Source: an uncultured Clostridia bacterium
GTDB lineage: Bacteria > Bacillota > Clostridia > Oscillospirales > Acutalibacteraceae
Direction of reading: 5' to 3'
Length of the DNA stretch: 64,000 nucleotides
Assembly: GCA_944380875.1 (NCBI GenBank)
Contig: CALWJA010000099.1
Span: 1-64,000, forward strand
In this document: positions 1-64,000 of the stretch, in pieces
How positions within the stretch are numbered: the stretch's first letter is position 1
Layout of the letters: each line of letters opens with the position of its first letter
Program-made: the position numbers and the translations under genes
The notes under the pieces: generated by a model
Told to the model about the DNA's origin: nothing
Databases searched by the model: none
Seen by the model: the letters and a program-made list of their open reading frames with translations, nothing else

Positions 1-551
1 TATTCTGGAAGGAAATTACCAGATTCTCTTATAATAATGCTGAACAAATCTTGGATTCGGTGGCAGATTTTATGAAAGGCCCGGAATTTTTGAAAAATTT
101 GGATGGGGAAGCTTCCATAAAAGCCCATGGCGCAATGAACGAAAAATATGTTCCGATCGAAGCCCTTCCTTTCCGGTATAATATAAGGAGTCAAGACCCC
201 TATTCCTATAAACGTTTGAGTCTGTTTTCAAAGGCTATGTATGTTTTGACCATTAACGGTCATCTTCTGCCGGGATTCCTTTTAAGACATGTTCCGCAGG
301 TTATTGCGTATGACTGGTATTTTGTTCCCGGGAAAAACTTCAGAAGAAAATATTTGATCCCTGTTAATCCAAACGACGGAACAGCATGTATACGCACCAT
401 CAATAGAAAACGGTGTTTTGCGATGATCCGGAAGTATAGAAAAGTTATGAAGAATTATAAGAAAAACCATGCGGCTGTTGAAGCGGCATATAGAAATGCA
501 TTCTCTGAATTTACTTCTGAAACATTCTGGAAGGAGTATTTGGGAATATGA
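1..551 (+). CDS. C-terminal part of an unidentified protein, possibly a polysaccharide-locus glycosyltransferase
   Basis: The reading frame is open from base 3 with no stop, so the true start lies left of the window and about 182 C-terminal codons are seen. The fragment is rich in aromatic and basic residues, has no clear membrane segment except a weakly hydrophobic stretch near the middle (around LLPGFLLRHVPQVIAYDW), and ends in a basic helical tail. I do not recognise a diagnostic motif. Its stop codon overlaps the start of the next gene by 4 bases (ATGA), so the two are translationally coupled and probably work in the same pathway; the neighbour carries a polysaccharide pyruvyl transferase domain. 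A glycosyltransferase of a surface-polysaccharide cluster is the best guess, by context only. Confidence 0.5.
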   Translation, partial: FWKEITRFSYNNAEQILDSVADFMKGPEFLKNLDGEASIKAHGAMNEKYVPIEALPFRYNIRSQDPYSYKRLSLFSKAMYVLTINGHLLPGFLLRHVPQVIAYDWYFVPGKNFRRKYLIPVNPNDGTACIRTINRKRCFAMIRKYRKVMKNYKKNHAAVEAAYRNAFSEFTSETFWKEYLGI

Positions 552-2920
552 AAATACATGCACATGGGAAATTTATGAAACGCTTGGCTGCCGCTTATAG
601 GGCTTTTCAAAATTCCGGGAAGAAGCCCGAGCCTATTTCGCAGCCGGCGCAGGAAGTTAATCCGCTTTCCCCTCCTATTACAAATAAGGAGCCTGCGGAA
701 ACGGTGGCAGATCTGAAAACACAATATTGCTGCGGCTGCGGCACTTGTTTTAACAGCTGCCCAGTTGATGCAATTTCCATGACTCACGATTCCATGGGCT
801 ATCTGGTGCCTTATGTGGATCCGGAAAAATGTATCCACTGCGGGTTATGTGTAAAAAAATGCCCCGTTTTAAGCCCGAAATATGAGAATAGAAAAGAGCC
901 GGATTGCTATGCGGTCATGGCTAACGATGAGATCCGGCAAAAAAGTTCCTCAGGCGGTGTATTTTCCTTGGTGGCCGATTATGTGTTCCGCCAGGGTGGA
1001 TATGTCTGCGGCGCTGCCTTTGCTGATGACCTGCATACAGTCGAGCATGTGATCATTTCATCTCCTGAGCAGATGGATAGGCTCCGCGGCTCTAAATATG
1101 TGCAGAGTGATACCGGCAAAATATATACAGAAATCCGCGAGCTCCTGCAGCAGGGAAAGCTGGTCCTTTTCACAGGATGCCCCTGCCAGGTGGCTGGGTT
1201 GGATAATTTCCTCGGAAAGCCCTACGATAACCTAATCAAGGTTGATCTTGTCTGCCATGGCGGCCCCTCTATGAAGGTGTTTACCCAATATTTAGAGGAG
1301 TCATATGGTGTAGAGAACCTGAAGGATTTTAAATTTCGTACTAAAAAGTTTGGATATAACTCCTTCCATCAGATTGCGTATTTAAAAGATGGCTCGGAAA
1401 TTGCAGGTAGTTTTCGTTTTGATCCTTATGAAAAGGCCATGCATTCCGGCGTAGGTCTGAAAGATATTTGCGGAGATTGCCCGTTTGCTGAGGCTCCCCG
1501 CCAAGGCGATATCACCATGGGTGATTTTTGGGGTGTAACAAAGTATAAAAAAGAACTGGGGGATAATCTAGGAACAAGCGTGCTTTTAGTGAATAATGAT
1601 AAAGGCGCGGAAATTCTTGAACAGATCAAGCCGAATATGAAGCTTATCGAACCAGTCCCCTTCAGCCACGCCAGAGCCAATAACCGTTTTGGAAGAAAAA
1701 TGAATATTCCTGTGGGCAGAAGATGGTTCTACAATATGCTTGGGAAACAGCCCTTTGCAAAAGCGGTGGAATATTCCTTAAACCGTAAATTTGATGTGGG
1801 TGTAATCGGTTTGTGGTTTGGATGGAATTATGGCAGTATGGCTACCTACTATGCTCTCCACTATGTTCTCACTCATATGGGTCTGTCTGTTTTAATGATT
1901 GAGAATTGCCTGAAACCGCAAGGGGCAGATGTCAATGCATCGCATTGTCGACAGGTAGCAAAAGACTATTATGATGTTAGCAATCAATACAGAGTGGCTG
2001 ACCTTTCTATGCTGAATAATCATTGCGATGCGTTTATTGTGGGTTCCGACCAGCTTTGGAATGTAGATTTGAGCCGCCCCTATGGGCAGATGTATTTTTT
2101 AGGTTTCGCAGGAGAAGCCAACAAGAAGATCGCCTATGGAACTTCTTTTGCTAAACCATATGCAGGAACAGAGGAAGAAAAGCTTATTTCCGGGTATAAT
2201 TTGCGCAGGTTTGACCATATCTCCGTCCGGGATCAGATTTCGGAAGAGGAATGCCGGAACGTATTTGGGATTGAAGATGTTGTGCAGGTCTGCGACCCCA
2301 CTTTCCTTTGCCCAATGGAAGGGTATGAGGAGTTGGCGGCCAGAGCTGATCTTAAAGAAGAAGATTCCTACATCTTGGCCTATATACTGGATTCAAATCC
2401 GGAAATAGGCAAGCAGCTGGAACAGCTGGCGGCCTTGAAAAAGAAGAAATTGTATGTAATATTAGATGAAGATCAGAGTGTATATGAGAAAAATAGGGAA
2501 CAGTTGGGGCTTTCCAAAAATTCACCGGTGCAGATACTTCCCAATATGGGGCTTTACGAATGGATCTGGTATTATAAGAATGCTTCTGCGGTTGTAACCG
2601 ATTCTTTCCACGGAACCATCTTTTCTGTAATTTTTCAGAAGCCTTTTATTTCTTTGATCAATCAGAGACGGGGCGGGCAAAGGTTTGTATCCCTCCTTGA
2701 GCCCATCTGCCTTATGGACAGATTGTTTGAAACACCTGATGCGATCTGCGCCAATGAGCGGCTGCTGGATGCTATGGATTATACGGAGGCTAATAAAAAG
2801 CTGGATGTTATTCGGGAAAAATCCAGAAAATGGCTGGAAAATGCCTTGTATTCTCCCAAAGAGGTAAAATCAAAGAGCATATATCCTTCTTTTGATTCCC
2901 GTCTGAAAGGGGAAATGTAA
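548..2920 (+). CDS. Fusion of an F420-hydrogenase-beta-like iron-sulfur domain with a polysaccharide pyruvyl transferase domain
   Basis: 790 residues. After a short basic N-terminus there are two 4Fe-4S ferredoxin motifs, CxxCxxCxxxCP with cysteines at 61, 64, 67, 71 and at 95, 98, 101, 105. Next comes a coenzyme F420 hydrogenase/dehydrogenase beta-subunit (FrhB/FdhB) region, with KSSSGGVFS near 130, GCPCQVAGL near 215 and GDITMGDFWG near 320. From about residue 415 a second domain resembles polysaccharide pyruvyl transferases (CsaB/WcaK type): GLWFGWNYGSMATYYAL, VGSDQLWN near 498 and TDSFHGTIFS near 684. Family knowledge suggests redox chemistry coupled to adding a pyruvyl ketal to a surface glycan, in the cytoplasm. 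The exact substrate cannot be read. It overlaps the upstream gene by 4 bases and is closed by a strong terminator, so it is the last gene of its operon. Confidence 0.85.
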   Translation: MKIHAHGKFMKRLAAAYRAFQNSGKKPEPISQPAQEVNPLSPPITNKEPAETVADLKTQYCCGCGTCFNSCPVDAISMTHDSMGYLVPYVDPEKCIHCGLCVKKCPVLSPKYENRKEPDCYAVMANDEIRQKSSSGGVFSLVADYVFRQGGYVCGAAFADDLHTVEHVIISSPEQMDRLRGSKYVQSDTGKIYTEIRELLQQGKLVLFTGCPCQVAGLDNFLGKPYDNLIKVDLVCHGGPSMKVFTQYLEESYGVENLKDFKFRTKKFGYNSFHQIAYLKDGSEIAGSFRFDPYEKAMHSGVGLKDICGDCPFAEAPRQGDITMGDFWGVTKYKKELGDNLGTSVLLVNNDKGAEILEQIKPNMKLIEPVPFSHARANNRFGRKMNIPVGRRWFYNMLGKQPFAKAVEYSLNRKFDVGVIGLWFGWNYGSMATYYALHYVLTHMGLSVLMIENCLKPQGADVNASHCRQVAKDYYDVSNQYRVADLSMLNNHCDAFIVGSDQLWNVDLSRPYGQMYFLGFAGEANKKIAYGTSFAKPYAGTEEEKLISGYNLRRFDHISVRDQISEEECRNVFGIEDVVQVCDPTFLCPMEGYEELAARADLKEEDSYILAYILDSNPEIGKQLEQLAALKKKKLYVILDEDQSVYEKNREQLGLSKNSPVQILPNMGLYEWIWYYKNASAVVTDSFHGTIFSVIFQKPFISLINQRRGGQRFVSLLEPICLMDRLFETPDAICANERLLDAMDYTEANKKLDVIREKSRKWLENALYSPKEVKSKSIYPSFDSRLKGEM

Positions 2921-2929
2921 AAAACAAAA

Positions 2930-2967
2930 CCGGAAAACGGATGTATTCCGTTTTCCGGTTTTTATTT
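2930..2967. terminator. Bidirectional intrinsic terminator
   Basis: A perfect 12-bp stem (CCGGAAAACGGA / TCCGTTTTCCGG) with a 5-base loop. It is followed by a T-rich tract on the plus strand and preceded by an A-rich tract that serves the minus strand. It sits between two convergent genes. Confidence 0.9.
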
Positions 2968-2971
2968 TGCA

Positions 2972-4624
2972 TTATGGCTTTGCTCTGTATTCATTAGGGG
3001 TAAAGCCTGTATATTTTTTGAAAGCCCGGTTGAAGGTCTGGGGAGTTATATACCCGGTTTTTTGGGCAATGGACTGGATCTTTTCATGGGAACCCCGCAG
3101 AAGTCTCTGAGCAAGCTGCATACGCAGATCCAGAATATAGCGGTTGAGGTTTTGGCCGGTGGCCTCTTTAAATAGGCGGGAAAGATAAGAAGGGTGCAGG
3201 TGAGCTACGTTGGATAGAGCTGTAAGGGAAAGATCCTCATGAAGATTTTTTCGAATATATTCTTCTACAATGGGGATGGCGTCCCAAAGCCGTTCCTTTT
3301 CATTCAGGGAACGGAGAAGCATTACCTCTCGGGAAAGTGTGTGCAAATACTCCATAGCATTGGCCCAGGAACCATGTTTTTCAGGCTGAAGAAGGGGATC
3401 CAATGGTATGCTTTTTTCGATTTTCTCCTTAAGTTCCCACAGGTTGATATATTTTAGAAGAAGAGTAGCGATGCGGAAATAAACCTCTGTAGCCGGTTCT
3501 TTTTGTGAGCTAGGGAGGGAGGAAAGTTTTTTGGTCATAACCTCAAAATGTTGTTGAAAAGCCTCTTCATCTCCCAGCTCCAAAGCCCTTTCCAGTTCGG
3601 GAAAGTTTTTCAGCAATGCTGCTGCGGGAGGAACGTCACTTTGCTGCCGGGTAGATCCACTGTCCGATTCCCAGATGCCTTCTGAAAAACGGTAGCGGCC
3701 GTATCCAAGTGTTTGGCGGATGGAAAAATAAAAAGGAGATAGATCCTGTAGTATAGCAGGTTCCCCACAGTAGGCGATGGAAACGGTCCGATGCAGATTT
3801 TTACGGCAGGATTTTTGAATTTGTTCAAAAACAGTCTCCCGTATTGCGTGCAGATCGGGGGTTTCCTTCCGGGAAGGAAACTGAAGCATCCATATCAGAA
3901 AAGAGTGATCCATAAAACAGCAAAAACGGGAAGTAAAATCTCGGATGGAATCCTGGCATAGAGCCTGCAGGGAATACAGAAGAAATTTTTCATCTCCCAA
4001 AGAGGAAGAGACGCTTGCATTAGCACCCATTTGTTGTTTTTGCGGCTGTGGATCCAGACAAAGCCCAAAAAGGAGAACCGGATTGCTGGCTTTCAAAAAA
4101 ATATTCAATTCATCCAGTTTATCCTGGGTTATGTCGCTTAGAGGGCAGTTTCCGTCCAAAAGAGAGGAAAGATATTGTTCCCGCAGAAGGGGAATTGCCT
4201 GCAAATAATATTGGCGGGCTTGTTCCAACGCATCGTGTAAAAGGGTAGCCTGTTCCAGCTCCTGGATAACTTCCCGCACAGTTTCCCGAATCTTTTGATC
4301 GGGTTCCATTTTTGTAAGATACCGTACATCCCGATTTTGAATAGATTGATAAATATAGTCGAAATCCCGCACGCCGCTGATAAAAATAACTCTGCACCGG
4401 GGCCAGCGCTTTTTGATCTCCTGATACATTTCAAGGCCATTCATTTCCGGCATATGGATATCTGTGAGAACAATGTCGACCCGCACTTTTCCCAGTGTTT
4501 CCAGTGCTTCCGCAGCCGAACAGGCGGAAAGGAGCTCTACGTCATCTCCTTGGAGGCTTTCCAGAATATCCAGAAGCCCTTCTGCCACTTCCGGTTCATC
4601 ATCCACAATAAGAAGTCTATACAT
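2972..4624 (-). CDS. AraC-type response regulator (YesN family)
   Basis: 550 residues. The N-terminal receiver domain has the acidic pocket VDDE at 7-10 and the phospho-acceptor Asp55 in VLTDIHMPEMNG. A long linker of about 300 residues follows. Two AraC-family helix-turn-helix units occupy roughly 450-550 (LSLTALSNVAHLHPSYLSRLF and IQSIAQKTGYITPQTFNRAFK). It is a cytoplasmic DNA-binding regulator. Its start overlaps the end of the sensor kinase gene by 8 bases, so the two form a YesM/YesN-type pair. The divergent sugar-uptake genes to its right are the most likely target, as is typical of this family. Target and signal are inferred from position. Confidence 0.93.
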   Translation of the reverse strand: MYRLLIVDDEPEVAEGLLDILESLQGDDVELLSACSAAEALETLGKVRVDIVLTDIHMPEMNGLEMYQEIKKRWPRCRVIFISGVRDFDYIYQSIQNRDVRYLTKMEPDQKIRETVREVIQELEQATLLHDALEQARQYYLQAIPLLREQYLSSLLDGNCPLSDITQDKLDELNIFLKASNPVLLFGLCLDPQPQKQQMGANASVSSSLGDEKFLLYSLQALCQDSIRDFTSRFCCFMDHSFLIWMLQFPSRKETPDLHAIRETVFEQIQKSCRKNLHRTVSIAYCGEPAILQDLSPFYFSIRQTLGYGRYRFSEGIWESDSGSTRQQSDVPPAAALLKNFPELERALELGDEEAFQQHFEVMTKKLSSLPSSQKEPATEVYFRIATLLLKYINLWELKEKIEKSIPLDPLLQPEKHGSWANAMEYLHTLSREVMLLRSLNEKERLWDAIPIVEEYIRKNLHEDLSLTALSNVAHLHPSYLSRLFKEATGQNLNRYILDLRMQLAQRLLRGSHEKIQSIAQKTGYITPQTFNRAFKKYTGFTPNEYRAKP

Positions 4625-6392
4625 GTTCGTTGCCTCCCTTGTTTTCAGAAACGCGTATACGGAGGACTACTTTCAGCCCTCCAAGGGAGCTGCGGCTCAG
4701 AAAAACGCCGCAGTTCTCACCATACCGCAGGCGGAGACGCCTGTGAATATTGATTATGCCTGTAATTTCCGGCGGATGTTCAGCTTTTAATTTTTCCTCC
4801 ATTGTCTGTATATCCGCATCATCCAATTGACGTCCATTGTCTTCCGCTACGATATCAAGATAGCCGTTAGAAAGCAAAAGATAATGCAAATGGAAAAAGG
4901 TGTCTCCGGGGCAGTTTTCCACAGAGTATTTAACGGTGTTTTCGCAAACAGGCTGCAGGATTAAACGGGGAACCGGTATGTTTTTGATTTCTTCGGGAAG
5001 AGGATCGATCTGTATGGTGAGTCGGTTGCGAAAACGGATAGATTGAATTTCGCAATAGTTGCGAGCGTGAACCAGTTCCTCTTCCAATGGAATGGTATCC
5101 CGGCCGTTTCGGGCAATATATTGAAAATACGAACCCATGAGACCGGATAGAAGAAGGGCGCCGTCTGTATCGTCTGCCCGTATCCGTTTGTTTAGGATGA
5201 AAAAGCTGTTGTATAAAAAGTGGGGGTCAATTTGGGATTGCAGCTGCTTTAATTCGGCATGCTGGGCTAGCATCTGCTGCTGATACGCTTGCTGGATCGA
5301 TTCCTGCAGGCGCAGAATCATTCTGTCAAACGCCTGGTATAGATAATGGAATTCTCCCTGCCCTCCTGGGCAGATCTGGATATTAAGATTGCCTTCTTCT
5401 ATGGTATGAAAGGCTTTCACCAAACGGTTCAGGGGCTTATGAATAAGCTTATACAGGAAAAAGGAAAAGAGGATGGATGCAATAATGAAAAAAACGAGGA
5501 GAACCCATATCGTCCGGTAAAAAGGCTGCATTTCTTTTTGGATAGAGCTCTCCGGGATATATTGGATAAGGTAAACATCCGCAGGATAAAGCTGCTTGCA
5601 GAAAGCTATGTAGTTTTGGGAATCGCAGGAAAATTCCAAAATGGGATTTTCATTTACAGCCTTTTCCGGCAGACTTACAAGAGACGAATACAAAGTTGTA
5701 TCCTTAAGAATGGGAGATTCAGAAACCAGGATATGATTGCCGGAGCAGATGAGAAGCATATTGGTATCGGAACCAGCGCATTGTTCCAAAAAAAAGTTAC
5801 TGATGGAGAGATTAGAAAAGCAGGTACGGATGTAAAAAGCCGGTTTTTCCGGCTCCATCTTACTGGTATAGGGGCTTTCTGTTATATAGGTAAGTTTTCC
5901 GTCCATCAGAAAAAGTTCATTTTTTTTCTGAAGATCTAAATTTTTATATACATCCCGTAGCCCCTGCACAGCATTTCCAGTGGAATAAGGTGTTATGTTT
6001 GCATCGATATCCGGTATATATACATCGATACTTTCGATGAATTGGCTTCCGGACTGCACCGCCCAAAGCTTATCCTTTATATTACTCATGGCTTCTGAAA
6101 GATCATATGTATTATATTGATCTGAAAAAAGGCTCAGCTTATTGATATCCCAGTTGTTGTTCAAAATCGTTTGCAAGGATTGCAGCCGGTTGAACTCTTT
6201 TTTGAGAACGCTGGAAGTATAATTTCCCGTGTTTTCCACAGAACGAACCAATTCTCTGCGGATTTTGTCTGTCCCCTGTTGATACAGCAGTAAGCTCCCT
6301 GAAAAAAGCAGCAGCATTGCCAGGCTGAATACAAAACAGGTTTTATGAAAGGTAGTAAAAATAAAATGCTTTTTTTGAGGCGTAACACTCAC
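4617..6392 (-). CDS. Membrane sensor histidine kinase (YesM family)
   Basis: 591 residues. There is a transmembrane helix at about 13-33, an extracellular sensing region of about 250 residues, a second transmembrane helix near 290-312 and a HAMP-like linker. The YesM-type kinase core (His_kinase plus HATPase_c) follows. The phospho-acceptor is His391 in QIDPHFLYNSFF; the ATP-binding region shows PVCENTVKYSVEN and VAEDNGRQL. Proteins of this type usually sense carbohydrates or a solute-binding protein outside the cell and phosphorylate a YesN regulator, here the overlapping downstream gene. It is transcribed divergently from a sugar-binding lipoprotein that may present the ligand. Confidence 0.93.
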   Translation of the reverse strand: MSVTPQKKHFIFTTFHKTCFVFSLAMLLLFSGSLLLYQQGTDKIRRELVRSVENTGNYTSSVLKKEFNRLQSLQTILNNNWDINKLSLFSDQYNTYDLSEAMSNIKDKLWAVQSGSQFIESIDVYIPDIDANITPYSTGNAVQGLRDVYKNLDLQKKNELFLMDGKLTYITESPYTSKMEPEKPAFYIRTCFSNLSISNFFLEQCAGSDTNMLLICSGNHILVSESPILKDTTLYSSLVSLPEKAVNENPILEFSCDSQNYIAFCKQLYPADVYLIQYIPESSIQKEMQPFYRTIWVLLVFFIIASILFSFFLYKLIHKPLNRLVKAFHTIEEGNLNIQICPGGQGEFHYLYQAFDRMILRLQESIQQAYQQQMLAQHAELKQLQSQIDPHFLYNSFFILNKRIRADDTDGALLLSGLMGSYFQYIARNGRDTIPLEEELVHARNYCEIQSIRFRNRLTIQIDPLPEEIKNIPVPRLILQPVCENTVKYSVENCPGDTFFHLHYLLLSNGYLDIVAEDNGRQLDDADIQTMEEKLKAEHPPEITGIINIHRRLRLRYGENCGVFLSRSSLGGLKVVLRIRVSENKGGNEHV

Positions 6393-6801
6393 CTGCCCTT
6401 TTTACATAGAAAAAGAAAGTGCTTTTAATAGGCGAAAATTTGCAACATTTTGCGGATGCATTCCATTAGGAAAAACTATAAAAAGCCTTGGTGTTTGGAA
6501 ATACATACTCTTTCACATATAGAAAAAATGTAATGAACGGAAATGTAAAAACACCAAGCAAATTTCTTATTAAAGTATATAAAATATACATATAATAGTC
6601 AATATTTTAGTGTAACAAGTTAAAAAGTGTTCAGAAATGTTAAGATTTGCCCCTAAAAAACAGAATCTACCTCCTATATAATTAGAGCAGAAAAACTCCT
6701 GCAGCTTCCGGAAGCAGACCAGGGAAATGCCTATCATACTATACAGATGAATGAAACAGATGGGTATATTAGCAATAGGCATATAAAAAGGAGGAATAAG
6801 A
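6393..6801. promoter_or_regulatory. Divergent intergenic region between kinase and binding-protein genes
   Basis: 409 AT-rich bases without a credible gene. It holds a perfect 10-bp inverted repeat, CTTGGTGTTT at 6487-6496 and AAACACCAAG at 6549-6558, about five helical turns apart, which could be response-regulator half-sites. A TATAAT hexamer lies at 6677-6682 without a well-spaced -35 box, as would suit an activator-dependent promoter. The ribosome site GGAGGAATAAG directly precedes the binding-protein gene. Function is inferred from position only. Confidence 0.5.
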
Positions 6802-8517
6802 ATGAAGTGTAAAGGGAAACGGTTTCTGGCTATGCTTTTGGCATGTGCACTAATGGCGGGCCCGGCCGCGGGCTGCCAGTCTCAGGAGACAGCTTCCGAG
6901 AATGCATCTTCCGATGCCGGAAACAGCAATTCCGGCACTTCCCAAGTGGAAGAAGCAGATCCTTACGGCCCTATGCCGGAGAGAATCACCCTCACAATCG
7001 GGCGCAGTGAAGACGCAAACGTAACCTATGTAGAAGGGGAAAATTCGGCGGATAACTATGTAGTCCGTTATATGAGCGAGAAGCTGAACATTGATTATAA
7101 GCACGCTTTCAGTGTTCCCGGCACGGAATACAGCAATAAGGTATCTCTGGCCATAACGGGCGGAGATATCCCCGATACCATGACAGTTTCCGAGATCCAG
7201 CTCCGCCAGCTGGTGGAAGCGGACATGATCGAGGATCTGACAGATGTGATGAATGCGTATATGTCCGACAGTCTGAAGGAACGGTATGAGACTACGGATG
7301 GATACGCTCTGAAGAGCGCTACTTTCGACGGCAAAATTATGGCTATACCTAATGTAAATGCCGGTGAAGACGCTATTCCCATGCTGTATGTCCGGCAGGA
7401 TTGGCTGAAGGAATGCGGCTTGGAAGCTCCCAAGACCATGGAAGATGTTATCAATATCGCCAAGACCTTTAAGGAAAAGAAAATGGGCGGGGAAAATACC
7501 TGTGGCCTTTTGGTGCAGCAGGAGATCATCACGGTTGGCAACAGTATGTATGGCTTGGATGCTGCTTTCGGCGTGCATCATTCTTTCCCGGAATTGTGGT
7601 ATACCAAGGATGACGGCAGCCTGACTTACGGTTCTATTGAGCCCGAAACCAAGGAAGCCCTGACCGCCATTCGGAAAATGGTGGAAGACGGCGTGATCGA
7701 GAAGGAATTTTCTGTTCGGGATCAGGATAAATGCAACGAGCTGGTCACTTCCGGCAAGGCGGGAATCTTCTTTGCCTGCTGGTGGAACCTGAACTGGCCT
7801 CTTTTCGATATGACAAAAGAAGATCCCAGCGTGGAATGGGATGCGTATATGGTTCCTCTTGATGAGGACGGGAAATACAACACCCATATGATGGCTCCTA
7901 CCACCAATTATCAGGTAGTCCGCAAGGGATATGAGTATCCGGAAGCAGTTGTTAAGACCGCCAACATGCAGGTGGACATCGATATTGACCAGGGCAACAG
8001 CATCAAGGAGAGCAACGATATTAGCTTCAGCTGGACCATGATGCCGTTCTCCCTGCTTCTCACCGGTTACGATACCCGTCAATCTAACGCAATCCGGACT
8101 CTGGATATCGTAGAAGGAAAGATTACGGAAGACCAATATACCGATGCGGAAAAGAATGTTATCAATGATGAAGAAAGATACAAGGTAAGTCAGTATAACG
8201 CGATTGAGACTTTTAACGAAGGCGGGTATCCAGCTTTGTTTGAAAATAATCTCAATTCTCCATGGGCATTTTGGAGGGGCTGCTATATTATGGCCTTGGA
8301 AGAGGGCAACACCAACCATGTAATGGGCGCAACCTATTCCTATTCTCCCACTATGGAAAGCAAATGGGCTACTTTGCAGAAACTGGAGGCGGAAACCTTC
8401 CTGCAGATCCTTACAGGGGATAAACCTGTGGACGAGTTTGATACGTTCGTCAGCCAGTGGAGATCTCTGGGCGGCGATACCATTATCCAGGAATTGACCG
8501 ATATGATTCAGGAATAA
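6802..8517 (+). CDS. Extracellular sugar-binding lipoprotein of an ABC importer (LplA type)
   Basis: 571 residues. The signal peptide has a lysine-rich start and hydrophobic core and ends in a lipobox (GPAAGC, Cys25), so the protein is exported and anchored to the outer face of the membrane. A Ser/Asn/Gly/Glu-rich linker is followed by a family 1-type solute-binding fold with Trp- and Tyr-rich segments typical of sugar pockets. Length matches LplA-like binding proteins (about 500-570). Two inner-membrane permeases follow in the same direction, and no ATPase is encoded nearby, as is usual when a shared MsmK-like ATPase is used. Probable ligand is an oligosaccharide; it cannot be specified. Confidence 0.92.
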   Translation: MKCKGKRFLAMLLACALMAGPAAGCQSQETASENASSDAGNSNSGTSQVEEADPYGPMPERITLTIGRSEDANVTYVEGENSADNYVVRYMSEKLNIDYKHAFSVPGTEYSNKVSLAITGGDIPDTMTVSEIQLRQLVEADMIEDLTDVMNAYMSDSLKERYETTDGYALKSATFDGKIMAIPNVNAGEDAIPMLYVRQDWLKECGLEAPKTMEDVINIAKTFKEKKMGGENTCGLLVQQEIITVGNSMYGLDAAFGVHHSFPELWYTKDDGSLTYGSIEPETKEALTAIRKMVEDGVIEKEFSVRDQDKCNELVTSGKAGIFFACWWNLNWPLFDMTKEDPSVEWDAYMVPLDEDGKYNTHMMAPTTNYQVVRKGYEYPEAVVKTANMQVDIDIDQGNSIKESNDISFSWTMMPFSLLLTGYDTRQSNAIRTLDIVEGKITEDQYTDAEKNVINDEERYKVSQYNAIETFNEGGYPALFENNLNSPWAFWRGCYIMALEEGNTNHVMGATYSYSPTMESKWATLQKLEAETFLQILTGDKPVDEFDTFVSQWRSLGGDTIIQELTDMIQE

Positions 8518-8541
8518 GAGTATCGGTAGATTGTGAATACG

Positions 8542-8588
8542 CCGGCCGGTGCGGAAGGGGAGACCCGGTTCCAGCGCCGGCCGGTTTT
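8542..8588 (+). terminator. GC-rich hairpin between binding-protein and permease genes
   Basis: CCGGCCGG at 8542-8549 can pair with CCGGCCGG at 8577-8584, and TTTT follows. The permease ribosome site begins right after. Such a structure can protect the binding-protein mRNA end or cause partial termination, giving more binding protein than permease. Seen as sequence; the role is inferred. Confidence 0.6.
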
Positions 8589-8609
8589 CCATAAGGGAGG
8601 TTGCATGTT

Positions 8610-9530
8610 TTGACAAAGGTAAAAAATAAAGGGGTTCGGAGAAGAATCTGGACGCTTCCCTATCACCTGATGCTCCTGCCGGGAATCCTGTTTCTGCTTG
8701 TGTATCATATTGCTCCTATGTTCGGTTCCGTTATAGCGTTTCAGGATTTTGTTCCGGCGAAAGGTTTCTTTGGTTCCAAATGGGTAGGGTTGGAAAATTT
8801 CAAGTTCATGTTTCAATTGCCCGATACATGGAGTATCCTTTCCAATACCCTTATCATAGCCGTGTCAAAGATCGTTTTTAATTTAATTTTCGCAGTTTTG
8901 TTTGCCGTATTACTGAACGAATTGCGGCATCTTTGGCTTAAAAAGGCAATTCAGACCATTGCGTATCTGCCCCATTTCTTATCCTGGGTTATTCTAGCAA
9001 CCATATTTCGGGATATTTTGGATCCCAGCGGGCTGGTAAATACAGTTCTTATGAATCTCCATCTGATTCAGGAACCCATCTTCTTTTTAGGAGACAACAG
9101 CTGGTTCCAGGGCGTGATTGTGGCCACCGACGTCTGGAAGGAATTCGGCTACAGCGCCGTTATGTTTATAGCGGCCTTGGCGGGAGTGAACCCGGAATTG
9201 TATGAAGCGGCTGCCATCGATGGCGCCGGCAGGCTTCGCAGAATCTGGCATATTACCCTTACCTGCATCCGGCCCACCATCGTTTTGGTGGCTACGCTGA
9301 ATATTGCGAATATTTTCAATGCGGGCTTTGACCAGATTTTTAACTTGTATAGCCCGGTTGTATATGCCAGCGGAGATGTAATCGATACATATGTTTACAG
9401 AGCGGGTTTTGTCAGCGCCCAGTATTCCCTGGCCACCGCTGTGGGTCTTATGAAATCCATTGTAAGCTTTCTCCTGATTATCGTTTCGTATAAATTGGCG
9501 GACCGCTTTGCCGGCTATCGTATTTTCTGA
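8610..9530 (+). CDS. ABC sugar transporter permease (LplB/YteP type)
   Basis: 306 residues with about six transmembrane helices. It carries the conserved EAA loop of binding-protein-dependent permeases, EAAAIDGAGRLRRIWHITL, which docks on the ATPase. The start is set at TTG 8610 because AAGGGAGG ends at 8600, nine bases upstream; the in-frame TTG at 8601 abuts that site and is unlikely, and an ATG at 8605 is out of frame and stops at once. It forms the membrane channel with the next gene, for import of the ligand bound by the upstream lipoprotein. Confidence 0.92.
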   Translation: MTKVKNKGVRRRIWTLPYHLMLLPGILFLLVYHIAPMFGSVIAFQDFVPAKGFFGSKWVGLENFKFMFQLPDTWSILSNTLIIAVSKIVFNLIFAVLFAVLLNELRHLWLKKAIQTIAYLPHFLSWVILATIFRDILDPSGLVNTVLMNLHLIQEPIFFLGDNSWFQGVIVATDVWKEFGYSAVMFIAALAGVNPELYEAAAIDGAGRLRRIWHITLTCIRPTIVLVATLNIANIFNAGFDQIFNLYSPVVYASGDVIDTYVYRAGFVSAQYSLATAVGLMKSIVSFLLIIVSYKLADRFAGYRIF

Positions 9531-9547
9531 AGGGAGGGGAATTGGGT

Positions 9548-10435
9548 ATGGTTGAATATAAGTCTTGGGAAAACAGGATTTTTGATACAGTCGTCCTATT
9601 TATATTGCTTTTGATGACCGTGATCTGCCTTTTGCCTCTTTTAAATGTGTTGGCTCTTTCCTTCAGCGACAAGCAGGCTGCCCTGGCCGGTGAGGTGGGC
9701 CTCTGGCCTGTAAATTTTACATGGTCTTCCTATGAATATCTTGTGGCCGACAGCCGCTTTTTTGCCGCTTTCTGGGTCTCCACCAAAAGGGTAATTTTGG
9801 GCGGCGGATTGAACCTGATTTTAACACTGCTCATGGCTTTCCCTCTATCTCTGGAGAAGAAGGAATTTCCTTCCCGGAACCGGTATATGTGGCTGGTGGT
9901 TTTCACCATGCTTTTTAACGCAGGCTTGGTTCCCTGGTATTTTGTCATTAAATATACAGGTATTATGAATACGATCTGGGCGCTTGTGCTTCCCGGCGCG
10001 GTTCCGGTTTTCAATGTAATCCTGCTGATGAATTTTTTCCGGGGAATCCCAAAGGCGTTAAAGGAACAGGCTTCCATAGACGGCGTAGGCGCTCTGGGGC
10101 TTTTGTTTAAAATTTATGTGCCCCTCTCTCTTCCGGCCATAGCGACAGTCACGCTTTTCAGCGTAGTAGGCCACTGGAATAATTTTTTTGACGGCATGCT
10201 GCTGATCAATTCCCCGGAAAAGGTTCCGCTGCAGACCTATATCCAGTCCCTTGTAGTGCGTATTTCCGATCTGTCTCAAAATAATTTGACAGCGGAGCAG
10301 CTGACGGAAAAAATGTCTCAGAGGACATTCAACGCCGCGAAAATTGTGGTTTCAGCGGTACCCATTCTGGCAATTTATCCTTTTATGCAGAAGTATTTTG
10401 TAAAGGGCATTACGCTGGGATCGGTTAAGGAATAA
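9548..10435 (+). CDS. ABC sugar transporter permease (LplC/YtcP type)
   Basis: 295 residues with about six transmembrane helices and the EAA-loop variant KEQASIDGVGALGLLFKIYVPL. It is the second half of the heterodimeric channel with the preceding gene. ATG 9548 is chosen because AGGGAGGGG ends at about 9540, giving normal spacing; the in-frame TTG at 9542 would be too close. Its 3' end is followed by an intrinsic terminator, so the uptake operon is binding protein, permease, permease. Confidence 0.92.
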   Translation: MVEYKSWENRIFDTVVLFILLLMTVICLLPLLNVLALSFSDKQAALAGEVGLWPVNFTWSSYEYLVADSRFFAAFWVSTKRVILGGGLNLILTLLMAFPLSLEKKEFPSRNRYMWLVVFTMLFNAGLVPWYFVIKYTGIMNTIWALVLPGAVPVFNVILLMNFFRGIPKALKEQASIDGVGALGLLFKIYVPLSLPAIATVTLFSVVGHWNNFFDGMLLINSPEKVPLQTYIQSLVVRISDLSQNNLTAEQLTEKMSQRTFNAAKIVVSAVPILAIYPFMQKYFVKGITLGSVKE

Positions 10436-10474
10436 AGACGAAAAAGGTATTCTTTATATGTGTAACAAAAAGGA

Positions 10475-10516
10475 CCAGGCGGGAAATCTAAAACAGTTTT
10501 CTTGCCTGGCTTTTTT
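10475..10516 (+). terminator. Intrinsic terminator of the sugar-uptake operon
   Basis: CCAGGC pairs with GCCTGG and, after a small internal mismatch, GAAA pairs with TTTC. A run of six T follows. It lies 40 bases after the second permease stop. Confidence 0.8.
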
Positions 10517-10545
10517 ATTTAGAAATATATGTAAAATAAATTTGC

Positions 10546-10574
10546 TTGACAAGAAATACGTTAATATATACTAT
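10546..10574 (+). promoter_or_regulatory. Sigma-A promoter for the lipoprotein/ABC operon
   Basis: A perfect -35 TTGACA at 10546-10551 and -10 TACTAT at 10569-10574 are separated by 17 bases in AT-rich DNA. The expected transcript start is near 10581, giving a leader of about 195 bases before the lipoprotein gene. Confidence 0.8.
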
Positions 10575-10631
10575 ATAAATATAAACAAAGTTAAATAAAA
10601 TTGTTTAAATAATAGAAAGAAGGTAAAACCA

Positions 10632-10670
10632 ATGGGCATATTTAGAAAGTTCCATTGCATAAAGTCGTGA
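10632..10670 (+). CDS. Possible 12-residue leader peptide
   Basis: A short frame, MGIFRKFHCIKS, sits just downstream of a strong promoter and behind an AGAAGG ribosome site with about 8-base spacing. It is followed by an inverted repeat (CCCTAAAATAA at 10695 onward and CCTTATTTAGGG near 10740-10751) before the lipoprotein gene. The arrangement resembles a translated leader, but at this length chance is a real alternative. Confidence 0.3.
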   Translation: MGIFRKFHCIKS

Positions 10671-10694
10671 TTGTTTGATAAGGTGTGCAGAAAT

Positions 10695-10752
10695 CCCTAA
10701 AATAAAAGGAAAATCTGATGTGCATTCGATGATGGATGCCCTTATTTAGGGG
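10695..10752 (+). repeat. Inverted repeat in the leader of the lipoprotein gene
   Basis: The arm CCCTAAAATAAAAGG (10695-10709) is nearly complementary to CCCTTATTTAGGGG (10739-10752), with a loop of about 29 bases. It ends 24 bases before the next start codon. It lacks a proper T run, so it looks more like a regulatory or stabilising hairpin than a terminator. Confidence 0.5.
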
Positions 10753-10775
10753 CGTTTTAGAAAGCGGGTGAAAAA

Positions 10776-11978
10776 ATGAAGCGGCATTTTTATGGAAAAG
10801 CTATCCGGATCTTCTGCCTGCTGGCAACGGCGTTGCTGCTGGTTTCCTGCGCCCAAACAGAAGCCCCCCCGGAAAGCCAGACGGAGGAGGAAACCATCCC
10901 TCTTCCGGAAAATCTGTTTATTGATTTTAAAGAGGAAGACTGCCCGGCGCCGGGGGAGATATCCGTATACGAAGCGGATTTCTGGCGCCCCGACCAGGGA
11001 GAAACGTTGGAAACTTTAAAGGAGGATCTGCTCCAGTATCCCATTGAAAAAACAGAGATCCATGCGGAAGGGCCCGCTTTTTATACCCGTTCGGGAAATA
11101 GATCAGAATCTCTTCATATTACGGACGGTGGGGAAAGCTTTGGCACGATCAATGGATTTTATGGCACTTTCCGGTATTATGCGTATAAGGATGAAGAAAA
11201 CACTTGGAATCGCATTGGATCCTTGCTTCCCTTGTATCCTGGTATGAGCGAGAATACGGTATACGATCCGAACACATATAACATAAAAACGGAGGAGTGC
11301 AGGGATAAGGAGCTGGGGTTTGCCTCCATGGATTCCGGGATACAAAAGGTGGAAGAGCTTTTCGCCGGATGGGGCGGCCTCCAGATACAATTTACTGAGG
11401 GATACGGCCTGGATTACCAGGAACTGGAAAGACGAAACGCTTTGTATGAGAAAATAGAAGGAACAAACGCGGATTCGGAATCGGCCGAAGGACTGGATTT
11501 TTCAGAAGATGATGAAATCTATGTGCTGTTTTTCCGGCAGGCAGTGGATGGGATTACCCTGGTGGATATTAATTGGTATGCGGGAACGAGGGACATGCCC
11601 AGTACGGAGGGAGGAATTCTGGCTCTCTTCACAAAAGACGGTATGATCGATCTGGAAGCGGTTCATATCTATGTTCCCGGGAAGTCCTTGGAAAAGGTTA
11701 CCCCGATTTCCGCCGGAAAGGCTTTGGAAAATTTAATAAACAAGAAATATAATGTGCCGAAGCTGGAAAGGGAGACTCGCGTTCTTTCCTGCGAATTGGA
11801 ATATGCGGTTGTATATGAGGGGGAGAAATACGCGCTCACGCCGGTATGGGTATTTTTGGTGCAGACAAAAGATGGCTTCCAAGTATGGAACGATCCAGAG
11901 AATCCATTGGATACATTTGAGTATGTTTTGGTGGATGCGAAAACGGGGGAAATTCGAATCACCCCTGAAAGAGGATAA
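10776..11978 (+). CDS. Secreted lipoprotein of unknown function
   Basis: 400 residues. The signal peptide ends in a lipobox (LLVSC, Cys25), then an acidic Pro/Glu-rich linker. The C-terminal half (SAGKALENLINKKYNV, YALTPVWVFLVQTK, YVLVDAKTGEI) has the beta-rich look of YycI/PepSY-like extracellular domains, but I cannot assign a family firmly. It is the first gene of an operon with two ABC-type membrane proteins and an ATPase; the next start is 46 bases downstream. An outer-face sensor or partner of that transporter is likely. Function is unproven. Confidence 0.8.
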   Translation: MKRHFYGKAIRIFCLLATALLLVSCAQTEAPPESQTEEETIPLPENLFIDFKEEDCPAPGEISVYEADFWRPDQGETLETLKEDLLQYPIEKTEIHAEGPAFYTRSGNRSESLHITDGGESFGTINGFYGTFRYYAYKDEENTWNRIGSLLPLYPGMSENTVYDPNTYNIKTEECRDKELGFASMDSGIQKVEELFAGWGGLQIQFTEGYGLDYQELERRNALYEKIEGTNADSESAEGLDFSEDDEIYVLFFRQAVDGITLVDINWYAGTRDMPSTEGGILALFTKDGMIDLEAVHIYVPGKSLEKVTPISAGKALENLINKKYNVPKLERETRVLSCELEYAVVYEGEKYALTPVWVFLVQTKDGFQVWNDPENPLDTFEYVLVDAKTGEIRITPERG

Positions 11979-12024
11979 ATCGCTGCCTCCGCTCCTGCAA
12001 GCGGAGAATATAGGAGAATACAAG

Positions 12025-12828
12025 ATGAAAAAATTTATCCGTCTTTTTGCCGCCGATATGCGCCGGGCTGTGTTTTCCAGAGCCTTTTTCTTCAGCGCCC
12101 TGGGGATCGCCGTTCTCTTGTATATAGCCTCTTATGGGCATATACGTTTAACAGAAGACGGGGTTCCCCAAAACGATGTTGTGGAAGTTGTCAGCCTGGC
12201 TTTTGCAGGAAGTTCTTTATCTACATTGACCGCAGGCATAATAGCGCTGCTTCCTTTCGGCATTTCCTATGCGGAAGAGGTAACGGAAAACAGCGCGCCT
12301 TTTCTGATTATACGGTCTGGGATCCGTTCCTATGCTGCAAGCAAATATATAGCCGCCATGCTTTCCGGATTTTTGGTTATGGTATGTGGTATTTATTTAT
12401 ATGTTCTGTTCTTATCTACCCATCTGCCTGTTTTTAGCGGAGCATATACCAGTGGGGACAATTCAGGATTTGACTATTTTTTATACGAAGGGAAACCGGC
12501 TCTGTATTTCCTTTGTTTCGCCGCCGCCAGCGGGCTTTCCGCCGCTGTTTGCTGCGGCGCCTGCGTATGGATTTCCACATTATTCCCCAACCGTTTTACA
12601 GCCCTCATTGGCCCGGCCTTGCTTTATTTGCTTTTGCTGCGCATATACCAGGGAACGCCCACCCCTCTTCCTTTGCAGTATTCCATTTTGAATTTGGTGG
12701 AGTACACGTATGGCATGGGTTCGGCTCTTGCCACGCTGGGTTATAAGCTGCTGTATATTTCCGTATTTGCTGTTCCTATGGGGTTGAACGCGGCCGGAAA
12801 TATGAGAAGGAGGCTTCAGAATGCATAG
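12025..12828 (+). CDS. ABC-2-type multispan membrane protein
   Basis: 267 residues with about six hydrophobic segments and no soluble domain. ATG 12025 is preceded by TAGGAGAA and fits the family start (basic MKKFIRLF leader, then the first helix). The same frame stays open upstream but that part lies inside the previous gene. It overlaps the next membrane protein gene by 8 bases. With the following permease and ATPase it should form an exporter or resistance-type ABC system of the BcrB/NatB kind. The substrate cannot be inferred. Confidence 0.85.
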   Translation: MKKFIRLFAADMRRAVFSRAFFFSALGIAVLLYIASYGHIRLTEDGVPQNDVVEVVSLAFAGSSLSTLTAGIIALLPFGISYAEEVTENSAPFLIIRSGIRSYAASKYIAAMLSGFLVMVCGIYLYVLFLSTHLPVFSGAYTSGDNSGFDYFLYEGKPALYFLCFAAASGLSAAVCCGACVWISTLFPNRFTALIGPALLYLLLLRIYQGTPTPLPLQYSILNLVEYTYGMGSALATLGYKLLYISVFAVPMGLNAAGNMRRRLQNA

Positions 12829-13687
12829 CTTTAAGAAAGTGGTTCTGTGCGCCTGTTCAAATTTCCGAAAATGGAAATTTTCCGCCCGGGTCTATATGGT
12901 GGGGCTGACAGTTTTGATCTTCGGTTTCTGGAGCGTTGCTGATATTTCCCAATATGCCGCTTCCAGAGGGCTGGGGGTAACTCCCTGGCTGCTGTCCGGC
13001 TACTATTTCATGCCTACTTTGTTATCGGTGTATGGCTTTCTTGTTATTATGCTTTTCAGCAACGCGCCCTTTTCAGACAGCCACGCTCCTTTTCTGGTTG
13101 TGCGGACAGGGCGCCTGCCCTGGATTCTGGGCCAGATCCTGTATATTTTCCTGGCGGCATTTTTGCTGGTGTTTCTGCATTTTTGCATGATTATCCTGCT
13201 CTGCCTCCCCAATGTTGGGTTCAGCTCGGATTGGGGAACGATAATCCGTTCCATAGCCATTGATCCCTCGTTGGCTGGAATGAGCACGATTTTGGTTAAC
13301 TCCGAAATGGTAGGCGCATTCACGGGGCCTGAGGCCACGCTTCTGACAATGCTGCTTATGTGGCTGGTGGCAGTCTTTTTGGGAGCGGTGGTATTCGCTT
13401 TTAACATAATAAGCGGAAAGAATACAGGGATTGTGATAGCCGGATTTTTTGTGTTTATTTCATTTTTTTCCAATTATATGGGCCAGCTGGTGTTTGGTTC
13501 CTGGCTGCAGTATATAGCGCCGGTGAATTGGTGCAGCCTGTATGGATTGAGCTGGAATGGAAACTCTACACTGCCGGGCATCCCCTATGCAATTTCCGTT
13601 TTATCCATTGGATCTATAGTGCTGTTTATACTATCCGGTGTAATTTACTGCAAAAAAGATATGGTATTCCGGAAGGAGGAATTGTAG
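12821..13687 (+). CDS. Second ABC-type multispan membrane protein
   Basis: 288 residues, about six to seven hydrophobic segments. Its start overlaps the preceding gene by 8 bases and its stop abuts the ATPase start with no gap, so the three are translationally coupled. The segment HAPFLVVRTGRLPWILGQILY resembles TENSAPFLIIRSGIRSYAASK of the neighbour, suggesting an old duplication. It likely pairs with that neighbour to form the transport channel. Confidence 0.85.
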   Translation: MHSFKKVVLCACSNFRKWKFSARVYMVGLTVLIFGFWSVADISQYAASRGLGVTPWLLSGYYFMPTLLSVYGFLVIMLFSNAPFSDSHAPFLVVRTGRLPWILGQILYIFLAAFLLVFLHFCMIILLCLPNVGFSSDWGTIIRSIAIDPSLAGMSTILVNSEMVGAFTGPEATLLTMLLMWLVAVFLGAVVFAFNIISGKNTGIVIAGFFVFISFFSNYMGQLVFGSWLQYIAPVNWCSLYGLSWNGNSTLPGIPYAISVLSIGSIVLFILSGVIYCKKDMVFRKEEL

Positions 13688-14371
13688 ATGGCTGAATATA
13701 TTGTGGAGGTAAAAGATGCGGTAAAGAAATTCCGGGATACGGTTGCGTTAAATCATGTGAACGTGGCTTTTGAAAAAGGCAAGATACACGGCGTAATAGG
13801 CAGAAACGGTTCCGGAAAAACAGTGCTTTTCAAATGTATCTGCGGATTTATGGAACTGACTTCGGGAAGCATTTTGGTATCCGGCAAACCGGTGCGGCCT
13901 TCCAAGGCCCAAGACATCGGCATTATCATTGAGGATCCCGGATTTATAGGCTCAATGAACGGATATAAAAATCTGAAACTTTTGGCTTCCATAAACCGGA
14001 AAGTCACGAATGAAGAAATTCGAGAAGTTATAAAAAAGGTGGGACTGGATCCCGAGAGCAAAAAACAAGTGCGGAAATATTCTCTGGGCATGCGGCACAG
14101 GCTGGGGATTGCTCAGGCTATTATGGAACGCCCGAGCCTGCTGCTTTTGGATGAACCCATGAACGGTTTGGATAAAGAGGGTGTTCTGGAAATTCGCCAG
14201 CTCTTAAGAAATCTGCGGGATGAAGGTATAACCATTATCCTTTCTTCCCATTATGTGGAGGATATAGAGGCTCTTTGTGATACGGTCAGCGAAATGGATA
14301 AAGGTGTTCTCACAGTGGGTAAAGAGGCCGGATACGATCTGCAGCAGCTTGTTTCTTCAAAAAAAGAATAA
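13688..14371 (+). CDS. ABC transporter ATP-binding protein
   Basis: 227 residues, a single nucleotide-binding domain of normal length. Visible motifs are Walker A GRNGSGKT near 38-45, signature SLGMRHRLGIAQA, Walker B LLLLDEP, and the switch histidine in LSSHYVEDIEAL. It belongs to the CcmA/BcrA-like exporter ATPases and should power the two membrane proteins encoded immediately upstream. A terminator follows. Confidence 0.93.
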   Translation: MAEYIVEVKDAVKKFRDTVALNHVNVAFEKGKIHGVIGRNGSGKTVLFKCICGFMELTSGSILVSGKPVRPSKAQDIGIIIEDPGFIGSMNGYKNLKLLASINRKVTNEEIREVIKKVGLDPESKKQVRKYSLGMRHRLGIAQAIMERPSLLLLDEPMNGLDKEGVLEIRQLLRNLRDEGITIILSSHYVEDIEALCDTVSEMDKGVLTVGKEAGYDLQQLVSSKKE

Positions 14372-14400
14372 GATTTACAGCTCTTACATGCCAATAAAAA

Positions 14401-14440
14401 GGAGCACAGCGGTTAACATAAACCGCTGCGCTCCTTTTTC
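14401..14440. terminator. Bidirectional intrinsic terminator
   Basis: GGAGCACAGCGGTT pairs with AACCGCTGCGCTCC (one mismatch), with TTTTT on the right and AAAAA on the left. It separates the convergent ABC operon and the minus-strand gene that ends at 14444. Confidence 0.9.
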
Positions 14441-14443
14441 GTT

Positions 14444-15472
14444 TTATAATACATGGATGGTCTCTTTTTTGCCTTTTTGTTGGGAAATACCCAATAGAAA
14501 CACATTCGCTTCTGTTTCAGGTTGCCGGGAAGGTTTCGCGAAGGTATAGTGCAAAGAACCGCCATGAGTGCCCCGGGGGAGTTCTTTCGTATGAAGGCCG
14601 CCGGTAAAAATAGCTGTAGGGCCGTCTGCCCCGCCGATAATACCTATGGAAGCGGATCCTGTGGCCTCCGGAGAAAAACCAAAACCATCTCCTGTTTGGG
14701 GAATGGATATGGAGGAATCGAAGCAGAGTTCTTCTCCCGGGGAAAGAGGAGGACGTATTTCGTATAGGATGGGTGTAACCCAGAGAGGCATGTCTCCGGG
14801 CAGCCGCTCCAACTCCTCTTTTTGGAGATAGAGTGTGTGGAGAATTTGTGTTTCGGGATGGCGAAATGAAATTTCTGTATACCTTCCGCTTCCTTCCCTT
14901 TCACTGACGGTAAATTCCAGTTCCAAGGGAAAAAAGATTTCCCGAGACAGGAATTCCAGGGAAAGGGAAACTACACGGGAAGGGAAAAGAGCGCCCAAAA
15001 CTCCTGTTTTTATAAGCGGGTCAGGGAAAGTCACCCGAAATCTTTGGCAGGAAAAACAAGATTCCCTTTTTATAAAGTTTCCATAGGTTTTCTCTAAAAC
15101 TCTTTTTAGATTCTCGTTTTCCGGCGCCCAAGGCATGTGGAGGAAATTTTGTGAATCCCATTGGGCCGCAGGAATGCCGTTTATGCGGATCGTGCACGGC
15201 AGAATATTTGGGCAGGGATGCTCCCCTTCCAGCCTGCGCAATTGAGCAGGAGAAAAGGAATCTTCCTTTCCGGCATATGCTTTATAAAAATCTCGAACCT
15301 TTTCTTCTTCCGGAAAGGTGAAAAGATCGAAGACAATCCCTTCCTTATACCGATACACGGCGGGGATACACGACCGAATTCCCCATAGCGTAAAGGTGCG
15401 GAGCGTTTTCTGGGATCGGCCTATGAAAAACGAGGATTTTTTATCAAAATCTGAGCTGTAAGAAGGCTTCAT
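14444..15472 (-). CDS. Unrecognised protein with a C-terminal GADGPT motif like that of Na+-pump decarboxylase beta subunits
   Basis: 342 residues. ATG at 15472 is chosen because AAGGAG lies 8 bases upstream; the frame extends further but without a ribosome site. There is no signal peptide or clear transmembrane helix. It has a basic N-terminus, a CFSC pair near 150 and a beta-rich middle. Near residues 276-289 it contains IGIIGGADGPTAIF, almost the same as GVIGAADGPTSIM in the sodium-translocating decarboxylase beta subunit encoded at 59352-60497, where this region carries the key aspartate. The rest of the protein bears no resemblance to that membrane protein. I cannot assign a function. 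It lies 115 bases downstream of the PHP/helicase gene on the same strand and may be cotranscribed. Confidence 0.8.
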   Translation of the reverse strand: MKPSYSSDFDKKSSFFIGRSQKTLRTFTLWGIRSCIPAVYRYKEGIVFDLFTFPEEEKVRDFYKAYAGKEDSFSPAQLRRLEGEHPCPNILPCTIRINGIPAAQWDSQNFLHMPWAPENENLKRVLEKTYGNFIKRESCFSCQRFRVTFPDPLIKTGVLGALFPSRVVSLSLEFLSREIFFPLELEFTVSEREGSGRYTEISFRHPETQILHTLYLQKEELERLPGDMPLWVTPILYEIRPPLSPGEELCFDSSISIPQTGDGFGFSPEATGSASIGIIGGADGPTAIFTGGLHTKELPRGTHGGSLHYTFAKPSRQPETEANVFLLGISQQKGKKETIHVL

Positions 15473-15587
15473 GGAACCGTCTCCTTTTTTGCGCAATACG
15501 GAATGGTTCGATTTGTATGGTTGAGGTATAAAGGGTCTTACCAATCCAAGTTTTTAAACGGGGCATGAAATAAAGAGCGGGAAAGGA

Positions 15588-18500
15588 TTAAAAGAGGCTG
15601 ATTTGCTCCATGGGATCCTCAAGGGTTTGCTTTCGGGAAGCGGGATTGGAAACTTTGATGAGGAGCCCGTCTGGAATATCGGAGAGAAAGGAGGAAGGTT
15701 CTTCCGGCGCAGTGAGAATCAGCTCTTCCTTTGCCCTGGTGATACCCACATATAAAAGTCTCCGTTCTTCTTCCGGATCTGTTTTATATCCGGGAGATTC
15801 CAGAGGTATCCTGCCTTTCTGTATTCCACAGAGAAAAACCACCGGGAATTCCAGCCCCTTGGAGCCATGCATGGTCATCAGGGAAACGGCGTCGGGATTA
15901 TAACTGCGGCCGGAACTTCTGGAAATATCGCCTTCCGTACCCAGAGCGATTGTATCGAGAAAATCCGCCAGATTTCCGTGAAGGGAGGCAATCCCCAAAA
16001 GCTGATCCATGGGTGCGGATCCTGTATAGCCTGTTTCCTCCGCCCAGGTTTCCAGAAGGGATGCAGGGGATTCCTGAAGAAGGCGGGGAAGATAGGATAA
16101 GGCAAGGGAAGCCCATACCCGCACGCCTCCCTCTGCCCGCAGTTCAGCAGGCAGGTTTTCCAGAAATTCTTCCCGTTTCGTATCGGCCGTAAGAGGCCCG
16201 GAAGAGAGGGAGATTTCCGAAAAAGCCTTTGCTGTTTTCCAGGAAAGGGCTTCCGAACATCCCCAAACAAGCTGCAGACAGGTTTTCAGGGAAACACAGT
16301 CCTCCGGATGGAGAAGGGAACGGAAGAAACCTAAAGTTCCCCGGACAACGGGCTCTGCCAGCAGGCGGTCTCTTCCTGTAACGGTATAGGGGATCCCTTC
16401 TGTCAGGAGGCTTTTTTCCAGCAATTCCGCCTGCCGGTGGGTGCGGTATAAAATGGCGATGTCTGCAAAAGAGTGGACAGATTCTTCTCTTCCGGAGCCG
16501 GAATGAGCGGAGAGCATATCCACGCCCCCCACCATGCGGTTGATTTCTTTGGCAATACAAATCGCTTCCGAAAAAGGATCCGACGGGAGAAAAAGCCGCG
16601 GCAAGCCGCCATTATTTCGGGCAGGTTCCAGGGCGGAAAAGGCGGCGTCCTTGTGTTGATTTTGGATCACAGGCAGGGCGCAGTGGAGAATTTCCGGTGT
16701 GGAGCGGTAATTTTTACGCAGATGGATTTCTTTTGCCCCGGCGTAATCTTCTGCGAACCGGGAAAAGCAGAGGGAGTCGGATCCCCGGAATCCATAAATA
16801 GCCTGATCCGGATCCCCGATGACAAAAATTTCCCGCCCCGCGCGGTTCCAGGCTTTTAAAAGAGCGTATTGGATGGGGTTTATATCCTGAAACTCATCTA
16901 CAAGAAGATAGGTAAACGATTCCATGGGCTGGCTGCTGCTTTGCGCTTGAGCCAAAGCTTCCAGAAGGATATCGTCATAGTCCATAGCGCCGTATTGCTC
17001 TAGAGCGGCGCAATAAGACTCATAAAGCTTTTTGGGAAGGTCTTCCCTTTGGAGCGCCGTGTTTGTATCCAGGCTGTTTTTAACGGCGGAAATCTTCTGC
17101 ACCAGCTTTCTGGCGGTTATTTTTCTTTCCGAAGGGCCGGGTTCATATTCCCGCAAGACCTCTTCCGCCAGGGTAAGGCATCCAAATTCATCCAGAAGGC
17201 TGCCCTTTCCGGATCCTTTTTGCAGATATTTCATGCAGATGGAATGGAATGTTCCGATCTGAATAGAGCGAACAGCGTGTTTACCCAGCATCTCTTCAAG
17301 CCGCTCGCGCATTTCCCCAGCAGCTTTTCGTGTAAAGGTAACAGCCGTAATTTGGGATGGTTTCACTCCCCGGGCTTCCATAAGATAGGCAATTTTTGCC
17401 GTCAGGGTTTTTGTTTTTCCCGTTCCCGGCCCTGCGATTACAGAAACGGCAGACCCTTCCCATGTAACAGCTTCCTTCTGTTCCGCATTCAGACCCAGCA
17501 GGGAGCGGAAAGAGAGGTCGCTTTTAGAAGGAGATTCTATTTTGGGAAGGGATTCCAAAGTTAGCTGCAGAGGGACTTCTTCATCCGAAGGGGAGAAAAG
17601 GGGGAGGGACTCTTCTTCTTTTTCCTTTTTTTCCGGGAACCCCGCCCCCGGAAAAAAGGAAAGCTGCCCGGAATAGAACTGGATCTCTTCCGGCGTGAGA
17701 ATCTCTAGCTTCCCGTATTCCCCGTCATAGCCGGGTATCCATTTTACCTTTCCTTCCCGAACCCGGCGGACGCCTTCCGCTGCGCAGGGGCCGGCAACCT
17801 GCTCAATATCCGAAAGGGAAGATTCCCGAAGAATATGAAATTCCGGCCCTAATTCGTTTAGAAGGGAGAAAAAGCGGGTGCTGGCTTTTTTGCTGCCTGC
17901 GGAAACGCCCAGGGAAGCTCCAACGACCTCTCCCAGAGGGACAAGGCTCTCAAAGGGTTTTGCGTTGGCGCGCTTGGCGCCTTCAGGGCGGTCCGCCAAT
18001 TCTTCTACTCTGTGGAGAACACCGGTAGTAAGCTTTTTTCCGCAGATAGGGCAGACTCCGCCCGTTTCCCGGGCCTGAGAAGGGGATAGGCACTGATGGC
18101 AGTTCCGATGGCCGTCGAAATGATATTTCCCTTCTTCCGGGAAGAATTCGATGGTTCCTTCAAAGCCTTTTCCCGTCTCTATAGCTTGTTTCAGGCCACT
18201 GAAGGAGAGTTCCCCATCTATGAGGTTGGCTTCCCTGCCCAGTTTTTGGGGGGAATGGGCGTCGGAGTTGGAAACGAGGGTATAGGAATCCAGCGCAGAA
18301 AGCCGCCAGTTCATGGGCGGGTCGGAGGAAAGGCCTGTTTCCAGGGCATGAATATACGGGGTCATATCCTCATAGCATTCCTCTATGGTGTCAAAGCCGG
18401 AAAAAGCCCCGAAAAGAGAAAAGTGGGGTGTCCATATATGTGCCGGAATTAAAATCGCGGAAGGGCAGCAGGTAAGGACGATTTCAAAAAGATCCCTACT

Positions 18501-18917
18501 GTCCAGCCCCAGAATGGGCCTGCCGTCGGAATGGAGGTTCCCGATAGCTTCCAGCTTTTTGGACACGGTTTCCGCTTCTTCAATTCCCGGCAGGAGTATC
18601 ACATTATGTATTTTCCGAACCTTCCCGTTCTTTTTGTAAATGGAGCTGATTTCTCCTGAAACCACAAAGCGGGGAGCCGGTGTGTTTTCCCCGGGAGGTT
18701 CTTGTATTCGGAAATCCTGTTTTATGGTATACAGGCCTTCTTCCGCAGGTTCCAGACGTTCCCGCAGCATTTCCCGCCATCCCGGGTGTGTAAAATCTCC
18801 TGTGCCCAAAAGGCCGATGCCTTTTCTGCGCGCCCAGAGATCCAGATATTCCGGGATGCCTTCCTTGCTGGTGGCCCGGGAAAATTTGGAATGGATATGC
18901 AGATCCGCTATATACAT
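15588..18917 (-). CDS. PHP-domain (EndoQ-like) nuclease fused to a UvrD/PcrA-type DNA helicase
   Basis: 1109 residues in two halves. The first, about 1-400, begins with the PHP metal-binding motif DLHIHSKFS (4-12). It continues with further histidine/aspartate motifs (GTGDFTHPGW, SNSDAHSP) and a zinc-ribbon-like CHQC...CPIC, as in the EndoQ/YqxK family that nicks DNA at deaminated bases. The second, about 470-1109, is a superfamily 1A helicase. It has Q motif LNAEQKEAV, Walker A AGPGTGKTKT near 492, DEFQD near 672, GDPDQAIYGFRGSD, TMHGSKGLEFPVVF and VGITRAKEEL near 1059. The fusion implies cutting at a DNA lesion and unwinding from the nick in one protein, a repair role in the cytoplasm. Family assignment is solid; lesion specificity is inferred. 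Confidence 0.92.
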   Translation of the reverse strand: MYIADLHIHSKFSRATSKEGIPEYLDLWARRKGIGLLGTGDFTHPGWREMLRERLEPAEEGLYTIKQDFRIQEPPGENTPAPRFVVSGEISSIYKKNGKVRKIHNVILLPGIEEAETVSKKLEAIGNLHSDGRPILGLDSRDLFEIVLTCCPSAILIPAHIWTPHFSLFGAFSGFDTIEECYEDMTPYIHALETGLSSDPPMNWRLSALDSYTLVSNSDAHSPQKLGREANLIDGELSFSGLKQAIETGKGFEGTIEFFPEEGKYHFDGHRNCHQCLSPSQARETGGVCPICGKKLTTGVLHRVEELADRPEGAKRANAKPFESLVPLGEVVGASLGVSAGSKKASTRFFSLLNELGPEFHILRESSLSDIEQVAGPCAAEGVRRVREGKVKWIPGYDGEYGKLEILTPEEIQFYSGQLSFFPGAGFPEKKEKEEESLPLFSPSDEEVPLQLTLESLPKIESPSKSDLSFRSLLGLNAEQKEAVTWEGSAVSVIAGPGTGKTKTLTAKIAYLMEARGVKPSQITAVTFTRKAAGEMRERLEEMLGKHAVRSIQIGTFHSICMKYLQKGSGKGSLLDEFGCLTLAEEVLREYEPGPSERKITARKLVQKISAVKNSLDTNTALQREDLPKKLYESYCAALEQYGAMDYDDILLEALAQAQSSSQPMESFTYLLVDEFQDINPIQYALLKAWNRAGREIFVIGDPDQAIYGFRGSDSLCFSRFAEDYAGAKEIHLRKNYRSTPEILHCALPVIQNQHKDAAFSALEPARNNGGLPRLFLPSDPFSEAICIAKEINRMVGGVDMLSAHSGSGREESVHSFADIAILYRTHRQAELLEKSLLTEGIPYTVTGRDRLLAEPVVRGTLGFFRSLLHPEDCVSLKTCLQLVWGCSEALSWKTAKAFSEISLSSGPLTADTKREEFLENLPAELRAEGGVRVWASLALSYLPRLLQESPASLLETWAEETGYTGSAPMDQLLGIASLHGNLADFLDTIALGTEGDISRSSGRSYNPDAVSLMTMHGSKGLEFPVVFLCGIQKGRIPLESPGYKTDPEEERRLLYVGITRAKEELILTAPEEPSSFLSDIPDGLLIKVSNPASRKQTLEDPMEQISLF

Positions 18918-19094
18918 GATAGTCCTCCGATTGGCTGTTTTTCGTACAATGTTTTCTGACTGGGCGTATGGCCCATAAAAATACTGCCGGCCGATACGGA
19001 TACGCCGGCCAATTTCGCTTTTCCTATCATATCCTTTTTTCCCTCCGGATGCAACAGAGGGATACGGAAGGGGAATGTCCCCAAGAGGAAAAGG

Positions 19095-19132
19095 ACCCGG
19101 TTAGGAAAGGATGCGTCCTTTCCTAACCGGGT
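19095..19132 (-). terminator. Intrinsic terminator of the isomerase/dehydrogenase operon
   Basis: A 17-bp perfect stem (ACCCGGTTAGGAAAGGA and its complement) with a 4-base loop. Read on the minus strand it is followed by CCTTTTCC, a modest T-rich tract. It lies 48 bases after the stop of the last gene of the operon. Confidence 0.8.
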
Positions 19133-19179
19133 TACAGGTTTCTTTTTTATACCGGATCCCTTTCGAACCCCAAGAAGGG

Positions 19180-19968
19180 CTAGAGAGCGGCTCTTTGCAG
19201 GCATTCCTGCAGATATGCGGCGCTTTCTTTCAGGATGGTTTCACTATTCTGCCAGTTTGCTTCCAAACTTACGCATCCGGTATAGCTAATGGAAAGAAGG
19301 AATCGGAAATCCTCTTCGTAATCGCCTCCATCCTGGGGAAGGGGAGCCAAGCGGCTTACAGGATGGGCAATGTGGCAGTGCCGAAGGAGAGGCGACGCCG
19401 TTTTTAAAATGGACAGGGGCTCGTTCTCCTGTGCAAGATGATAAAAATCGCAGATAACGCCCCTGTTCTTCTGGGGCATCCCCTCAATATAGGAAAGGGT
19501 TTCACCGATGGTATTGAGCCAGTTGCATTCCGTTTTTCGCAGAGGTTCTATGGCGATAAAGAGGTTGTAGGGGGCGAAAACCTCCAAAGCCTGCCGGTAA
19601 AAAGACAGAAACTGTTCTTTGCCTTTTTCCAGCCCGTATTCCGCCGAAAGACCTCTTGCCCCGCCGGAACCCAACACAGCTACGCCGCATCCCAGAGCAG
19701 AAAGGCGTTTGGCCGCCTTTTCAAGATAGGCCTGGTCTTTTTCCAGATCCCGTTCTCCGTGGGCTACGGGCCAGTCTCCCGGAAGAAAACAGTTTGCGGC
19801 TTTCACGGGAAAATGCAGTTCCCGGATCTGCGAAAGAGCCTCTTGAAATTCTTTTTCCTCCATGGAAACAATCTCGGAAATATTGGCTTCCAGATACTGA
19901 AAACCGCATTTTTTGAAAAGTTCTGCCTGATTCAGGGAACCACAGCAGCCGATTTCGATTGCACACAT
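19180..19968 (-). CDS. Sugar phosphate isomerase/epimerase-like TIM-barrel protein (AP endonuclease 2 fold)
   Basis: 262 residues, the usual length for xylose-isomerase-like TIM barrels. Visible family features are the opening GCCGSLNQAELFKKCGFQYLE, GVAVLGSGGAR, IEPLRKTECNWLNT, VICDFYHLAQENEP and a closing SYTGCVSLEANW; the Glu, Asp and His residues in these are the typical metal ligands. It is the last gene of a five-gene operon and 32 bases follow the preceding dehydrogenase stop. It probably isomerises, epimerises or cleaves a keto-sugar made by the two dehydrogenases encoded upstream. The substrate is unknown. Confidence 0.88.
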   Translation of the reverse strand: MCAIEIGCCGSLNQAELFKKCGFQYLEANISEIVSMEEKEFQEALSQIRELHFPVKAANCFLPGDWPVAHGERDLEKDQAYLEKAAKRLSALGCGVAVLGSGGARGLSAEYGLEKGKEQFLSFYRQALEVFAPYNLFIAIEPLRKTECNWLNTIGETLSYIEGMPQKNRGVICDFYHLAQENEPLSILKTASPLLRHCHIAHPVSRLAPLPQDGGDYEEDFRFLLSISYTGCVSLEANWQNSETILKESAAYLQECLQRAAL

Positions 19969-20000
19969 GGGTTATACAACTCCTTTTATGATGGCTTTTG

Positions 20001-21032
20001 TCATCCAATTTCCGGCAGAAGCACGGTATCTCCGTTCTTTTCTCTGGCAGAAGAATAGATGCAGAGCATCCATTCGGCCGTGTCTTTTACGGAGGAAGGG
20101 GGAATAGGAGGCTTTTCGCCTTTCCGGAGGCGGTTGTAAAAATCCTCAATGCAGCGGCCGTGGCTGCTCCCCCAATAGTCTTTCCCCAGCGTTTCTCTCC
20201 GGGCAAAATCTTTTTCTTCCCAGCTTCCGTCGTTCAGGATGCACTCCACCCTTGTCTCTTCCATGCGCAGGACACCTTTTTCACAGGAAAGCTCCACCAA
20301 TACAGGGGAATTGCTGCAATAGGCTGTGGTGGCGTAAAAAAGAGCGGGAATGCCTTGGAAATCCCCATAGGCTTCCATGGTGTCTTCCACCTGAATAACG
20401 CCCTTCAGATGGTGATTGGAGATTTTGGCCTCCGTCCAATCCGGGCGCCCCAAGAACTGGGTGAGGAGATCCAGCGTGTGGATGGATTGATTGATAAGGA
20501 CGCCGCCGCCTTCCGTTTCCAGGCTGCCGCGCCAGCCGCTTTCCGTGTAATAAGCTTTATCCCGGGACCATGTGACAAAAGCCCGGGCCCCTTGTATTTT
20601 CCCCAGCTTTCCAGAGGCAAGGAGCTCTTTGCAATACTGGACACTGTCATTATACCGGTTCTGGAAGCAAACAGAAAGAAATCCTTTTTGTTCAAGGGAA
20701 GAAAACCGTTCCCACTGCTCCATGGAAATGGCCGGAGGCTTTTCCGTAAAAACAGCCAGCCCTTTTGCTATGGCTGCTTCCGCCATAGGGACGTGGAGAT
20801 AATGAGGCGTGCAGATATGCAGAGCGTCCAGCTTTTCCTTTTCCAGCATCTCTTCCAGAGAAGAGTATGAGCGGCATCCGTATTTTTCTCCCATGGCCTC
20901 GGCCCGCTCCGGGCGGATATCCGCGCAGGCGGAAAGCTTCACTCCGGGGAGCCTATGCAGGGTTTCTGCATGCACTTGTGCGATTCCGCCGCATCCCACA
21001 ATTCCGCAGTTAAAATCCATATTCTTTTCCAT
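20001..21032 (-). CDS. Gfo/Idh/MocA-family oxidoreductase
   Basis: 343 residues. The N-terminal Rossmann fold has the nucleotide motif GIVGCGGIAQVHAETL. The family signature TEKPPA carries the catalytic lysine, and the C-terminal half is the alpha/beta substrate domain (SGWRGSLETEGGGVLINQSIHTLDLL, whose histidine is usually catalytic). Such enzymes oxidise or reduce a sugar or inositol hydroxyl with NAD(P). The start codon overlaps the stop of the preceding isomerase gene by one base, so the pair is tightly coupled. Confidence 0.92.
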   Translation of the reverse strand: MEKNMDFNCGIVGCGGIAQVHAETLHRLPGVKLSACADIRPERAEAMGEKYGCRSYSSLEEMLEKEKLDALHICTPHYLHVPMAEAAIAKGLAVFTEKPPAISMEQWERFSSLEQKGFLSVCFQNRYNDSVQYCKELLASGKLGKIQGARAFVTWSRDKAYYTESGWRGSLETEGGGVLINQSIHTLDLLTQFLGRPDWTEAKISNHHLKGVIQVEDTMEAYGDFQGIPALFYATTAYCSNSPVLVELSCEKGVLRMEETRVECILNDGSWEEKDFARRETLGKDYWGSSHGRCIEDFYNRLRKGEKPPIPPSSVKDTAEWMLCIYSSAREKNGDTVLLPEIG

Positions 21033-21916
21033 TATGCCTCAGCCTCCCAGGAAAGTGCAGCAAGAATCGCTTTCAGAGAATCGAGAGCCAGCTTCCAGGT
21101 TTCTTTCTGGCTCATGGAAGTTTCCCGTTTTTTGGCGTTCTGTTCCAAAGCCTGAAGGCCTGCAAAATTGGAAAGATGGGGTTCCAGGGAAAGGAATCCG
21201 CTAAAACCGCTTTCTTTCAGATCTCCCAGGATGCGTTTCACTTCTCCGTCTCCGTATCCGGCCGGCACCACAATCCCCTTTTCCCGGCTTACATCTTTAA
21301 TATGGATATATTCGATATAGGGTTTCAGAAGAGAGTAGCATTGCGGCGTATCCTCCCCGCATTCGATGAAGTTGGCAAAATCAAATACGGCGCGGAATTT
21401 AGGGCTGGAAAGCTCTTTCATAATATCGGCGCAGCGTTCTCCCGTATCCCCGTAAATACCTTTTTCGTTTTCGTGGAGCAAAACCACGTCCTGCTTTTCC
21501 GCATATTCGGCAAAGCGGTGCAGACGTTCCAGAACAGCTTCCCGGAAATCTGCGGCCGGTTTATCCTTGGGAATATAGAAGCTGAAAAGACGGATATAGG
21601 GGGCTTTCAGATACTGGGCTGTTTCCACAACCCTTTTAAAGGATTCAAAATGGGGCTCGAATGGATCCTCAATGGAAATTTTTCCAATGGGGGAACCGAT
21701 AGAAGAAATCTTGATTCCGGCATTTTCCAGCTTTAAGCGGATTTCTTCCCTTTTTTCCTTTGTAAAGTCGGCTACATTTATGCCGTCCGCATTTCGGATC
21801 TCAATATATCGGATTCCGAATTCCTGCATATATTGGAGCTGTTCCGAAAAGTCTTCGGCAGACTCGTCGGAAAAACCCGTAAGATAGATGGGAGAAGCCT
21901 GTTTTTTCATTTCCAT
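21032..21916 (-). CDS. Sugar phosphate isomerase/epimerase-like TIM-barrel protein
   Basis: 294 residues. The start is placed at ATG 21916 because AGGAGGAAATACA lies directly upstream; the open frame runs 17 codons further but without a ribosome site. Xylose-isomerase-like barrel features include FGIRYIEIRNADGINVADF, VLLHENEKGIYGD, AVFDFANFIECGED, YIHIKDVSREKG and FLSLEPHL, containing the usual Glu/Asp/His metal ligands. It lies between two Gfo/Idh/MocA dehydrogenases and likely acts on their product. Confidence 0.9.
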   Translation of the reverse strand: MEMKKQASPIYLTGFSDESAEDFSEQLQYMQEFGIRYIEIRNADGINVADFTKEKREEIRLKLENAGIKISSIGSPIGKISIEDPFEPHFESFKRVVETAQYLKAPYIRLFSFYIPKDKPAADFREAVLERLHRFAEYAEKQDVVLLHENEKGIYGDTGERCADIMKELSSPKFRAVFDFANFIECGEDTPQCYSLLKPYIEYIHIKDVSREKGIVVPAGYGDGEVKRILGDLKESGFSGFLSLEPHLSNFAGLQALEQNAKKRETSMSQKETWKLALDSLKAILAALSWEAEA

Positions 21917-21944
21917 TGTATTTCCTCCTGCGTTGCGGCGGACA

Positions 21945-23099
21945 TCAATAGCTGCCCGTAGTATCAAAGGTTACATCGGTAGCTTCCTTTTTGCGGGAAG
22001 TTTTTCTGCGCTTATTCAGTTCCTCCAGGAAAAGATCCTCATCGAAGGGGATTTCTACAGGGCGGCCAAGCCAGCTGGAGAGATGCATAGCGTTAGAAAG
22101 AGTCAGCCCACGGATGCCTTCTTCTCCTCTGGCAACCAGCGGAGTCCCATGCAGGATGTTGGCGGCAAAGGCGTTCAATACACCCACGTGCTGCGGGTTT
22201 TCCCCGTCTGTTTCCACTTCTTCCACATGGCATTCGGGGGAATCAAAGCCGCCTTTTGCGGTTTTGCAGAATTCCCGTTCGTTTTCGGCAAGTTTATAGA
22301 GAAGGAGCTTGTTGTTTTCACAGACCAGCTTGCCCCATTCCAAATCCACCTCAAAGCGGTTTGTGCCGGGAGCGTCCCCTGTAGAAGTGACGAAAACACC
22401 GGTAGCGCCGTTTTCGTATTCCAGATAGGCGGTTACGTCGTCTTCCACTTCGATATCATGCCAATGGCCGTTGTGGCAGAATGCCTGCACAGTTTTGGGA
22501 AGGCCGCAGATCCACTGGAGAAGATCCAGCTGATGGGGGCACTGGTTCAGGAGAACGCCGCCGCCTTCGCCGTCCCATGTGGCGCGCCAGTCGCCGGAAT
22601 CGTAATAGCTCTGGGTGCGATACCAATCGGTAATGATCCAGTTCACCCGTTTGATGGCTCCCAGGCTGCCTCCTGTCACCAGCTCATGCATTTTGCGGTA
22701 GAGGCAGTTGGTGCGCTGATTAAACATCATAGCAAAGGTTTTTCCGCTTTTTCCGGCGGCTTCGTTCATCTCCCGAACCTGTTTGGTATATACCCCTGCA
22801 GGTTTTTCGCAGAGCACATGAAGACCTGCGTCAAACGCTTCTATTGCCAGGGTGGGATGCTGGTAATGGGGCACGGCGATCAGCACAGCGTCGCAGAGCC
22901 CGCTTTTAATCAGGTCGCTTCCCTCTTCAAACATGGCTACGCCTTCCGGGTATTGTTCTTTCACCCAAGCGCGGCGGCTTTCCCGGCGGTCGGCTACCGC
23001 AGTGAGTTTTACTTCGGGGATTTTCCCTGCCAGAATGTTGTTAATATGGCCGGATCCCATATTTCCGGCTCCGATAATACCAAGCTTTACCTGTTCCAT
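21945..23099 (-). CDS. Gfo/Idh/MocA-family oxidoreductase
   Basis: 384 residues. The Rossmann motif is GIIGAGNMGSGHINNIL and the catalytic-lysine signature is CEKPAGVYTKQV. The substrate domain contains DWRATWDGEGGGVLLNQCPH followed by QLDLLQW, in which the histidine is the expected acid/base. It is not a close copy of the dehydrogenase at 20001-21032, so the two probably work on different steps or substrates. It is followed 28 bases later by the isomerase gene. Confidence 0.92.
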   Translation of the reverse strand: MEQVKLGIIGAGNMGSGHINNILAGKIPEVKLTAVADRRESRRAWVKEQYPEGVAMFEEGSDLIKSGLCDAVLIAVPHYQHPTLAIEAFDAGLHVLCEKPAGVYTKQVREMNEAAGKSGKTFAMMFNQRTNCLYRKMHELVTGGSLGAIKRVNWIITDWYRTQSYYDSGDWRATWDGEGGGVLLNQCPHQLDLLQWICGLPKTVQAFCHNGHWHDIEVEDDVTAYLEYENGATGVFVTSTGDAPGTNRFEVDLEWGKLVCENNKLLLYKLAENEREFCKTAKGGFDSPECHVEEVETDGENPQHVGVLNAFAANILHGTPLVARGEEGIRGLTLSNAMHLSSWLGRPVEIPFDEDLFLEELNKRRKTSRKKEATDVTFDTTGSY

Positions 23100-23235
23100 A
23101 GCTTTTCTCCCTTTTTATAGATTTTTTACATATAGCGGAGGTGGGAAAAGAGAGCGATATGTATATCAGCCTTTTCCTTGCCCCATTTGATCTGATTTTT
23201 TAAAGGCGCCCTTTGGGCATGATTGTTTTACAAAA

Positions 23236-24003
23236 TCACCGGTATCCCAGAGAAGATACGTTCCGGTAGCTCTTTTCAAGGCAGAGGAAGGGGCTTTCCA
23301 AACAAGTATCCTGCTCCACAAGAATGTATTTTGTTCCCGCTTTTTCCAAATGGCGGAGGATCCTTGGAAAATTCATGTTCCCTTCCATAACAGGGGCCAT
23401 GACCTGCCCGTTTTTCTCCATGGCCATGTCCTTTAGATGGACACAGGGAAGCCGCCCTTTGAGAGCGTCGATCCATTCCACAACGTCGCCGCCTGCCGCC
23501 TGCACCCAGTATGTATCCAAGGTAAATCCCAGTTCATCCGGTCCGAAATTTTCCATAAGATACTCCAGAATCCGTTTTCCGGAAAGTTCTGGAATTTTGC
23601 GAAACTCAAAATCATGGTTGTGATACATGAGAAGTTTGCCGGAAGCGGCTATTTTTTTGGCTGTCTCTTTAAAATCCGGCGCAAAGTGGGTAATCCATTC
23701 ACCGTTATGATATTTATCGGGCATATAGCCGATGCCGATATAGGGGCATCCCATGATTTCATGCTCCCGAATTACCGCATCTGTATCGCGCAGAATGCGG
23801 TTCACATCCGTATGTGTAAGAACGATTTTTAGGTTGTTTTTGTCGCAAAGTTCCCGAATGGTTTCTGCCGGGATGGGCCCCACAGCGGAGATTTGCACAG
23901 TGGTATAGCCGATTTCCGCTACTTTTTTGAGGCAGTAGGCAAGATCCTCTTCGTTTTGCGTGTAGCTTCTCAGAGTATACAGCTGAGCGCCTAAAGTCAT
24001 CAT
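23236..24003 (-). CDS. Sugar phosphate isomerase/epimerase-like TIM-barrel protein, first gene of the operon
   Basis: 255 residues. ATG 24003 is preferred because GGAG lies 9 bases upstream; the in-frame TTG at 24012 touches that site. The barrel has the opening LGAQLYTLRSYTQNEEDL, YHNHDFEFRKI, LGFTLDTYWVQAAGGD, CVHLKDMA and ILVEQDTC. These are typical of IolE/IolH-like and 3-keto-sugar-processing proteins. It is separated by 136 bases from the next gene, which is transcribed in the same direction, and is divergent from an AraC regulator. Confidence 0.9.
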   Translation of the reverse strand: MMTLGAQLYTLRSYTQNEEDLAYCLKKVAEIGYTTVQISAVGPIPAETIRELCDKNNLKIVLTHTDVNRILRDTDAVIREHEIMGCPYIGIGYMPDKYHNGEWITHFAPDFKETAKKIAASGKLLMYHNHDFEFRKIPELSGKRILEYLMENFGPDELGFTLDTYWVQAAGGDVVEWIDALKGRLPCVHLKDMAMEKNGQVMAPVMEGNMNFPRILRHLEKAGTKYILVEQDTCLESPFLCLEKSYRNVSSLGYR

Positions 24004-24150
24004 AGAAAACAACTCCTTATCTTTTTAAATAGCGCATTTTAGGGCAGAAAACCCGGATTTCAAATGCTTTCTGCAATCCGGATACAGGGATTCTTCCTGC
24101 CCCTGAACATACAACTCTTTGCACCCGTTTTTATATTCATTTACAAGGAA

Positions 24151-24228
24151 AGTATACCATTCCGAATAAAATCTTCCATTGCAAAGGGGAAGATTTACAT
24201 TGCAAAAATCACCATAATGTAGTATAGT
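24151..24228. promoter_or_regulatory. Divergent promoter region with AraC-type direct repeats
   Basis: Rightward promoter: TTGCAA at 24200-24205, 17-base spacer, TATAGT at 24223-24228. Leftward: an extended -10, TGG followed by TATACT, reads on the minus strand at 24159-24151. Between them CATTGCAAA occurs twice as a direct repeat, at 24177-24185 and 24198-24206, exactly 21 bases apart. That is two helical turns, as in AraC-family operators. An overlapping perfect palindrome AAATCTTCC/GGAAGATTT spans 24169-24196. Sites are seen; binding is inferred. Confidence 0.65.
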
Positions 24229-24279
24229 CGGAACTAAGGATTGAAAATAAGGAGAAGAGAATGGAAGGGGGGAGAGGTT

Positions 24280-25128
24280 TTGCATTCCAAAACGGAGCTG
24301 CAGGAGGAAAACATACACTGCCACCACAGTATCACAACCAGCTCCAGTGTATCCTTTGATCTTCATTGCCATAGTTTTTATGAAATCTATTATCTTATTA
24401 GCGGCAGAGTGCAGTATCGGGTGGAAGGAAGGCTTTTTCTGCCCGAGCCGAACAGCCTGCTTCTGATCCCGGCCAAGGCTTTTCATGGGGTGCAGGTGGA
24501 ATCCAGCGAACCCTATGAACGCTATGCTCTCCATTTTCTTCCGGAAATTCTGCCCCAGGAGGAAAGGAACTTACTTCTTCGGCCTTTTTTTAGCGGAAAA
24601 ATGCACATAAACCTTCGAGAGCCCTTCCGTTTCCGGCAATACTGTGATTCCCTTTTGCAATGCCAGGATATACAAGGGCCTTTGCGGCAGGTGGCTGTCC
24701 GCTGCAGGCTGGAAGCTCTTTTGACGCAGCTTTCCCTGGTATGCGGTTCCTCCCTTTCTGCCCAGGAGCCGGAATGCGCCCATTGGGCCGGGGAGATTCT
24801 GCAATATATCAATGACCATCTTTCGGAACCGCTTCCCTTAAAGGAAATTGCCGATCACTTTTTTATCAGCAAGAACCATTTAAACCGTGTGTTTCAGTCT
24901 ACTACGGGAACCACCGTTGGAAATTACATTGGTTTTAAGCGTTCGGCATTGGCGCAGCAGCTATTGCTGCAGGGCCAGTCTGCAACAGAGGCGGCTTTGA
25001 ATGCAGGTTTCCGGGATTATTCCACCTTTTATCGGTCTTACCGGCGAATTTTTGGATATGGGCCGGCGGACACAAAGGAACACCTGCTTCATCCGGCAAA
25101 ACTGGCTCAGAAAAAGGAGGTTTCCTAA
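24280..25128 (+). CDS. AraC-family transcriptional regulator with cupin ligand domain
   Basis: 282 residues if TTG 24280 is used, which sits 5 bases after a GGGGGGAG site. The N-terminal cupin-like domain shows FDLHCHSFYEIYYLISGRVQYR and SLLLIPAKAFHGVQ, typical of sugar-responsive AraC members. The C-terminal pair of helix-turn-helix units spans about 185-270 (LPLKEIADHFFISKNHLNRVF and SATEAALNAGFRDYSTFYRSY). It is divergent from the isomerase/dehydrogenase operon and is its probable regulator. Start choice is uncertain: ATG 24261 has a better ribosome site but is in another frame and stops after 32 codons. Confidence 0.88.
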   Translation: MHSKTELQEENIHCHHSITTSSSVSFDLHCHSFYEIYYLISGRVQYRVEGRLFLPEPNSLLLIPAKAFHGVQVESSEPYERYALHFLPEILPQEERNLLLRPFFSGKMHINLREPFRFRQYCDSLLQCQDIQGPLRQVAVRCRLEALLTQLSLVCGSSLSAQEPECAHWAGEILQYINDHLSEPLPLKEIADHFFISKNHLNRVFQSTTGTTVGNYIGFKRSALAQQLLLQGQSATEAALNAGFRDYSTFYRSYRRIFGYGPADTKEHLLHPAKLAQKKEVS

Positions 25129-25278
25129 TTTTCTTGTTTTGTCTTACGGCCCTACATAAGCAGGATATATCCCGTTTTGTGTGTTCTTACGATCCCCGAA
25201 AGAAAATAAAAGCATCCGATTCTGAGATCATACATAAAAAATGGCGTAATTTTTGAGCGCCGGAAAAGGAGAAATACC

Positions 25279-25950
25279 ATGAAAAAAATTATACTGTGTC
25301 TGCTTTCTTTTTTGCTGATGGCATCAGCTGTTTCCTGTTCGGGGAACAGTTCGGATGAATCCACCCAATCCTCGTCTTCTCAAGCCGTGTCCTCTGCGGT
25401 TTCATCGGAAAATTCGGAGAATTCCACGGGTTCTTCCTCAACTGCATCTTCTTCCTCCGCAGCCTCTTCACAGGATGAGGAGACCTCCTCTCAAGAGGAA
25501 TTGGGCCTGAAAGAGGATGGTTCCTATGTGGGGGACGGGTATACTTGCAAGTTGCCGGAGGGATGGAAACTGCTGGAAGAAGATTCTTCTCAGGTAGTAT
25601 TTGTTCCCGATAATTACCCGGAAAAATCAGCTAATACCATTTCTGTGCAAGTTAGCGAAAAGGATGCTTCTTTCGATTCTTACACACGGGAAGACTTTGA
25701 AGCGGCTGCCGAAAAGGAATACGCTTCCTTGGATGCATTCCAGTTTTCTGATTACAAGAAGGATACCTTCGGCGAATTTAACATGTATATGGTGGAGTAT
25801 TCCGTCAAAAAAGATGATGTTCCCATAGTGTTCCAGCAGTATTTTATCGATGCCTCTGAACAAACGGTCATTGTGATCTTTACATCGGTAAATGGCAGTG
25901 ATTTGACGGAAGCGAAAGAGGCATTTCTAAAGAGCCTTACAGTAAAATGA
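25279..25950 (+). CDS. Secreted lipoprotein with a long serine-rich linker
   Basis: 223 residues. The signal peptide ends at a lipobox (SAVSC, Cys20). Residues about 21-75 are a low-complexity Ser/Glu/Ala linker that should span the cell wall. The rest is a globular domain (GYTCKLPEGWKLLEED, FGEFNMYMVEYSV, QTVIVIFTSVNGSD) with the beta-sheet pattern of PsbP/DUF1795-like domains; that assignment is tentative. The AAAAGGAG ribosome site is strong. No partner gene is evident, as it stands alone between a regulator and a glyoxalase-like gene. Confidence 0.85.
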   Translation: MKKIILCLLSFLLMASAVSCSGNSSDESTQSSSSQAVSSAVSSENSENSTGSSSTASSSSAASSQDEETSSQEELGLKEDGSYVGDGYTCKLPEGWKLLEEDSSQVVFVPDNYPEKSANTISVQVSEKDASFDSYTREDFEAAAEKEYASLDAFQFSDYKKDTFGEFNMYMVEYSVKKDDVPIVFQQYFIDASEQTVIVIFTSVNGSDLTEAKEAFLKSLTVK

Positions 25951-26053
25951 TTCGTGCTGGAAGGAAGTGCGTTTGGAAGATTTCGTTTCCTTTTGGAGAG
26001 GGATTTTCCCATTTTGCCGCATTGGGAATACAACTGGGAAAGGAATGAAGAGT

Positions 26054-26416
26054 ATGGCAAAATATCTCCACACCAACTTTAATGTTTGCAATTTGGAAAA
26101 AAGTCTGGCCTTTTATGAAAAAGCTTTGGGGCTCAGGGAAGTCCGGCGGGTGGAAGAACCCAACGGCGCTTTTGTTATTGTATTTCTGGGGGACGGTTCC
26201 ACCGATTCTCTTTTGGAGCTCACCTGGCTTCGGGATCATCCCCAGCCCTATGATCTGGGAGAAGGGGAATTCCATATTGCCTATCGAGTGGAGGATAAGA
26301 AAAAAGCCCATTCCCTCCATGAAGAAATGGGCTGCATCTGTTTTGAAAACAAAGAGATGGATCTCTATTTTATAGAAGATCCGGACGGATATTGGATCGA
26401 GATTCTGGATCGCTGA
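26054..26416 (+). CDS. Glyoxalase/VOC-family protein (lactoylglutathione lyase-like)
   Basis: 120 residues. It has two beta-alpha-beta-beta-beta units of the vicinal oxygen chelate fold: HTNFNVCNLEKSLAFYEKALGL at the start and YFIEDPDGYWIEILD at the end. The first His, a Glu in LLELTW, a His in GEFHIAYRV and the Glu in WIEIL match the four metal ligands of glyoxalase I. It would detoxify methylglyoxal as a thiol adduct, or act on a related small substrate. ATG 26054 gives proper spacing to AAAGGA; ATG 26045 is too close and the longer open frame upstream lacks a site. Confidence 0.9.
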   Translation: MAKYLHTNFNVCNLEKSLAFYEKALGLREVRRVEEPNGAFVIVFLGDGSTDSLLELTWLRDHPQPYDLGEGEFHIAYRVEDKKKAHSLHEEMGCICFENKEMDLYFIEDPDGYWIEILDR

Positions 26417-26454
26417 GAGAGGTTTTCCCTCTGCGGCGGGGCTCTTTCCAGCTT

Positions 26455-27228
26455 TTATTTCTGCTTTGTATACGTGAACCATTCCCCGGGCTGGGATATG
26501 CGGATGATTTTGTCTCTGTATCCTTCGGTCCGGGGATCCGTTTGTATGGATGCATAAACAGAGTAATCATCCCAGAAATGCATGGGGAATACTAACTGGG
26601 CGTTTACCGTGGTCATAAAATAATCCAGACCCAGGAGCATTTCATTTCCAAGACGGGGATCTACCGGCACAAAAGCCAGATCGATTTTTTCGCCCCGGAG
26701 AGAGTCTATCCGCTCCCTATACATCTGGGCCATATCCGGATTCCAGGGATCCGGCTCGTCTTCCCAATACCACCAGTTCATGTCTCCCGCGAAATACATG
26801 GTAAGGCCATCTGCATATACGAGATAAGCCACCCCTTCATCCGTGGAGAGCAGAGAGCGGACCGTTATGGGTGGAAGGGAACTTTCTGAGGATTCTTTTT
26901 CTGAGGAAAGGGAAAGCGGGGTGGATATCGTTTTCGTCTCGTTGGGTCCTATGGAAATAGAGCCTTTTCTCGGGCGGATATCATCGGAAAGAAGCAGAAC
27001 AGCCTGAGGAGATTTCTCCCGCAGGGAAAAAATCTTCCGGCTGAAATGATCCCCATGCCCGTGGGAGACGAAAATACAGCAGGGACTATCACCAATTTCC
27101 GGGGCGGGAGAAGTACCGTCCCAATCGAAAACCAGCTTGCGTATGCCTGTATCTATAAGAAATCCACTATGATGCAGGTATTGAATGGATACCTCTGTTT
27201 TGGAATGGTTATTGTCATATTCGGTCAT
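26455..27228 (-). CDS. MBL-fold metallo-hydrolase (UlaG-like)
   Basis: 257 residues. The metallo-beta-lactamase fold is shown by the motif SHGHGDHF (HxHxDH), a later Asp in YFAGDMNWW and a His in VFPMHFWDDY, which together bind two metal ions. A preceding YLHHSGFLIDTG matches the UlaG-like hydrolase subgroup (L-ascorbate-6-phosphate lactonase relatives). The substrate is unknown. It lies 62 bases after the HAD phosphatase gene on the same strand, behind the site AAGGAG, and may be cotranscribed. Confidence 0.9.
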   Translation of the reverse strand: MTEYDNNHSKTEVSIQYLHHSGFLIDTGIRKLVFDWDGTSPAPEIGDSPCCIFVSHGHGDHFSRKIFSLREKSPQAVLLLSDDIRPRKGSISIGPNETKTISTPLSLSSEKESSESSLPPITVRSLLSTDEGVAYLVYADGLTMYFAGDMNWWYWEDEPDPWNPDMAQMYRERIDSLRGEKIDLAFVPVDPRLGNEMLLGLDYFMTTVNAQLVFPMHFWDDYSVYASIQTDPRTEGYRDKIIRISQPGEWFTYTKQK

Positions 27229-27290
27229 AGGCTCAACTCCTTCCTATAGGTGAATACTGTCTGAAAATATGTATGCCGTGGAAAGTTCCT

Positions 27291-27980
27291 TCAGAAGCTG
27301 CCCGGGCCTGGGCGTTCTTTCAAAAGGGGGATAACCTGCGATAATTCCGGCAGGCAGCGGAACAGAAGTTTCTGAATTTCCTCTGTAGGCTCTATCAGAT
27401 CGGGAACCATAATAGGGTAAAGCCCGGCGCTGCTGGCGGAGCGGATTCCATTTAAAGAATCTTCCAGAGCGATGCATTGGTTCGGGAGAAGCTCTAGCGC
27501 CTGGCAAGCAGTCTGATAGATCTGGGGATCGGGCTTGGACCGGCTGACCATATCCCCGCAAAGGACAAAATCAAAATATTTTTCGGTATCCGTCTGCCGC
27601 AGGCAATGCAAAACCATTTCCCGCCCGCTGGAAGAAGCTACTGCCGTGCGGTATCCTTGTTCTTTTAGATATTCCAGAAGCGTATACAGGCCGGGCTTTG
27701 GGGGCACCGGATGAGAGCTTCTGTATTCTGTATGCAGCTTACGGAAATACGTAAGGAAAGAATCCACATCTATTTTTGATTTCAGGGAATCCCGTATGAT
27801 TTTTTCAGATTCTGCGGTGTTGACGCCCAGCATACTGTAGCCAATTTGGGAAATATCCCCCAGACCCCAGTCGTCGCCCGCCTGTTTCCATACATGCAGG
27901 AACATACTCTCTGTATCGAACATCAAACCGTCCATATCAAATACGGCTCCCAGAATAAGGGGACGAAAGCTTGCGTCCAT
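27291..27980 (-). CDS. HAD-superfamily hydrolase, beta-phosphoglucomutase/phosphatase-like
   Basis: 229 residues. Motif I is FDMDGLMFDTE, motif II Ser is in AVASSSGREM, the lysine region is GDMVSRSKPDPQIY, and motif III is CIALEDSLNGIRSA. The helical cap between motifs I and II is that of the beta-phosphoglucomutase/GS1 group. It should be a cytoplasmic phosphatase or sugar phosphomutase. A cre-like sequence lies 29 bases upstream of the start, which would fit carbon catabolite control. Confidence 0.92.
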   Translation of the reverse strand: MDASFRPLILGAVFDMDGLMFDTESMFLHVWKQAGDDWGLGDISQIGYSMLGVNTAESEKIIRDSLKSKIDVDSFLTYFRKLHTEYRSSHPVPPKPGLYTLLEYLKEQGYRTAVASSSGREMVLHCLRQTDTEKYFDFVLCGDMVSRSKPDPQIYQTACQALELLPNQCIALEDSLNGIRSASSAGLYPIMVPDLIEPTEEIQKLLFRCLPELSQVIPLLKERPGPGSF

Positions 27981-28008
27981 ATGGAATCCTCCTTTGCCAA
28001 AGAGTGTT

Positions 28009-28022
28009 TAAAAGCGCTTACC
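28009..28022. promoter_or_regulatory. Candidate catabolite-response (cre-like) site
   Basis: TAAAAGCGCTTACC matches the CcpA operator consensus TGWAAGCGNTWNCA at all fixed positions but two. It lies just upstream of the HAD phosphatase start and about 24 bases downstream of a minus-strand TATAAT (28051-28046), a position suited to repression. Prediction only. Confidence 0.4.
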
Positions 28023-28131
28023 GCAATTTTTTATGTTCTTTCTATATTATATTCTACCATAACCCTTTCCGTAAGGAAAGGAAAATCAGAAAAGGCACAG
28101 ATCGGCTAAGCAAGAGGAACAAATAAATATC

Positions 28132-28160
28132 TTGCGCAACGTTTCAGAAGAAAATATAAT
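28132..28160 (+). promoter_or_regulatory. Sigma-A promoter of the acetyltransferase gene
   Basis: TTGCGC at 28132-28137, 17-base spacer, perfect TATAAT at 28155-28160. The predicted transcript starts about 120 bases before the start codon. Confidence 0.6.
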
Positions 28161-28285
28161 TGTGGTATGGAGGAAGACAAGCTTTCTCTATAAAAAGCAA
28201 AGAAAAGTTCTAACCGGATTCTATCGGAGCAACACGAGCACTTGGAAACCATGTAAAAGCAAAAGACAAACAGGAGGAAATCAAA

Positions 28286-28939
28286 ATGGAGGAAACGATA
28301 AACCATATAGAACGGCGGGATAAGGAATTACCCTATATTTCCGATGAAAATGTTATGGCAGAGCAGGCCGAAACCCGAAAAAAGCTGCAAAAGTTCAACA
28401 CAATGGATACTAGCGATTTTCAGGGTCTTTCCAGCATGATCCGGCAAATTCTGGGGAAAACAGGGGGAAATATATTTGTAAACCCTCCGTTTTACTGCGA
28501 TTACGGAACCCATATTGAAGTGGGAGAAAATTTTTGCGCCAATTATAACTGCACCATTTTGGATGTAGCGAAAGTGATAATTGGGAAGAATGTCCTTTTG
28601 GCTCCCAATGTGGCTATCTATACAGCAGGGCATCCCATTGATCCTGTGGCGCGCAACTCCGCTTATGAGTATGGTATCGGCATCACGATCGGGGATAACT
28701 GTTGGATCGGAGGCAATACGGTAATCACGCCGGGAGTACATATCGGAAATAATGTGGTAATCGGCGCCGGCAGTGTTGTTACAAAAGATATACCCGATAA
28801 TGTAGTGGCAGCAGGGAACCCCTGCCGCGTTATTCGGCCTATTACGGAAGAGGATCGGTACTATTATTATAAAAAGCGGAAATTCCCTTCTGATACCTTT
28901 GAGGAAATTGAGAAATACAGAGCCAAAGAAGAGGGTTGA
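28286..28939 (+). CDS. Maltose/galactoside O-acetyltransferase-like hexapeptide-repeat protein
   Basis: 217 residues. The N-terminal Mac domain is followed by left-handed beta-helix hexapeptide repeats (IFVNPPFYCDYGTHIEVG, NCTILDVAKVIIGKNVLLAPN, GDNCWIGGNTVITPGVHIGN). The catalytic histidine is in IYTAGHPID. It should transfer acetyl from acetyl-CoA to a sugar hydroxyl in the cytoplasm. Its length is slightly above that of LacA/Maa (about 185-205). The ribosome site AGGAGG is strong. A terminator follows, so it is a single-gene unit. Confidence 0.93.
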   Translation: MEETINHIERRDKELPYISDENVMAEQAETRKKLQKFNTMDTSDFQGLSSMIRQILGKTGGNIFVNPPFYCDYGTHIEVGENFCANYNCTILDVAKVIIGKNVLLAPNVAIYTAGHPIDPVARNSAYEYGIGITIGDNCWIGGNTVITPGVHIGNNVVIGAGSVVTKDIPDNVVAAGNPCRVIRPITEEDRYYYYKKRKFPSDTFEEIEKYRAKEEG

Positions 28940-28986
28940 CGCCCGGTAGTGTTTTCTAGAAATTATTAGATGGAAAATATGCACAT

Positions 28987-29017
28987 AAAAAGGAACCGGT
29001 TTTTCCGGTTCCTTTTT
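28987..29017. terminator. Bidirectional intrinsic terminator
   Basis: AAAAAGGAACCGG and CCGGTTCCTTTTT form a perfect 13-bp stem with a TTTT loop. It lies between the convergent acetyltransferase and serine hydrolase genes. Confidence 0.92.
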
Positions 29018-29079
29018 GCTTTGTATGGGGATAGAGACTTTCAGCCGTCTATTCTATATTTTTCAGAAGATTTTAAAAG

Positions 29080-30240
29080 TTACAGCGTTCCATAGGCAAT
29101 AGCCCGGATACGATGATGATGGTAGAGCTCCTCGTTGGGGATCATCTGGTGCATGTAAATAGCCGAGAACTTTTCTTCCGGGCAGATGGAAGCCCAGGTT
29201 CCCAGCATACCGGTCCAACCGAATTCTCCCACGGGCGTGTTGCTGTTTCCCGCTCCGGGAGCCATCATAGTCCGCACACCGAGACCGTAACCGTAACCAT
29301 CCAGATAAGGATTGTGGAAATCCCGAAGCTGATCTTCGTTCATCTGGTTTGTGCGCATCAGGTCGATGGTATGTTTTCCTATGAATTTTTGTCCTTTATA
29401 GGTTCCGCCGCAGGCCAGCATCTGAGAGAAGGTCACATAATCCCGCAGAGTGGAGAAGAGGCCTGCGCCGCCTGCTTCATAGGGATTGTCAGGAGCATGC
29501 ATTTCATTGAACTGGGTTTCGCTGGGAACCAGTTTACCCTCGGGAGTTTTAGCATACACAACAGCCATTCTGGAAGGAATGTTCCCAAAGAAACGATAGG
29601 CTGTATCCTTCATGCCCAAGGGCTCAAAAATTTCTTCTTTCAGGAACTGCCCCACGCTTTTTCCGGATACTTTTTCAATAAGACCCGCTACCAGCTCATG
29701 GCCATAGCCATAGAGAAAATGGGTTCCCGGCTCGAAGGCAATGGGTACCTGGCTCATAGCCTTGATTTCCGTCTGCAGATCATATCTTCCATATTTTTCC
29801 CGCAGTTCTTTCTGCACTTTCATCATAGCGCGGCCTGTAACGCTTCCGGGGTTTGTATACGGAAGCCCGCAGGCCATGGAAAATACATGCTTTACCAGGA
29901 GAGGGTTTTGCGCTTTTTCCACGTATTCGGTTCCGTCGGGAGCTTTTTTTGCCACCATGGGAGAGGCGTATTCGGGGAAATACTCGCTGAGCGGATCGTT
30001 CAGAAGAAATTTTCCTCTTTCAAAGAGCATCATGGCGGCTGTGCAAATAATGACTTTTGTCATGGAGAACAGCCGGCATACCGTATCAGGGCCAAAAGGA
30101 ACCCGATTTTCTAGGTCGGCAAAACCTGCGTAATTCTCATAGACAATTTCTCCGTCTTTTGCAAGTGCACAACTGCACCCTGCCAGGCTGTTACTGGCAT
30201 ACTGCTCCATAAGAGCAGTTAAATCAGCATATGTAGACAT
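29080..30240 (-). CDS. Serine beta-lactamase-like hydrolase (class C/EstB family)
   Basis: 386 residues from ATG 30240, which follows GAGGAGG at 7-base spacing; a longer frame exists without a site. The nucleophile motif SxxK is SMTK near residue 57 (RLFSMTKVIICTAA). The second motif, normally Y-x-N, reads Y-G-Y in LYGYGHELVAGLI, and the third is GWTGMLG rather than KTG. This pattern fits EstB-like esterases and D-aminopeptidases more than true beta-lactamases. No signal peptide is seen, so it is probably cytoplasmic. An ester, peptide or amide substrate is likely; resistance to beta-lactams is not implied. Confidence 0.9.
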   Translation of the reverse strand: MSTYADLTALMEQYASNSLAGCSCALAKDGEIVYENYAGFADLENRVPFGPDTVCRLFSMTKVIICTAAMMLFERGKFLLNDPLSEYFPEYASPMVAKKAPDGTEYVEKAQNPLLVKHVFSMACGLPYTNPGSVTGRAMMKVQKELREKYGRYDLQTEIKAMSQVPIAFEPGTHFLYGYGHELVAGLIEKVSGKSVGQFLKEEIFEPLGMKDTAYRFFGNIPSRMAVVYAKTPEGKLVPSETQFNEMHAPDNPYEAGGAGLFSTLRDYVTFSQMLACGGTYKGQKFIGKHTIDLMRTNQMNEDQLRDFHNPYLDGYGYGLGVRTMMAPGAGNSNTPVGEFGWTGMLGTWASICPEEKFSAIYMHQMIPNEELYHHHRIRAIAYGTL

Positions 30241-30291
30241 ACAAATCCTCCTCTTTTTGTGGTTTTTATTGCTTTTATACAACTCCCTTTT

Positions 30292-30320
30292 ATTGTATTT
30301 TCTTTTGTTTTCAAAATCAA
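30292..30320 (-). promoter_or_regulatory. Sigma-A promoter of the serine hydrolase gene
   Basis: On the minus strand TTGATT (30320-30315), 17-base spacer, TACAAT (30297-30292), about 50 bases before the start codon. Confidence 0.55.
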
Positions 30321-30420
30321 TAGTTTTCGAAGGATATATAAAAAATATTCGGAAACAGCTATGGAGATAGGAAATACTACTTTTGTTTTCTGAGCATTTT
30401 TAGTATAACCAGAAATTTTC

Positions 30421-30462
30421 AAAAACAGAAAAGCAGGGGCAGCTTTCTAAACTGCCTCTGCT
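30421..30462 (-). terminator. Intrinsic terminator of the small minus-strand gene
   Basis: Read on the minus strand, AGCAGAGGCAG pairs with CTGCCCCTGCT (one mismatch) and is followed by TTTCTGTTTTT. It lies about 130 bases after the small gene ending at 30591. Confidence 0.7.
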
Positions 30463-30590
30463 GTGTCTGACCGGTGGAAACGTTTTATTTGCCACAAATA
30501 AAAAATTTTACATGTGTATGCGGATATTTTTTATACCGGTCTATATATCCGCATCGGGCTCTTGGAAAATTACAGGTTTACATTCTGTTT

Positions 30591-30797
30591 TCAGTCGCAG
30601 AGGCGTCTATCCTCAATACGTTTTCTCAGGATTTCTTCAGAGCCTCTGCTTTCTTTCAGAATTTCCAACTGTTCGTTTTCAGGCAGGGAAAGAAAATACG
30701 ACTGTCTGTCTTTGTCCAGGTCAAAAGGCTGGAGGAGAGGCAGATAACCAAGAGCGCTGTTGTCGTTGGTAGAAAAGAAGTCGTTGACTCCGTTCAT
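30591..30797 (-). CDS. Small acidic protein of unknown function (68 residues)
   Basis: ATG 30797 follows GGAAAGGAAGG at normal spacing, and a terminator lies downstream, so this looks like a genuine small gene although the frame stays open far upstream. The protein has no membrane segment. Its second half (YFLSLPENEQLEILKESRG then SEEILRKRIEDRR) is a charged helical pattern seen in small cytoplasmic proteins of Clostridia whose role is unknown. It is a single gene, divergent from a flippase. Confidence 0.7.
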   Translation of the reverse strand: MNGVNDFFSTNDNSALGYLPLLQPFDLDKDRQSYFLSLPENEQLEILKESRGSEEILRKRIEDRRLCD

Positions 30798-31155
30798 TGT
30801 ATATCCTTCCTTTCCGGAGGAATACAGCATGTTCCCCCGTCTCTTAGTATCTTTTCTTTTTCTGCCTTCAACCAAGGAAACTCCTTCCTGCCAAAAGAGG
30901 CAGAATGGGAATGCGATTGCATTTCTGGTAAAAAAAAGGTATAATAAGCAAAATAAGGTAATAAGGGTATGTATTTGCTTGGTATCATTGAGGAGTTTCA
31001 AAATCTTTGCGGGGTTTGCGGTAAAACCAGGCAAGGTTTTTTCGTATTGTTCGAAATGCAGCACGGGCAAACAGCTAGTTTTCTCCGATTTTCTTCGTCT
31101 TTTTCCAGCCGCCTGTGCAGTTGCGGCAAATGACTGATGGAATTGAGGTTTTGCT
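30798..31155. promoter_or_regulatory. Promoter and leader of the flippase gene
   Basis: 358 bases. A promoter TTGCAT (30917-30922), 17-base spacer, TATAAT (30940-30945) points right, giving a leader of about 200 bases before the TTG start at 31156. A 54-codon frame starts at ATG 30970 inside the leader but has only a weak AAGG site and no recognisable features. No riboswitch fold was recognised. Confidence 0.6.
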
Positions 31156-32583
31156 TTGGATAAGTATAAAAGACTGGTTTCCAATACGCTGATTTTTGCA
31201 GTTGGAACTTTCAGCTCGAAAGTTTTAGTATTCCTTTTGATGCCTCTGTATACGCGTGTGCTTTCCACAGAGGAATACGGCATCACCAATACCATTGTGG
31301 ATATGGGGAACCTGTTGATTCCTCTGATTACTTTAGGAATTGTCAACGCCATTATCCGGTTTGGCCTGGAAAAAAACATTCGCAAAAGCGATGTGTTTTC
31401 AACGGGCTTTTTTATGATTCTTCTGGGCGGAGTGATTCTTTTTTGTCTTCAGCCTGTTCTGGTTCCTATCCTATCTCCGCTAATGCAGCTGATGGAGATG
31501 TCGTCGGAACACGTTTCGCAGAATCTCCTGCTGCTGGTGGTGTTTTCTTTTACATCCGCCATGCGGTCTTTGTGTCATCAGTTTGTCCGCGCAAGAGGGA
31601 TGGTCAGGCTGTATGCCGTCAACGGCATTTTAAGTACAGCTTTGACAATTCTTTTCAATGTAATTTATCTTGTGGTGCTTCGCTGGGGTGTTGTGGGATA
31701 TGTGCTGGCTATCATAACCGCGGATTTTCTCTCCACATGTTTCCTCTTCTTCTGCGCTGATCTGCAGAAATTCCTCCGTTTCCGCGGCATAGATCTGGGT
31801 GTAAGCAGATCCATGCTCCGGTATGCTCTGCCGCTTATTCCCAATACGATTTTTTGGTGGATCATCAATCTCAGCGACAGACTTATGATTGCTGCTTTCA
31901 TGGGGCAGTCCTATAATGGCTTATATGTGGCTGCCTATAAGATTCCAAATGTGATAATCCTTTTAGCCGGAATTTTTTCTGATGCCTGGCAGATGAGTGC
32001 ATTTACGGAAATGCAGGGCAGAAATAAATTTTTTACCAAAGTGTTTAACACATATTCGTCCCTTCTATTTATGGCAGCTTCCGGTGTGATTCTGTTTTGC
32101 CGTGTGATGATACGGATTCTGGTATCCGATGCGTATTATGAATGTTGGAAGTATGTCCCCATTCTGGTAGTAACAACTACCTTTACCTGTATGGTGGATT
32201 TTATGGGAAGCATTTATATGACGGAAAAGAAAAGCCTTCATTCTATGGTCACCACAGCCATTGGAGCAGGGGCCAATATATTCCTGAATCTACAGCTTAT
32301 CCCCACATATGGAGTCAACGGAGCGGCAATGGCGTCTCTGGCAAGCTATTTCCTGGTGTTCTTTATACGGGTTCTGGATACCCGTAAATATGTGCAGATA
32401 CGGTTTCGTTGGCTGCAGCTTTGTGTGAACTTTATTTTGGTTATGGGTGAATGTTACCTTATGATAAAAGAAGTTCCTTTATGGATTCTGTGGTGTTCTT
32501 TAATTACGGTAGTTATGCTTCTGTTGAATATGAAAGAGCTCCTGGAGAGCGCTCGCAAAATTTTGCGCAGGCGCACTGCATGA
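31156..32583 (+). CDS. Polysaccharide/lipid-linked oligosaccharide flippase (Wzx/RfbX type)
   Basis: 475 residues with about 12-14 transmembrane helices. The start (LIFAVGTFSSKVLVFLLMPL then YTRVLSTEEYGITN) is the hallmark of MOP-superfamily oligosaccharide flippases. It would move a lipid-linked glycan unit across the cytoplasmic membrane. A TTG start is used, behind GAGG at 9-base spacing. No other glycan gene is adjacent, so its substrate is open; the locus at the left edge of the window is far away. Confidence 0.9.
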   Translation: MDKYKRLVSNTLIFAVGTFSSKVLVFLLMPLYTRVLSTEEYGITNTIVDMGNLLIPLITLGIVNAIIRFGLEKNIRKSDVFSTGFFMILLGGVILFCLQPVLVPILSPLMQLMEMSSEHVSQNLLLLVVFSFTSAMRSLCHQFVRARGMVRLYAVNGILSTALTILFNVIYLVVLRWGVVGYVLAIITADFLSTCFLFFCADLQKFLRFRGIDLGVSRSMLRYALPLIPNTIFWWIINLSDRLMIAAFMGQSYNGLYVAAYKIPNVIILLAGIFSDAWQMSAFTEMQGRNKFFTKVFNTYSSLLFMAASGVILFCRVMIRILVSDAYYECWKYVPILVVTTTFTCMVDFMGSIYMTEKKSLHSMVTTAIGAGANIFLNLQLIPTYGVNGAAMASLASYFLVFFIRVLDTRKYVQIRFRWLQLCVNFILVMGECYLMIKEVPLWILWCSLITVVMLLLNMKELLESARKILRRRTA

Positions 32584-32629
32584 AAATAGGACATTATAAA
32601 AAGTATCAAGGAAAGGCGGCGGTAAGCCA

Positions 32630-33316
32630 ATGGAAAAGAAACAGAAAAAGGTGTGCATTTTTGATCTGGATGGTACGCTGGTGAACAGCCTTTCCTCCAT
32701 AGCCAATTTTGCCAATGAAGCGTTGGTGCGCAGTGGATACAGAGCTCTTCCTGTTCAGACGTACCGCTATTTGGCGGGAAATGGGGCAGACGCTCTGATG
32801 CGGGGCATGCTGGAAGCCGCCGCAGGGCCGGGCCTTTATACAGAAGAAGATGTGCGCTTTCTGCGGAAAGTTTATGATCAGCTATATGAGAGTGATCCTT
32901 TGTGTAATCTGCAGGAATACCCCGGTGTCCTAAGTATGGTGCAGGGCTTAAAAGCTCTCGGATTGAAGCTGGCTGTTTTATCCAATAAGCCTCATAATGT
33001 AACAGAGGAAATTGTTCGCTTGTTTTTCCCTTCCGGAACCTTTGATAAGGTGTTCGGCCAGCGGGAGGGTTTCCCACGAAAGCCCGCGCCGGACGGTGCC
33101 CTCCTTATCGCGAGAGAATTGGGAGCGGATGTTTCCCAGTGTCTCTATGTAGGAGATACGGATGTGGATATGAAAACTGGTGCGGCAGCCGGGATGGAAA
33201 CGGTCGGTGCGCTTTGGGGGTTCCGGGATAGAGAGGAACTGGAAAAGAATCATGCAAGCCATATTGCGGCTTCCCCTGAAGAGCTTCTTCTATGGATTCG
33301 GGCAGAAAACAGCTGA
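32630..33316 (+). CDS. HAD-superfamily phosphoglycolate phosphatase-like hydrolase
   Basis: 228 residues. Motif I is FDLDGTLVNSL, motif II LAVLSNKPHN, the lysine lies in REGFPRKPAPDGAL, and motif III is VGDTDVDMKTGAAAGM. This is the Gph/PgmB-like group with a helical cap. The likely reaction is removal of phosphate from 2-phosphoglycolate or another small phosphoester in the cytoplasm. It follows the flippase by 46 bases and may share its transcript. Confidence 0.92.
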   Translation: MEKKQKKVCIFDLDGTLVNSLSSIANFANEALVRSGYRALPVQTYRYLAGNGADALMRGMLEAAAGPGLYTEEDVRFLRKVYDQLYESDPLCNLQEYPGVLSMVQGLKALGLKLAVLSNKPHNVTEEIVRLFFPSGTFDKVFGQREGFPRKPAPDGALLIARELGADVSQCLYVGDTDVDMKTGAAAGMETVGALWGFRDREELEKNHASHIAASPEELLLWIRAENS

Positions 33317-33383
33317 ATAGCATTGATTTTTTAAGAAAAATTATAGTATTACATAAAATGGATGCCAATTATATTCTTTTTCC

Positions 33384-33412
33384 TTGCAAAAATATCGAAT
33401 GAGCAGTATACT
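33384..33412 (+). promoter_or_regulatory. Sigma-A promoter of the small lipoprotein gene
   Basis: TTGCAA at 33384-33389, 17-base spacer, TATACT at 33407-33412, 44 bases before the start codon. Confidence 0.65.
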
Positions 33413-33456
33413 GGGCCTTGGGTGAATACCCAAATTTCGATTAAGGAATTTAGAAC

Positions 33457-33825
33457 ATGAAAAAGAAATTGGCATTGTTTATGGCAGTCGTTTTTTCCTG
33501 CCTCTTTTTGCTGGCAGGATGCGCAGGCGCCGGTGCTTCTCCGTTTGAAGGCACCTGGAAGCTGACCAAAGGGGAATCCGCTGGAGTGACTTTGGAAGCA
33601 GAGCTTCTGGAAAGCGCAATAGGCGAAATAACCATCACCCTTGAAAAAGACGGAAAGGCAACTATGGAGAGCACTCTTGGAGAGAGTGGCGAAGGAACCT
33701 GGGAAGCAAAGGATAACACAACCGTTGTAGTTACGGTGGATGGAGAAGATCAGGAAATGACCCTTGAAAATGGGGCACTTACCATGGAAGCTTCCGGAGC
33801 AAAACTTACATTTGAAAAACAATAA
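33457..33825 (+). CDS. Small secreted lipoprotein, lipocalin-like
   Basis: 122 residues. The signal peptide ends at the lipobox LLAGC (Cys23). The mature part starts with FEGTWKLTKGE and runs as alternating beta strands with repeats of the pattern GTW.../T.E.DG (ITITLEKDGKATMES, GTWEAKDNTTVVVTVDG, MTLENGALTMEASGAKLTF). It resembles small calycin-like lipoproteins of Clostridia. The role is unknown. It forms its own transcription unit between a promoter and a terminator. Confidence 0.85.
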   Translation: MKKKLALFMAVVFSCLFLLAGCAGAGASPFEGTWKLTKGESAGVTLEAELLESAIGEITITLEKDGKATMESTLGESGEGTWEAKDNTTVVVTVDGEDQEMTLENGALTMEASGAKLTFEKQ

Positions 33826-33838
33826 TTGGTTTCTTTTT

Positions 33839-33875
33839 AAAAACCGGCTCTGCGCATGCGCGGGGCCGGTTTTTT
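33839..33875 (+). terminator. Intrinsic terminator
   Basis: AAACCGGC...GCGC pairs with GCGC...GCCGGTTT around an ATG loop with a small internal mismatch, followed by TTTTTT. It ends the small lipoprotein gene. Confidence 0.88.
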
Positions 33876-34048
33876 GTGTATGGAGAAAAATTTCGCATTT
33901 TTCGGGTTAAATAGTGTCTGTTTTTGTCATTTGCTTTTCCTTATTCACATGTATTTGAACATTTCTTCGTCATACTGCTTCTTTTTCCGTTTTTATTCTT
34001 CAGCAAGCCCTTTGGTAAAGCAAATACTTCCATAAACAGACGGCGGGC

Positions 34049-34083
34049 TTTGACACAGATTGCACTATATGGGGCCGTATACT
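34049..34083 (+). promoter_or_regulatory. Spo0A-type promoter of spoIIE
   Basis: A perfect -35 TTGACA (34050-34055) and -10 TATACT (34078-34083) are 22 bases apart, too far for normal sigma-A use. Known Spo0A-activated promoters such as spoIIG and spoIIE of Bacillus have this 21-22-base spacing. TTTGACACA (34049-34057) matches eight of nine positions of the reverse 0A box TTYGACAAA and overlaps the -35, as expected for a Spo0A-assisted promoter. Weaker 0A-like sequences lie upstream near 33922 and 33965. Confidence 0.65.
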
Positions 34084-34184
34084 ATATGCGGAGAGGTGGG
34101 AAAATATGACAGTTTGCCCAGGCCTTTTTTGCAGGCCGGACATGCAGTCCCCTCTACTATGGTTAATTGGTATGAGGTGATCCT

Positions 34185-36557
34185 TTGAACGTGACGAAAC
34201 CAGAGGCAGTTCCCTATGCTGGCTGGAGGGAAGCCGTGTATCCTGCCATTAGGAGCATGGCGGGCCATTTAACGGCCTTTACAGCAGGTTTGGTATTTTC
34301 CAAAGGAATTGTATTTACAAAGTGCGCTCCGTTTGGAGTGGCGGCAGTGGCGGCGGTACCCCAAAAAAATATGTGGGCTGCGGTTCTGGGCGCTGTTTTC
34401 GGATATTTATTACCGGGTTATGCCTGGGTTCCGGCCCGTTATATCGTAGCGGTATTGGCAGCCGCCGCTATTCGGTGGACTTTAAGCGATTTGATGCGCC
34501 TGCGGAACCACCCGGTATTTGCTCCTGTGGTTTCCCTTCTTCCCATCCTGGCTACCGGCCTGGCGGTGGCTGGTGTTAATGGTTCCTCGGCTAACACCGT
34601 GGTTTTAACGGTGGCGGAATCCATCCTGGGCGGCGGAAGCGCTTATTTTATGGCTCGCGCTGCTTCCATCTTGGTAAGATATGTGCGAAAAAAAGGAGAC
34701 AGGACAGGAGGAAAGGCGCTTTCTTCCCAAGACAGCGCCTGTATTATATTGACTCTGGGAATTGCGCTTATGTCTTTATCGGGGCCGCAGGCGGGCAATT
34801 TTTCTGTAGGGCATGTGTTGGCGGTGCTGGGAATACTTTTTGCTGCAGCCTACGGCGGAGCGGCGGGAGGCAGCATCGCAGGGGTGGCTTCCGGTGTGTT
34901 TTTTAGCCTGGCGACCTCGGGGCTCAGCTATCTTTCAGCTGGCTATGCTATGGGAGGTCTCACGGCAGGACTTTTTTCCGCCGGCGGCAGACTGGCATGT
35001 GCGGCGGCGTTCATTCTCAGCAACGGAATTGCTTCCTTGCAGATGGGAAATTCCTCTCTTGCTCTGACAGGTCTTTATGAAGTCACAGCGGCTACGGTGC
35101 TTTTCCTCATTCTGCCGGAAAGGGCCGGGCAAAGCGCAGTGCGTTTTCTGCGGAAAGATGCGGATCCCATGCGCTCGGAAAGCCTTCGGCGTTCTATGGT
35201 TATGCGGCTGGATCATGCCGCAAGAGCCTTGGGTGACGTTTCCCGTTCTGTTTCAGAGGTTTCGGAAAAGCTCTCTTTCAGCGGAGCGCCGGATATAGAA
35301 GGCGTCTATCAAAAGGCCTTTGCAGAGGCCTGCCGGAATTGTGGGATGAAAGTTTTCTGCCGGGAGAAGGACGGGCCGGGGGATACGGAAAATATATCCT
35401 CCCTTACGGAGATCCTCCGAAAAAACGGTTTTGTGACAAAAGAAGATTTTCCAGAGGCGTTTTCCGCTAAATGTGTCCGCTTGGAAGAGATGGCTTCTGC
35501 CGTCAACAGGCATTACGGGGAATTCGCCCTTCGGGAAACGGCGGAAAGACGGGCAGGCCAGATACGGGAGTTGGTAGCGGAACAATTTACGACAGTAGGC
35601 AGTATTTTGGAGAGCATGGCCGGAGAACTGGAACTTTACGAGCGCATAGATACGGCGGCGGCCAGCTGTGTTCGGGATATATTGCAGGAATCGGGGCTTT
35701 CTCCGGTAGAGGTTTCCTGCCGGATCGATCGCTTTGACCATATGACGGTGGAAGCGGAAATTGTGAGAGGCGACAGAATGCGCTTCCACAAAGGGGAGCT
35801 GACAAAACGGATTTCCAGAGCATGCGGCCGCACATTTGCCATCCCGGCTGTCCACCCTGCGGGGGATACCTGCCGCATAGTATTGACAGAGCGCCCCGTA
35901 TACAGAGCGCGCCTTGGGATGGCGCAGCATGTTTGCGGAAACGGAAGGCTTTGCGGGGATAGCTGGGAGGCTTTCCAGGATGGCAGCGGCCGCCAACATC
36001 TGGTTATAAGCGACGGTATGGGAACGGGAGGCCGGGCTGCCGTAGACGGAACTATGGCCAGCGGGATTCTCTCAAAGCTTATGGAGGCAGGCGTAGGTGT
36101 GGACGCATCTCTCAAAATAGTCAATGCGGCGCTGATGGCGAAATCTGGAGATGAATCCCTGGCTACTCTGGATCTTTGCTCAGTGGATTTGTTTACAGGT
36201 GAAGCGGAATTCTGCAAGGCGGGCGCTCCTGTATCGTTTCTTCGGAAAGGCGGAGAGGCCTTTATGGTAGAGGCGCCGTCCCTTCCGGCAGGTATTTTGC
36301 GGGAAGTACGGTTTTCTAAGCTCAACGAAACGCTGGAGGATGGGGATCTGGCGGTTCTGGTCAGCGATGGTGCCATTGCCGGCGGATCCGAATGGATCTT
36401 AAAGGAATTGGAAGAATGGGATGGAGATTCGCCGCAGAAACTGGCGGAAAAGCTTACGGAAAAAGCAGTACTCCAGAGACAGGACGGAAGGGATGACGAT
36501 ATAACCGTTGCTGTTCTCCTATTGCAGGAATACAGAGGACATCCCGTGGTTTCCTGA
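34185..36557 (+). CDS. spoIIE: Stage II sporulation protein E (SpoIIE) phosphatase
   Basis: 790 residues. About ten transmembrane helices fill residues 1-310, a regulatory middle region follows with a cysteine cluster (ACRNCGMKVFC), and a PP2C phosphatase domain ends the protein. Phosphatase motifs visible are ISDGMGTGGRAAVDG, MAKSGDESLATLDLCSVD and LVSDGAIAGG. SpoIIE dephosphorylates SpoIIAA to release sigma-F in the forespore and also acts at the polar septum. Length fits the family (about 800-830). TTG 34185 follows GAGGTGAT at normal spacing. The gene is preceded by a Spo0A-type promoter and stands alone. Confidence 0.95.
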   Translation: MNVTKPEAVPYAGWREAVYPAIRSMAGHLTAFTAGLVFSKGIVFTKCAPFGVAAVAAVPQKNMWAAVLGAVFGYLLPGYAWVPARYIVAVLAAAAIRWTLSDLMRLRNHPVFAPVVSLLPILATGLAVAGVNGSSANTVVLTVAESILGGGSAYFMARAASILVRYVRKKGDRTGGKALSSQDSACIILTLGIALMSLSGPQAGNFSVGHVLAVLGILFAAAYGGAAGGSIAGVASGVFFSLATSGLSYLSAGYAMGGLTAGLFSAGGRLACAAAFILSNGIASLQMGNSSLALTGLYEVTAATVLFLILPERAGQSAVRFLRKDADPMRSESLRRSMVMRLDHAARALGDVSRSVSEVSEKLSFSGAPDIEGVYQKAFAEACRNCGMKVFCREKDGPGDTENISSLTEILRKNGFVTKEDFPEAFSAKCVRLEEMASAVNRHYGEFALRETAERRAGQIRELVAEQFTTVGSILESMAGELELYERIDTAAASCVRDILQESGLSPVEVSCRIDRFDHMTVEAEIVRGDRMRFHKGELTKRISRACGRTFAIPAVHPAGDTCRIVLTERPVYRARLGMAQHVCGNGRLCGDSWEAFQDGSGRQHLVISDGMGTGGRAAVDGTMASGILSKLMEAGVGVDASLKIVNAALMAKSGDESLATLDLCSVDLFTGEAEFCKAGAPVSFLRKGGEAFMVEAPSLPAGILREVRFSKLNETLEDGDLAVLVSDGAIAGGSEWILKELEEWDGDSPQKLAEKLTEKAVLQRQDGRDDDITVAVLLLQEYRGHPVVS

Positions 36558-36600
36558 GAAAGGCTTAGTATAAAATTTTTTCTGCTTTATACAAGATATG

Positions 36601-36672
36601 AAAAAACACTGCTGGAATATATGCCGGAGCGATACAAGAAAGCCCCGGAAATGTTTCCGGCAGTGTTTTTTT
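36601..36672. terminator. Bidirectional terminator with long arms
   Basis: AAAAAACACTGC at 36601-36612 pairs with GCAGTGTTTTTT at 36659-36672, with a nested CCGGAAA/TTTCCGG near the right arm. It serves spoIIE and the convergent small minus-strand gene. Confidence 0.75.
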
Positions 36673-36752
36673 CCGATTATTGGATCGGAAGGAGGAAAAA
36701 ACCTCCGTATATTTTAGTTGCGCCTGTGGGTAAAAAAAGCAGTTGCGTGTGT

Positions 36753-36959
36753 TTACTCTTCCCTGGTAACAGGAGTATCCCGGAAAAACAGGGAAATGCA
36801 CCACAGGGCAGCCAGGGCAATGACCGTATACACGATCCGGCTTCCCCAAGCGTCCTGCCCGCCGAAGATGGCGGCTACCAGGTCGAATTGGAAAATACCA
36901 ATGGAGCCCCAGTTGAGGCCGCCGACAATTGTCAGCAGCAGTGCAAGTTTATCCAGCAT
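36753..36959 (-). CDS. DUF378-family small membrane protein (YuzA-like)
   Basis: 68 residues with two transmembrane helices. The conserved opening LALLLTIVGGLNWGSIGIF, then FDLVAAIFGG and a second helix IVYTVIALAALWCI, match the DUF378 family at full length. It is an inner-membrane protein of unknown function widespread in Firmicutes. The AAGGAAGG ribosome site is good. Confidence 0.92.
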   Translation of the reverse strand: MLDKLALLLTIVGGLNWGSIGIFQFDLVAAIFGGQDAWGSRIVYTVIALAALWCISLFFRDTPVTREE

Positions 36960-37500
36960 TTGAATCCTTCCTTTCTCAATAGAGAATGAAAAAGAGGCGC
37001 AGATGTAGTATGCGGACGCAAAGGTTAAAATATACGTCCGAAAAATGCTTCATTCTTTGGAAAAGACTGCGGCTGAAAATTGAAAAAAATTATTTTTGCA
37101 TATCATGCGTATATGGAAATAGTATTTGAGTATGCATAGGATTTTTGTCTCGCATCGTTTTCTGAAAATGGTTTTGGAAATTTTCTGCAGAAAGTAAAAT
37201 AGCGGAAAAGAGAAAGTCCCTTGCAGTATGTAAAAATTAAGTTCTGGTAAGGTAGAACGGAGACGGTAAGAGAATATTTGCTTTGGCAGCGATCTACGGG
37301 AAAAATGGTCTGATGACTGAAGGATATCTTCGATAGAAATTGCTTTCATGATATGTGTTTTTTTCTTACCTTCTATTGACCTTTATGATTAATTGTGACA
37401 GAATAATGTTAATATGCAAAATTTGCCGCACAAAAGAGGAGGGAGATGGAGGGTAAGATGCGGGTTTGCAACACTAACAAATTGAGAAAGAGGTAGCACT
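36960..37500. other. Long intergenic region before the DUF5067-type lipoprotein
   Basis: 541 AT-rich bases. A 99-codon minus-strand frame (37050-37349) has no ribosome site or protein-like pattern and is not called. A short inverted repeat CGGACG/CGTCCG lies at 37013-37040. A candidate promoter TTGACC (37376-37381), 17-base spacer, CAGAAT (37399-37404) points to the lipoprotein. A 12-codon frame (37458-37496) behind GGAGGG ends four bases before the lipoprotein start. Confidence 0.5.
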
Positions 37501-38106
37501 ATGAAAAAGACACTCTTAGCAATCGTTGCGGTGGCACTAATCAGTTTCAGTCTGGCAGCTTGCGGCACTCCTGAAACATCCAGTTCTGCGGGGGAATCAA
37601 CCGATACGTCGTCAACGGTGCAGGAAACAGAAGAATCCGAAGCTTCGGAAGAGTCTACTGCATCTTCAGCCGTTCAGTCGGCGGAAGAGTCTGAAGTTCC
37701 CTCAGAGTCTTCTGCAGCAGAAAACGGAGAAGCTCAAGCTTCCGGTGAAGTTGGTGATTATACCGTAACAATTCAGGACTGTACATTTGGTGAAGATTAT
37801 GAGGGAAATAAAATGATCGTGGTCAACTATGACTTTACCAACAATTCCACCGAAGGAGCAACCCCTCTGACAGCTTTAAACACCGAAGCATTCCAGGATG
37901 GAGTAGAGCTTGATCGAGCGATTTCTGTTGACCTTGATGTTTATGATGCCGGAATCGCGCAAAAAGAAGTAAAACCTGGCGCTACATTAGCCGGCTGCCA
38001 AGCTGCATTTGTTTTGGATTCTGAGTCTCCGGTTCAGTTTGAGGTCAGCCTGCTTATTAGCTTTGATAACGCCCAGAGTCTTACAAAAGAATTCCCTGTA
38101 GCATAA
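37501..38106 (+). CDS. Secreted lipoprotein with DUF5067-like domain
   Basis: 201 residues. The signal peptide ends at the lipobox LAAC (Cys21). Residues about 22-85 are a Ser/Glu/Thr-rich linker. The C-terminal domain (YTVTIQDCTFGEDYEGNKMIV, YDFTNNSTEGATPL, KEVKPGATLAGCQAAFVL) matches the DUF5067/TcaA-NTF2-like immunoglobulin-type domain found in many Clostridia lipoproteins. The two cysteines in the domain may form a disulfide. Function is unknown. Confidence 0.88.
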   Translation: MKKTLLAIVAVALISFSLAACGTPETSSSAGESTDTSSTVQETEESEASEESTASSAVQSAEESEVPSESSAAENGEAQASGEVGDYTVTIQDCTFGEDYEGNKMIVVNYDFTNNSTEGATPLTALNTEAFQDGVELDRAISVDLDVYDAGIAQKEVKPGATLAGCQAAFVLDSESPVQFEVSLLISFDNAQSLTKEFPVA

Positions 38107-38373
38107 TAGTATGAAATGCGGCGTTCCTTCCATTTTTATTACGAATGCGTAATTTGCCAGAGACTTTTATTGGGTGGGTCTGATTTTTAGTTTCGGCTAA
38201 TTTAACGGATGATTGATTCACTTTGCTGTTGGATAGTTACTAATTTGGTAAACGCAATGGTAAATATGCAGTATGCAGCTAGGAAAAATAGCATACAGGT
38301 ATCTGCAGGGTGTAGGCGTTGCAATTTTATGATGGAACACCTACACTTTGCAAACTCTCAGGGCGGTTAACTC
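38107..38373. other. Intergenic region upstream of the T-box promoter
   Basis: No gene or clear terminator is seen after the lipoprotein. An inverted repeat GTGTAGG (38310-38316) / CCTACAC (38340-38346) lies 28 bases upstream of the T-box promoter and could be an operator or a transcript end; its role is open. Confidence 0.4.
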
Positions 38374-38402
38374 TTGACAGCAGCGCTTTCCTGTAGTATA
38401 GT
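38374..38402 (+). promoter_or_regulatory. Sigma-A promoter of the ilv operon
   Basis: Perfect -35 TTGACA (38374-38379), 17-base spacer, TATAGT (38397-38402). The transcript should start near 38409, at the beginning of the T-box leader. Confidence 0.88.
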
Positions 38403-38408
38403 TATAAA

Positions 38409-38747
38409 GATAAAAGGTGCTCTGTTACGGCAGGACTTTTATGGAAAAGAGAAACCGACAGTTTTATAGCAGGATATGTGTAGATGGGGACGGACAGCAG
38501 AAAAGCTGCTTCAGAGAGCCGCCGGATGGTGCAAGGCGGCGCAGAATCTGCAGGAAATCACCCCGGAGCATGCGGCTGAATACCGTTTTCCGGCGGAATG
38601 TTTGGAAGGCGGGAAAGTAAGTATCGCACGGGATCCTTCCGTTACAGGGGAGCGCATTGTTGGATGCGCAGAGTGGCCGTTTTTCGGCAAGTGGAGTGGT
38701 ACCGCGAGCGTTTTAGCCCGTCTCTATGTGGAGACGGGCATTTTTTG
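38409..38747 (+). promoter_or_regulatory. T-box riboswitch (probable isoleucine specificity) with terminator
   Basis: The leader has the T-box core GGAGTGGTACCGCG at 38693-38706 and the AGAGAG and GGTGCAA elements of stem I (about 38512-38534). It ends in the terminator GCCCGTCTC/GAGACGGGC (38716-38739) with a T run. The specifier loop right arm contains GGAAATCACC; ATC at 38557-38559 followed by A suggests an isoleucine codon. Uncharged tRNA-Ile would pair with ATC and with the core to prevent termination, turning on ilvB-ilvN-ilvA-ridA. The T-box call is firm; the specifier is read by eye. Confidence 0.92.
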
Positions 38748-38892
38748 TTTTCAGGCGGCCCATGAGCCCGGCTGGATGCAAATTTGTTTTTGTACGTTTT
38801 GGCTTTTCGGGCAGGAGCTTTTGGAATGCCTGGAAATACTTTCAAAACAGAAACCCAGAAATGAATAGATATACGGATCAGGAGGGAATTAT

Positions 38893-40563
38893 ATGCAGCT
38901 TACTGGAGCGCAAATCATAATGGAATGCCTGCTGGAGCAGGGCGTGGATACTGTATTCGGGTATCCGGGCGGGGCGGTGCTGAATATTTATGACGCCCTA
39001 TATGAATATAAGGATAAGATTCGCCATATTCGTACTGCACATGAGCAAGGAGCTGCCCACGCGGCGGACGGATATGCACGTGCAAGCGGGAAAACGGGAG
39101 TGTGTATTGCAACTTCCGGCCCTGGGGCCACAAATTTGGTGACAGGTATCGCAACTGCCTATATGGATTCCGTGCCCATGGTTGCCATTACCGGAAACGT
39201 AAATCTGAACCTTTTGGGCTTGGACAGCTTCCAGGAGGTGGATATTACCGGTATTACCATGCCCATAACCAAGCACAATTATATAGTAAAAGATGTCCAT
39301 GATCTGGCTGATATTCTTCGGGAGGCTTTCCAAATTGCCCAGAGCGGGAGAAAGGGCCCTGTTCTGGTAGATATTCCTAAGGATATTACGGCTCATACCT
39401 GCGAATATGTTCCTGCGGAACCTAAACCCCTGTTTGAGGAACCCTTCCCTATAGAGGAACGGTTTGAACAGGCACTGCAGCTGCTCAACGCATCAGAAAA
39501 GCCCTTTGTATACTGCGGAGGCGGCGTGATTTCTTCCGGAGCGGCCGATGCGCTTAATACCTTCGTGGATAAGCTGGATGCGCCGGTTTCCTGTTCCCTT
39601 ATGTGTCAGGGCGGATTCGATCAGGAAAATCCCCGCTACATGGGAATGCTGGGTATGCATGGAACCAATACGGCGGCTTTAGCTATTAAGAACTGCGACC
39701 TCTTTGTAGCTGTAGGCACTCGCTTTTCAGACAGGGTGCTCTGCAACGCGGGGCTTTTTGCCCGGCACTGCCCGATTATTCAAATCGATATCGATACGGC
39801 GGAATTCAATAAGAATATAGATGTGCAGCTGAAAATGAAGGGAGACGCCAAGGAGATCCTGGAAAAACTCAATTCCCTTCTGGAGAAACGGGAGCACAAG
39901 GAATGGATGGATTCCATAGCTGCCTGGAAAAAGGAATATCCCCTGCAGCAGAAAGGGGAAAAAGAGGATGACGTTCTTCCCCAGGAAGTGTTGGAGACCC
40001 TTTCCAGACTTACGGAGAACAGCGCGGTGATTACTACCGACGTAGGGCAGCACCAGATGTGGGCCGCTCAGTTTTATACTTTCCGCAGCCCTCGCCAGTT
40101 CCTTTCTTCCGGCGGTTTGGGTACCATGGGGTATGGTTTGGGCGCCGCTATCGGCGCACAGATTGCCTGTCCGGAAAAACGCGTGATCAATGTTGCCGGG
40201 GACGGAAGCTTCCATATGAATTGCACAGAGCTCGCAACTGCAGCAGCTTACAATGTTCCTATGATTGAGCTGGTGCTTAATAATTCCGTTTTAGGTATGG
40301 TACGCCAGTGGCAAAAATTGTTCTATGGCTGGCGGTTCTCCCAGACGGATCTGGATCCCAATACGGATTTCTGCAAGCTGGCGGAAGCTTTTGGCGTTAA
40401 GGCTCTGCGGATTGCAAAGAAGGAAGATATTGAGCCGGTGCTCAAAGAAGCCCTTAATGAAAAGGGGCCGGTTCTCATCGACTGCCTGATTAGCAGGGAT
40501 ATCAATGTTCTTCCCATGGTGCCGGCTGGCGCTTCTGTGGAAGATCCGATTCTGGAAATGTGA
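38893..40563 (+). CDS. ilvB: Acetolactate synthase large (catalytic) subunit
   Basis: 556 residues, normal for the family. The TPP-dependent fold shows the catalytic glutamate in TAHEQGAAHAADGYAR, the FAD/central region, and the TPP/Mg motif GDGSFHMNCTELATAAAYNV ending in LNN. It condenses pyruvate with pyruvate or 2-oxobutyrate, the first common step to valine, leucine and isoleucine. AGGAGGG lies upstream of the ATG. It is the first gene after the T-box and is followed 9 bases later by the regulatory subunit gene. Confidence 0.96.
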   Translation: MQLTGAQIIMECLLEQGVDTVFGYPGGAVLNIYDALYEYKDKIRHIRTAHEQGAAHAADGYARASGKTGVCIATSGPGATNLVTGIATAYMDSVPMVAITGNVNLNLLGLDSFQEVDITGITMPITKHNYIVKDVHDLADILREAFQIAQSGRKGPVLVDIPKDITAHTCEYVPAEPKPLFEEPFPIEERFEQALQLLNASEKPFVYCGGGVISSGAADALNTFVDKLDAPVSCSLMCQGGFDQENPRYMGMLGMHGTNTAALAIKNCDLFVAVGTRFSDRVLCNAGLFARHCPIIQIDIDTAEFNKNIDVQLKMKGDAKEILEKLNSLLEKREHKEWMDSIAAWKKEYPLQQKGEKEDDVLPQEVLETLSRLTENSAVITTDVGQHQMWAAQFYTFRSPRQFLSSGGLGTMGYGLGAAIGAQIACPEKRVINVAGDGSFHMNCTELATAAAYNVPMIELVLNNSVLGMVRQWQKLFYGWRFSQTDLDPNTDFCKLAEAFGVKALRIAKKEDIEPVLKEALNEKGPVLIDCLISRDINVLPMVPAGASVEDPILEM

Positions 40564-40572
40564 GGTGCCAAT

Positions 40573-41076
40573 ATGGAATATACCAATGCAAATCCTTCTC
40601 CTGTGAAGGAATATATTCTTTCTGTTCTGGCAAGGAACCGTTCCGGAGTGCTTCTCCGTATTGCGGGACTTTTCAGCCGCCGGTGTTATAATATCCTGAG
40701 CATTGTAGCAGCCCAGACGGAGAATACGAAGTTTTCCCGTATTCTGATTGTGGTATCCGGCGATGACAGGATCATTCGCCAGGTAGATAAGCAGCTGAGC
40801 AAGCTTATCGATATTGTGCAGGTAGATGTGCTTCCCTGGGAAGATGCTGTGGTTCGGGAGCATGTCCTTATGAAGGTCAAGAGGACAGTGCAGAACAGTG
40901 AAAAACTGGTAGAGATGGCCAATGTATTCCGTGCTAAGATCCTTAATGTGGAGCCGGATTCCATGATCCTGGAGCTTACGGGGGACGCTGCCACCATCAA
41001 TTCCTTTATTGAGTTGTATAATCCTTACGGCGTTTTGAAGATCCTTCGGACGGGCGCCATGGCAATGTTGAAATAA
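40573..41076 (+). CDS. ilvN: Acetolactate synthase small (regulatory) subunit
   Basis: 167 residues. The N-terminal ACT domain (ILSVLARNRSGVLLRIAGLFSR) binds the feedback inhibitor valine, and the C-terminal domain (ILELTGDAATINSFIELYNPYGV) activates the large subunit. Gene order and 9-base spacing to ilvB are typical. The GAGGTG site precedes the ATG. Confidence 0.96.
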   Translation: MEYTNANPSPVKEYILSVLARNRSGVLLRIAGLFSRRCYNILSIVAAQTENTKFSRILIVVSGDDRIIRQVDKQLSKLIDIVQVDVLPWEDAVVREHVLMKVKRTVQNSEKLVEMANVFRAKILNVEPDSMILELTGDAATINSFIELYNPYGVLKILRTGAMAMLK

Positions 41077-41133
41077 GAGCCGGAAAATATTGTATCCGGT
41101 ATATTCAAATCTGATACGTTGGAGGCTTTATCC

Positions 41134-42345
41134 ATGCTTACTCTAGACAAGGTATATCATGCGGCTTTTGTTCTGCGGGATGTGATCCGGGAAACGGATT
41201 TGATCCCTGCGCCGAAAATCAATCCGGATGCGCAAGTGTATCTGAAGACGGAGAACCTGCAGGTAACGGGTTCCTTCAAGGTGAGAGGCGCGTATTATAA
41301 AATTTCCATGCTGTCTCCGGAAGAGAAGGAGAAAGGGGTTATCGCCTGCTCCGCCGGAAACCATGCCCAGGGCGTGGCTTTGGCTGCGCAGAAAAGCCAT
41401 ATACCTGCTACGATCTGCATTCCGGATGGCGCTCCCATCTCAAAAGTGGAAAACACCAAGAGTTATGGCGCCAGGGTTGAACTTGTAAAAGGCGTATACG
41501 ATGACGCGTATACCAGAGCCTGCCAGCTTCAAAAGGAAACAGGGCTTACCTTCATCCATCCCTTCAACGATCCGGATGTAATTGCGGGCCAAGGCACCAT
41601 CGGTTTGGAGCTTTTGAACCAGCTTCCCGATATGGATGCTGTTATTGTCCCCGTGGGCGGCGGCGGACTTATCTCCGGCGTAGCGTTTGCTATTAAGTCC
41701 CTGAATCCAAAGTGCAAGGTATATGGCGTGCAGGCGGCGGGCGCTCCCAGTATGCAGCACGCTCTGCAGGATGGAAAGGTAGAAGAGCTGGAAAGAGTTT
41801 CTACCTTTGCAGACGGTATCGCCGTGAAATGTCCCGGTGACCTTACCTATGATATTGTAAGCAAATATGTGGATGAGGTCGTTACCGTTTCGGATGACGA
41901 AATCGCAACGGCTGTCCTTACTCTTATTGAGCAGCAGAAACTGATTGCGGAAGGGGCAGGAGCCGTTTCTGTAGCCGCCGCTATGTTCAATAAGGTGGAT
42001 GTAAAGGGGAAGAAGGTAGTATGCCTTGTTTCAGGAGGAAACATCGACGTAACGATTCTTTCTCGTGTTATTAATCGGGGCCTCCTGAAAGCCGGCCGTC
42101 TCTGCGATATGACCATTGAACTGGCGGATAAGCCCGGGCAGCTTAAGGAAATCGCCGGCATTGTGGCCGATTTGGGCGGCAACGTCATCCATGTACGCCA
42201 CGACCATGGCGGCGAAGAAACGGATATTAACGGCTGCTATCTCAGCCTTCAGATGGAAACCCGCAATCATGCCCATGTGGAAGAAATCCGCCGGGCTATT
42301 TCCGAAAGAGGATATACGATTATCGATACAGCCAGGGTCATGTAA
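41134..42345 (+). CDS. ilvA: Threonine ammonia-lyase (threonine dehydratase)
   Basis: 403 residues; ATG 41134 follows GGAGG by 8 bases. PLP-lysine motif GSFKVRGAYYKI, phosphate-binding loop VGGGG and substrate loop SAGNHAQG identify a fold-type II dehydratase. A C-terminal ACT domain (MTIELADKPGQLKEIAGIVADL) is present, as in the shorter TdcB/IlvA type. It makes 2-oxobutyrate from threonine for isoleucine synthesis. It lies within the T-box operon, which fits isoleucine control, and its enamine product is handled by the RidA encoded next. Confidence 0.94.
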   Translation: MLTLDKVYHAAFVLRDVIRETDLIPAPKINPDAQVYLKTENLQVTGSFKVRGAYYKISMLSPEEKEKGVIACSAGNHAQGVALAAQKSHIPATICIPDGAPISKVENTKSYGARVELVKGVYDDAYTRACQLQKETGLTFIHPFNDPDVIAGQGTIGLELLNQLPDMDAVIVPVGGGGLISGVAFAIKSLNPKCKVYGVQAAGAPSMQHALQDGKVEELERVSTFADGIAVKCPGDLTYDIVSKYVDEVVTVSDDEIATAVLTLIEQQKLIAEGAGAVSVAAAMFNKVDVKGKKVVCLVSGGNIDVTILSRVINRGLLKAGRLCDMTIELADKPGQLKEIAGIVADLGGNVIHVRHDHGGEETDINGCYLSLQMETRNHAHVEEIRRAISERGYTIIDTARVM

Positions 42346-42399
42346 AATTGTAAGAATACGAAACAAGAAACATTGCAAACCAGAAGGGAGAATTACGAA

Positions 42400-42780
42400 A
42401 TGTCTATGAAAGTTATTTCCACAGAAAAGGCTCCTGCAGCCATTGGACCCTATTCCCAGGCTATTTTGGCCAACGGAATGTTGTTTGCCAGCGGTCAGAT
42501 TCCCATTATTCCGGCTACGGGTGAAATTGCCCAGGGGGATATACAGGTGCAGGCTGAGCAGGTTATGAAGAATGTGGCGGCCATTTTAGAGGCTGCCGGA
42601 ACAAGCTTTGAGAAAGTGGTAAAAACCACCTGCTTCCTGCAGGATATGGGGGATTTTGCCTCCTTTAACGAAGTATATGCCAAATACTTTGTGGACAAAC
42701 CCGCCCGTTCCTGTGTAGCGGTGAAGGCTCTGCCGAAGGATGTCCTCTGTGAAGTGGAAGTCATTGCCCTTGCAGAATAA
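42400..42780 (+). CDS. ridA: RidA-family enamine/imine deaminase
   Basis: 126 residues, standard family length. Signature sequences are AIGPYSQAI near the N-terminus, FASGQIP and [20 protein letters not shown] with the conserved arginine and glutamate. ATG 42400 follows AGAAGGGAG. RidA hydrolyses the reactive 2-aminocrotonate/2-aminoacrylate enamines released by PLP dehydratases such as IlvA, so its position directly after ilvA makes biochemical sense. A terminator closes the operon. Confidence 0.95.
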
Positions 42781-42807
42781 TTTGAAATATAAAAATAGTG
42801 CTAAGAG

Positions 42808-42846
42808 AAAGCCTGCGTTTTCATTATGGAAACGCAGGCTTTTTTG
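42808..42846 (+). terminator. Intrinsic terminator of the ilv operon
   Basis: AAAGCCTGCGTTTTC pairs with GGAAACGCAGGCTTT (one G-T), with a six-base loop, followed by a T run. Confidence 0.92.
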
Positions 42847-42920
42847 TGCGAACTGGGAGTGTAAATAACAGAATTCAAATGCAACAAAGGTGTATTTTGC
42901 CTTTGTATATGTCCATTCCC

Positions 42921-42948
42921 TTGCTTTTTGTTGCGAAAAGCATATAAT
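42921..42948 (+). promoter_or_regulatory. Sigma-A promoter of the MATE transporter gene
   Basis: TTGCTT (42921-42926), 16-base spacer, perfect TATAAT (42943-42948), about 75 bases before the start codon. Confidence 0.6.
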
Positions 42949-43021
42949 GGTTGTATTGCCTTAAGGGCGCAAACGAATATATGAAATGGGAAATGGAAAT
43001 GAGAAAGGGAGAGGTTGAAAT

Positions 43022-44437
43022 ATGCATTTGCGTGGAAGAATCCATCACAACAGGTCCTATGAGATGGATATGTGCAGCGGCCCGCTGCTGAAAAAAATTC
43101 TGATCTATGCCTTACCGCTGGTGCTTTCCGGTGTCTTGCAGCTGCTTTTTAATGCAGCAGATATTATTGTCGTAGGGCGGTTCACAGGAAGTTCGGCTTT
43201 GGCAGCGGTAGGTTCAACCGGTTCGCTGATTAATCTTCTTGTAAACCTCTTTATCGGCCTTTCTATTGGCACAAATGTGTTGGTTGCCCGCTATTATGGA
43301 GCAAAAGACAGGAAGGCTGTGGAGGAGACTGTACATACATCTATTCTGACGGCGGGAGTGGGAGGCATTTTCCTTATTTTTGCGGGATTCTTTGCCGCGA
43401 GACCTCTTTTGGAAATAATGGGAACCCCGGCGGATGTAATCGATCAAGCGGTTTTGTATATGCGCATTTATTTTATAGGAATGCCGGCTTTTATGCTCTA
43501 CAATTTTGGCGCAGCGGTACTGCGGGCCATCGGTGACACTCGGCGTCCCCTCTATTTTTTACTGATAGCGGGCATTATCAATGTAATTTTCAATCTGATT
43601 TTTGTGATTGTTTTTTCCATGGGAGTAGCGGGCGTAGCGATTGCCACGGTAATTTCGCAGGTGATTTCCGCCGTTCTGGTCATTCTCTGCCTGTTGCAGA
43701 CGGAAGGCATGTGCCGTTTAGAGATTTCTAAGCTTCGGATAAACAGACATAAGCTGGTTATGATGTTGAAAATAGGATTGCCGGCCGGTTTGCAGGGCAT
43801 CGTTTTCAGTATCTCCAATGTTTTGATTCAGTCTTCTATCAATTCTTTCGGCTCTCAGGTTATGGCGGGAAATACGGCAGCCAGCAATATTGAAGGTTTT
43901 GTATATACGGCTATGAACGCTATCTATCAGACTTCTCTGAGTTTTACCAGCCAAAATTTAGGTGCGGGGCAGTATAAGCGGATCGATCGTATTTTAAGCC
44001 GCTGCCTGATGGTGGTGGCTGTGATTGGCCTGGTGCTTGGAAACGGCGCGTATCTCCTGGGCACCCAGCTTTTAGGCATTTATTCCACGGAGGCAGAAGT
44101 GATCTCCTATGGCCTTGTACGTCTTTCTATTGTTTCCAGCACATATTTCCTCTGCGGTCTGATGGATGTAATGGTAGGAAGTATACGGGGATTGGGGTAT
44201 TCCGTGCTTCCCATGCTCGTTTCCCTGACAGGCGCCTGTGCATTCAGGGTGCTTTGGATCTTTACGGTGTTTGCTTGGGACAGAACCCTGGTATGCCTCT
44301 ATATTTCCTATCCTGTTTCCTGGCTGTTGACAGCTTCTGTTCACTTTATTTGTTATCAGGTGGTGCGCAGACGGGTCTTTCCCAAGGATGTGTTAAAGCA
44401 AAGAAAGAAATCTGCAAAGGCAGCAGGGCTATCTTGA
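43022..44437 (+). CDS. MATE-family multidrug/Na+ efflux protein
   Basis: 471 residues with 12 predicted transmembrane helices in two homologous halves. Family features are YALPLVLSGVLQLLFNAADI followed by IVVGRF, GSTGSLINLLVNLFIGLSIG and AAVLRAIGDTRRPLYF. It exports cationic compounds by Na+ or H+ antiport across the cytoplasmic membrane. The substrate cannot be inferred. It is a single-gene unit with its own promoter and terminator. Confidence 0.94.
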   Translation: MHLRGRIHHNRSYEMDMCSGPLLKKILIYALPLVLSGVLQLLFNAADIIVVGRFTGSSALAAVGSTGSLINLLVNLFIGLSIGTNVLVARYYGAKDRKAVEETVHTSILTAGVGGIFLIFAGFFAARPLLEIMGTPADVIDQAVLYMRIYFIGMPAFMLYNFGAAVLRAIGDTRRPLYFLLIAGIINVIFNLIFVIVFSMGVAGVAIATVISQVISAVLVILCLLQTEGMCRLEISKLRINRHKLVMMLKIGLPAGLQGIVFSISNVLIQSSINSFGSQVMAGNTAASNIEGFVYTAMNAIYQTSLSFTSQNLGAGQYKRIDRILSRCLMVVAVIGLVLGNGAYLLGTQLLGIYSTEAEVISYGLVRLSIVSSTYFLCGLMDVMVGSIRGLGYSVLPMLVSLTGACAFRVLWIFTVFAWDRTLVCLYISYPVSWLLTASVHFICYQVVRRRVFPKDVLKQRKKSAKAAGLS

Positions 44438-44490
44438 TTTTTGTCTATTGGTGCTTGTAAATATAGGAGACTTTTTTTGAAAGGAAAATG

Positions 44491-44530
44491 AAAGACGGGA
44501 CGTTTTATATAGCGTCCCGTCTTTTATTTT
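44491..44530. terminator. Bidirectional intrinsic terminator
   Basis: AAGACGGGACG pairs with CGTCCCGTCTT, followed by TTATTTT on the right and preceded by A-rich sequence on the left. It lies between convergent genes. Confidence 0.9.
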
Positions 44531-44560
44531 GCGTTGTTTTCCTTTAACAGGGAATGGAGT

Positions 44561-45379
44561 CTATCTTTTTTTGTGGGAGTTTCGGCGTTCTTCAGCAGCC
44601 TTACGCAGACGAAGAAGAGCCCTCTGGTATTTCCTGGAATCCATGGAAGGAAAGGCATGCAGCAAACGCTTTTGCAAAAGTTGAAGGCCCTTTTCAATTT
44701 CCTTCTGGCGTTCTTTCAGGTGGCTGCGAAATTCTTCCTGGGAAGTGGCGAGGGATTGCTGCAAGGATGCAAGACCAGCTTTTCGGCGTTCCTCCGATCG
44801 GTTCCGCAGTTCCTCCAGAATGCTTTCCAGCTCCTGCAGTTTTCCGCTGAGCTGCAGGGCGGTTCGAATAGAAAGAAAGGTATCCGCTCCCAGACAAAGA
44901 AGTCCAACGGCGGCAATCCAGGGCAGAAGTGCTTCCGGAATGGATTCCAACAGACGAAGAACAGGAGGGTGGATACAACGCATCAGAAATACAGCCATAA
45001 GGCCGAATAAAAGAGAATTGCGCAGGCATACCCTCCCCTGTATCTGAAACCGCCGGTTGGAATAATCCCACCAGCGTGTATGAAAGACGGCTTCTAAAAG
45101 CCAGCCGGTTATATATTCTACAATGCTGGTTATCAGAACACCGAAAAAATAAAGAAGAAATAGATTATCTTCAAAAGGAGTAAGCAGGAGGATAATCAGT
45201 ACGCCTCCCACACCATAGACAGGGCAGATAGGTCCTGTGAGAAATCCACGGTTAATAAGCCGTTTTGCGGGAATAGAACAGTATATGCTCTCGCACAGCC
45301 ACCCCAAGAAGCCATATATAAGAAATAAAAGAAACAACAGAATCCAACGGTCCAATTTTCTTTCCCCCAGAATATCCAC
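44561..45379 (-). CDS. CmpB-type putative ABC transporter permease-like membrane protein
   Basis: 272 residues. About five transmembrane helices occupy 1-170, with the family-typical YGFLGWLCESIYCSI, LINRGFLTGPICPVYGVGGV and YITGWLLEAVFHTRWWDYSN, as in the ABC_trans_CmpB/DUF1113 family. The last 100 residues form a long, highly charged coiled coil (LQELESILEELRNRSEERRK). No ATPase is nearby, and the transporter label of the family is not proven. Confidence 0.88.
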   Translation of the reverse strand: MDILGERKLDRWILLFLLFLIYGFLGWLCESIYCSIPAKRLINRGFLTGPICPVYGVGGVLIILLLTPFEDNLFLLYFFGVLITSIVEYITGWLLEAVFHTRWWDYSNRRFQIQGRVCLRNSLLFGLMAVFLMRCIHPPVLRLLESIPEALLPWIAAVGLLCLGADTFLSIRTALQLSGKLQELESILEELRNRSEERRKAGLASLQQSLATSQEEFRSHLKERQKEIEKGLQLLQKRLLHAFPSMDSRKYQRALLRLRKAAEERRNSHKKR

Positions 45380-45483
45380 TCAGATGTTCAAAGCCTAACA
45401 GCTCATACTAGGCAGTATAACGTGCCTTTATATAGGAAAAAGAAACGTTTTGTAAATAATTGGTGTATTTTTATTTCAAAAGA

Positions 45484-46836
45484 TTACAAGCTACGAATAA
45501 AAAGCAGAATTCCATACAGAATCAAAGCGCCTGCTGCAGGAGGCGCCAGCCACCGGCGCAGATGAGGGTGGAGTTTCGTGACTTTCAGCAGACGGTTGAT
45601 ACTGAGAGTTGCGTTGAAGATTTCGCTGAAAAACAACACACTGATATATCCGGCAATTCCCCAGAGGGGGAGGAGAAGAGAGAGGAAAAGAATGCGCAGA
45701 AGGGAATCTGCAAAATTGTATTTAAAGGAGTACATCTGCTGATCCAATCCCTTCAGCATTCCGTCCACCACATTGTCCAAATACAGAATCGGCACGATGG
45801 GCGCCATAATACGCAGCAGATTTCCTGCTTCTGTGCTGCGGTAAAAGAGCTGGCAGAGTGCATCCGAAAGAGCCAGGAAACAGGCCATTGTGAGAAATGA
45901 AAAAAGCAAGGTAAGCCGCATGGCACGTTCTGCCGTGCGGCGGATAAAGCGGCCGTCCTTTTCGGAAGCCGCCCGAGCCAGTTCCGGGACAAGAAGCGTG
46001 CAGAGGGAACCTGCAAAGGAAGCGGGGAAGAATAGCAGAGGCATGACCATTCCCTGGACGAGCCCGTATTGGGAAAGAGCGGTTTGGGAGTTGTTTCCGT
46101 GCAGGCGCAAGCCCTTGGGGATTAAAAGATTTTCTACGCTGCTAAGGCTGCTGCGGATAAAAGAACCGCAGGTCACAGGGGCGCCGATACGAATGATTTC
46201 CCGGGAGGAAACGGCTTTCACCGGTTGTTTTTCCTTGTGTCGGCAGATAAGCCACCCTACCCCCACTACGGAAAAGGACCCGAATTCCCCAATGGAGGAC
46301 CCCAGCATAAAGGCTTCCATAGAAGGAAAAAGGGGCAAAAGGGCAATGGATGCCCCTATAGTGAGAAGCTGTTCCGTAATTTCAGCCCCAGCGGGCAGGC
46401 AGGAATTGCCTCTTGCCAGGAACCAGCCTTTCAGGCAGGCGCAGACAGCCATAAAAGGAAGCCCGGGAGCGAGAAAACGCAGAGAACGGGCGCATTCGGG
46501 GCTGTCCAGAAGGAAGGTGGCCATGGGGTGGGCGCCCAGCAAAAAGACCATGGCGGCCGAAAGACTCACAAGAAGGGCAATACCGCAGCATTTGCCAATG
46601 GTTTTCCGGGAACCTTTTCCTTCTGCCGCCAGACGTGTGGCGGCAAATCCTGCCCCAGAGGTGCAGAGAGACGAAGCCAGCATAAAAAGGGAAAAAATCA
46701 GCTGATACATTCCCATCCCGTCCGTACCGATGGACTGGGCGATATAAGACCGGAATCCGATGTTCATAAACCGCAGGATCAGGGAACCGGCGGTGAGAAT
46801 TAATGCGTTGCGGAAAAATTTCCCTTTCCTTGTCAT
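45484..46836 (-). CDS. SpoVB/MurJ-type lipid flippase
   Basis: 450 residues with about 14 transmembrane helices; MOP superfamily. The start LTAGSLILRFMNIGFRSYIAQ and the basic residues in the central helices resemble stage V sporulation protein B and other lipid II-type flippases. The likely role is moving peptidoglycan precursors, perhaps for spore cortex. AGGAGG lies 12 bases before ATG 46836 and 6 bases before an in-frame TTG at 46842; the ATG matches family starts better, but the TTG is possible. It is the second flippase in the window. Confidence 0.88.
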   Translation of the reverse strand: MTRKGKFFRNALILTAGSLILRFMNIGFRSYIAQSIGTDGMGMYQLIFSLFMLASSLCTSGAGFAATRLAAEGKGSRKTIGKCCGIALLVSLSAAMVFLLGAHPMATFLLDSPECARSLRFLAPGLPFMAVCACLKGWFLARGNSCLPAGAEITEQLLTIGASIALLPLFPSMEAFMLGSSIGEFGSFSVVGVGWLICRHKEKQPVKAVSSREIIRIGAPVTCGSFIRSSLSSVENLLIPKGLRLHGNNSQTALSQYGLVQGMVMPLLFFPASFAGSLCTLLVPELARAASEKDGRFIRRTAERAMRLTLLFSFLTMACFLALSDALCQLFYRSTEAGNLLRIMAPIVPILYLDNVVDGMLKGLDQQMYSFKYNFADSLLRILFLSLLLPLWGIAGYISVLFFSEIFNATLSINRLLKVTKLHPHLRRWLAPPAAGALILYGILLFIRSL

Positions 46837-47110
46837 ATCCAATGTATTCCTCCTGTTTCCTGCTTGCAGCCTTTGCGCTGGAAACCATATATTTTCGGTA
46901 AGCTTAATAGGGCAGAATAAAGAGCACCCATAGCATTCTATTCAGGAAAAGAGAGGATTAGGTCTGTTTGGGGCTGTTTTTTCTACTCAGGGTAGTATAT
47001 AATAGAAAACAACAGTCTCAGACACCGGATGAAGAACGAGGACGGAAGTTTGGCATCAAGGCATTCGGAATGTATAGAAGACAAAATATGGCTGGAATGA
47101 GGGAATATAT

Positions 47111-48040
47111 ATGGAAAATCAGGTTTGGACAGAAGTCTGCGCCACTGTGAAAGCGGAAGATGTAGACAGAGCGGGGGATATCGCCCAGATGACGGTTCCC
47201 TATGGCATATATATTGAGGACTATTCCCATTTGGAGGAAGAAGCCTGGGAAATTGCCCATATTGATTTTATTGATGAAGAACTTTTAAAGAAAGATCGTT
47301 CCGTAGGGAAAATCCATATTTATATCAGCCCTGAGGAAAATCCCGCGGAGGCCGTGGCGTTCCTCAGTGAACGGTATTCCGCCGAGCACATAGAGCATAC
47401 CATCGATACCGCCTCCTGCATGACAGAAGACTGGATCAACAATTGGAAAAAATATTTTAAACCCATCCCCGTGGGCAAAAAGCTTTTGATCCGCCCCACC
47501 TGGGAAGAAACGGAGAATCCGGAAGGACGCAAGATCCTCCATCTGGAACCGGGCCTGGCTTTTGGTACAGGCACCCATGAAACAACCAGGCTCTGCATGG
47601 AACTGTTGGAGGAATATGTGAAGCCGGGCAGTTCTCTGTTGGATGTAGGCTGCGGCAGCGGGATTCTTTCTGTAGCTGGGCTCCTTTTGGGTGCGGATTC
47701 CGCCGTAGGCGTGGATATAGATGAGCTGGCTGTAAAGACAGCTTTGCAGAACGCGGAGCTAAACGGAGTAAAAGACCGCTTTACAGGCATCTGCGGCAAC
47801 CTGACAGATAAGATTTCTGGCACCTTTGATGTGGTTGTGGCTAATATTGTGGCCGATATTGTGATTTCCCTGACGGCTGACGTGAAGCGTTTTATGAAGC
47901 CCGATGGCGTTTATCTTATGAGCGGCATTATCGACACCCGGGAACAGGATGTTCTGCAGGCATTGGAAGGCCGTTTTCAGGTAATTGCCCGCCGGGAAGA
48001 AAAGGGTTGGGTCGCTTTGGCGGCCAAAGCCCTGGTTTAA
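47111..48040 (+). CDS. prmA: Ribosomal protein L11 methyltransferase
   Basis: 309 residues. The N-terminal substrate domain is followed by the PrmA-specific GLAFGTGTHETTRLCMELLE and the SAM-binding LDVGCGSGILSVAGLLLGA. The catalytic-site motif VVANIVADIV matches the family N(I/L)xA pattern. The enzyme trimethylates ribosomal protein L11 in the cytoplasm. The site GAGGGA precedes the ATG. A TATAAT at 46998-47003 could be its -10 box, but a good -35 is not seen. Confidence 0.95.
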   Translation: MENQVWTEVCATVKAEDVDRAGDIAQMTVPYGIYIEDYSHLEEEAWEIAHIDFIDEELLKKDRSVGKIHIYISPEENPAEAVAFLSERYSAEHIEHTIDTASCMTEDWINNWKKYFKPIPVGKKLLIRPTWEETENPEGRKILHLEPGLAFGTGTHETTRLCMELLEEYVKPGSSLLDVGCGSGILSVAGLLLGADSAVGVDIDELAVKTALQNAELNGVKDRFTGICGNLTDKISGTFDVVVANIVADIVISLTADVKRFMKPDGVYLMSGIIDTREQDVLQALEGRFQVIARREEKGWVALAAKALV

Positions 48041-48130
48041 GCCGGCTGAAAGCAGAGTTTTTATTCGGGAAAATGAGAAAACCCGGGCCTTTTGGCATGG
48101 ATCGCGGCAATAAAAAGACGGATAAGCGAA

Positions 48131-48169
48131 AATAAAAAAGCGGCGGACGATATTTTCGTCCGCCGCTTT
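48131..48169 (-). terminator. Intrinsic terminator after the glycerol-1-phosphate dehydrogenase gene
   Basis: Read on the minus strand, AAAGCGGCGGACGA pairs with TCGTCCGCCGCTTT and is followed by TTTATTTT. It ends the minus-strand gene at 48198 and may also stop readthrough from prmA. Confidence 0.88.
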
Positions 48170-48197
48170 GCTTACGGTGTATACGGTTAGAAAAAGG

Positions 48198-49487
48198 TTA
48201 GCGGTCTGTTTCGGTAAACAGCCCATCCATCTCAAACATTTTCAGCATACGCATAAAGGTTAAACGGTTGCGTACATAGGGAGAAAGCTTACAGGTAAGC
48301 TCCAGCATGGATTCAGGAAGGCCGATATCTGTCAGGCTCTTTACCCCGCCAACCTGGTCGATCAGGCGGCAAATTTCTTCTTCTGAGGGGATCTGATCGA
48401 TAATTTTGATAATCTCGGGAACTTTTTCCGCCAGGACAGAAGCATCCACCTTATCCAAAGGATTGGGGGTATTTTCCTTAATCAGTTCTTCCAGCATATC
48501 CGGTTTTTTCACATGTTCCTTGAGGAAATCCATTTCCACATCCATGTGAGGCTTAACAGAATAGGCGCCCTTGCGGAGCAATTCGGCCGCTTTGTGATAC
48601 ACCCGGGCAGACAGCACCAAACCCACGGATACTTTTTCACCATGATAGAAATCTACAAAATCGTTAATCATTTCCATTTCCCAGGTATGGGACATATGGT
48701 GTTCCGCGCCGGAAGCAGGGCGGGAATTTCCTACCATCTGCATAGCGAGACCGGAAAGCAGAAGCGCATACATCAGCTCTTCGCAGGCTTCTTTTTTACC
48801 TTCTTTGATCTCTGGCAGGCAAGCGCATACTTTGGCCAAAGCTTCCTCTTCCAGCTGGCAGACACGATCGCAGATATATTCTCCCGTAACCGCATGACTG
48901 ATCTTCCAATCTGCCAGAGCGGTGTATTTGCCTAAAAGATCCGATACGCCGGATGCATTGAGACGGATGGGCGCTTTTGCGAAGATGTCGCTGTCTGCTA
49001 CCACGAAAATGGGAGCCACAGCGGGGAAGGTTTGCTTGCAGCCGTGCCATGTCATAGCGGCGACAGTGGAAACAAAACCGTCAACGCTGGCGGCGGTGGG
49101 CACAGAGATAAAAGGAACGCCGATCTTATGGGCGACAAAACGAGTGGCGTCATGGACGGTTCCGGATCCTACAGCCAGCATCACATCCGTTTCCCCGACC
49201 TTTGCGAGCTTTTCTTCCACCATAGCAACGGCATGCTCGTTTGCATGGAGATTGGTGGGATCCAGAACGATCAGGCCGCTTTCGGGAAGCAGTTCCATAA
49301 CGGCTTCGCCAGCCACCCGATATGTATTTTCATCGCATATAACAACAGGCTTCTGGAACCCTTTTTTCGCAATGAGCCCCGGCAGCCTCCGGATGGCACC
49401 GGATTCAATAAAGATATCTTCCACAACAATTTCATGCACATGCCCGCAAGGACAAGGCTTAGCAAATTCTGCCACATCAATTTTCAT
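48198..49487 (-). CDS. egsA: sn-glycerol-1-phosphate dehydrogenase (EgsA/AraM type)
   Basis: 429 residues from ATG 49487, which follows AAGGAGTGC; the longer frame upstream lacks a site. It belongs to the iron/zinc-containing dehydrogenase superfamily shared with glycerol dehydrogenase. Visible are the NAD-binding AVGSGTVHDATRFVAHK followed by FISVPTAASVDGF, and the metal ligands in GVSDLLGKY (Asp), ASGAEHHMSH (His) and YHGEKVSVG (His). It reduces dihydroxyacetone phosphate to sn-glycerol-1-phosphate, as in archaeal lipid synthesis and Bacillus AraM. It lies 167 bases after pheA; an extended -10 (TGG then TATACT, minus strand near 49649-49644) could give it its own promoter. Confidence 0.88.
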   Translation of the reverse strand: MKIDVAEFAKPCPCGHVHEIVVEDIFIESGAIRRLPGLIAKKGFQKPVVICDENTYRVAGEAVMELLPESGLIVLDPTNLHANEHAVAMVEEKLAKVGETDVMLAVGSGTVHDATRFVAHKIGVPFISVPTAASVDGFVSTVAAMTWHGCKQTFPAVAPIFVVADSDIFAKAPIRLNASGVSDLLGKYTALADWKISHAVTGEYICDRVCQLEEEALAKVCACLPEIKEGKKEACEELMYALLLSGLAMQMVGNSRPASGAEHHMSHTWEMEMINDFVDFYHGEKVSVGLVLSARVYHKAAELLRKGAYSVKPHMDVEMDFLKEHVKKPDMLEELIKENTPNPLDKVDASVLAEKVPEIIKIIDQIPSEEEICRLIDQVGGVKSLTDIGLPESMLELTCKLSPYVRNRLTFMRMLKMFEMDGLFTETDR

Positions 49488-49654
49488 ACAATTACGCACT
49501 CCTTTTTCTTGCCGGTCCCGCCGAGGAATCTTGTTTCCCCGCCCCAGGGCCCTTGACCATATGATTCTGCGGCATGCTTTTCCACCGGAGACAGGGGATT
49601 TTCCTGCGATTCGGCCGGTAAGATAAAGCCGCATTCATTCTTTAGTATACCATA

Positions 49655-50761
49655 TCAATCTTCTTCTGTATAGTTTCCCAGAAAAGAAAACCGAGGCAGT
49701 TCTGCGGATAGGGAACAGAGAAGGTTTAGAGTATGGGGTTCTCGTATGTTACCGGAAAAGTCTAGATAGAAATCATATTCGAATCGGCTTCCAGGGATGG
49801 GGCGGCTTTCAATTTTGGTCAGGTTGAGCCCTGCCTGGGAAAACCGGGAGAGAATGGCGTTCAGGGAACCCGTAACGTGAGGGAGGGAGAAACAAAGACT
49901 GATTTTTTCTGCGTTTTGGGGAATATACAGTTTCCGGCTGATCTGGATAAACCGGGTGCAGTTATTGGAATTGTTCTGAATATCCCGCAGAAGAATAGGA
50001 AGCCCTGCTTTTTCGGCTGCTTCCGCAGAGCAGATGGCCGCCTGCCCTTCTTTTTTTGCGAGGAAAGGTGCTTCGGCCGTGCTGGAGCATGGGCAGGCGC
50101 GAAGACCTTTTTCGGCAATCAGCTCCGAACATTGGGAAAGTGCCTGGGGATGGGAATAGACTTTTTCAAAGGTTTTCCCCTTTTCCCCGCAGAGGCAATG
50201 ATGGATATACAAAGTCTCGGCTCCTACGATATAAAACCGGTATTTCAAAATAAGATCATATACCTGCTCTACCGAGCCGGCAGAGGAGTTTTCTACCGGT
50301 AAGATGCCAAAAGGCGCTTTTCCTTCCGCCACAGCCTGAAAAATTTCGGGAAAAGTGGAGTAAAAAAGCGGAGTAGCTCCCGGAAGAAGACGCTTAGAGG
50401 CTTCGTGGGAGAAGGAACCGGGGGCGCCGAATACTGCCACTTCCGATGCGGAAAGGGGAGGCTCCTCTGCGTTTTGGAGCACATTGCGAAGTTCCTGGCC
50501 GCTGCTCAGAAGCTCATGCTGCAGCCCGCGGCTGATGCTCATGATAGCAGAATACAAAACTTTGGCTTCGCTTTTATACGTATGGGCTTTTTCATAAACC
50601 TTATCTAAAATAGCCTGCTCCCGGGCTTCATTCAAAATGGGAATTCCTTTTTCTTTCTTGATCTCGGCCACTTCCCTAGAACAATCCATTCTGGCCTCAA
50701 AAAGCGGAAGAAGCTTACTGTCTATTTCGTCTATCTTTGTTCGGGTTTCCTCCAATGTCAT
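49655..50761 (-). CDS. pheA: Bifunctional chorismate mutase/prephenate dehydratase
   Basis: 368 residues in three parts. An AroQ-type chorismate mutase covers about 1-85 (IDEIDSKLLPLFEARMDCSR). Prephenate dehydratase covers about 110-285 (VFGAPGSFSHEASKRL and the NNCTRFIQI motif with the catalytic Thr). A C-terminal ACT domain (LNLTKIESRPIPGSRFEYDF), containing the ESRP phenylalanine-binding motif, completes the protein. It converts chorismate to phenylpyruvate with feedback by phenylalanine. It overlaps aroC by 4 bases and is the last aromatic gene of the operon. Confidence 0.95.
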   Translation of the reverse strand: MTLEETRTKIDEIDSKLLPLFEARMDCSREVAEIKKEKGIPILNEAREQAILDKVYEKAHTYKSEAKVLYSAIMSISRGLQHELLSSGQELRNVLQNAEEPPLSASEVAVFGAPGSFSHEASKRLLPGATPLFYSTFPEIFQAVAEGKAPFGILPVENSSAGSVEQVYDLILKYRFYIVGAETLYIHHCLCGEKGKTFEKVYSHPQALSQCSELIAEKGLRACPCSSTAEAPFLAKKEGQAAICSAEAAEKAGLPILLRDIQNNSNNCTRFIQISRKLYIPQNAEKISLCFSLPHVTGSLNAILSRFSQAGLNLTKIESRPIPGSRFEYDFYLDFSGNIREPHTLNLLCSLSAELPRFSFLGNYTEED

Positions 50762-51933
50762 ACCTTTTCCTCCTTTGGGGGCTGTTGGGATTCTTCTGTA
50801 TCTTTAGTATCAAAGGGTTTGGCCGCGGGTTGTAGGCAGGCAGGAGGGGCCGACAGGAGTAGCTCCAGCATGGCAACGGCGGCAGCGCTTTCTGCTACGG
50901 GTATGGCCCTTGGCACCACACAGGGATCGTGTCTTCCATGAATGGATAAAGCCACGTTTTTTTTCGCTGCAAGATCTACGCTTTCCTGTTCCCTTCCTAT
51001 GGAGGGAGTGGGCTTTAAAGCAACGCGGAAGAGGATGGGGGCCCCTGTGGTAATGCCGCCCAGAATGCCGCCCGCTTTGTTGCCCGCTATCTGCATACGA
51101 CCGTCTTCATACCGGTAGGGATCGTTATTTTCGCTGCCGTGGAGCTGGGCGGTACCGAAACCAGCGCCGAATTCCACACCCTTTACCGCCGGTATACCGA
51201 ACAGGATGGAGGAAAGGAGGGATTCTACACCGCCGAATAAGGGGCCTCCCAGCCCGCCTGGCATACCCGTAACGGCACATTCCACAACTCCGCCTACACT
51301 ATCGAGAGCCATGCGCGCTTCCTCAATTACGGCCCGCATCTCTTTTTCTTTTTCCGGGTCGATTACAGAGAAATATGCGGTGGATAACCGTTCCATCAGA
51401 GAATCGGGAATATGGGTCTCCGGGAAAAGAGTATCCTGAACGGAGCCTATGGAAGCAGCATGCCCTGCAATGCGGATTCCCCGGCGGAAAAGAATTTGGC
51501 GGCATATAGCGCCAGCAGCACACAGACAGGCGGTTAGGCGCCCGGAGAAATGCCCGCCGCCCCGGATATCGTTATAGCCGGCGTATTTCAGATAAGCGGC
51601 ATAATCCGAATGGCCCGGCCTGGGGACCCGGTCAAGGGAACCGTAATCCCGGGAACGGGTGTTGGTGTTTTCGATGAGGATGCATAGAGGCGCACCTGTG
51701 GTAATTCCATTCAGGACACCGCTTACAATTTTGGGCGTATCGGCTTCTTTCCGGGGAGTAGAGCTTTTATCCCTGCCGGGAGCCCGGCGGCTCATTTGCA
51801 GAAGAAGGGCGTTTTCGTCAATAACTTCCCCGGCCGGAAGCCCATCCAGCACCAAGCCGATGGCTGGGCCGTGGCTTTCCCCAAAGATGGAAAGGCGTAA
51901 ATTATTCCCCCATACAGATGCTGCTGCACACAT
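50758..51933 (-). CDS. aroC: Chorismate synthase
   Basis: 391 residues. Signatures are SIFGESHGPAIGLVLDGLPAG, GRLTACLCAAGAI and a C-terminal HGRHDPCVVPRAIPVAE that binds FMN and substrate. It makes chorismate from EPSP using reduced FMN. ATG 51933 is preferred, 7 bases after GGAGGG; ATG 51939 is too close to that site. The gene begins inside the end of aroA (32-base overlap) and its stop overlaps pheA by 4 bases. Confidence 0.95.
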   Translation of the reverse strand: MCAAASVWGNNLRLSIFGESHGPAIGLVLDGLPAGEVIDENALLLQMSRRAPGRDKSSTPRKEADTPKIVSGVLNGITTGAPLCILIENTNTRSRDYGSLDRVPRPGHSDYAAYLKYAGYNDIRGGGHFSGRLTACLCAAGAICRQILFRRGIRIAGHAASIGSVQDTLFPETHIPDSLMERLSTAYFSVIDPEKEKEMRAVIEEARMALDSVGGVVECAVTGMPGGLGGPLFGGVESLLSSILFGIPAVKGVEFGAGFGTAQLHGSENNDPYRYEDGRMQIAGNKAGGILGGITTGAPILFRVALKPTPSIGREQESVDLAAKKNVALSIHGRHDPCVVPRAIPVAESAAAVAMLELLLSAPPACLQPAAKPFDTKDTEESQQPPKEEKV

Positions 51934-53254
51934 GGGCATTCCCTCCTAATTCGTTATATCGTGTGAAGAAATCCGGGAAACTTTTCCGGATGCTGTGGGG
52001 ATCGGTGATTTCCGTTTTTCCACCGATATACAGGGCGGCGGTGGAAAAACTCATAACAATCCTGTGGTCGTTCCATCCCCGCAGTTTCGCGCCGGAAAGG
52101 GGTTTGCCGCCCCGGATCAAAAGGCCGTCCGGCAATTCGGATATATCGGCTCCTAATCGGGAAAGGCCCTCGGCCATGGCGGACAGACGGTCGCTTTCCT
52201 TAATGCGGAGGCGTTCCGCGTTGTAGATCCTGGTTTCTCCCTCCGCAAAAGCCCCGGCTACTGCCAGAATGGGAACGAGATCGGGAATCTGGGAAGCGTC
52301 TATTTCAATACCGTGCAGGCGCCCTTGGGCGGGCGGGCGGCATCGGAAAAGGACTCCATTCCCTTCCGGATTGGGCAAGGTGCAGGTTTCAGCCCCAAAA
52401 CTTTTTAAAAGGGGGGAAATGGCGGAATCTCCCTGGAGAGAGCCGTTTTTGAGCCCGGAAACGGAAACGTCTCCACCCAAAGCCCCCGCAGTCAAAAAAA
52501 AGGCTGCCTGGGACCAATCTCCCTCCACTTTGTGTTCCCCGGTTGCATAGCGCTGGCCTCCGGGGATGATCCATCCGGTTTTAGTGGGTCGGGCGGTGAC
52601 ACCGAAAGCGGAAAGAGTTTCCAGGGTCATTTCTACATAGGCGGCGCTCTGGAGGGGCGTTGTGAGACGGATCTCGCTGTCTCCCTGGAGAAGTGGGAGC
52701 GCAAGGAGAAGGCCCGTTATGAACTGGGAACTGATATCCCCGGGAAGCTCAAAAAGCCCGGGGGTAAGGGCTCCGCTGATGGTTAGAGGTAGCCCTCCTT
52801 CCGTTTCGCAGAGAACGCCGTGCCGAGGGAGAAGCTCTTTATAAAGGCCGATGGGCCTTTGTGGCAGGCGGCCTCTCCCTATAAATTTGGCCGGTATTCC
52901 AAGGGCGGCGGCAATAGGAATCAGAAAGCGCAGGGAGGAACCGCTTTCCCCGCAGTCTATGGTCAGGGGAGAGGAAACTTTCTTCCCATCCGCCGTTCCG
53001 TCAGCCGAGCTTATAAGGGCGCCGTCCTGTTTCCGGATGACGGAACACCCCAGCGCCTTTGCAGCTTCCAGGGTTACGGTTATATCTTCTGAAGCCGCAA
53101 GAGGATGCACAAAGCAAGAGCCGTTTCCGGAAAGAGCGGAGAGAGCCGCGCAAAGGATAGCTCGATGAGCAGCGCTTTTAGAGGGCGGCGCCGCAACGGT
53201 GCCCGCCAGCCTGCCAGGGGTCAGAAGGACGATATCCGAAGAGGAGGATTCCAT
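51902..53254 (-). CDS. aroA: 3-phosphoshikimate 1-carboxyvinyltransferase (EPSP synthase)
   Basis: 450 residues. Family motifs are PPSKSAAHRAILCAALSAL at the N-terminus, LTIDCGESGSSLRFLIPIA, QFITGLLLALPLL and RIKESDRLSAMAEGLSRLGA. It joins shikimate-3-phosphate with phosphoenolpyruvate. The AAAGGAAG site precedes the ATG. The gap to aroB is 59 bases upstream, and the 3' end overlaps aroC. Confidence 0.95.
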   Translation of the reverse strand: MESSSSDIVLLTPGRLAGTVAAPPSKSAAHRAILCAALSALSGNGSCFVHPLAASEDITVTLEAAKALGCSVIRKQDGALISSADGTADGKKVSSPLTIDCGESGSSLRFLIPIAAALGIPAKFIGRGRLPQRPIGLYKELLPRHGVLCETEGGLPLTISGALTPGLFELPGDISSQFITGLLLALPLLQGDSEIRLTTPLQSAAYVEMTLETLSAFGVTARPTKTGWIIPGGQRYATGEHKVEGDWSQAAFFLTAGALGGDVSVSGLKNGSLQGDSAISPLLKSFGAETCTLPNPEGNGVLFRCRPPAQGRLHGIEIDASQIPDLVPILAVAGAFAEGETRIYNAERLRIKESDRLSAMAEGLSRLGADISELPDGLLIRGGKPLSGAKLRGWNDHRIVMSFSTAALYIGGKTEITDPHSIRKSFPDFFTRYNELGGNAHVCSSICMGE

Positions 53255-53313
53255 ATAGCCACTTCCTTTTCAGGGAATTTATGAAGAAATAAATAGGTAA
53301 GGAAGAAGAAAAA

Positions 53314-54369
53314 TCAGTTTTCCACGCCGCAGAAGCGAAGGAATTCTTCCCGATCCATTTCCTGGATGAAACTTTCTCCCACAGAGCGGAGAAGAATAAT
53401 ACGGATAGAGGATCCGGCGCTTTTTTTGTCGGAACCTGTGGCATCCAAAAGCTCGGGAAGACTGACTGTGTCGGAGGCGGGCAAGCCAAATTTATGCAGG
53501 AGGGAGGCGATCCTATCTGCTGTGCCGGGAGCTGTCAATCCGGCTTTTTCGCCGGCTTTTGTAATCATAACCATGCCGATGCCCACGGCGGCCCCATGGG
53601 AAAGGCCGGAAAAACCATGAAGCTTCTCCAGAGCATGCCCCAGAGTATGGCCGAAATTCAAAAGCATTCTTTCTCCTGTATCAAACTCGTCGTGTTCCAC
53701 TACCTTACGCTTGATATCCACACAGCGATAAAGGATTTCCTCCATATTTTGGGAAAAGTTCTCCGCTTCCAGAAGGGAGAAGAGTTCTTCACTGCGGATA
53801 CAGCCGTATTTGATGACTTCCCCCATGCCGTCCGCAAACCATTTTGGAGGCAGGGTGGAGAGAGTGTCCGGATCTATAAGCACCAGGGACGGCTGATGAA
53901 AGGCTCCGACCAGGTTTTTTCCCTGAGGCAGATCCACCGCGGTTTTCCCCCCTACGGAAGAATCTACCTGGGCCAGAAGGGAAGTGGGAATCTGCACAAA
54001 GGGGATGCCCCGCAGATAGCAGGCCGCTGCAAAACCGGCCATATCACCTGTTACGCCGCCTCCCAGGGCTATTATGAAATCTGTCCGTGTTAAGCGTTTT
54101 TCAGCAAGGAAAAGAAGAATATTTTCAAAAGTGGAGAGCTGCTTATGTTCCTCCCCAGCAGGAAAGACAAAAGAATCGGCGGCAAAACCAGCTTCCTGCA
54201 AAGAGGAAAGGACGCTTTCCCCATAAAGGGGGAAAACGTGGCTGTCGCTGACTATTACAGTCCGGATGCTTTTGGGAAAAAGCTCCCTGCAGAAGGAACC
54301 TGTTTTTTGCAGACATCCTCTTTCGATGCGGATGGTATAAGGCTTTGATGTGTATACGGTTAATTCCAT
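53314..54369 (-). CDS. aroB: 3-dehydroquinate synthase
   Basis: 351 residues from ATG 54369, which follows AAAAGGAG. Characteristic segments are PAGEEHKQ, ALGGGVTGDMAGFAAACYLRG, QVDSSVGGKTAVDLPQGKNL, GEVIKYG and NFGHTLGHALE, holding the NAD and zinc ligands. It cyclises DAHP to 3-dehydroquinate. The frame continues upstream for 24 codons without a ribosome site. Confidence 0.95.
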   Translation of the reverse strand: MELTVYTSKPYTIRIERGCLQKTGSFCRELFPKSIRTVIVSDSHVFPLYGESVLSSLQEAGFAADSFVFPAGEEHKQLSTFENILLFLAEKRLTRTDFIIALGGGVTGDMAGFAAACYLRGIPFVQIPTSLLAQVDSSVGGKTAVDLPQGKNLVGAFHQPSLVLIDPDTLSTLPPKWFADGMGEVIKYGCIRSEELFSLLEAENFSQNMEEILYRCVDIKRKVVEHDEFDTGERMLLNFGHTLGHALEKLHGFSGLSHGAAVGIGMVMITKAGEKAGLTAPGTADRIASLLHKFGLPASDTVSLPELLDATGSDKKSAGSSIRIILLRSVGESFIQEMDREEFLRFCGVEN

Positions 54370-54447
54370 TGTTTTTCTCCTTTTCCGGCTGATTCCGGCT
54401 TTATCCGTAAAAGTTTTCTGAATGGGGGAAGTGTGGAGCACCCAATG

Positions 54448-55284
54448 CTATTCGCCCAGTTCTTCTTTTATCAACCGCCCTTTTCTGAGAAGGGCCCGTA
54501 AATCATCCCTGCGGTTTTCCGCAACAGCGTTTCGTATGGAAGAAATATTTTCTATGAGAAGATCCAGTTCTTCCGTCAGATGTTCCGCATTATCCAGGAA
54601 AAGCTCTGTCCAGAGCACTTCGTTGATACGCGCGACCCGGGAAACATCCCGATAGCTGCCGGCAGAAAAGCCGTTGTGCTGGGGGCACTGGGGGCTCATC
54701 ACATAAGCGCAGGCCAACACATGGGGAAGCTGGCTTGTATAGGCGATCATTTGGTCGTGATGGTCGGGGGTGGTAATCACTGTTTGCCCGAATCCCAATT
54801 GCATGGCCAGGCTGCTAAGCTCTTCCACCGCTTCCTTCGGCGCCCCGCAGGGGACGAGTATGAAGCTGGCCCCCTGGAAAAGCTCTGCTTCGCTGGCGGA
54901 AAAGCCGTTCTTTTCTTTTCCAGCCATAGGATGGCATCCAACAAAAGTAAAGCCGAATTTTTCCGCTAAAGGCGGCATACGCCGGCAGATTTCCCCTTTA
55001 ATACCGCAGGTATCCGCCACAAGGCACCCTTTTGGAAGCAAATTCCCGTATTCGCCGATAAAGGAAACAGCGGCGTCCGGATAGATGCAAAGGAAGACTA
55101 AGTCCGCTTCCCGCAGGGAATCCGGCGTACCTATACGGTGAATAGCGCCTTCCGAAAAAGCCTTTTCCAGAACGTCGGGGCTTACGTCTATGCCGGTAAC
55201 CGTATGTTCCGTATACATGCGCAGCGCCTTTGCCAGAGATCCTCCGATCAGGCCCAGCCCCACAATTACAATATTTTTCCCCAT
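54448..55284 (-). CDS. tyrA: Prephenate dehydrogenase
   Basis: 278 residues. The Rossmann motif is IVGLGLIGGSLAKAL; the active-site histidine lies in GCHPMAGKEKNGF. It oxidises prephenate to 4-hydroxyphenylpyruvate with NAD. ATG 55284 lies 10 bases after GGAGGG; ATG 55302 would place that site inside the gene. No ACT domain is present at the end, unlike longer TyrA proteins, so feedback by tyrosine may act elsewhere. Confidence 0.94.
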   Translation of the reverse strand: MGKNIVIVGLGLIGGSLAKALRMYTEHTVTGIDVSPDVLEKAFSEGAIHRIGTPDSLREADLVFLCIYPDAAVSFIGEYGNLLPKGCLVADTCGIKGEICRRMPPLAEKFGFTFVGCHPMAGKEKNGFSASEAELFQGASFILVPCGAPKEAVEELSSLAMQLGFGQTVITTPDHHDQMIAYTSQLPHVLACAYVMSPQCPQHNGFSAGSYRDVSRVARINEVLWTELFLDNAEHLTEELDLLIENISSIRNAVAENRRDDLRALLRKGRLIKEELGE

Positions 55285-55337
55285 GGTAATCCATCCCTCC
55301 ATCGGTGCGGTTTATGGTCGTTTGACAAAGCCGGAAC

Positions 55338-56354
55338 TTAAACGGTTTCTTTCAGAACTTTAGCTGCCATAAAGACACGCTTAGCCACATGATCGAATTG
55401 ATCGGGCGTCAGAGACTGGGCGCCGTCGGAAAGAGCCTTGGAGGGATTGTTGTGAACCTCGATCATAAGGCCGTCCGCTCCTGCGGCTACAGCTGCCATG
55501 GCAAGAGGCTCCACAAGGGATGCGATGCCCGAAGCGTGGCTGGGGTCTACAATCACCGGCAGGTGGGAAAGTTTTTTGAAAATCGGCACGGCAGAGATAT
55601 CCAGAGTGTTGCGTGTATACGTTTCATATGTGCGGATACCGCGCTCACAGAGAATTACCTGCTCGTTTCCTCCGGCCATAATGTATTCGGCGCTCATAAG
55701 GGTTTCCTCGATGGTATTGGCAAGGCCCCGCTTCAGCAGGATGGGTTTGCGCAGCTTGCCCAGTTCCTTCAGCAATTCGAAGTTCTGCATATTCCGGGCG
55801 CCCACCTGGATAATGTCTACATCTTCAAAAAGAGGAAGATGGCTGGTACTCATAATTTCCGTTACAATGGGAAGACCGGTGCGTTCCCTGGCTTTTCGGA
55901 GAAGCTCCAGTCCGCTGGCATGAAGCCCCTGGAAAGAATAGGGGGAAGTGCGAGGCTTGAAGGCGCCTCCCCGGAGAAACTGGGCGCCGGCCGCTTTTAC
56001 CCGTTCGGCCACATAGCAGATCTGCTCTTCCGTTTCTACAGAACAGGGGCCGGCCATAATGCAGAGATTTCCGCCGCCGATTTTCTGCCCGCCGGGCAAA
56101 GTGATAACGGTATCGTCGGGATGAAATTTCCGGTTGGCCTTTTTATAGGGTTCCTGCACCCGCTTTACACTGTCCACCACATCCTGGGCAGCGATATACT
56201 CGATATCGATGACGGAGGTATCCCCGATCAGACCCAAAACGGTGCTGTGTGTCCCAACCCAGGTGTTAACCTTTACTTTGTATTGCTCTGTAAGATTGTC
56301 TGTGAAGCTTTTCACCTGAGCGGCTGTGCAGTCTGGCTTTAATACGATAATCAT
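55338..56354 (-). CDS. aroF: DAHP synthase (type I-beta, with N-terminal ferredoxin-like domain)
   Basis: 338 residues. An N-terminal regulatory domain of about 70 residues precedes the KDO8P/DAHP barrel with MAGPCSVETEEQ, GGAFKPRTSPYSFQGL, VDPSHASG and EVHNNPSKALSDGAQSL (metal and phosphate ligands). This is the AroF/AroG-beta form in which the N-domain mediates feedback by Phe/Tyr. It makes DAHP from phosphoenolpyruvate and erythrose-4-phosphate, the first aromatic step. It is the first large gene after the attenuator, with site AGGAGG. Confidence 0.96.
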   Translation of the reverse strand: MIIVLKPDCTAAQVKSFTDNLTEQYKVKVNTWVGTHSTVLGLIGDTSVIDIEYIAAQDVVDSVKRVQEPYKKANRKFHPDDTVITLPGGQKIGGGNLCIMAGPCSVETEEQICYVAERVKAAGAQFLRGGAFKPRTSPYSFQGLHASGLELLRKARERTGLPIVTEIMSTSHLPLFEDVDIIQVGARNMQNFELLKELGKLRKPILLKRGLANTIEETLMSAEYIMAGGNEQVILCERGIRTYETYTRNTLDISAVPIFKKLSHLPVIVDPSHASGIASLVEPLAMAAVAAGADGLMIEVHNNPSKALSDGAQSLTPDQFDHVAKRVFMAAKVLKETV

Positions 56355-56424
56355 TGTATATCCTCCTATACCTGTTTTTGTTGGTTGGCATTGATAAAAA
56401 TGGGGATAAAATCCTAAAAAGCAT

Positions 56425-56455
56425 GAAAAAAACGGAGCTGCTGCCAGCTCCGTTT
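56425..56455 (-). terminator. Attenuator terminator upstream of aroF
   Basis: On the minus strand AACGGAGCT pairs with AGCTCCGTT around a six-base loop, and a run of T follows. It sits 33 bases after the leader-peptide stop and 70 bases before the aroF start, where an ordinary gene-end terminator would make no sense. Confidence 0.88.
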
Positions 56456-56615
56456 AATCAGCATATAATAAAACAAATAATCCGGTTTCAGACACTGTAT
56501 GTGTCACAAACCTGCTGATTCTGTATGGAGTTTCCGCAGCTGGATGCACACGCCAAAAAAGCCCGAGCCATAAAATAGCCGGGATAATAAAAGCCTGTAA
56601 ATCGTGTGCTGCGAA
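56425..56615 (-). promoter_or_regulatory. Four-segment transcription attenuator of the aromatic operon
   Basis: Four pairing segments lie on the minus strand. Segment 1 (56615-56603, leader codons 5-9) pairs with segment 2 (56552-56532, codons 26-32) by 13 base pairs split by a 7-base bulge. CCAGCTGCG inside segment 2 (56543-56535) can instead pair at eight of nine positions with CGGAGCTGG of segment 3 (56452-56444). Segment 3 is the 5' arm of the terminator whose other arm is segment 4 (56439-56431). The Phe/Tyr codons occupy the loop between 1 and 2. A ribosome stalled there would free 2 to bind 3 and prevent termination. Confidence 0.75.
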
Positions 56616-56628
56616 CTGTCGTAGACAT
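56488..56628 (-). CDS. Phe/Tyr-rich leader peptide of the aromatic operon
   Basis: A 46-residue frame starting at ATG 56628 behind AGGAG, four bases away. Residues 10-24 include Phe at 10, 13, 19, 24 and Tyr at 14, 15, 18, with the core FTGFYYPGYFMARAF. The remainder is unremarkable (three Cys, one late Tyr). It lies between a strong promoter and a terminator directly upstream of aroF. Composition and place match attenuation leader peptides such as those of pheA and trp operons in enterobacteria, with the translated codons acting as the sensor. I know of no named homologue. Confidence 0.75.
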   Translation of the reverse strand: MSTTVRSTRFTGFYYPGYFMARAFLACASSCGNSIQNQQVCDTYSV

Positions 56629-56730
56629 AAAACTCCTGAATCCTTTCTGCGGTTTTAAGGTTCCGGGAACGTAACCGTTCCCAACCGGATCATGCTTTTT
56701 TAGAGATAGATTCTATCCCTTTGTGGATCC

Positions 56731-56759
56731 ATGATAAACGATTTTATTTTGATTGTCAA
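56731..56759 (-). promoter_or_regulatory. Sigma-A promoter of the aroF operon
   Basis: On the minus strand perfect TTGACA (56759-56754), 17-base spacer, TATCAT (56736-56731). The transcript would start near 56724, about 95 bases before the leader-peptide start. A small hairpin GGGAACG/CGTTCCC lies in between. Confidence 0.85.
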
Positions 56760-56864
56760 GGTTTTTTGCACTTTTTCGCTTTTAATCGATGAAGTGTATA
56801 CTGAAGGCAAAATTTTTATACAAAAATACAGAAGATGCAGGCGAAGGCCCTTTCCTGCTATGCG

Positions 56865-57443
56865 CTACGCTTCCGGAAAAAGCCCCAGACAGCGGGCGAT
56901 TTCCCGAGCAACAACATTAGAGGGAGCTCCTGCCGGAATAACCATATCTGCTGCGGCCCGATATTTCGGCATCCGCTCGAAAAAAAGGGCTTCCATGGCC
57001 TGATCTCGGTCCGGCCGCTGGAGAAGGGGGCGAACGGTATCGTTTTTCAGCCGTTCGCGTAAAGCGGGGAAGGGGACATCCAGAAGAAGAATAAGGCCGG
57101 TTTCGGCCAATGCCTCCCGGCTTTTTTCCCGCAATACGGTTCCTCCGCCGGAAGCGATTACTAATCCCTTTTCCCGGGAGAGAACCAAAGCGGCGTTTTC
57201 TTCCATTTTCCGGAAAGCTTCTTCGCCCTCATCGGAAAAGATCTGCCGGATGGTTTTACCCGCTTTTTTTTCAATATAGGTATCCATATCCACAAAGCGG
57301 CGCCCAGTTATTTTGGAAAGCCTGCGTCCGATACTGGATTTTCCGCAGCCCATGAAACCGCAGAGAATAATATTTTTATGTTTCGGCGAAAGAGAGATTT
57401 TTTTCCCTTCAGGGGAATTTTGGGCAAGTGTTTGTTCCTTCAT
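56865..57443 (-). CDS. aroK: Shikimate kinase
   Basis: 192 residues, with about 20 extra residues ahead of the core. Walker A is GFMGCGKSSIGRRLS, the substrate Asp lies in DMDTYIE, arginines in FRKMEE and RPLLQ, and the shikimate-binding glycines in IASGGGTVL. It phosphorylates shikimate at O3. It starts three bases after the aroE stop, so the two are coupled. The gene ends before the aroF promoter, and no terminator is evident, so readthrough into the attenuator is possible. Confidence 0.95.
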   Translation of the reverse strand: MKEQTLAQNSPEGKKISLSPKHKNIILCGFMGCGKSSIGRRLSKITGRRFVDMDTYIEKKAGKTIRQIFSDEGEEAFRKMEENAALVLSREKGLVIASGGGTVLREKSREALAETGLILLLDVPFPALRERLKNDTVRPLLQRPDRDQAMEALFFERMPKYRAAADMVIPAGAPSNVVAREIARCLGLFPEA

Positions 57444-57446
57444 ATT

Positions 57447-58307
57447 TCAGTCTCCTTTAAACAGGCGGTGCATTTCTTTTTCTGCTTCCAGGCAGAGATT
57501 TTGGAGCGTCTGGATTGAATACCGGCTTCCATCCCAGATTCGGTGAGCCTCAGCAGCCTGCCCCACCAGCATGGCCATTCCGCCTGCGGTTTTAGCCCCT
57601 GCTTCTTCCGCCAGCTGAAGGAACCGAGTTTCCCGGGGATTGTAAACCGCGTCAAATACAGCCCTGCAAAGCCGGAGGGTATCCAGATTCAGAGGAGAAT
57701 CCCCTGTTTTGGGATACATACCCAAAGGGGTTCCGTTTACAGCAAGATCAAAAATAAGCTTGTGCTGCCCAGCGAATTTTTCCACTTCGCTTAGCGAAAG
57801 GGGAACAGCTTTTTTGCCGCAGGCCACATACAGTTCTGCCGCAAGGGATTCTGCCTGCTGGGGTCTGCGGGCAGCCACATATACACGGCATCCTTCCATA
57901 AGCCCTTCCATGGCCATTACGCGGGAGACGCCTCCCGCTCCCAGAACCAATAAATTTCCGGAAAGAGGAATGCCCGCGCTTTCAAGGGCAAACCGAAACC
58001 CAGCTCCGTCCGTGGTGTAACCTATAAGACGTCCATTTTCATTTTTAACGGTATTTACAGAATGGAATAGGCGGGCTTTTTCGTCTAACCCGTCGAGAAG
58101 GGGTATAATTGCCTGCTTATGGGGAATGGTGATGTTGAAACCGTTTAGCTCACGCAGGCTGTTTATTGCATCGGAAAGGGAAGCAGGAGCAATGTCCTGA
58201 GCCGTGTAAGAAGCAGGTTTCTGCGCCAGATCAAACAGGCGTGTGTTTAAAAAGGGAGACATGGTATGCCCTATAGGGTGGCCGATAACGGCAAAAGTTC
58301 GCTCCAT
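57447..58307 (-). CDS. aroE: Shikimate dehydrogenase
   Basis: 286 residues from ATG 58307, which follows CAGGAGG; the frame runs 19 codons further without a site. Substrate motifs are GHPIGHTMSPFLN and NITIPHKQ (catalytic Lys), the NADPH motif is VLGAGGVSRVMA, and GGMAMLVGQAAEAHRIW closes the active site. It reduces 3-dehydroshikimate to shikimate. Confidence 0.95.
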   Translation of the reverse strand: MERTFAVIGHPIGHTMSPFLNTRLFDLAQKPASYTAQDIAPASLSDAINSLRELNGFNITIPHKQAIIPLLDGLDEKARLFHSVNTVKNENGRLIGYTTDGAGFRFALESAGIPLSGNLLVLGAGGVSRVMAMEGLMEGCRVYVAARRPQQAESLAAELYVACGKKAVPLSLSEVEKFAGQHKLIFDLAVNGTPLGMYPKTGDSPLNLDTLRLCRAVFDAVYNPRETRFLQLAEEAGAKTAGGMAMLVGQAAEAHRIWDGSRYSIQTLQNLCLEAEKEMHRLFKGD

Positions 58308-58691
58308 AATATACCTCCTGAAAGAGTATAACGACAGTAGTATGTCATAGGGGAAAAGACCCAATAGTATAAAACTTACCTATGTTTCTAATGGGTTGAA
58401 TTTGTAACTATTATAGAAAAACCGAAAAGAATCCTGTGGTTTTTGTTGAAAAATAGTTAATCTGAGCATAAAACAACTATAAAAACTGGAAAATCCTTTC
58501 AAAATCATATTGACAAAGTCTGGGATTACTAATAATATGTGGATAAGGCGGGCGGCAGAAAGTTCCCCGTTTATTTCAAAAATCTGCTTGCAGGCCCTAA
58601 CTGGTTTATTCTAGCACAAAACTTTTTGTTTTGTCCACTTTGTCCGTTCGGAAAACCGATGCGGAAATTAAAATCCAAGGGAGGACCTATA
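58308..58691. promoter_or_regulatory. Divergent region between aroE and acpP with the acpP promoter
   Basis: 384 bases without a gene. The rightward promoter is TTGACA (58510-58515), 17-base spacer, TAATAT (58533-58538), giving an acpP leader of about 145 bases. For aroE only isolated -10-like hexamers were found on the minus strand (near 58415 and 58371), with no matching -35 box. Confidence 0.7.
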
Positions 58692-58919
58692 ATGGTACTG
58701 GAAAAGCTGAAAGCAATCCTGAGTGAACAGTTTGATGCAGAGGAGGATTCCATTACTCCGGAAACTTCAATCGCTGACGATTTGGGTGCTGATTCCCTGG
58801 ATGTTGTGGATTTGCTCATGTCTATCGAGGATGAATTTGAGATTGAAATTCCCGATGAAGAGATCGACAACATCAAAACTGTGGGAGAACTTGTGAAATA
58901 TATCGAAGACCATATGTGA
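58692..58919 (+). CDS. acpP: Acyl carrier protein
   Basis: 75 residues, acidic, full family length. The phosphopantetheine attachment serine is Ser35 in GADSLDVVDL. It carries growing acyl chains in fatty acid synthesis. ATG 58692 follows GGGAGGACC; the frame is open upstream but the canonical start is here. No other fatty-acid gene is adjacent, so acpP is a single-gene unit closed by a strong terminator. Confidence 0.96.
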   Translation: MVLEKLKAILSEQFDAEEDSITPETSIADDLGADSLDVVDLLMSIEDEFEIEIPDEEIDNIKTVGELVKYIEDHM

Positions 58920-58962
58920 TATAGGAAACAGGATTCCCCATGTTTAGGCTTAAAAAGCCTAA

Positions 58963-58996
58963 AAGCCGCTGTGCAGTTTGCACAGCGGCTCTTTTT
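58963..58996 (+). terminator. Intrinsic terminator of acpP
   Basis: AGCCGCTGTGCA pairs perfectly with TGCACAGCGGCT around a three-base loop, then CTTTTT. Confidence 0.95.
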
Positions 58997-59351
58997 ATAT
59001 ATTTATGAAAGCAGATCCCGGTAAAAGTAAAGAGGAAGATTATAGAATACGGCAGCGTAAAAGCAGATCCTGCGGCGGGTTTAAAATTGTGTTTTAGGAA
59101 ACATTTTAAAATGACACAGCATGAATATTCAAATTTTTCCTCTTTTGGCGGTGGGTTGCCTGAATTGGCTTGAAATGGACAAAGCTTTCTTATATAATAG
59201 AATGTGCTTTTACAGGGAAAAGATTTCAAGTAAGATCTCTGTGAGCCGTGCGCTGATCGCTGCCCGGGCGCTATGCGAAAAATGTAGGTCCCAGTTTCTT
59301 TTACATTGCACAGGAGGCGGCGAGAAATTAGCAAAGGAGCGAAAAAAGCAG
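58997..59351 (+). promoter_or_regulatory. Promoter and leader of the decarboxylase beta-subunit gene
   Basis: No gene is seen in these 355 bases. A promoter TTGAAA (59170-59175), 17-base spacer, perfect TATAAT (59193-59198) gives a leader of about 145 bases. An AAAGGAG site at 59333-59339 lies 12 bases before the chosen TTG start. No known riboswitch was recognised. Confidence 0.7.
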
Positions 59352-60497
59352 TTGAACGAATTCAGTTTTCTCATCGACGGTGCGAAGTATATCATCGACA
59401 ATCCGAAGATGGCTGTCATGTGGGTCATTGGAGGACTATTGATCTGGCTGGCTATCAAAAAGGATTTTGAACCTGCCCTGCTTCTTCCCATGGGCTTTGG
59501 TGCAATATTGGTGAACCTGCCACTGCCCGGTGTTGTGGGCGATGATAGTGTCACGGGTATTGTCCAGTGGCTCTACCATGTAGGTATTGAAGCTTCGGAA
59601 GCCATGCCTCTTCTGCTCTTTGTGGGCATTGGAGCTATGATCGATTTCGGTCCCCTTCTCTCTAACCCGCGGATGCTTCTCTTTGGCGGCGCGGCTCAGT
59701 TCGGTATTTTCTTTACAGTCGTAATGGCGGTACTTTTGGGATTCCCGCTGGAAGACGCTATGAGTGCCGGTGTGATCGGCGCGGCAGACGGCCCCACCTC
59801 CATTATGGTGGCCCAGAGACTGCACAGCAATTATTTTGGAGCTATCACCGTAGCGGCTTATTCCTATATGGCGCTGGTTCCCATTATTCAGCCTATGGCT
59901 ATCAAGCTTGTTACCACAAAGCATGAGCGCCAGATCCGGATGCCGTATAATCCGGCAAATGTAAGCAAGACTACCCGGATCCTTTTCCCCATTATTGTAA
60001 CCATCATCGCGGGCCTGATTGCTCCCGATTCCGTAGCACTTGTTGGCTTTTTGATGTTCGGCAACCTGATTCGTGAATCCGGATGCCTGGATAACCTGAT
60101 GCAGACAGCGCAGGGCCCTCTTGCCAACCTGATTACCATTTTCCTGGGAATCACCATTTCCTTCCAGATGCGTGCGGAAGCGTTCCTTTCCTGGGGCACT
60201 ATTTTGATTATGTGCCTGGGCCTGGTAGCTTTTGTGGTGGATACCATCGGAGGCGTATTGTTTGCCAAGCTTTTGAACCTCTTCCTGCCCAAGGATAAGA
60301 AGATCAATCCTATGGTGGGCGGCGCAGGTATTTCCGCATTCCCCATGTCTGCCAGAGTGATTCAGAAAATGGCTCTTAAAGAAGATAACCAGAACCATCT
60401 TCTCATGCACGCTGTAGGCGCCAATGTAGCCGGTCAGATCGGCTCGGTTGTGGCGGGCGGCATCATTCTCTCTTTGGCTGGAATGTGGTTTAAATAA
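59352..60497 (+). CDS. Sodium ion-translocating decarboxylase beta subunit
   Basis: 381 residues from TTG 59352, matching the usual family length (about 370-385); a longer frame upstream has no support. It is a multi-helix membrane protein with family motifs FLIDGAKYIIDNPKMAVMWV, GFGAILVNLP, FVGIGAMIDFGPLL, GVIGAADGPTSIMVAQ (key Asp of the Na+ site) and VGGAGISAFPMSARV. It couples decarboxylation of oxaloacetate, methylmalonyl-CoA or glutaconyl-CoA to Na+ export. Which of these cannot be told, because no alpha subunit or biotin carrier is encoded nearby. A gamma-like gene follows. Confidence 0.94.
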   Translation: MNEFSFLIDGAKYIIDNPKMAVMWVIGGLLIWLAIKKDFEPALLLPMGFGAILVNLPLPGVVGDDSVTGIVQWLYHVGIEASEAMPLLLFVGIGAMIDFGPLLSNPRMLLFGGAAQFGIFFTVVMAVLLGFPLEDAMSAGVIGAADGPTSIMVAQRLHSNYFGAITVAAYSYMALVPIIQPMAIKLVTTKHERQIRMPYNPANVSKTTRILFPIIVTIIAGLIAPDSVALVGFLMFGNLIRESGCLDNLMQTAQGPLANLITIFLGITISFQMRAEAFLSWGTILIMCLGLVAFVVDTIGGVLFAKLLNLFLPKDKKINPMVGGAGISAFPMSARVIQKMALKEDNQNHLLMHAVGANVAGQIGSVVAGGIILSLAGMWFK

Positions 60498-60616
60498 GCG
60501 ATTGGCTTAAAGGCGATTGTGAGGTTTGACTGGACGCTGTGCTTTTACGGAGCGCGGCGGCCTGATAACGGTGAAGGCGCGCCGAAAGGTATCGCGCCGG
60601 AAAGGATGGTTATAGA

Positions 60617-60802
60617 ATGAATTTGATTTCTGTGCTGCTCCCCGCCTTCAAAAGCGCTATGGGCGAGGTATCGCAGCTGGATATATCCCGTTCCCTGGAA
60701 TTGATGGGAAAGGGAATGCTGGGAATTCTGGTTGTTATGGTTTTGATCTTTTTGGTGATAAAGGGGCTGAATACAGTTACCGGCAGCAAAAAGAAGGACT
60801 GA
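60617..60802 (+). CDS. Decarboxylase gamma-subunit-like small membrane protein (OadG family)
   Basis: 61 residues with one transmembrane helix (LGILVVMVLIFLVIKGLNTV) and a lysine-rich cytoplasmic tail. Size, topology and position 119 bases after the beta subunit gene fit the OadG-type gamma subunit that holds the complex together. The site AAAGGATGG precedes the ATG. Sequence identity to known members cannot be judged by eye because the family is short and variable. Confidence 0.75.
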   Translation: MNLISVLLPAFKSAMGEVSQLDISRSLELMGKGMLGILVVMVLIFLVIKGLNTVTGSKKKD

Positions 60803-60874
60803 TATAGCAGAAGAATTCCGTTTTATGCGTTTTACATGAGAACGTACGGAAACAGTAATAATTTAGAAAGCCAG

Positions 60875-60928
60875 AAAGCCTCTCGGTACTCTCGGCCGGC
60901 TGGGAAGCCGGGCAGTGCGGAGAGCTTT
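60875..60928 (+). other. Structured leader before proS
   Basis: GAAAGCCTCTC (from 60875) can pair with GAGAGCTTTC (to 60929) with a nested GCCGGC/GCCGGG-type stem. It lies 40 bases before the proS start. It lacks the T-box core and a T run, so it is not a T-box or terminator as far as can be seen. Confidence 0.4.
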
Positions 60929-60968
60929 CGGCTTTGAAATTTCTATGGAAGCTGAGGGATCACAAATA

Positions 60969-62408
60969 ATGGCAGAGCAGAAAAAGATGGTAGAAGCCAT
61001 CACTCCTATGGAGGAGGATTTTGCCAGATGGTATACGGATATCGTAAAAAAAGCGGAACTGATGGATTATACCAGTGTCCGCGGTTGTATGGTAATTGAA
61101 CCTTACGGATACGCGATTTGGGAAAATATTACCCGCTATCTGGATGACCGCTTTAAGGAATTGGGGCACGAAAATGTTTCCATGCCTCTGTTTATTCCCG
61201 AGAGTCTTCTTCAGAAGGAAAAGGATCATGTGGAGGGATTTGCTCCCGAGGTGGCTTGGGTTACAATGGGCGGCCAGGAAAAGTTGGAAGAACGTCTTTG
61301 TGTGCGTCCAACCTCTGAAACGCTGTTCTGCGATCATTACGCTAAGGTGATCCATTCCTGGCGTGATTTGCCTAAGCTGTATAACCAGTGGTGCAGTGTG
61401 GTTCGTTGGGAAAAGACGACCCGTCCCTTCCTGCGTTCTGTTGAATTCCATTGGCAGGAAGGCCATACCATGCACGAGACCGCGGAAGAGGCTAAGGCGG
61501 AAACCGAGCGTATGCTCAATGTTTATGCGGATTTCTGCGAGGAGCAGCTGGCGATCCCGGTAATCAAGGGACGCAAGACCGATAAAGAAAAATTTGCCGG
61601 TGCAGAAGCTACGTATACGATTGAAGCTCTGATGCATGACGGAAAGGCTCTTCAGAGCGGAACCAGCCATTATTTTGGGGATGGTTTTGCAAAGGCCTTC
61701 AACATTACCTTCCAGGGCCGTGACAATTCCCTTCAATATCCTCACCAGACTTCCTGGGGCATGAGCACCCGTATTATCGGCGGTATCATTATGACCCACG
61801 GGGATAACAACGGCCTTGTGCTGCCGCCTGCCGTGGCGCCCATCCAGGTGATTATTCTTCCTATTGCCCAGCATAAGCCTGGCGTTCTGGATAAGGCTTA
61901 CGAACTGCGGGATCAGCTGAAAAAGGCCGGTATCCGTGTGAAAGTGGACGACAGCGATCAGACACCCGGTTGGAAGTTTGCCCAGTATGAGATGAAGGGC
62001 GTTCCGCTGCGCTTGGAGATTGGTCCTAAGGATATGGAGAAAGACCAGTGTGTCCTCGTCCGCAGGACGGATCGGGAAAAGGTCTTTACACCTCTTGCGA
62101 ATCTGGAAGAGGCGGTAAAAGAGCAGCTGAAAACTGTTCGCGATCAGATGTATCAAAAGGCTCTGGAACGTCGGGAGCAGATGACGTATTCAGCGGCTAC
62201 ATTGGAAGAATTGAAGGATATCGCTGAAAACAAACCTGGCTTTATTAAAGCTATGTGGTGCGGCGATCTGGCCTGCGAGGAAAAATTGAAGGAAGAAGCA
62301 GGCGTTACTTCCCGCTGCATGCCCTTTGAACAGGAGCATATAAGCGATACTTGCGTTTGCTGCGGTAAGCCTGCCAAGACGATGGTGTATTGGGGCAAGG
62401 CATATTAA
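60969..62408 (+). CDS. proS: Prolyl-tRNA synthetase, short archaeal/eukaryote-like type
   Basis: 479 residues. It has class II synthetase motifs: motif 2 [20 protein letters not shown] and motif 3 [20 protein letters not shown]. The anticodon-binding domain follows ([11 protein letters not shown]), then a C-terminal zinc-binding-like end ([24 protein letters not shown], ending in Tyr). Length and the C-terminal extension with a final tyrosine mark the ProS type 3 form, without the bacterial editing insertion. It charges tRNA-Pro. ATG 60969 (MAEQKK) has a GAGGGA site; upstream in-frame ATGs do not. Confidence 0.95.
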
Positions 62409-62422
62409 TAAATATAGGTATA

Positions 62423-62464
62423 AAAAATGTGGAAGCGTTCCAGAGGGGGGCTTCCACATTTTGG
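62423..62464 (+). terminator. Intrinsic terminator of proS
   Basis: AAAATGTGGAAGC pairs with GCTTCCACATTTT around a loop of about 13 bases; the right arm ends in the T tract. Confidence 0.85.
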
Positions 62465-62519
62465 ATATATCTAAAAAAGTGCCGCATGAAAAACTGCGGC
62501 AGGGGAGGAGGATACTGCA

Positions 62520-63200
62520 ATGCAGTATGAGATCAAAGGCGGAAATTTGCCGGTTGTGATTTGTAATCTGGCTTCCGGCGAGACAATGATTACGGAACGG
62601 GGTTCCATGGCATGGATGAGCCCCAATATGAAGATGGAAACAACTTCGGGAGGCTTGGGAAAGGCCTTTGGCCGCATGTTTTCAGGGGAGGCTATATTCC
62701 AAAACCGGTATACGGCTATGGGCGGCGCGGGTATGATCGCCTTTGCTTCCAGTTTTCCGGGCACTATCCGGCCTCTGCAGATTACTCCATCGGAAAGTAT
62801 AATTTGCCAAAAGACGGCTTTTTTGGCCAGCGAGGCAGGGGTGGAACTCTCCGTCCATTTTCGCAAGAAACTGGGATCCGGATTTTTCGGCGGTGAAGGT
62901 TTTATCATGCAGAAGCTTTCCGGAAACGGTACGGCTTTCATTGAGATAGACGGTTCTGCCATAGAGTATGAGTTGCTGCCCGGCCAGAGCATTGTGGTGG
63001 ATACAGGCTACTTGGCGGCGATGTCTGAAAGCTGCACCATGGATATCCAATCTGTACCGGGAATCAAAAATGCACTGTTCGGCGGTGAAGGGCTTTTTAA
63101 CACGGTGATTACCGGCCCCGGCAAAGTAATTCTTCAGAGTATGCCCCTGAACACGGTGGCGGCTACTCTCCGCCCCTTCTTCCCCACAGGAAATAATTAA
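62520..63200 (+). CDS. AIM24/TIGR00266-family protein
   Basis: 226 residues of almost all beta structure, with family features LASGETMITERGSMAWMSPN, MQKLSGNGTAFIEIDG, LLPGQSIVVDTGYLAA and GGEGLFNTVITGPGKV. The family (AIM24, TIGR00266) is widespread, forms a double beta-helix, and lacks a firm biochemical role in bacteria. No signal peptide is present. GGGGAGGAGG gives a very strong ribosome site, and a small perfect hairpin GCCGCA/TGCGGC (62481-62500) lies just ahead of it. Confidence 0.92.
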   Translation: MQYEIKGGNLPVVICNLASGETMITERGSMAWMSPNMKMETTSGGLGKAFGRMFSGEAIFQNRYTAMGGAGMIAFASSFPGTIRPLQITPSESIICQKTAFLASEAGVELSVHFRKKLGSGFFGGEGFIMQKLSGNGTAFIEIDGSAIEYELLPGQSIVVDTGYLAAMSESCTMDIQSVPGIKNALFGGEGLFNTVITGPGKVILQSMPLNTVAATLRPFFPTGNN

Positions 63201-63211
63201 CGAAGAGAATG

Positions 63212-63328
63212 TCTATCCCTTTTGGCAAAACACAGGGCGGAATACACAAAAAAATCAGCAGAGTTCTGTGAATTGTATGGGGTATTCCCGGAATATTCCG
63301 CTTTGTAGGATGATCCAAAGGGGATAGA
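63212..63328. repeat. Large imperfect inverted repeat
   Basis: TCTATCCCTTTTGG (63212-63225) pairs at 13 of 14 positions with CCAAAGGGGATAGA (63315-63328). Inside, GCGGAATA (63237-63244) pairs with TATTCCGC (63294-63301), and a third inner stem is possible. It starts 12 bases after the AIM24-family gene. Confidence 0.65.
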
Positions 63329-63381
63329 TATATTGCATAAAAATTAATAGAAAATTTCTGGCAAAAAAGAGAAAATAAGTG

Positions 63382-63410
63382 TTGCAATTCCTAGGCACCT
63401 ATGGTATTAT
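63382..63410 (+). promoter_or_regulatory. Sigma-A promoter of the ribosomal protein operon
   Basis: TTGCAA (63382-63387), 17-base spacer, TATTAT (63405-63410). The transcript would begin near 63417, giving a leader of about 280 bases before rpsJ. Confidence 0.75.
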
Positions 63411-63497
63411 AATTGAGCGTGACTGCGACAGATATGCGTTGAAGCGGGAGGTTGCGGCTGAAACAGGCCGGTTTTTCCGTGGAGTATGTCCGATTTT

Positions 63498-63614
63498 AAA
63501 CCGGGCGACAGATATTTTGAGCGCTGAAGAATACAGGGTTGCTATTCTATGCGTTCAGACGTTTTTTGTGCCTAACACCCGGATTTAACTTGCGAAAAGT
63601 CGAATCCGGTTTTT
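63498..63614 (+). promoter_or_regulatory. Possible attenuator in the rpsJ leader
   Basis: CCGGATT (63579-63585) pairs with AATCCGG (63603-63609) and is followed by TTTTT, a terminator-like hairpin 84 bases before rpsJ. The left arm region CCCGGATTT can instead pair with AAACCGGG at 63498-63505, a possible antiterminator. Leaders of the S10 operon are known to be regulated in other bacteria; here this is inference. Confidence 0.5.
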
Positions 63615-63697
63615 CAATGTCCGGATGCGAAACACCCGGGACCGTGTGCGGAAATGAAAAACGTCGCCCGCCAACTACAACAAGGAGGCGATCAAAA

Positions 63698-64000
63698 GTG
63701 GCAGTCAAAGAAAAAATCAGGATAAGAATCAAAGGGTATGATCATCAGTTGGTGGATCAGTCCGCTGAGAAGATCGTAGCAACTGCAAAGCGTACCGGTG
63801 CTCGTGTAAGTGGACCTGTTCCGCTGCCTACCGAGAAGCAGGTTGTCACCATCCTGCGCGCTGTTCATAAGTATAAGGACAGCCGTGAGCAGTTCGAAAT
63901 GCGCACCCATAAGAGACTTATCGACATCCTCAGACCTTCCAACAAAACCGTTAAGGCTTTGATGGATCTTGAACTCCCTGCCGGCGTTGAAATCGAAATC
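63698..64000 (+). CDS. rpsJ: Ribosomal protein S10, 3' end cut by the window
   Basis: 101 codons from GTG 63698 behind AAGGAGGCGATC. The sequence [39 protein letters not shown] and [20 protein letters not shown] is unmistakable S10; only the last two or three residues and the stop lie beyond the edge. It is a 30S head protein and also the NusE antitermination factor. In Firmicutes it normally opens the S10-spc ribosomal operon. Confidence 0.98.

Follow-up and report, generated by a model that had tools for sequence, protein, structure and literature searches.

A predicted Phe/Tyr leader-peptide attenuator upstream of aroF in Clostridia

The enterobacterial pheL and trpL leaders (Phe_leader and Trp_leader in Rfam) contain a short open reading frame rich in codons for the end product of the pathway, RNA segments that can pair as 1:2, 2:3 or 3:4, and a terminator ahead of the structural genes. 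For Clostridia, T-boxes are the usual account of how amino acid genes are controlled. Leader attenuators have been described in Firmicutes for histidine, with a spread of, for example, five Eubacteriales species (PMC9413887, PMC2965389), and for branched-chain amino acids in the form of the Leu-rich ilv attenuator of Staphylococcus aureus (PMC5794164). An element called uORFC-13-1 is reported upstream of aroF in Acholeplasma and environmental sequences only, with 24 sequences and at least one Phe codon, and attenuation is proposed for it (PMC8632094). Two uORFs of shikimate genes with both Phe and Tyr codons come from a study of five genomes, among them C. novyi and Thermovirga (PMC6429828, Fig. 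6b).

In the 64,000-nucleotide stretch of Clostridia DNA analyzed here (the window), the region in front of aroF is very probably a ribosome-mediated transcription attenuator, as predicted from its sequence and from folding models. It resembles pheL and trpL in its end-product codons, its 1:2, 2:3 and 3:4 alternatives and its terminator ahead of the first gene, but differs in having no Rfam match, in carrying both Phe and Tyr codons, in being found in Clostridia and in preceding DAHP synthase and the whole shikimate-Phe-Tyr operon. With the His and ilv attenuators of Firmicutes it would share the replacement of a T-box by leader-peptide attenuation, whereas those systems act on other amino acids and genes and have a narrower spread in the surveys cited. 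Like uORFC-13-1, compared here by its published description, it combines aroF with a short ORF bearing Phe codons, its own promoter and a terminator just downstream (PMC8632094). The shikimate uORFs of the five-genome study also place Phe and Tyr codons ahead of shikimate genes and may be relatives of the element (PMC6429828). The literature searched contained no description of a Clostridial aroF leader family; subscription papers were mostly outside its scope, so an earlier description is possible.

The leader and its operon in the window

The initial annotation had described a strong minus-strand promoter, a 46-codon frame with a ribosome site, seven Phe or Tyr codons among residues 10-24, an intrinsic terminator shortly before aroF, and 1:2, 2:3 and 3:4 complementarity with the Phe/Tyr codons inside 1:2. 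All of these parts were found again (Table 1). The frame opens with ATG at 56628 and closes with TGA at 56490-56488, and its control residues are F10, F13, Y14, Y15, Y18, F19 and F24, that is, 7 of 15. In the predicted folds the long 1:2 helix encloses every Phe and Tyr codon together with the inner hairpin, and CCAGCU (56543-56538) is the partner of AGCUGG (56449-56444) in 2:3. The spacer hairpin is predicted to draw segments 2 and 3 together, and a similar hairpin is present in the nearest relative, L112. The terminator stem (56455-56430) has 11 pairs and a U tract and lies 75 bases before aroF, which starts with ATG at 56354.

Table 1. Positions of the leader elements and of the genes behind them in the window
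Feature	Position	Strand	Basis
Sigma-A-type promoter of the leader, TTGACA-17-TATCAT, 11/12 matches	56731..56759	-	Sequence
Ribosome binding site of the leader ORF, AGGAG	56633..56637	-	Sequence
Leader ORF (MSTTVRSTRFTGFYYPGYFMARAFLACASSCGNSIQNQQVCDTYSV), 46 codons, stop included	56488..56628	-	Sequence; homologous frames in relatives
Segment 1 (UUCGCAGC), pairing with GCUGCGGAA at 56540-56532	56608..56615	-	Folds
CGA-TTT dicodon (Arg9-Phe10), near invariant across family leaders	56599..56604	-	Dicodon counts
Control codons 10-24, 7 Phe/Tyr	56557..56601	-	Sequence, codon statistics
Inner hairpin of 1:2 (CCCGGCUAU..AUGGCUCGGG), on the control codons, followed by CUUUUUU	56562..56583	-	Covariation; synonymous recoding
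Segment 2 (CCAGCUGCGGAA), 3' side of 1:2 and, via CCAGCU, 5' side of the antiterminator	56532..56543	-	Folds
Spacer hairpin AAUCAGCA:UGCUGAUU, spanning the stop codon of the leader	56456..56520	-	Folding
Segment 3 (CGGAGCUGG), common to antiterminator and terminator	56444..56452	-	Folding
Intrinsic terminator 3:4 with U tract	56426..56455	-	Sequence; relatives
aroF, DAHP synthase, first gene controlled in the proposal	55338..56354	-	NCBIfam NF006421, TIGR01361
tyrA, aroB, aroA, aroC, pheA, on one strand, close-set or overlapping	49655..55302	-	ORFs, NCBIfam

In the proposed mechanism RNA polymerase would start at the leader promoter and make the leader RNA, on which a ribosome would translate the short ORF. 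If Phe-tRNA or Tyr-tRNA were scarce the ribosome would stall within codons 10-24, covering segment 1 and the inner hairpin, so that segment 2 could pair with segment 3; with 2:3 formed there would be no terminator and aroF-tyrA-aroB-aroA-aroC-pheA would be transcribed. If both tRNAs were plentiful the ribosome would reach the stop codon and cover segment 2, leaving segment 3 to pair with segment 4, and transcription would end before aroF. Without translation 1:2 would form and the terminator should form too. The attenuator reading is based on the parts themselves, their conservation, the codon bias, covariation in the inner hairpin and the folding behavior; from these we infer the stalling, the readthrough, the sensing of Phe- and Tyr-tRNA charging and the control of the operon.

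The leader RNA of the window folds far more stably than dinucleotide shuffles (z -7.4), and its Phe/Tyr density alone has a chance of about 1.6% in shuffles (47/3000). Its antiterminator is short, at 6-8 pairs with one mismatch, and the 2:3 pairing alone is not significant, being equaled in 27% of 15 shuffles. The weight of proof rests on the relatives and not on the window alone. A common 5' hairpin before the ORF was also considered and set aside: it is strong in the window, while L112 and L113 have a different sequence there. A stretch of the 5' UTR (56703-56690, CTAAAAAAGCATGA) is complementary to 56426-56414 (TCATGCTTTTTAG), just past the terminator; L112 has a shorter form of this complementarity and none was seen in L113.

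The gene order assigned with NCBIfam is aroE, aroK, the leader, aroF, tyrA, aroB, aroA, aroC and pheA, the last encoding a chorismate mutase-prephenate dehydratase. No trpE was found in the genome of the window (G000), which is rated 99.99% complete, and the pathway would therefore feed Phe and Tyr; judged from its sequence the organism is likely to be a Trp auxotroph. A sister species carries trpE, and the distribution of this gene within the family is patchy. Elsewhere in the window a T-box-like match on the plus strand (38472-38728; 91.7 bits, just below the gathering score of 93) precedes ilvB, encoding acetolactate synthase (ORF 38893-40563), so that the window holds two kinds of tRNA-charging sensor, this T-box-like element and the putative leader attenuator. 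An S10-Clostridia ribosomal protein leader (RF03136, 53.6 bits) lies at 63431-63511 on the plus strand.

Conservation and structure of the leader among relatives

We collected 80 aroF loci from GTDB species genomes, 78 of which had enough upstream DNA. Upstream of aroF, 42 of the 78 carried a short ORF in which 15 codons held 7 or more Phe/Tyr; dinucleotide shuffles gave 1.6 such loci on average, and the reverse strand gave 3. Both Phe and Tyr codons were enriched over shuffles in these loci, while other residue pairs (Leu/Ile, Lys/Asn, Gly/Ala and others) were close to shuffles and not enriched. Sensing of Trp was considered and rejected. Trp codons occur in many leaders, yet Trp is not enriched, and a Trp codon does not track trpE: leaders with a Trp codon came from 12 genomes without and 18 with trpE, and leaders lacking one from 13 without and 9 with the gene (Fisher p 0.26).

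Adding further loci from the family of the window brought the number of upstream regions to 145. In an independent sample across the class 28 of 39 close aroF orthologues had a leader that reached the same threshold of 7 Phe/Tyr (expectation about 1 in 50), and none of the 11 distant aroF paralogues in that sample had a Phe/Tyr-rich leader. An intrinsic terminator lies between the leader stop and aroF in 112 of 123 family leaders; in shuffled regions the frequency was 3 of 60. Of the 109 relatives with a leader, 103 have a promoter-like pair (9/12 matches or better) no more than 200 nt ahead of the leader ORF; these promoters, mostly with TTGACA, hold a near-constant place, in most cases about 60 nt before the ORF. 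The layout of promoter, leader and terminator is constant while the leader peptides diverge strongly. The initial annotation had named the loss of the frame or its pairings in relatives as grounds for refuting attenuation; instead the frame with its Phe/Tyr codons, the terminator and the antiterminator potential persist ahead of most aroF genes in the family and the class, which supports the attenuation reading.

Palindrome-like TTATCGCTTTAAAGCGATAA elements precede the -35 box of the aroF promoter in L024, L026, L029, L068, L134, L136, L154 and L179, and are possibly a repressor operator. CTTTAAA occurs in 14 of 93 upstream regions (1.6 expected).

Compensatory changes, which the initial annotation had suggested looking for in segments 1-4, were found in the hairpin inside the ORF. 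Among 26 relatives 7 of its 8 pairs had changed on both sides, with 15 double-changed cells compared to 4.4 in shuffles, and pairing dropped from 78% to approximately 54% when the register was slid by one. Synonymous recodings of the ORF also gave less stable RNA than the natural sequence in 100 of 109 leaders. RNAalifold found no consensus in 51 automatically aligned leaders because the alignment was gapped, and a smaller alignment and a named helix were used instead. The members of this smaller alignment were picked for carrying CGATTT, so the invariance of the motif there, and in the set of 50 searched for its complement, is by selection. In an unbiased count 55 of the 70 leader dicodons that encode Arg-Phe are CGA-TTT; by comparison, CGA accounts for 2 of 188 Arg codons in the aroF genes of 14 relatives and 13 of 145 in the aro genes of the window. 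Across the leaders of the family (the window and relatives L112-L178) the dicodon is almost fixed although CGA is rare in aroF. A conserved pairing of CGATTT was tried as an explanation and dropped, as the complement occurs elsewhere in the leader in 23 of 50 cases even when G-U pairs are allowed. The dicodon may act through slow decoding of CGA just ahead of the first Phe codon, or as an RNA element.

NusG-dependent pauses in B. subtilis are marked by a hairpin together with TTNTTT, and one such pause allows time for translation of a leader peptide (PMC12288461). By analogy, the inner hairpin and the T tract behind it could be a pause signal for RNA polymerase. A broader and more tentative idea is that these Phe/Tyr attenuators form an ancient family spread through the class Clostridia and equipped with timing parts of its own: the hairpin and T tract within the control codons would cause RNA polymerase to pause (NusG-type TTNTTT pausing), and a slow CGA directly ahead of the first Phe codon would keep the ribosome in step; we regard this as possible but doubtful.

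Folding behavior and alternative explanations

Attenuators are generally kinetic switches. When the complete terminator was included, equilibrium folding favored it at nearly all ribosome positions and so did not discriminate between them; a switch at this locus must therefore be kinetic, decided during transcription. For this reason we cut the RNA just before the 3' arm of the terminator, removed the ribosome footprint at each codon and computed the probability that the 5' arm of the terminator (segment 3) was paired with upstream RNA. The mean sequestration of segment 3 in 109 leaders was 0.55 without a ribosome, 0.72 with a ribosome on the Phe/Tyr codons and 0.39 with a ribosome at the stop codon. 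Sequestration on the Phe/Tyr codons exceeded that without a ribosome in 88 of the 109 leaders and that at the stop in 102, and in most leaders it fell directly past the Phe/Tyr cluster. It was higher than with shuffled upstream RNA in 97 of 109, with a p value of 2e-16 that is a guide only because the sequences are related. For 30 leaders of the class sample, from 22 other families, the corresponding values were 0.47, 0.71 and 0.36. In the folding models across the relatives, an antiterminator forms while the ribosome occupies the control codons and disappears once it is at the stop; in the window alone the fall past the control codons is weak. As the mean of 0.55 indicates, segment 3 is incompletely released in many relatives when no ribosome is present.

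In tnaC and leaders of the Erm type it is the nascent peptide that arrests the ribosome, and the aroF leader could in principle be a peptide-sequence sensor of this kind, with a small molecule, for instance free Phe or Tyr, as the signal in place of uncharged tRNA. The pattern RFTGF.YP.YFMA..F.AC, which recurs inside one clade, and the endings like SAGYFCCKK that recur in other leaders would suit this explanation, but across the class the peptides have little in common beyond Phe/Tyr richness. The recurring residues also coincide with the covarying hairpin and with the T-rich and GCRTGC segments next to it, so that RNA structure can explain them, and we consider a peptide sensor improbable. 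It is less probable still that the ORF encodes a small functional protein followed by an ordinary terminator, with no attenuation at all. Such a gene would account for the good ribosome site and for a promoter and terminator of its own, but not for a peptide that diverges while its Phe/Tyr richness, its place, the terminator and the antiterminator potential persist, nor for a pattern that accompanies close aroF orthologues and is missing from the distant paralogues.

A T-box or riboswitch that binds tRNA or an aromatic compound directly, with the ORF being incidental, would be at home in a genome with 15 T-box matches (RF00230), one of them before ilvB in the window. Yet no Rfam family, Phe_leader and RF00230 included, reaches its gathering score in the leader, lax thresholds bring up nothing credible there either, and the conserved feature is coding capacity, which together make this explanation extremely improbable. 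No T-box was found at the gathering score in relatives without the leader. The initial annotation had stated that Firmicutes mostly use T-boxes or TRAP; leader attenuators were already known in some Firmicutes, and the aroF leader is not a lone exception.

Proposed attenuation in the control of aromatic amino acid synthesis

In the family of the window, and in 22 further Clostridial families, a classic attenuator that couples transcription to translation appears to control the entry into aromatic amino acid synthesis, and in the genome of the window the putative attenuator coexists with T-boxes. This offers a testable case of whether translation tracks RNA polymerase closely enough for attenuation in these gut bacteria. 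If the proposed timing parts are real, they would form a recognizable sub-architecture that is undescribed for other leader attenuators. The attenuator reading would also explain the small Phe/Tyr-rich ORFs found in many genomes, and the leader family could join Rfam.
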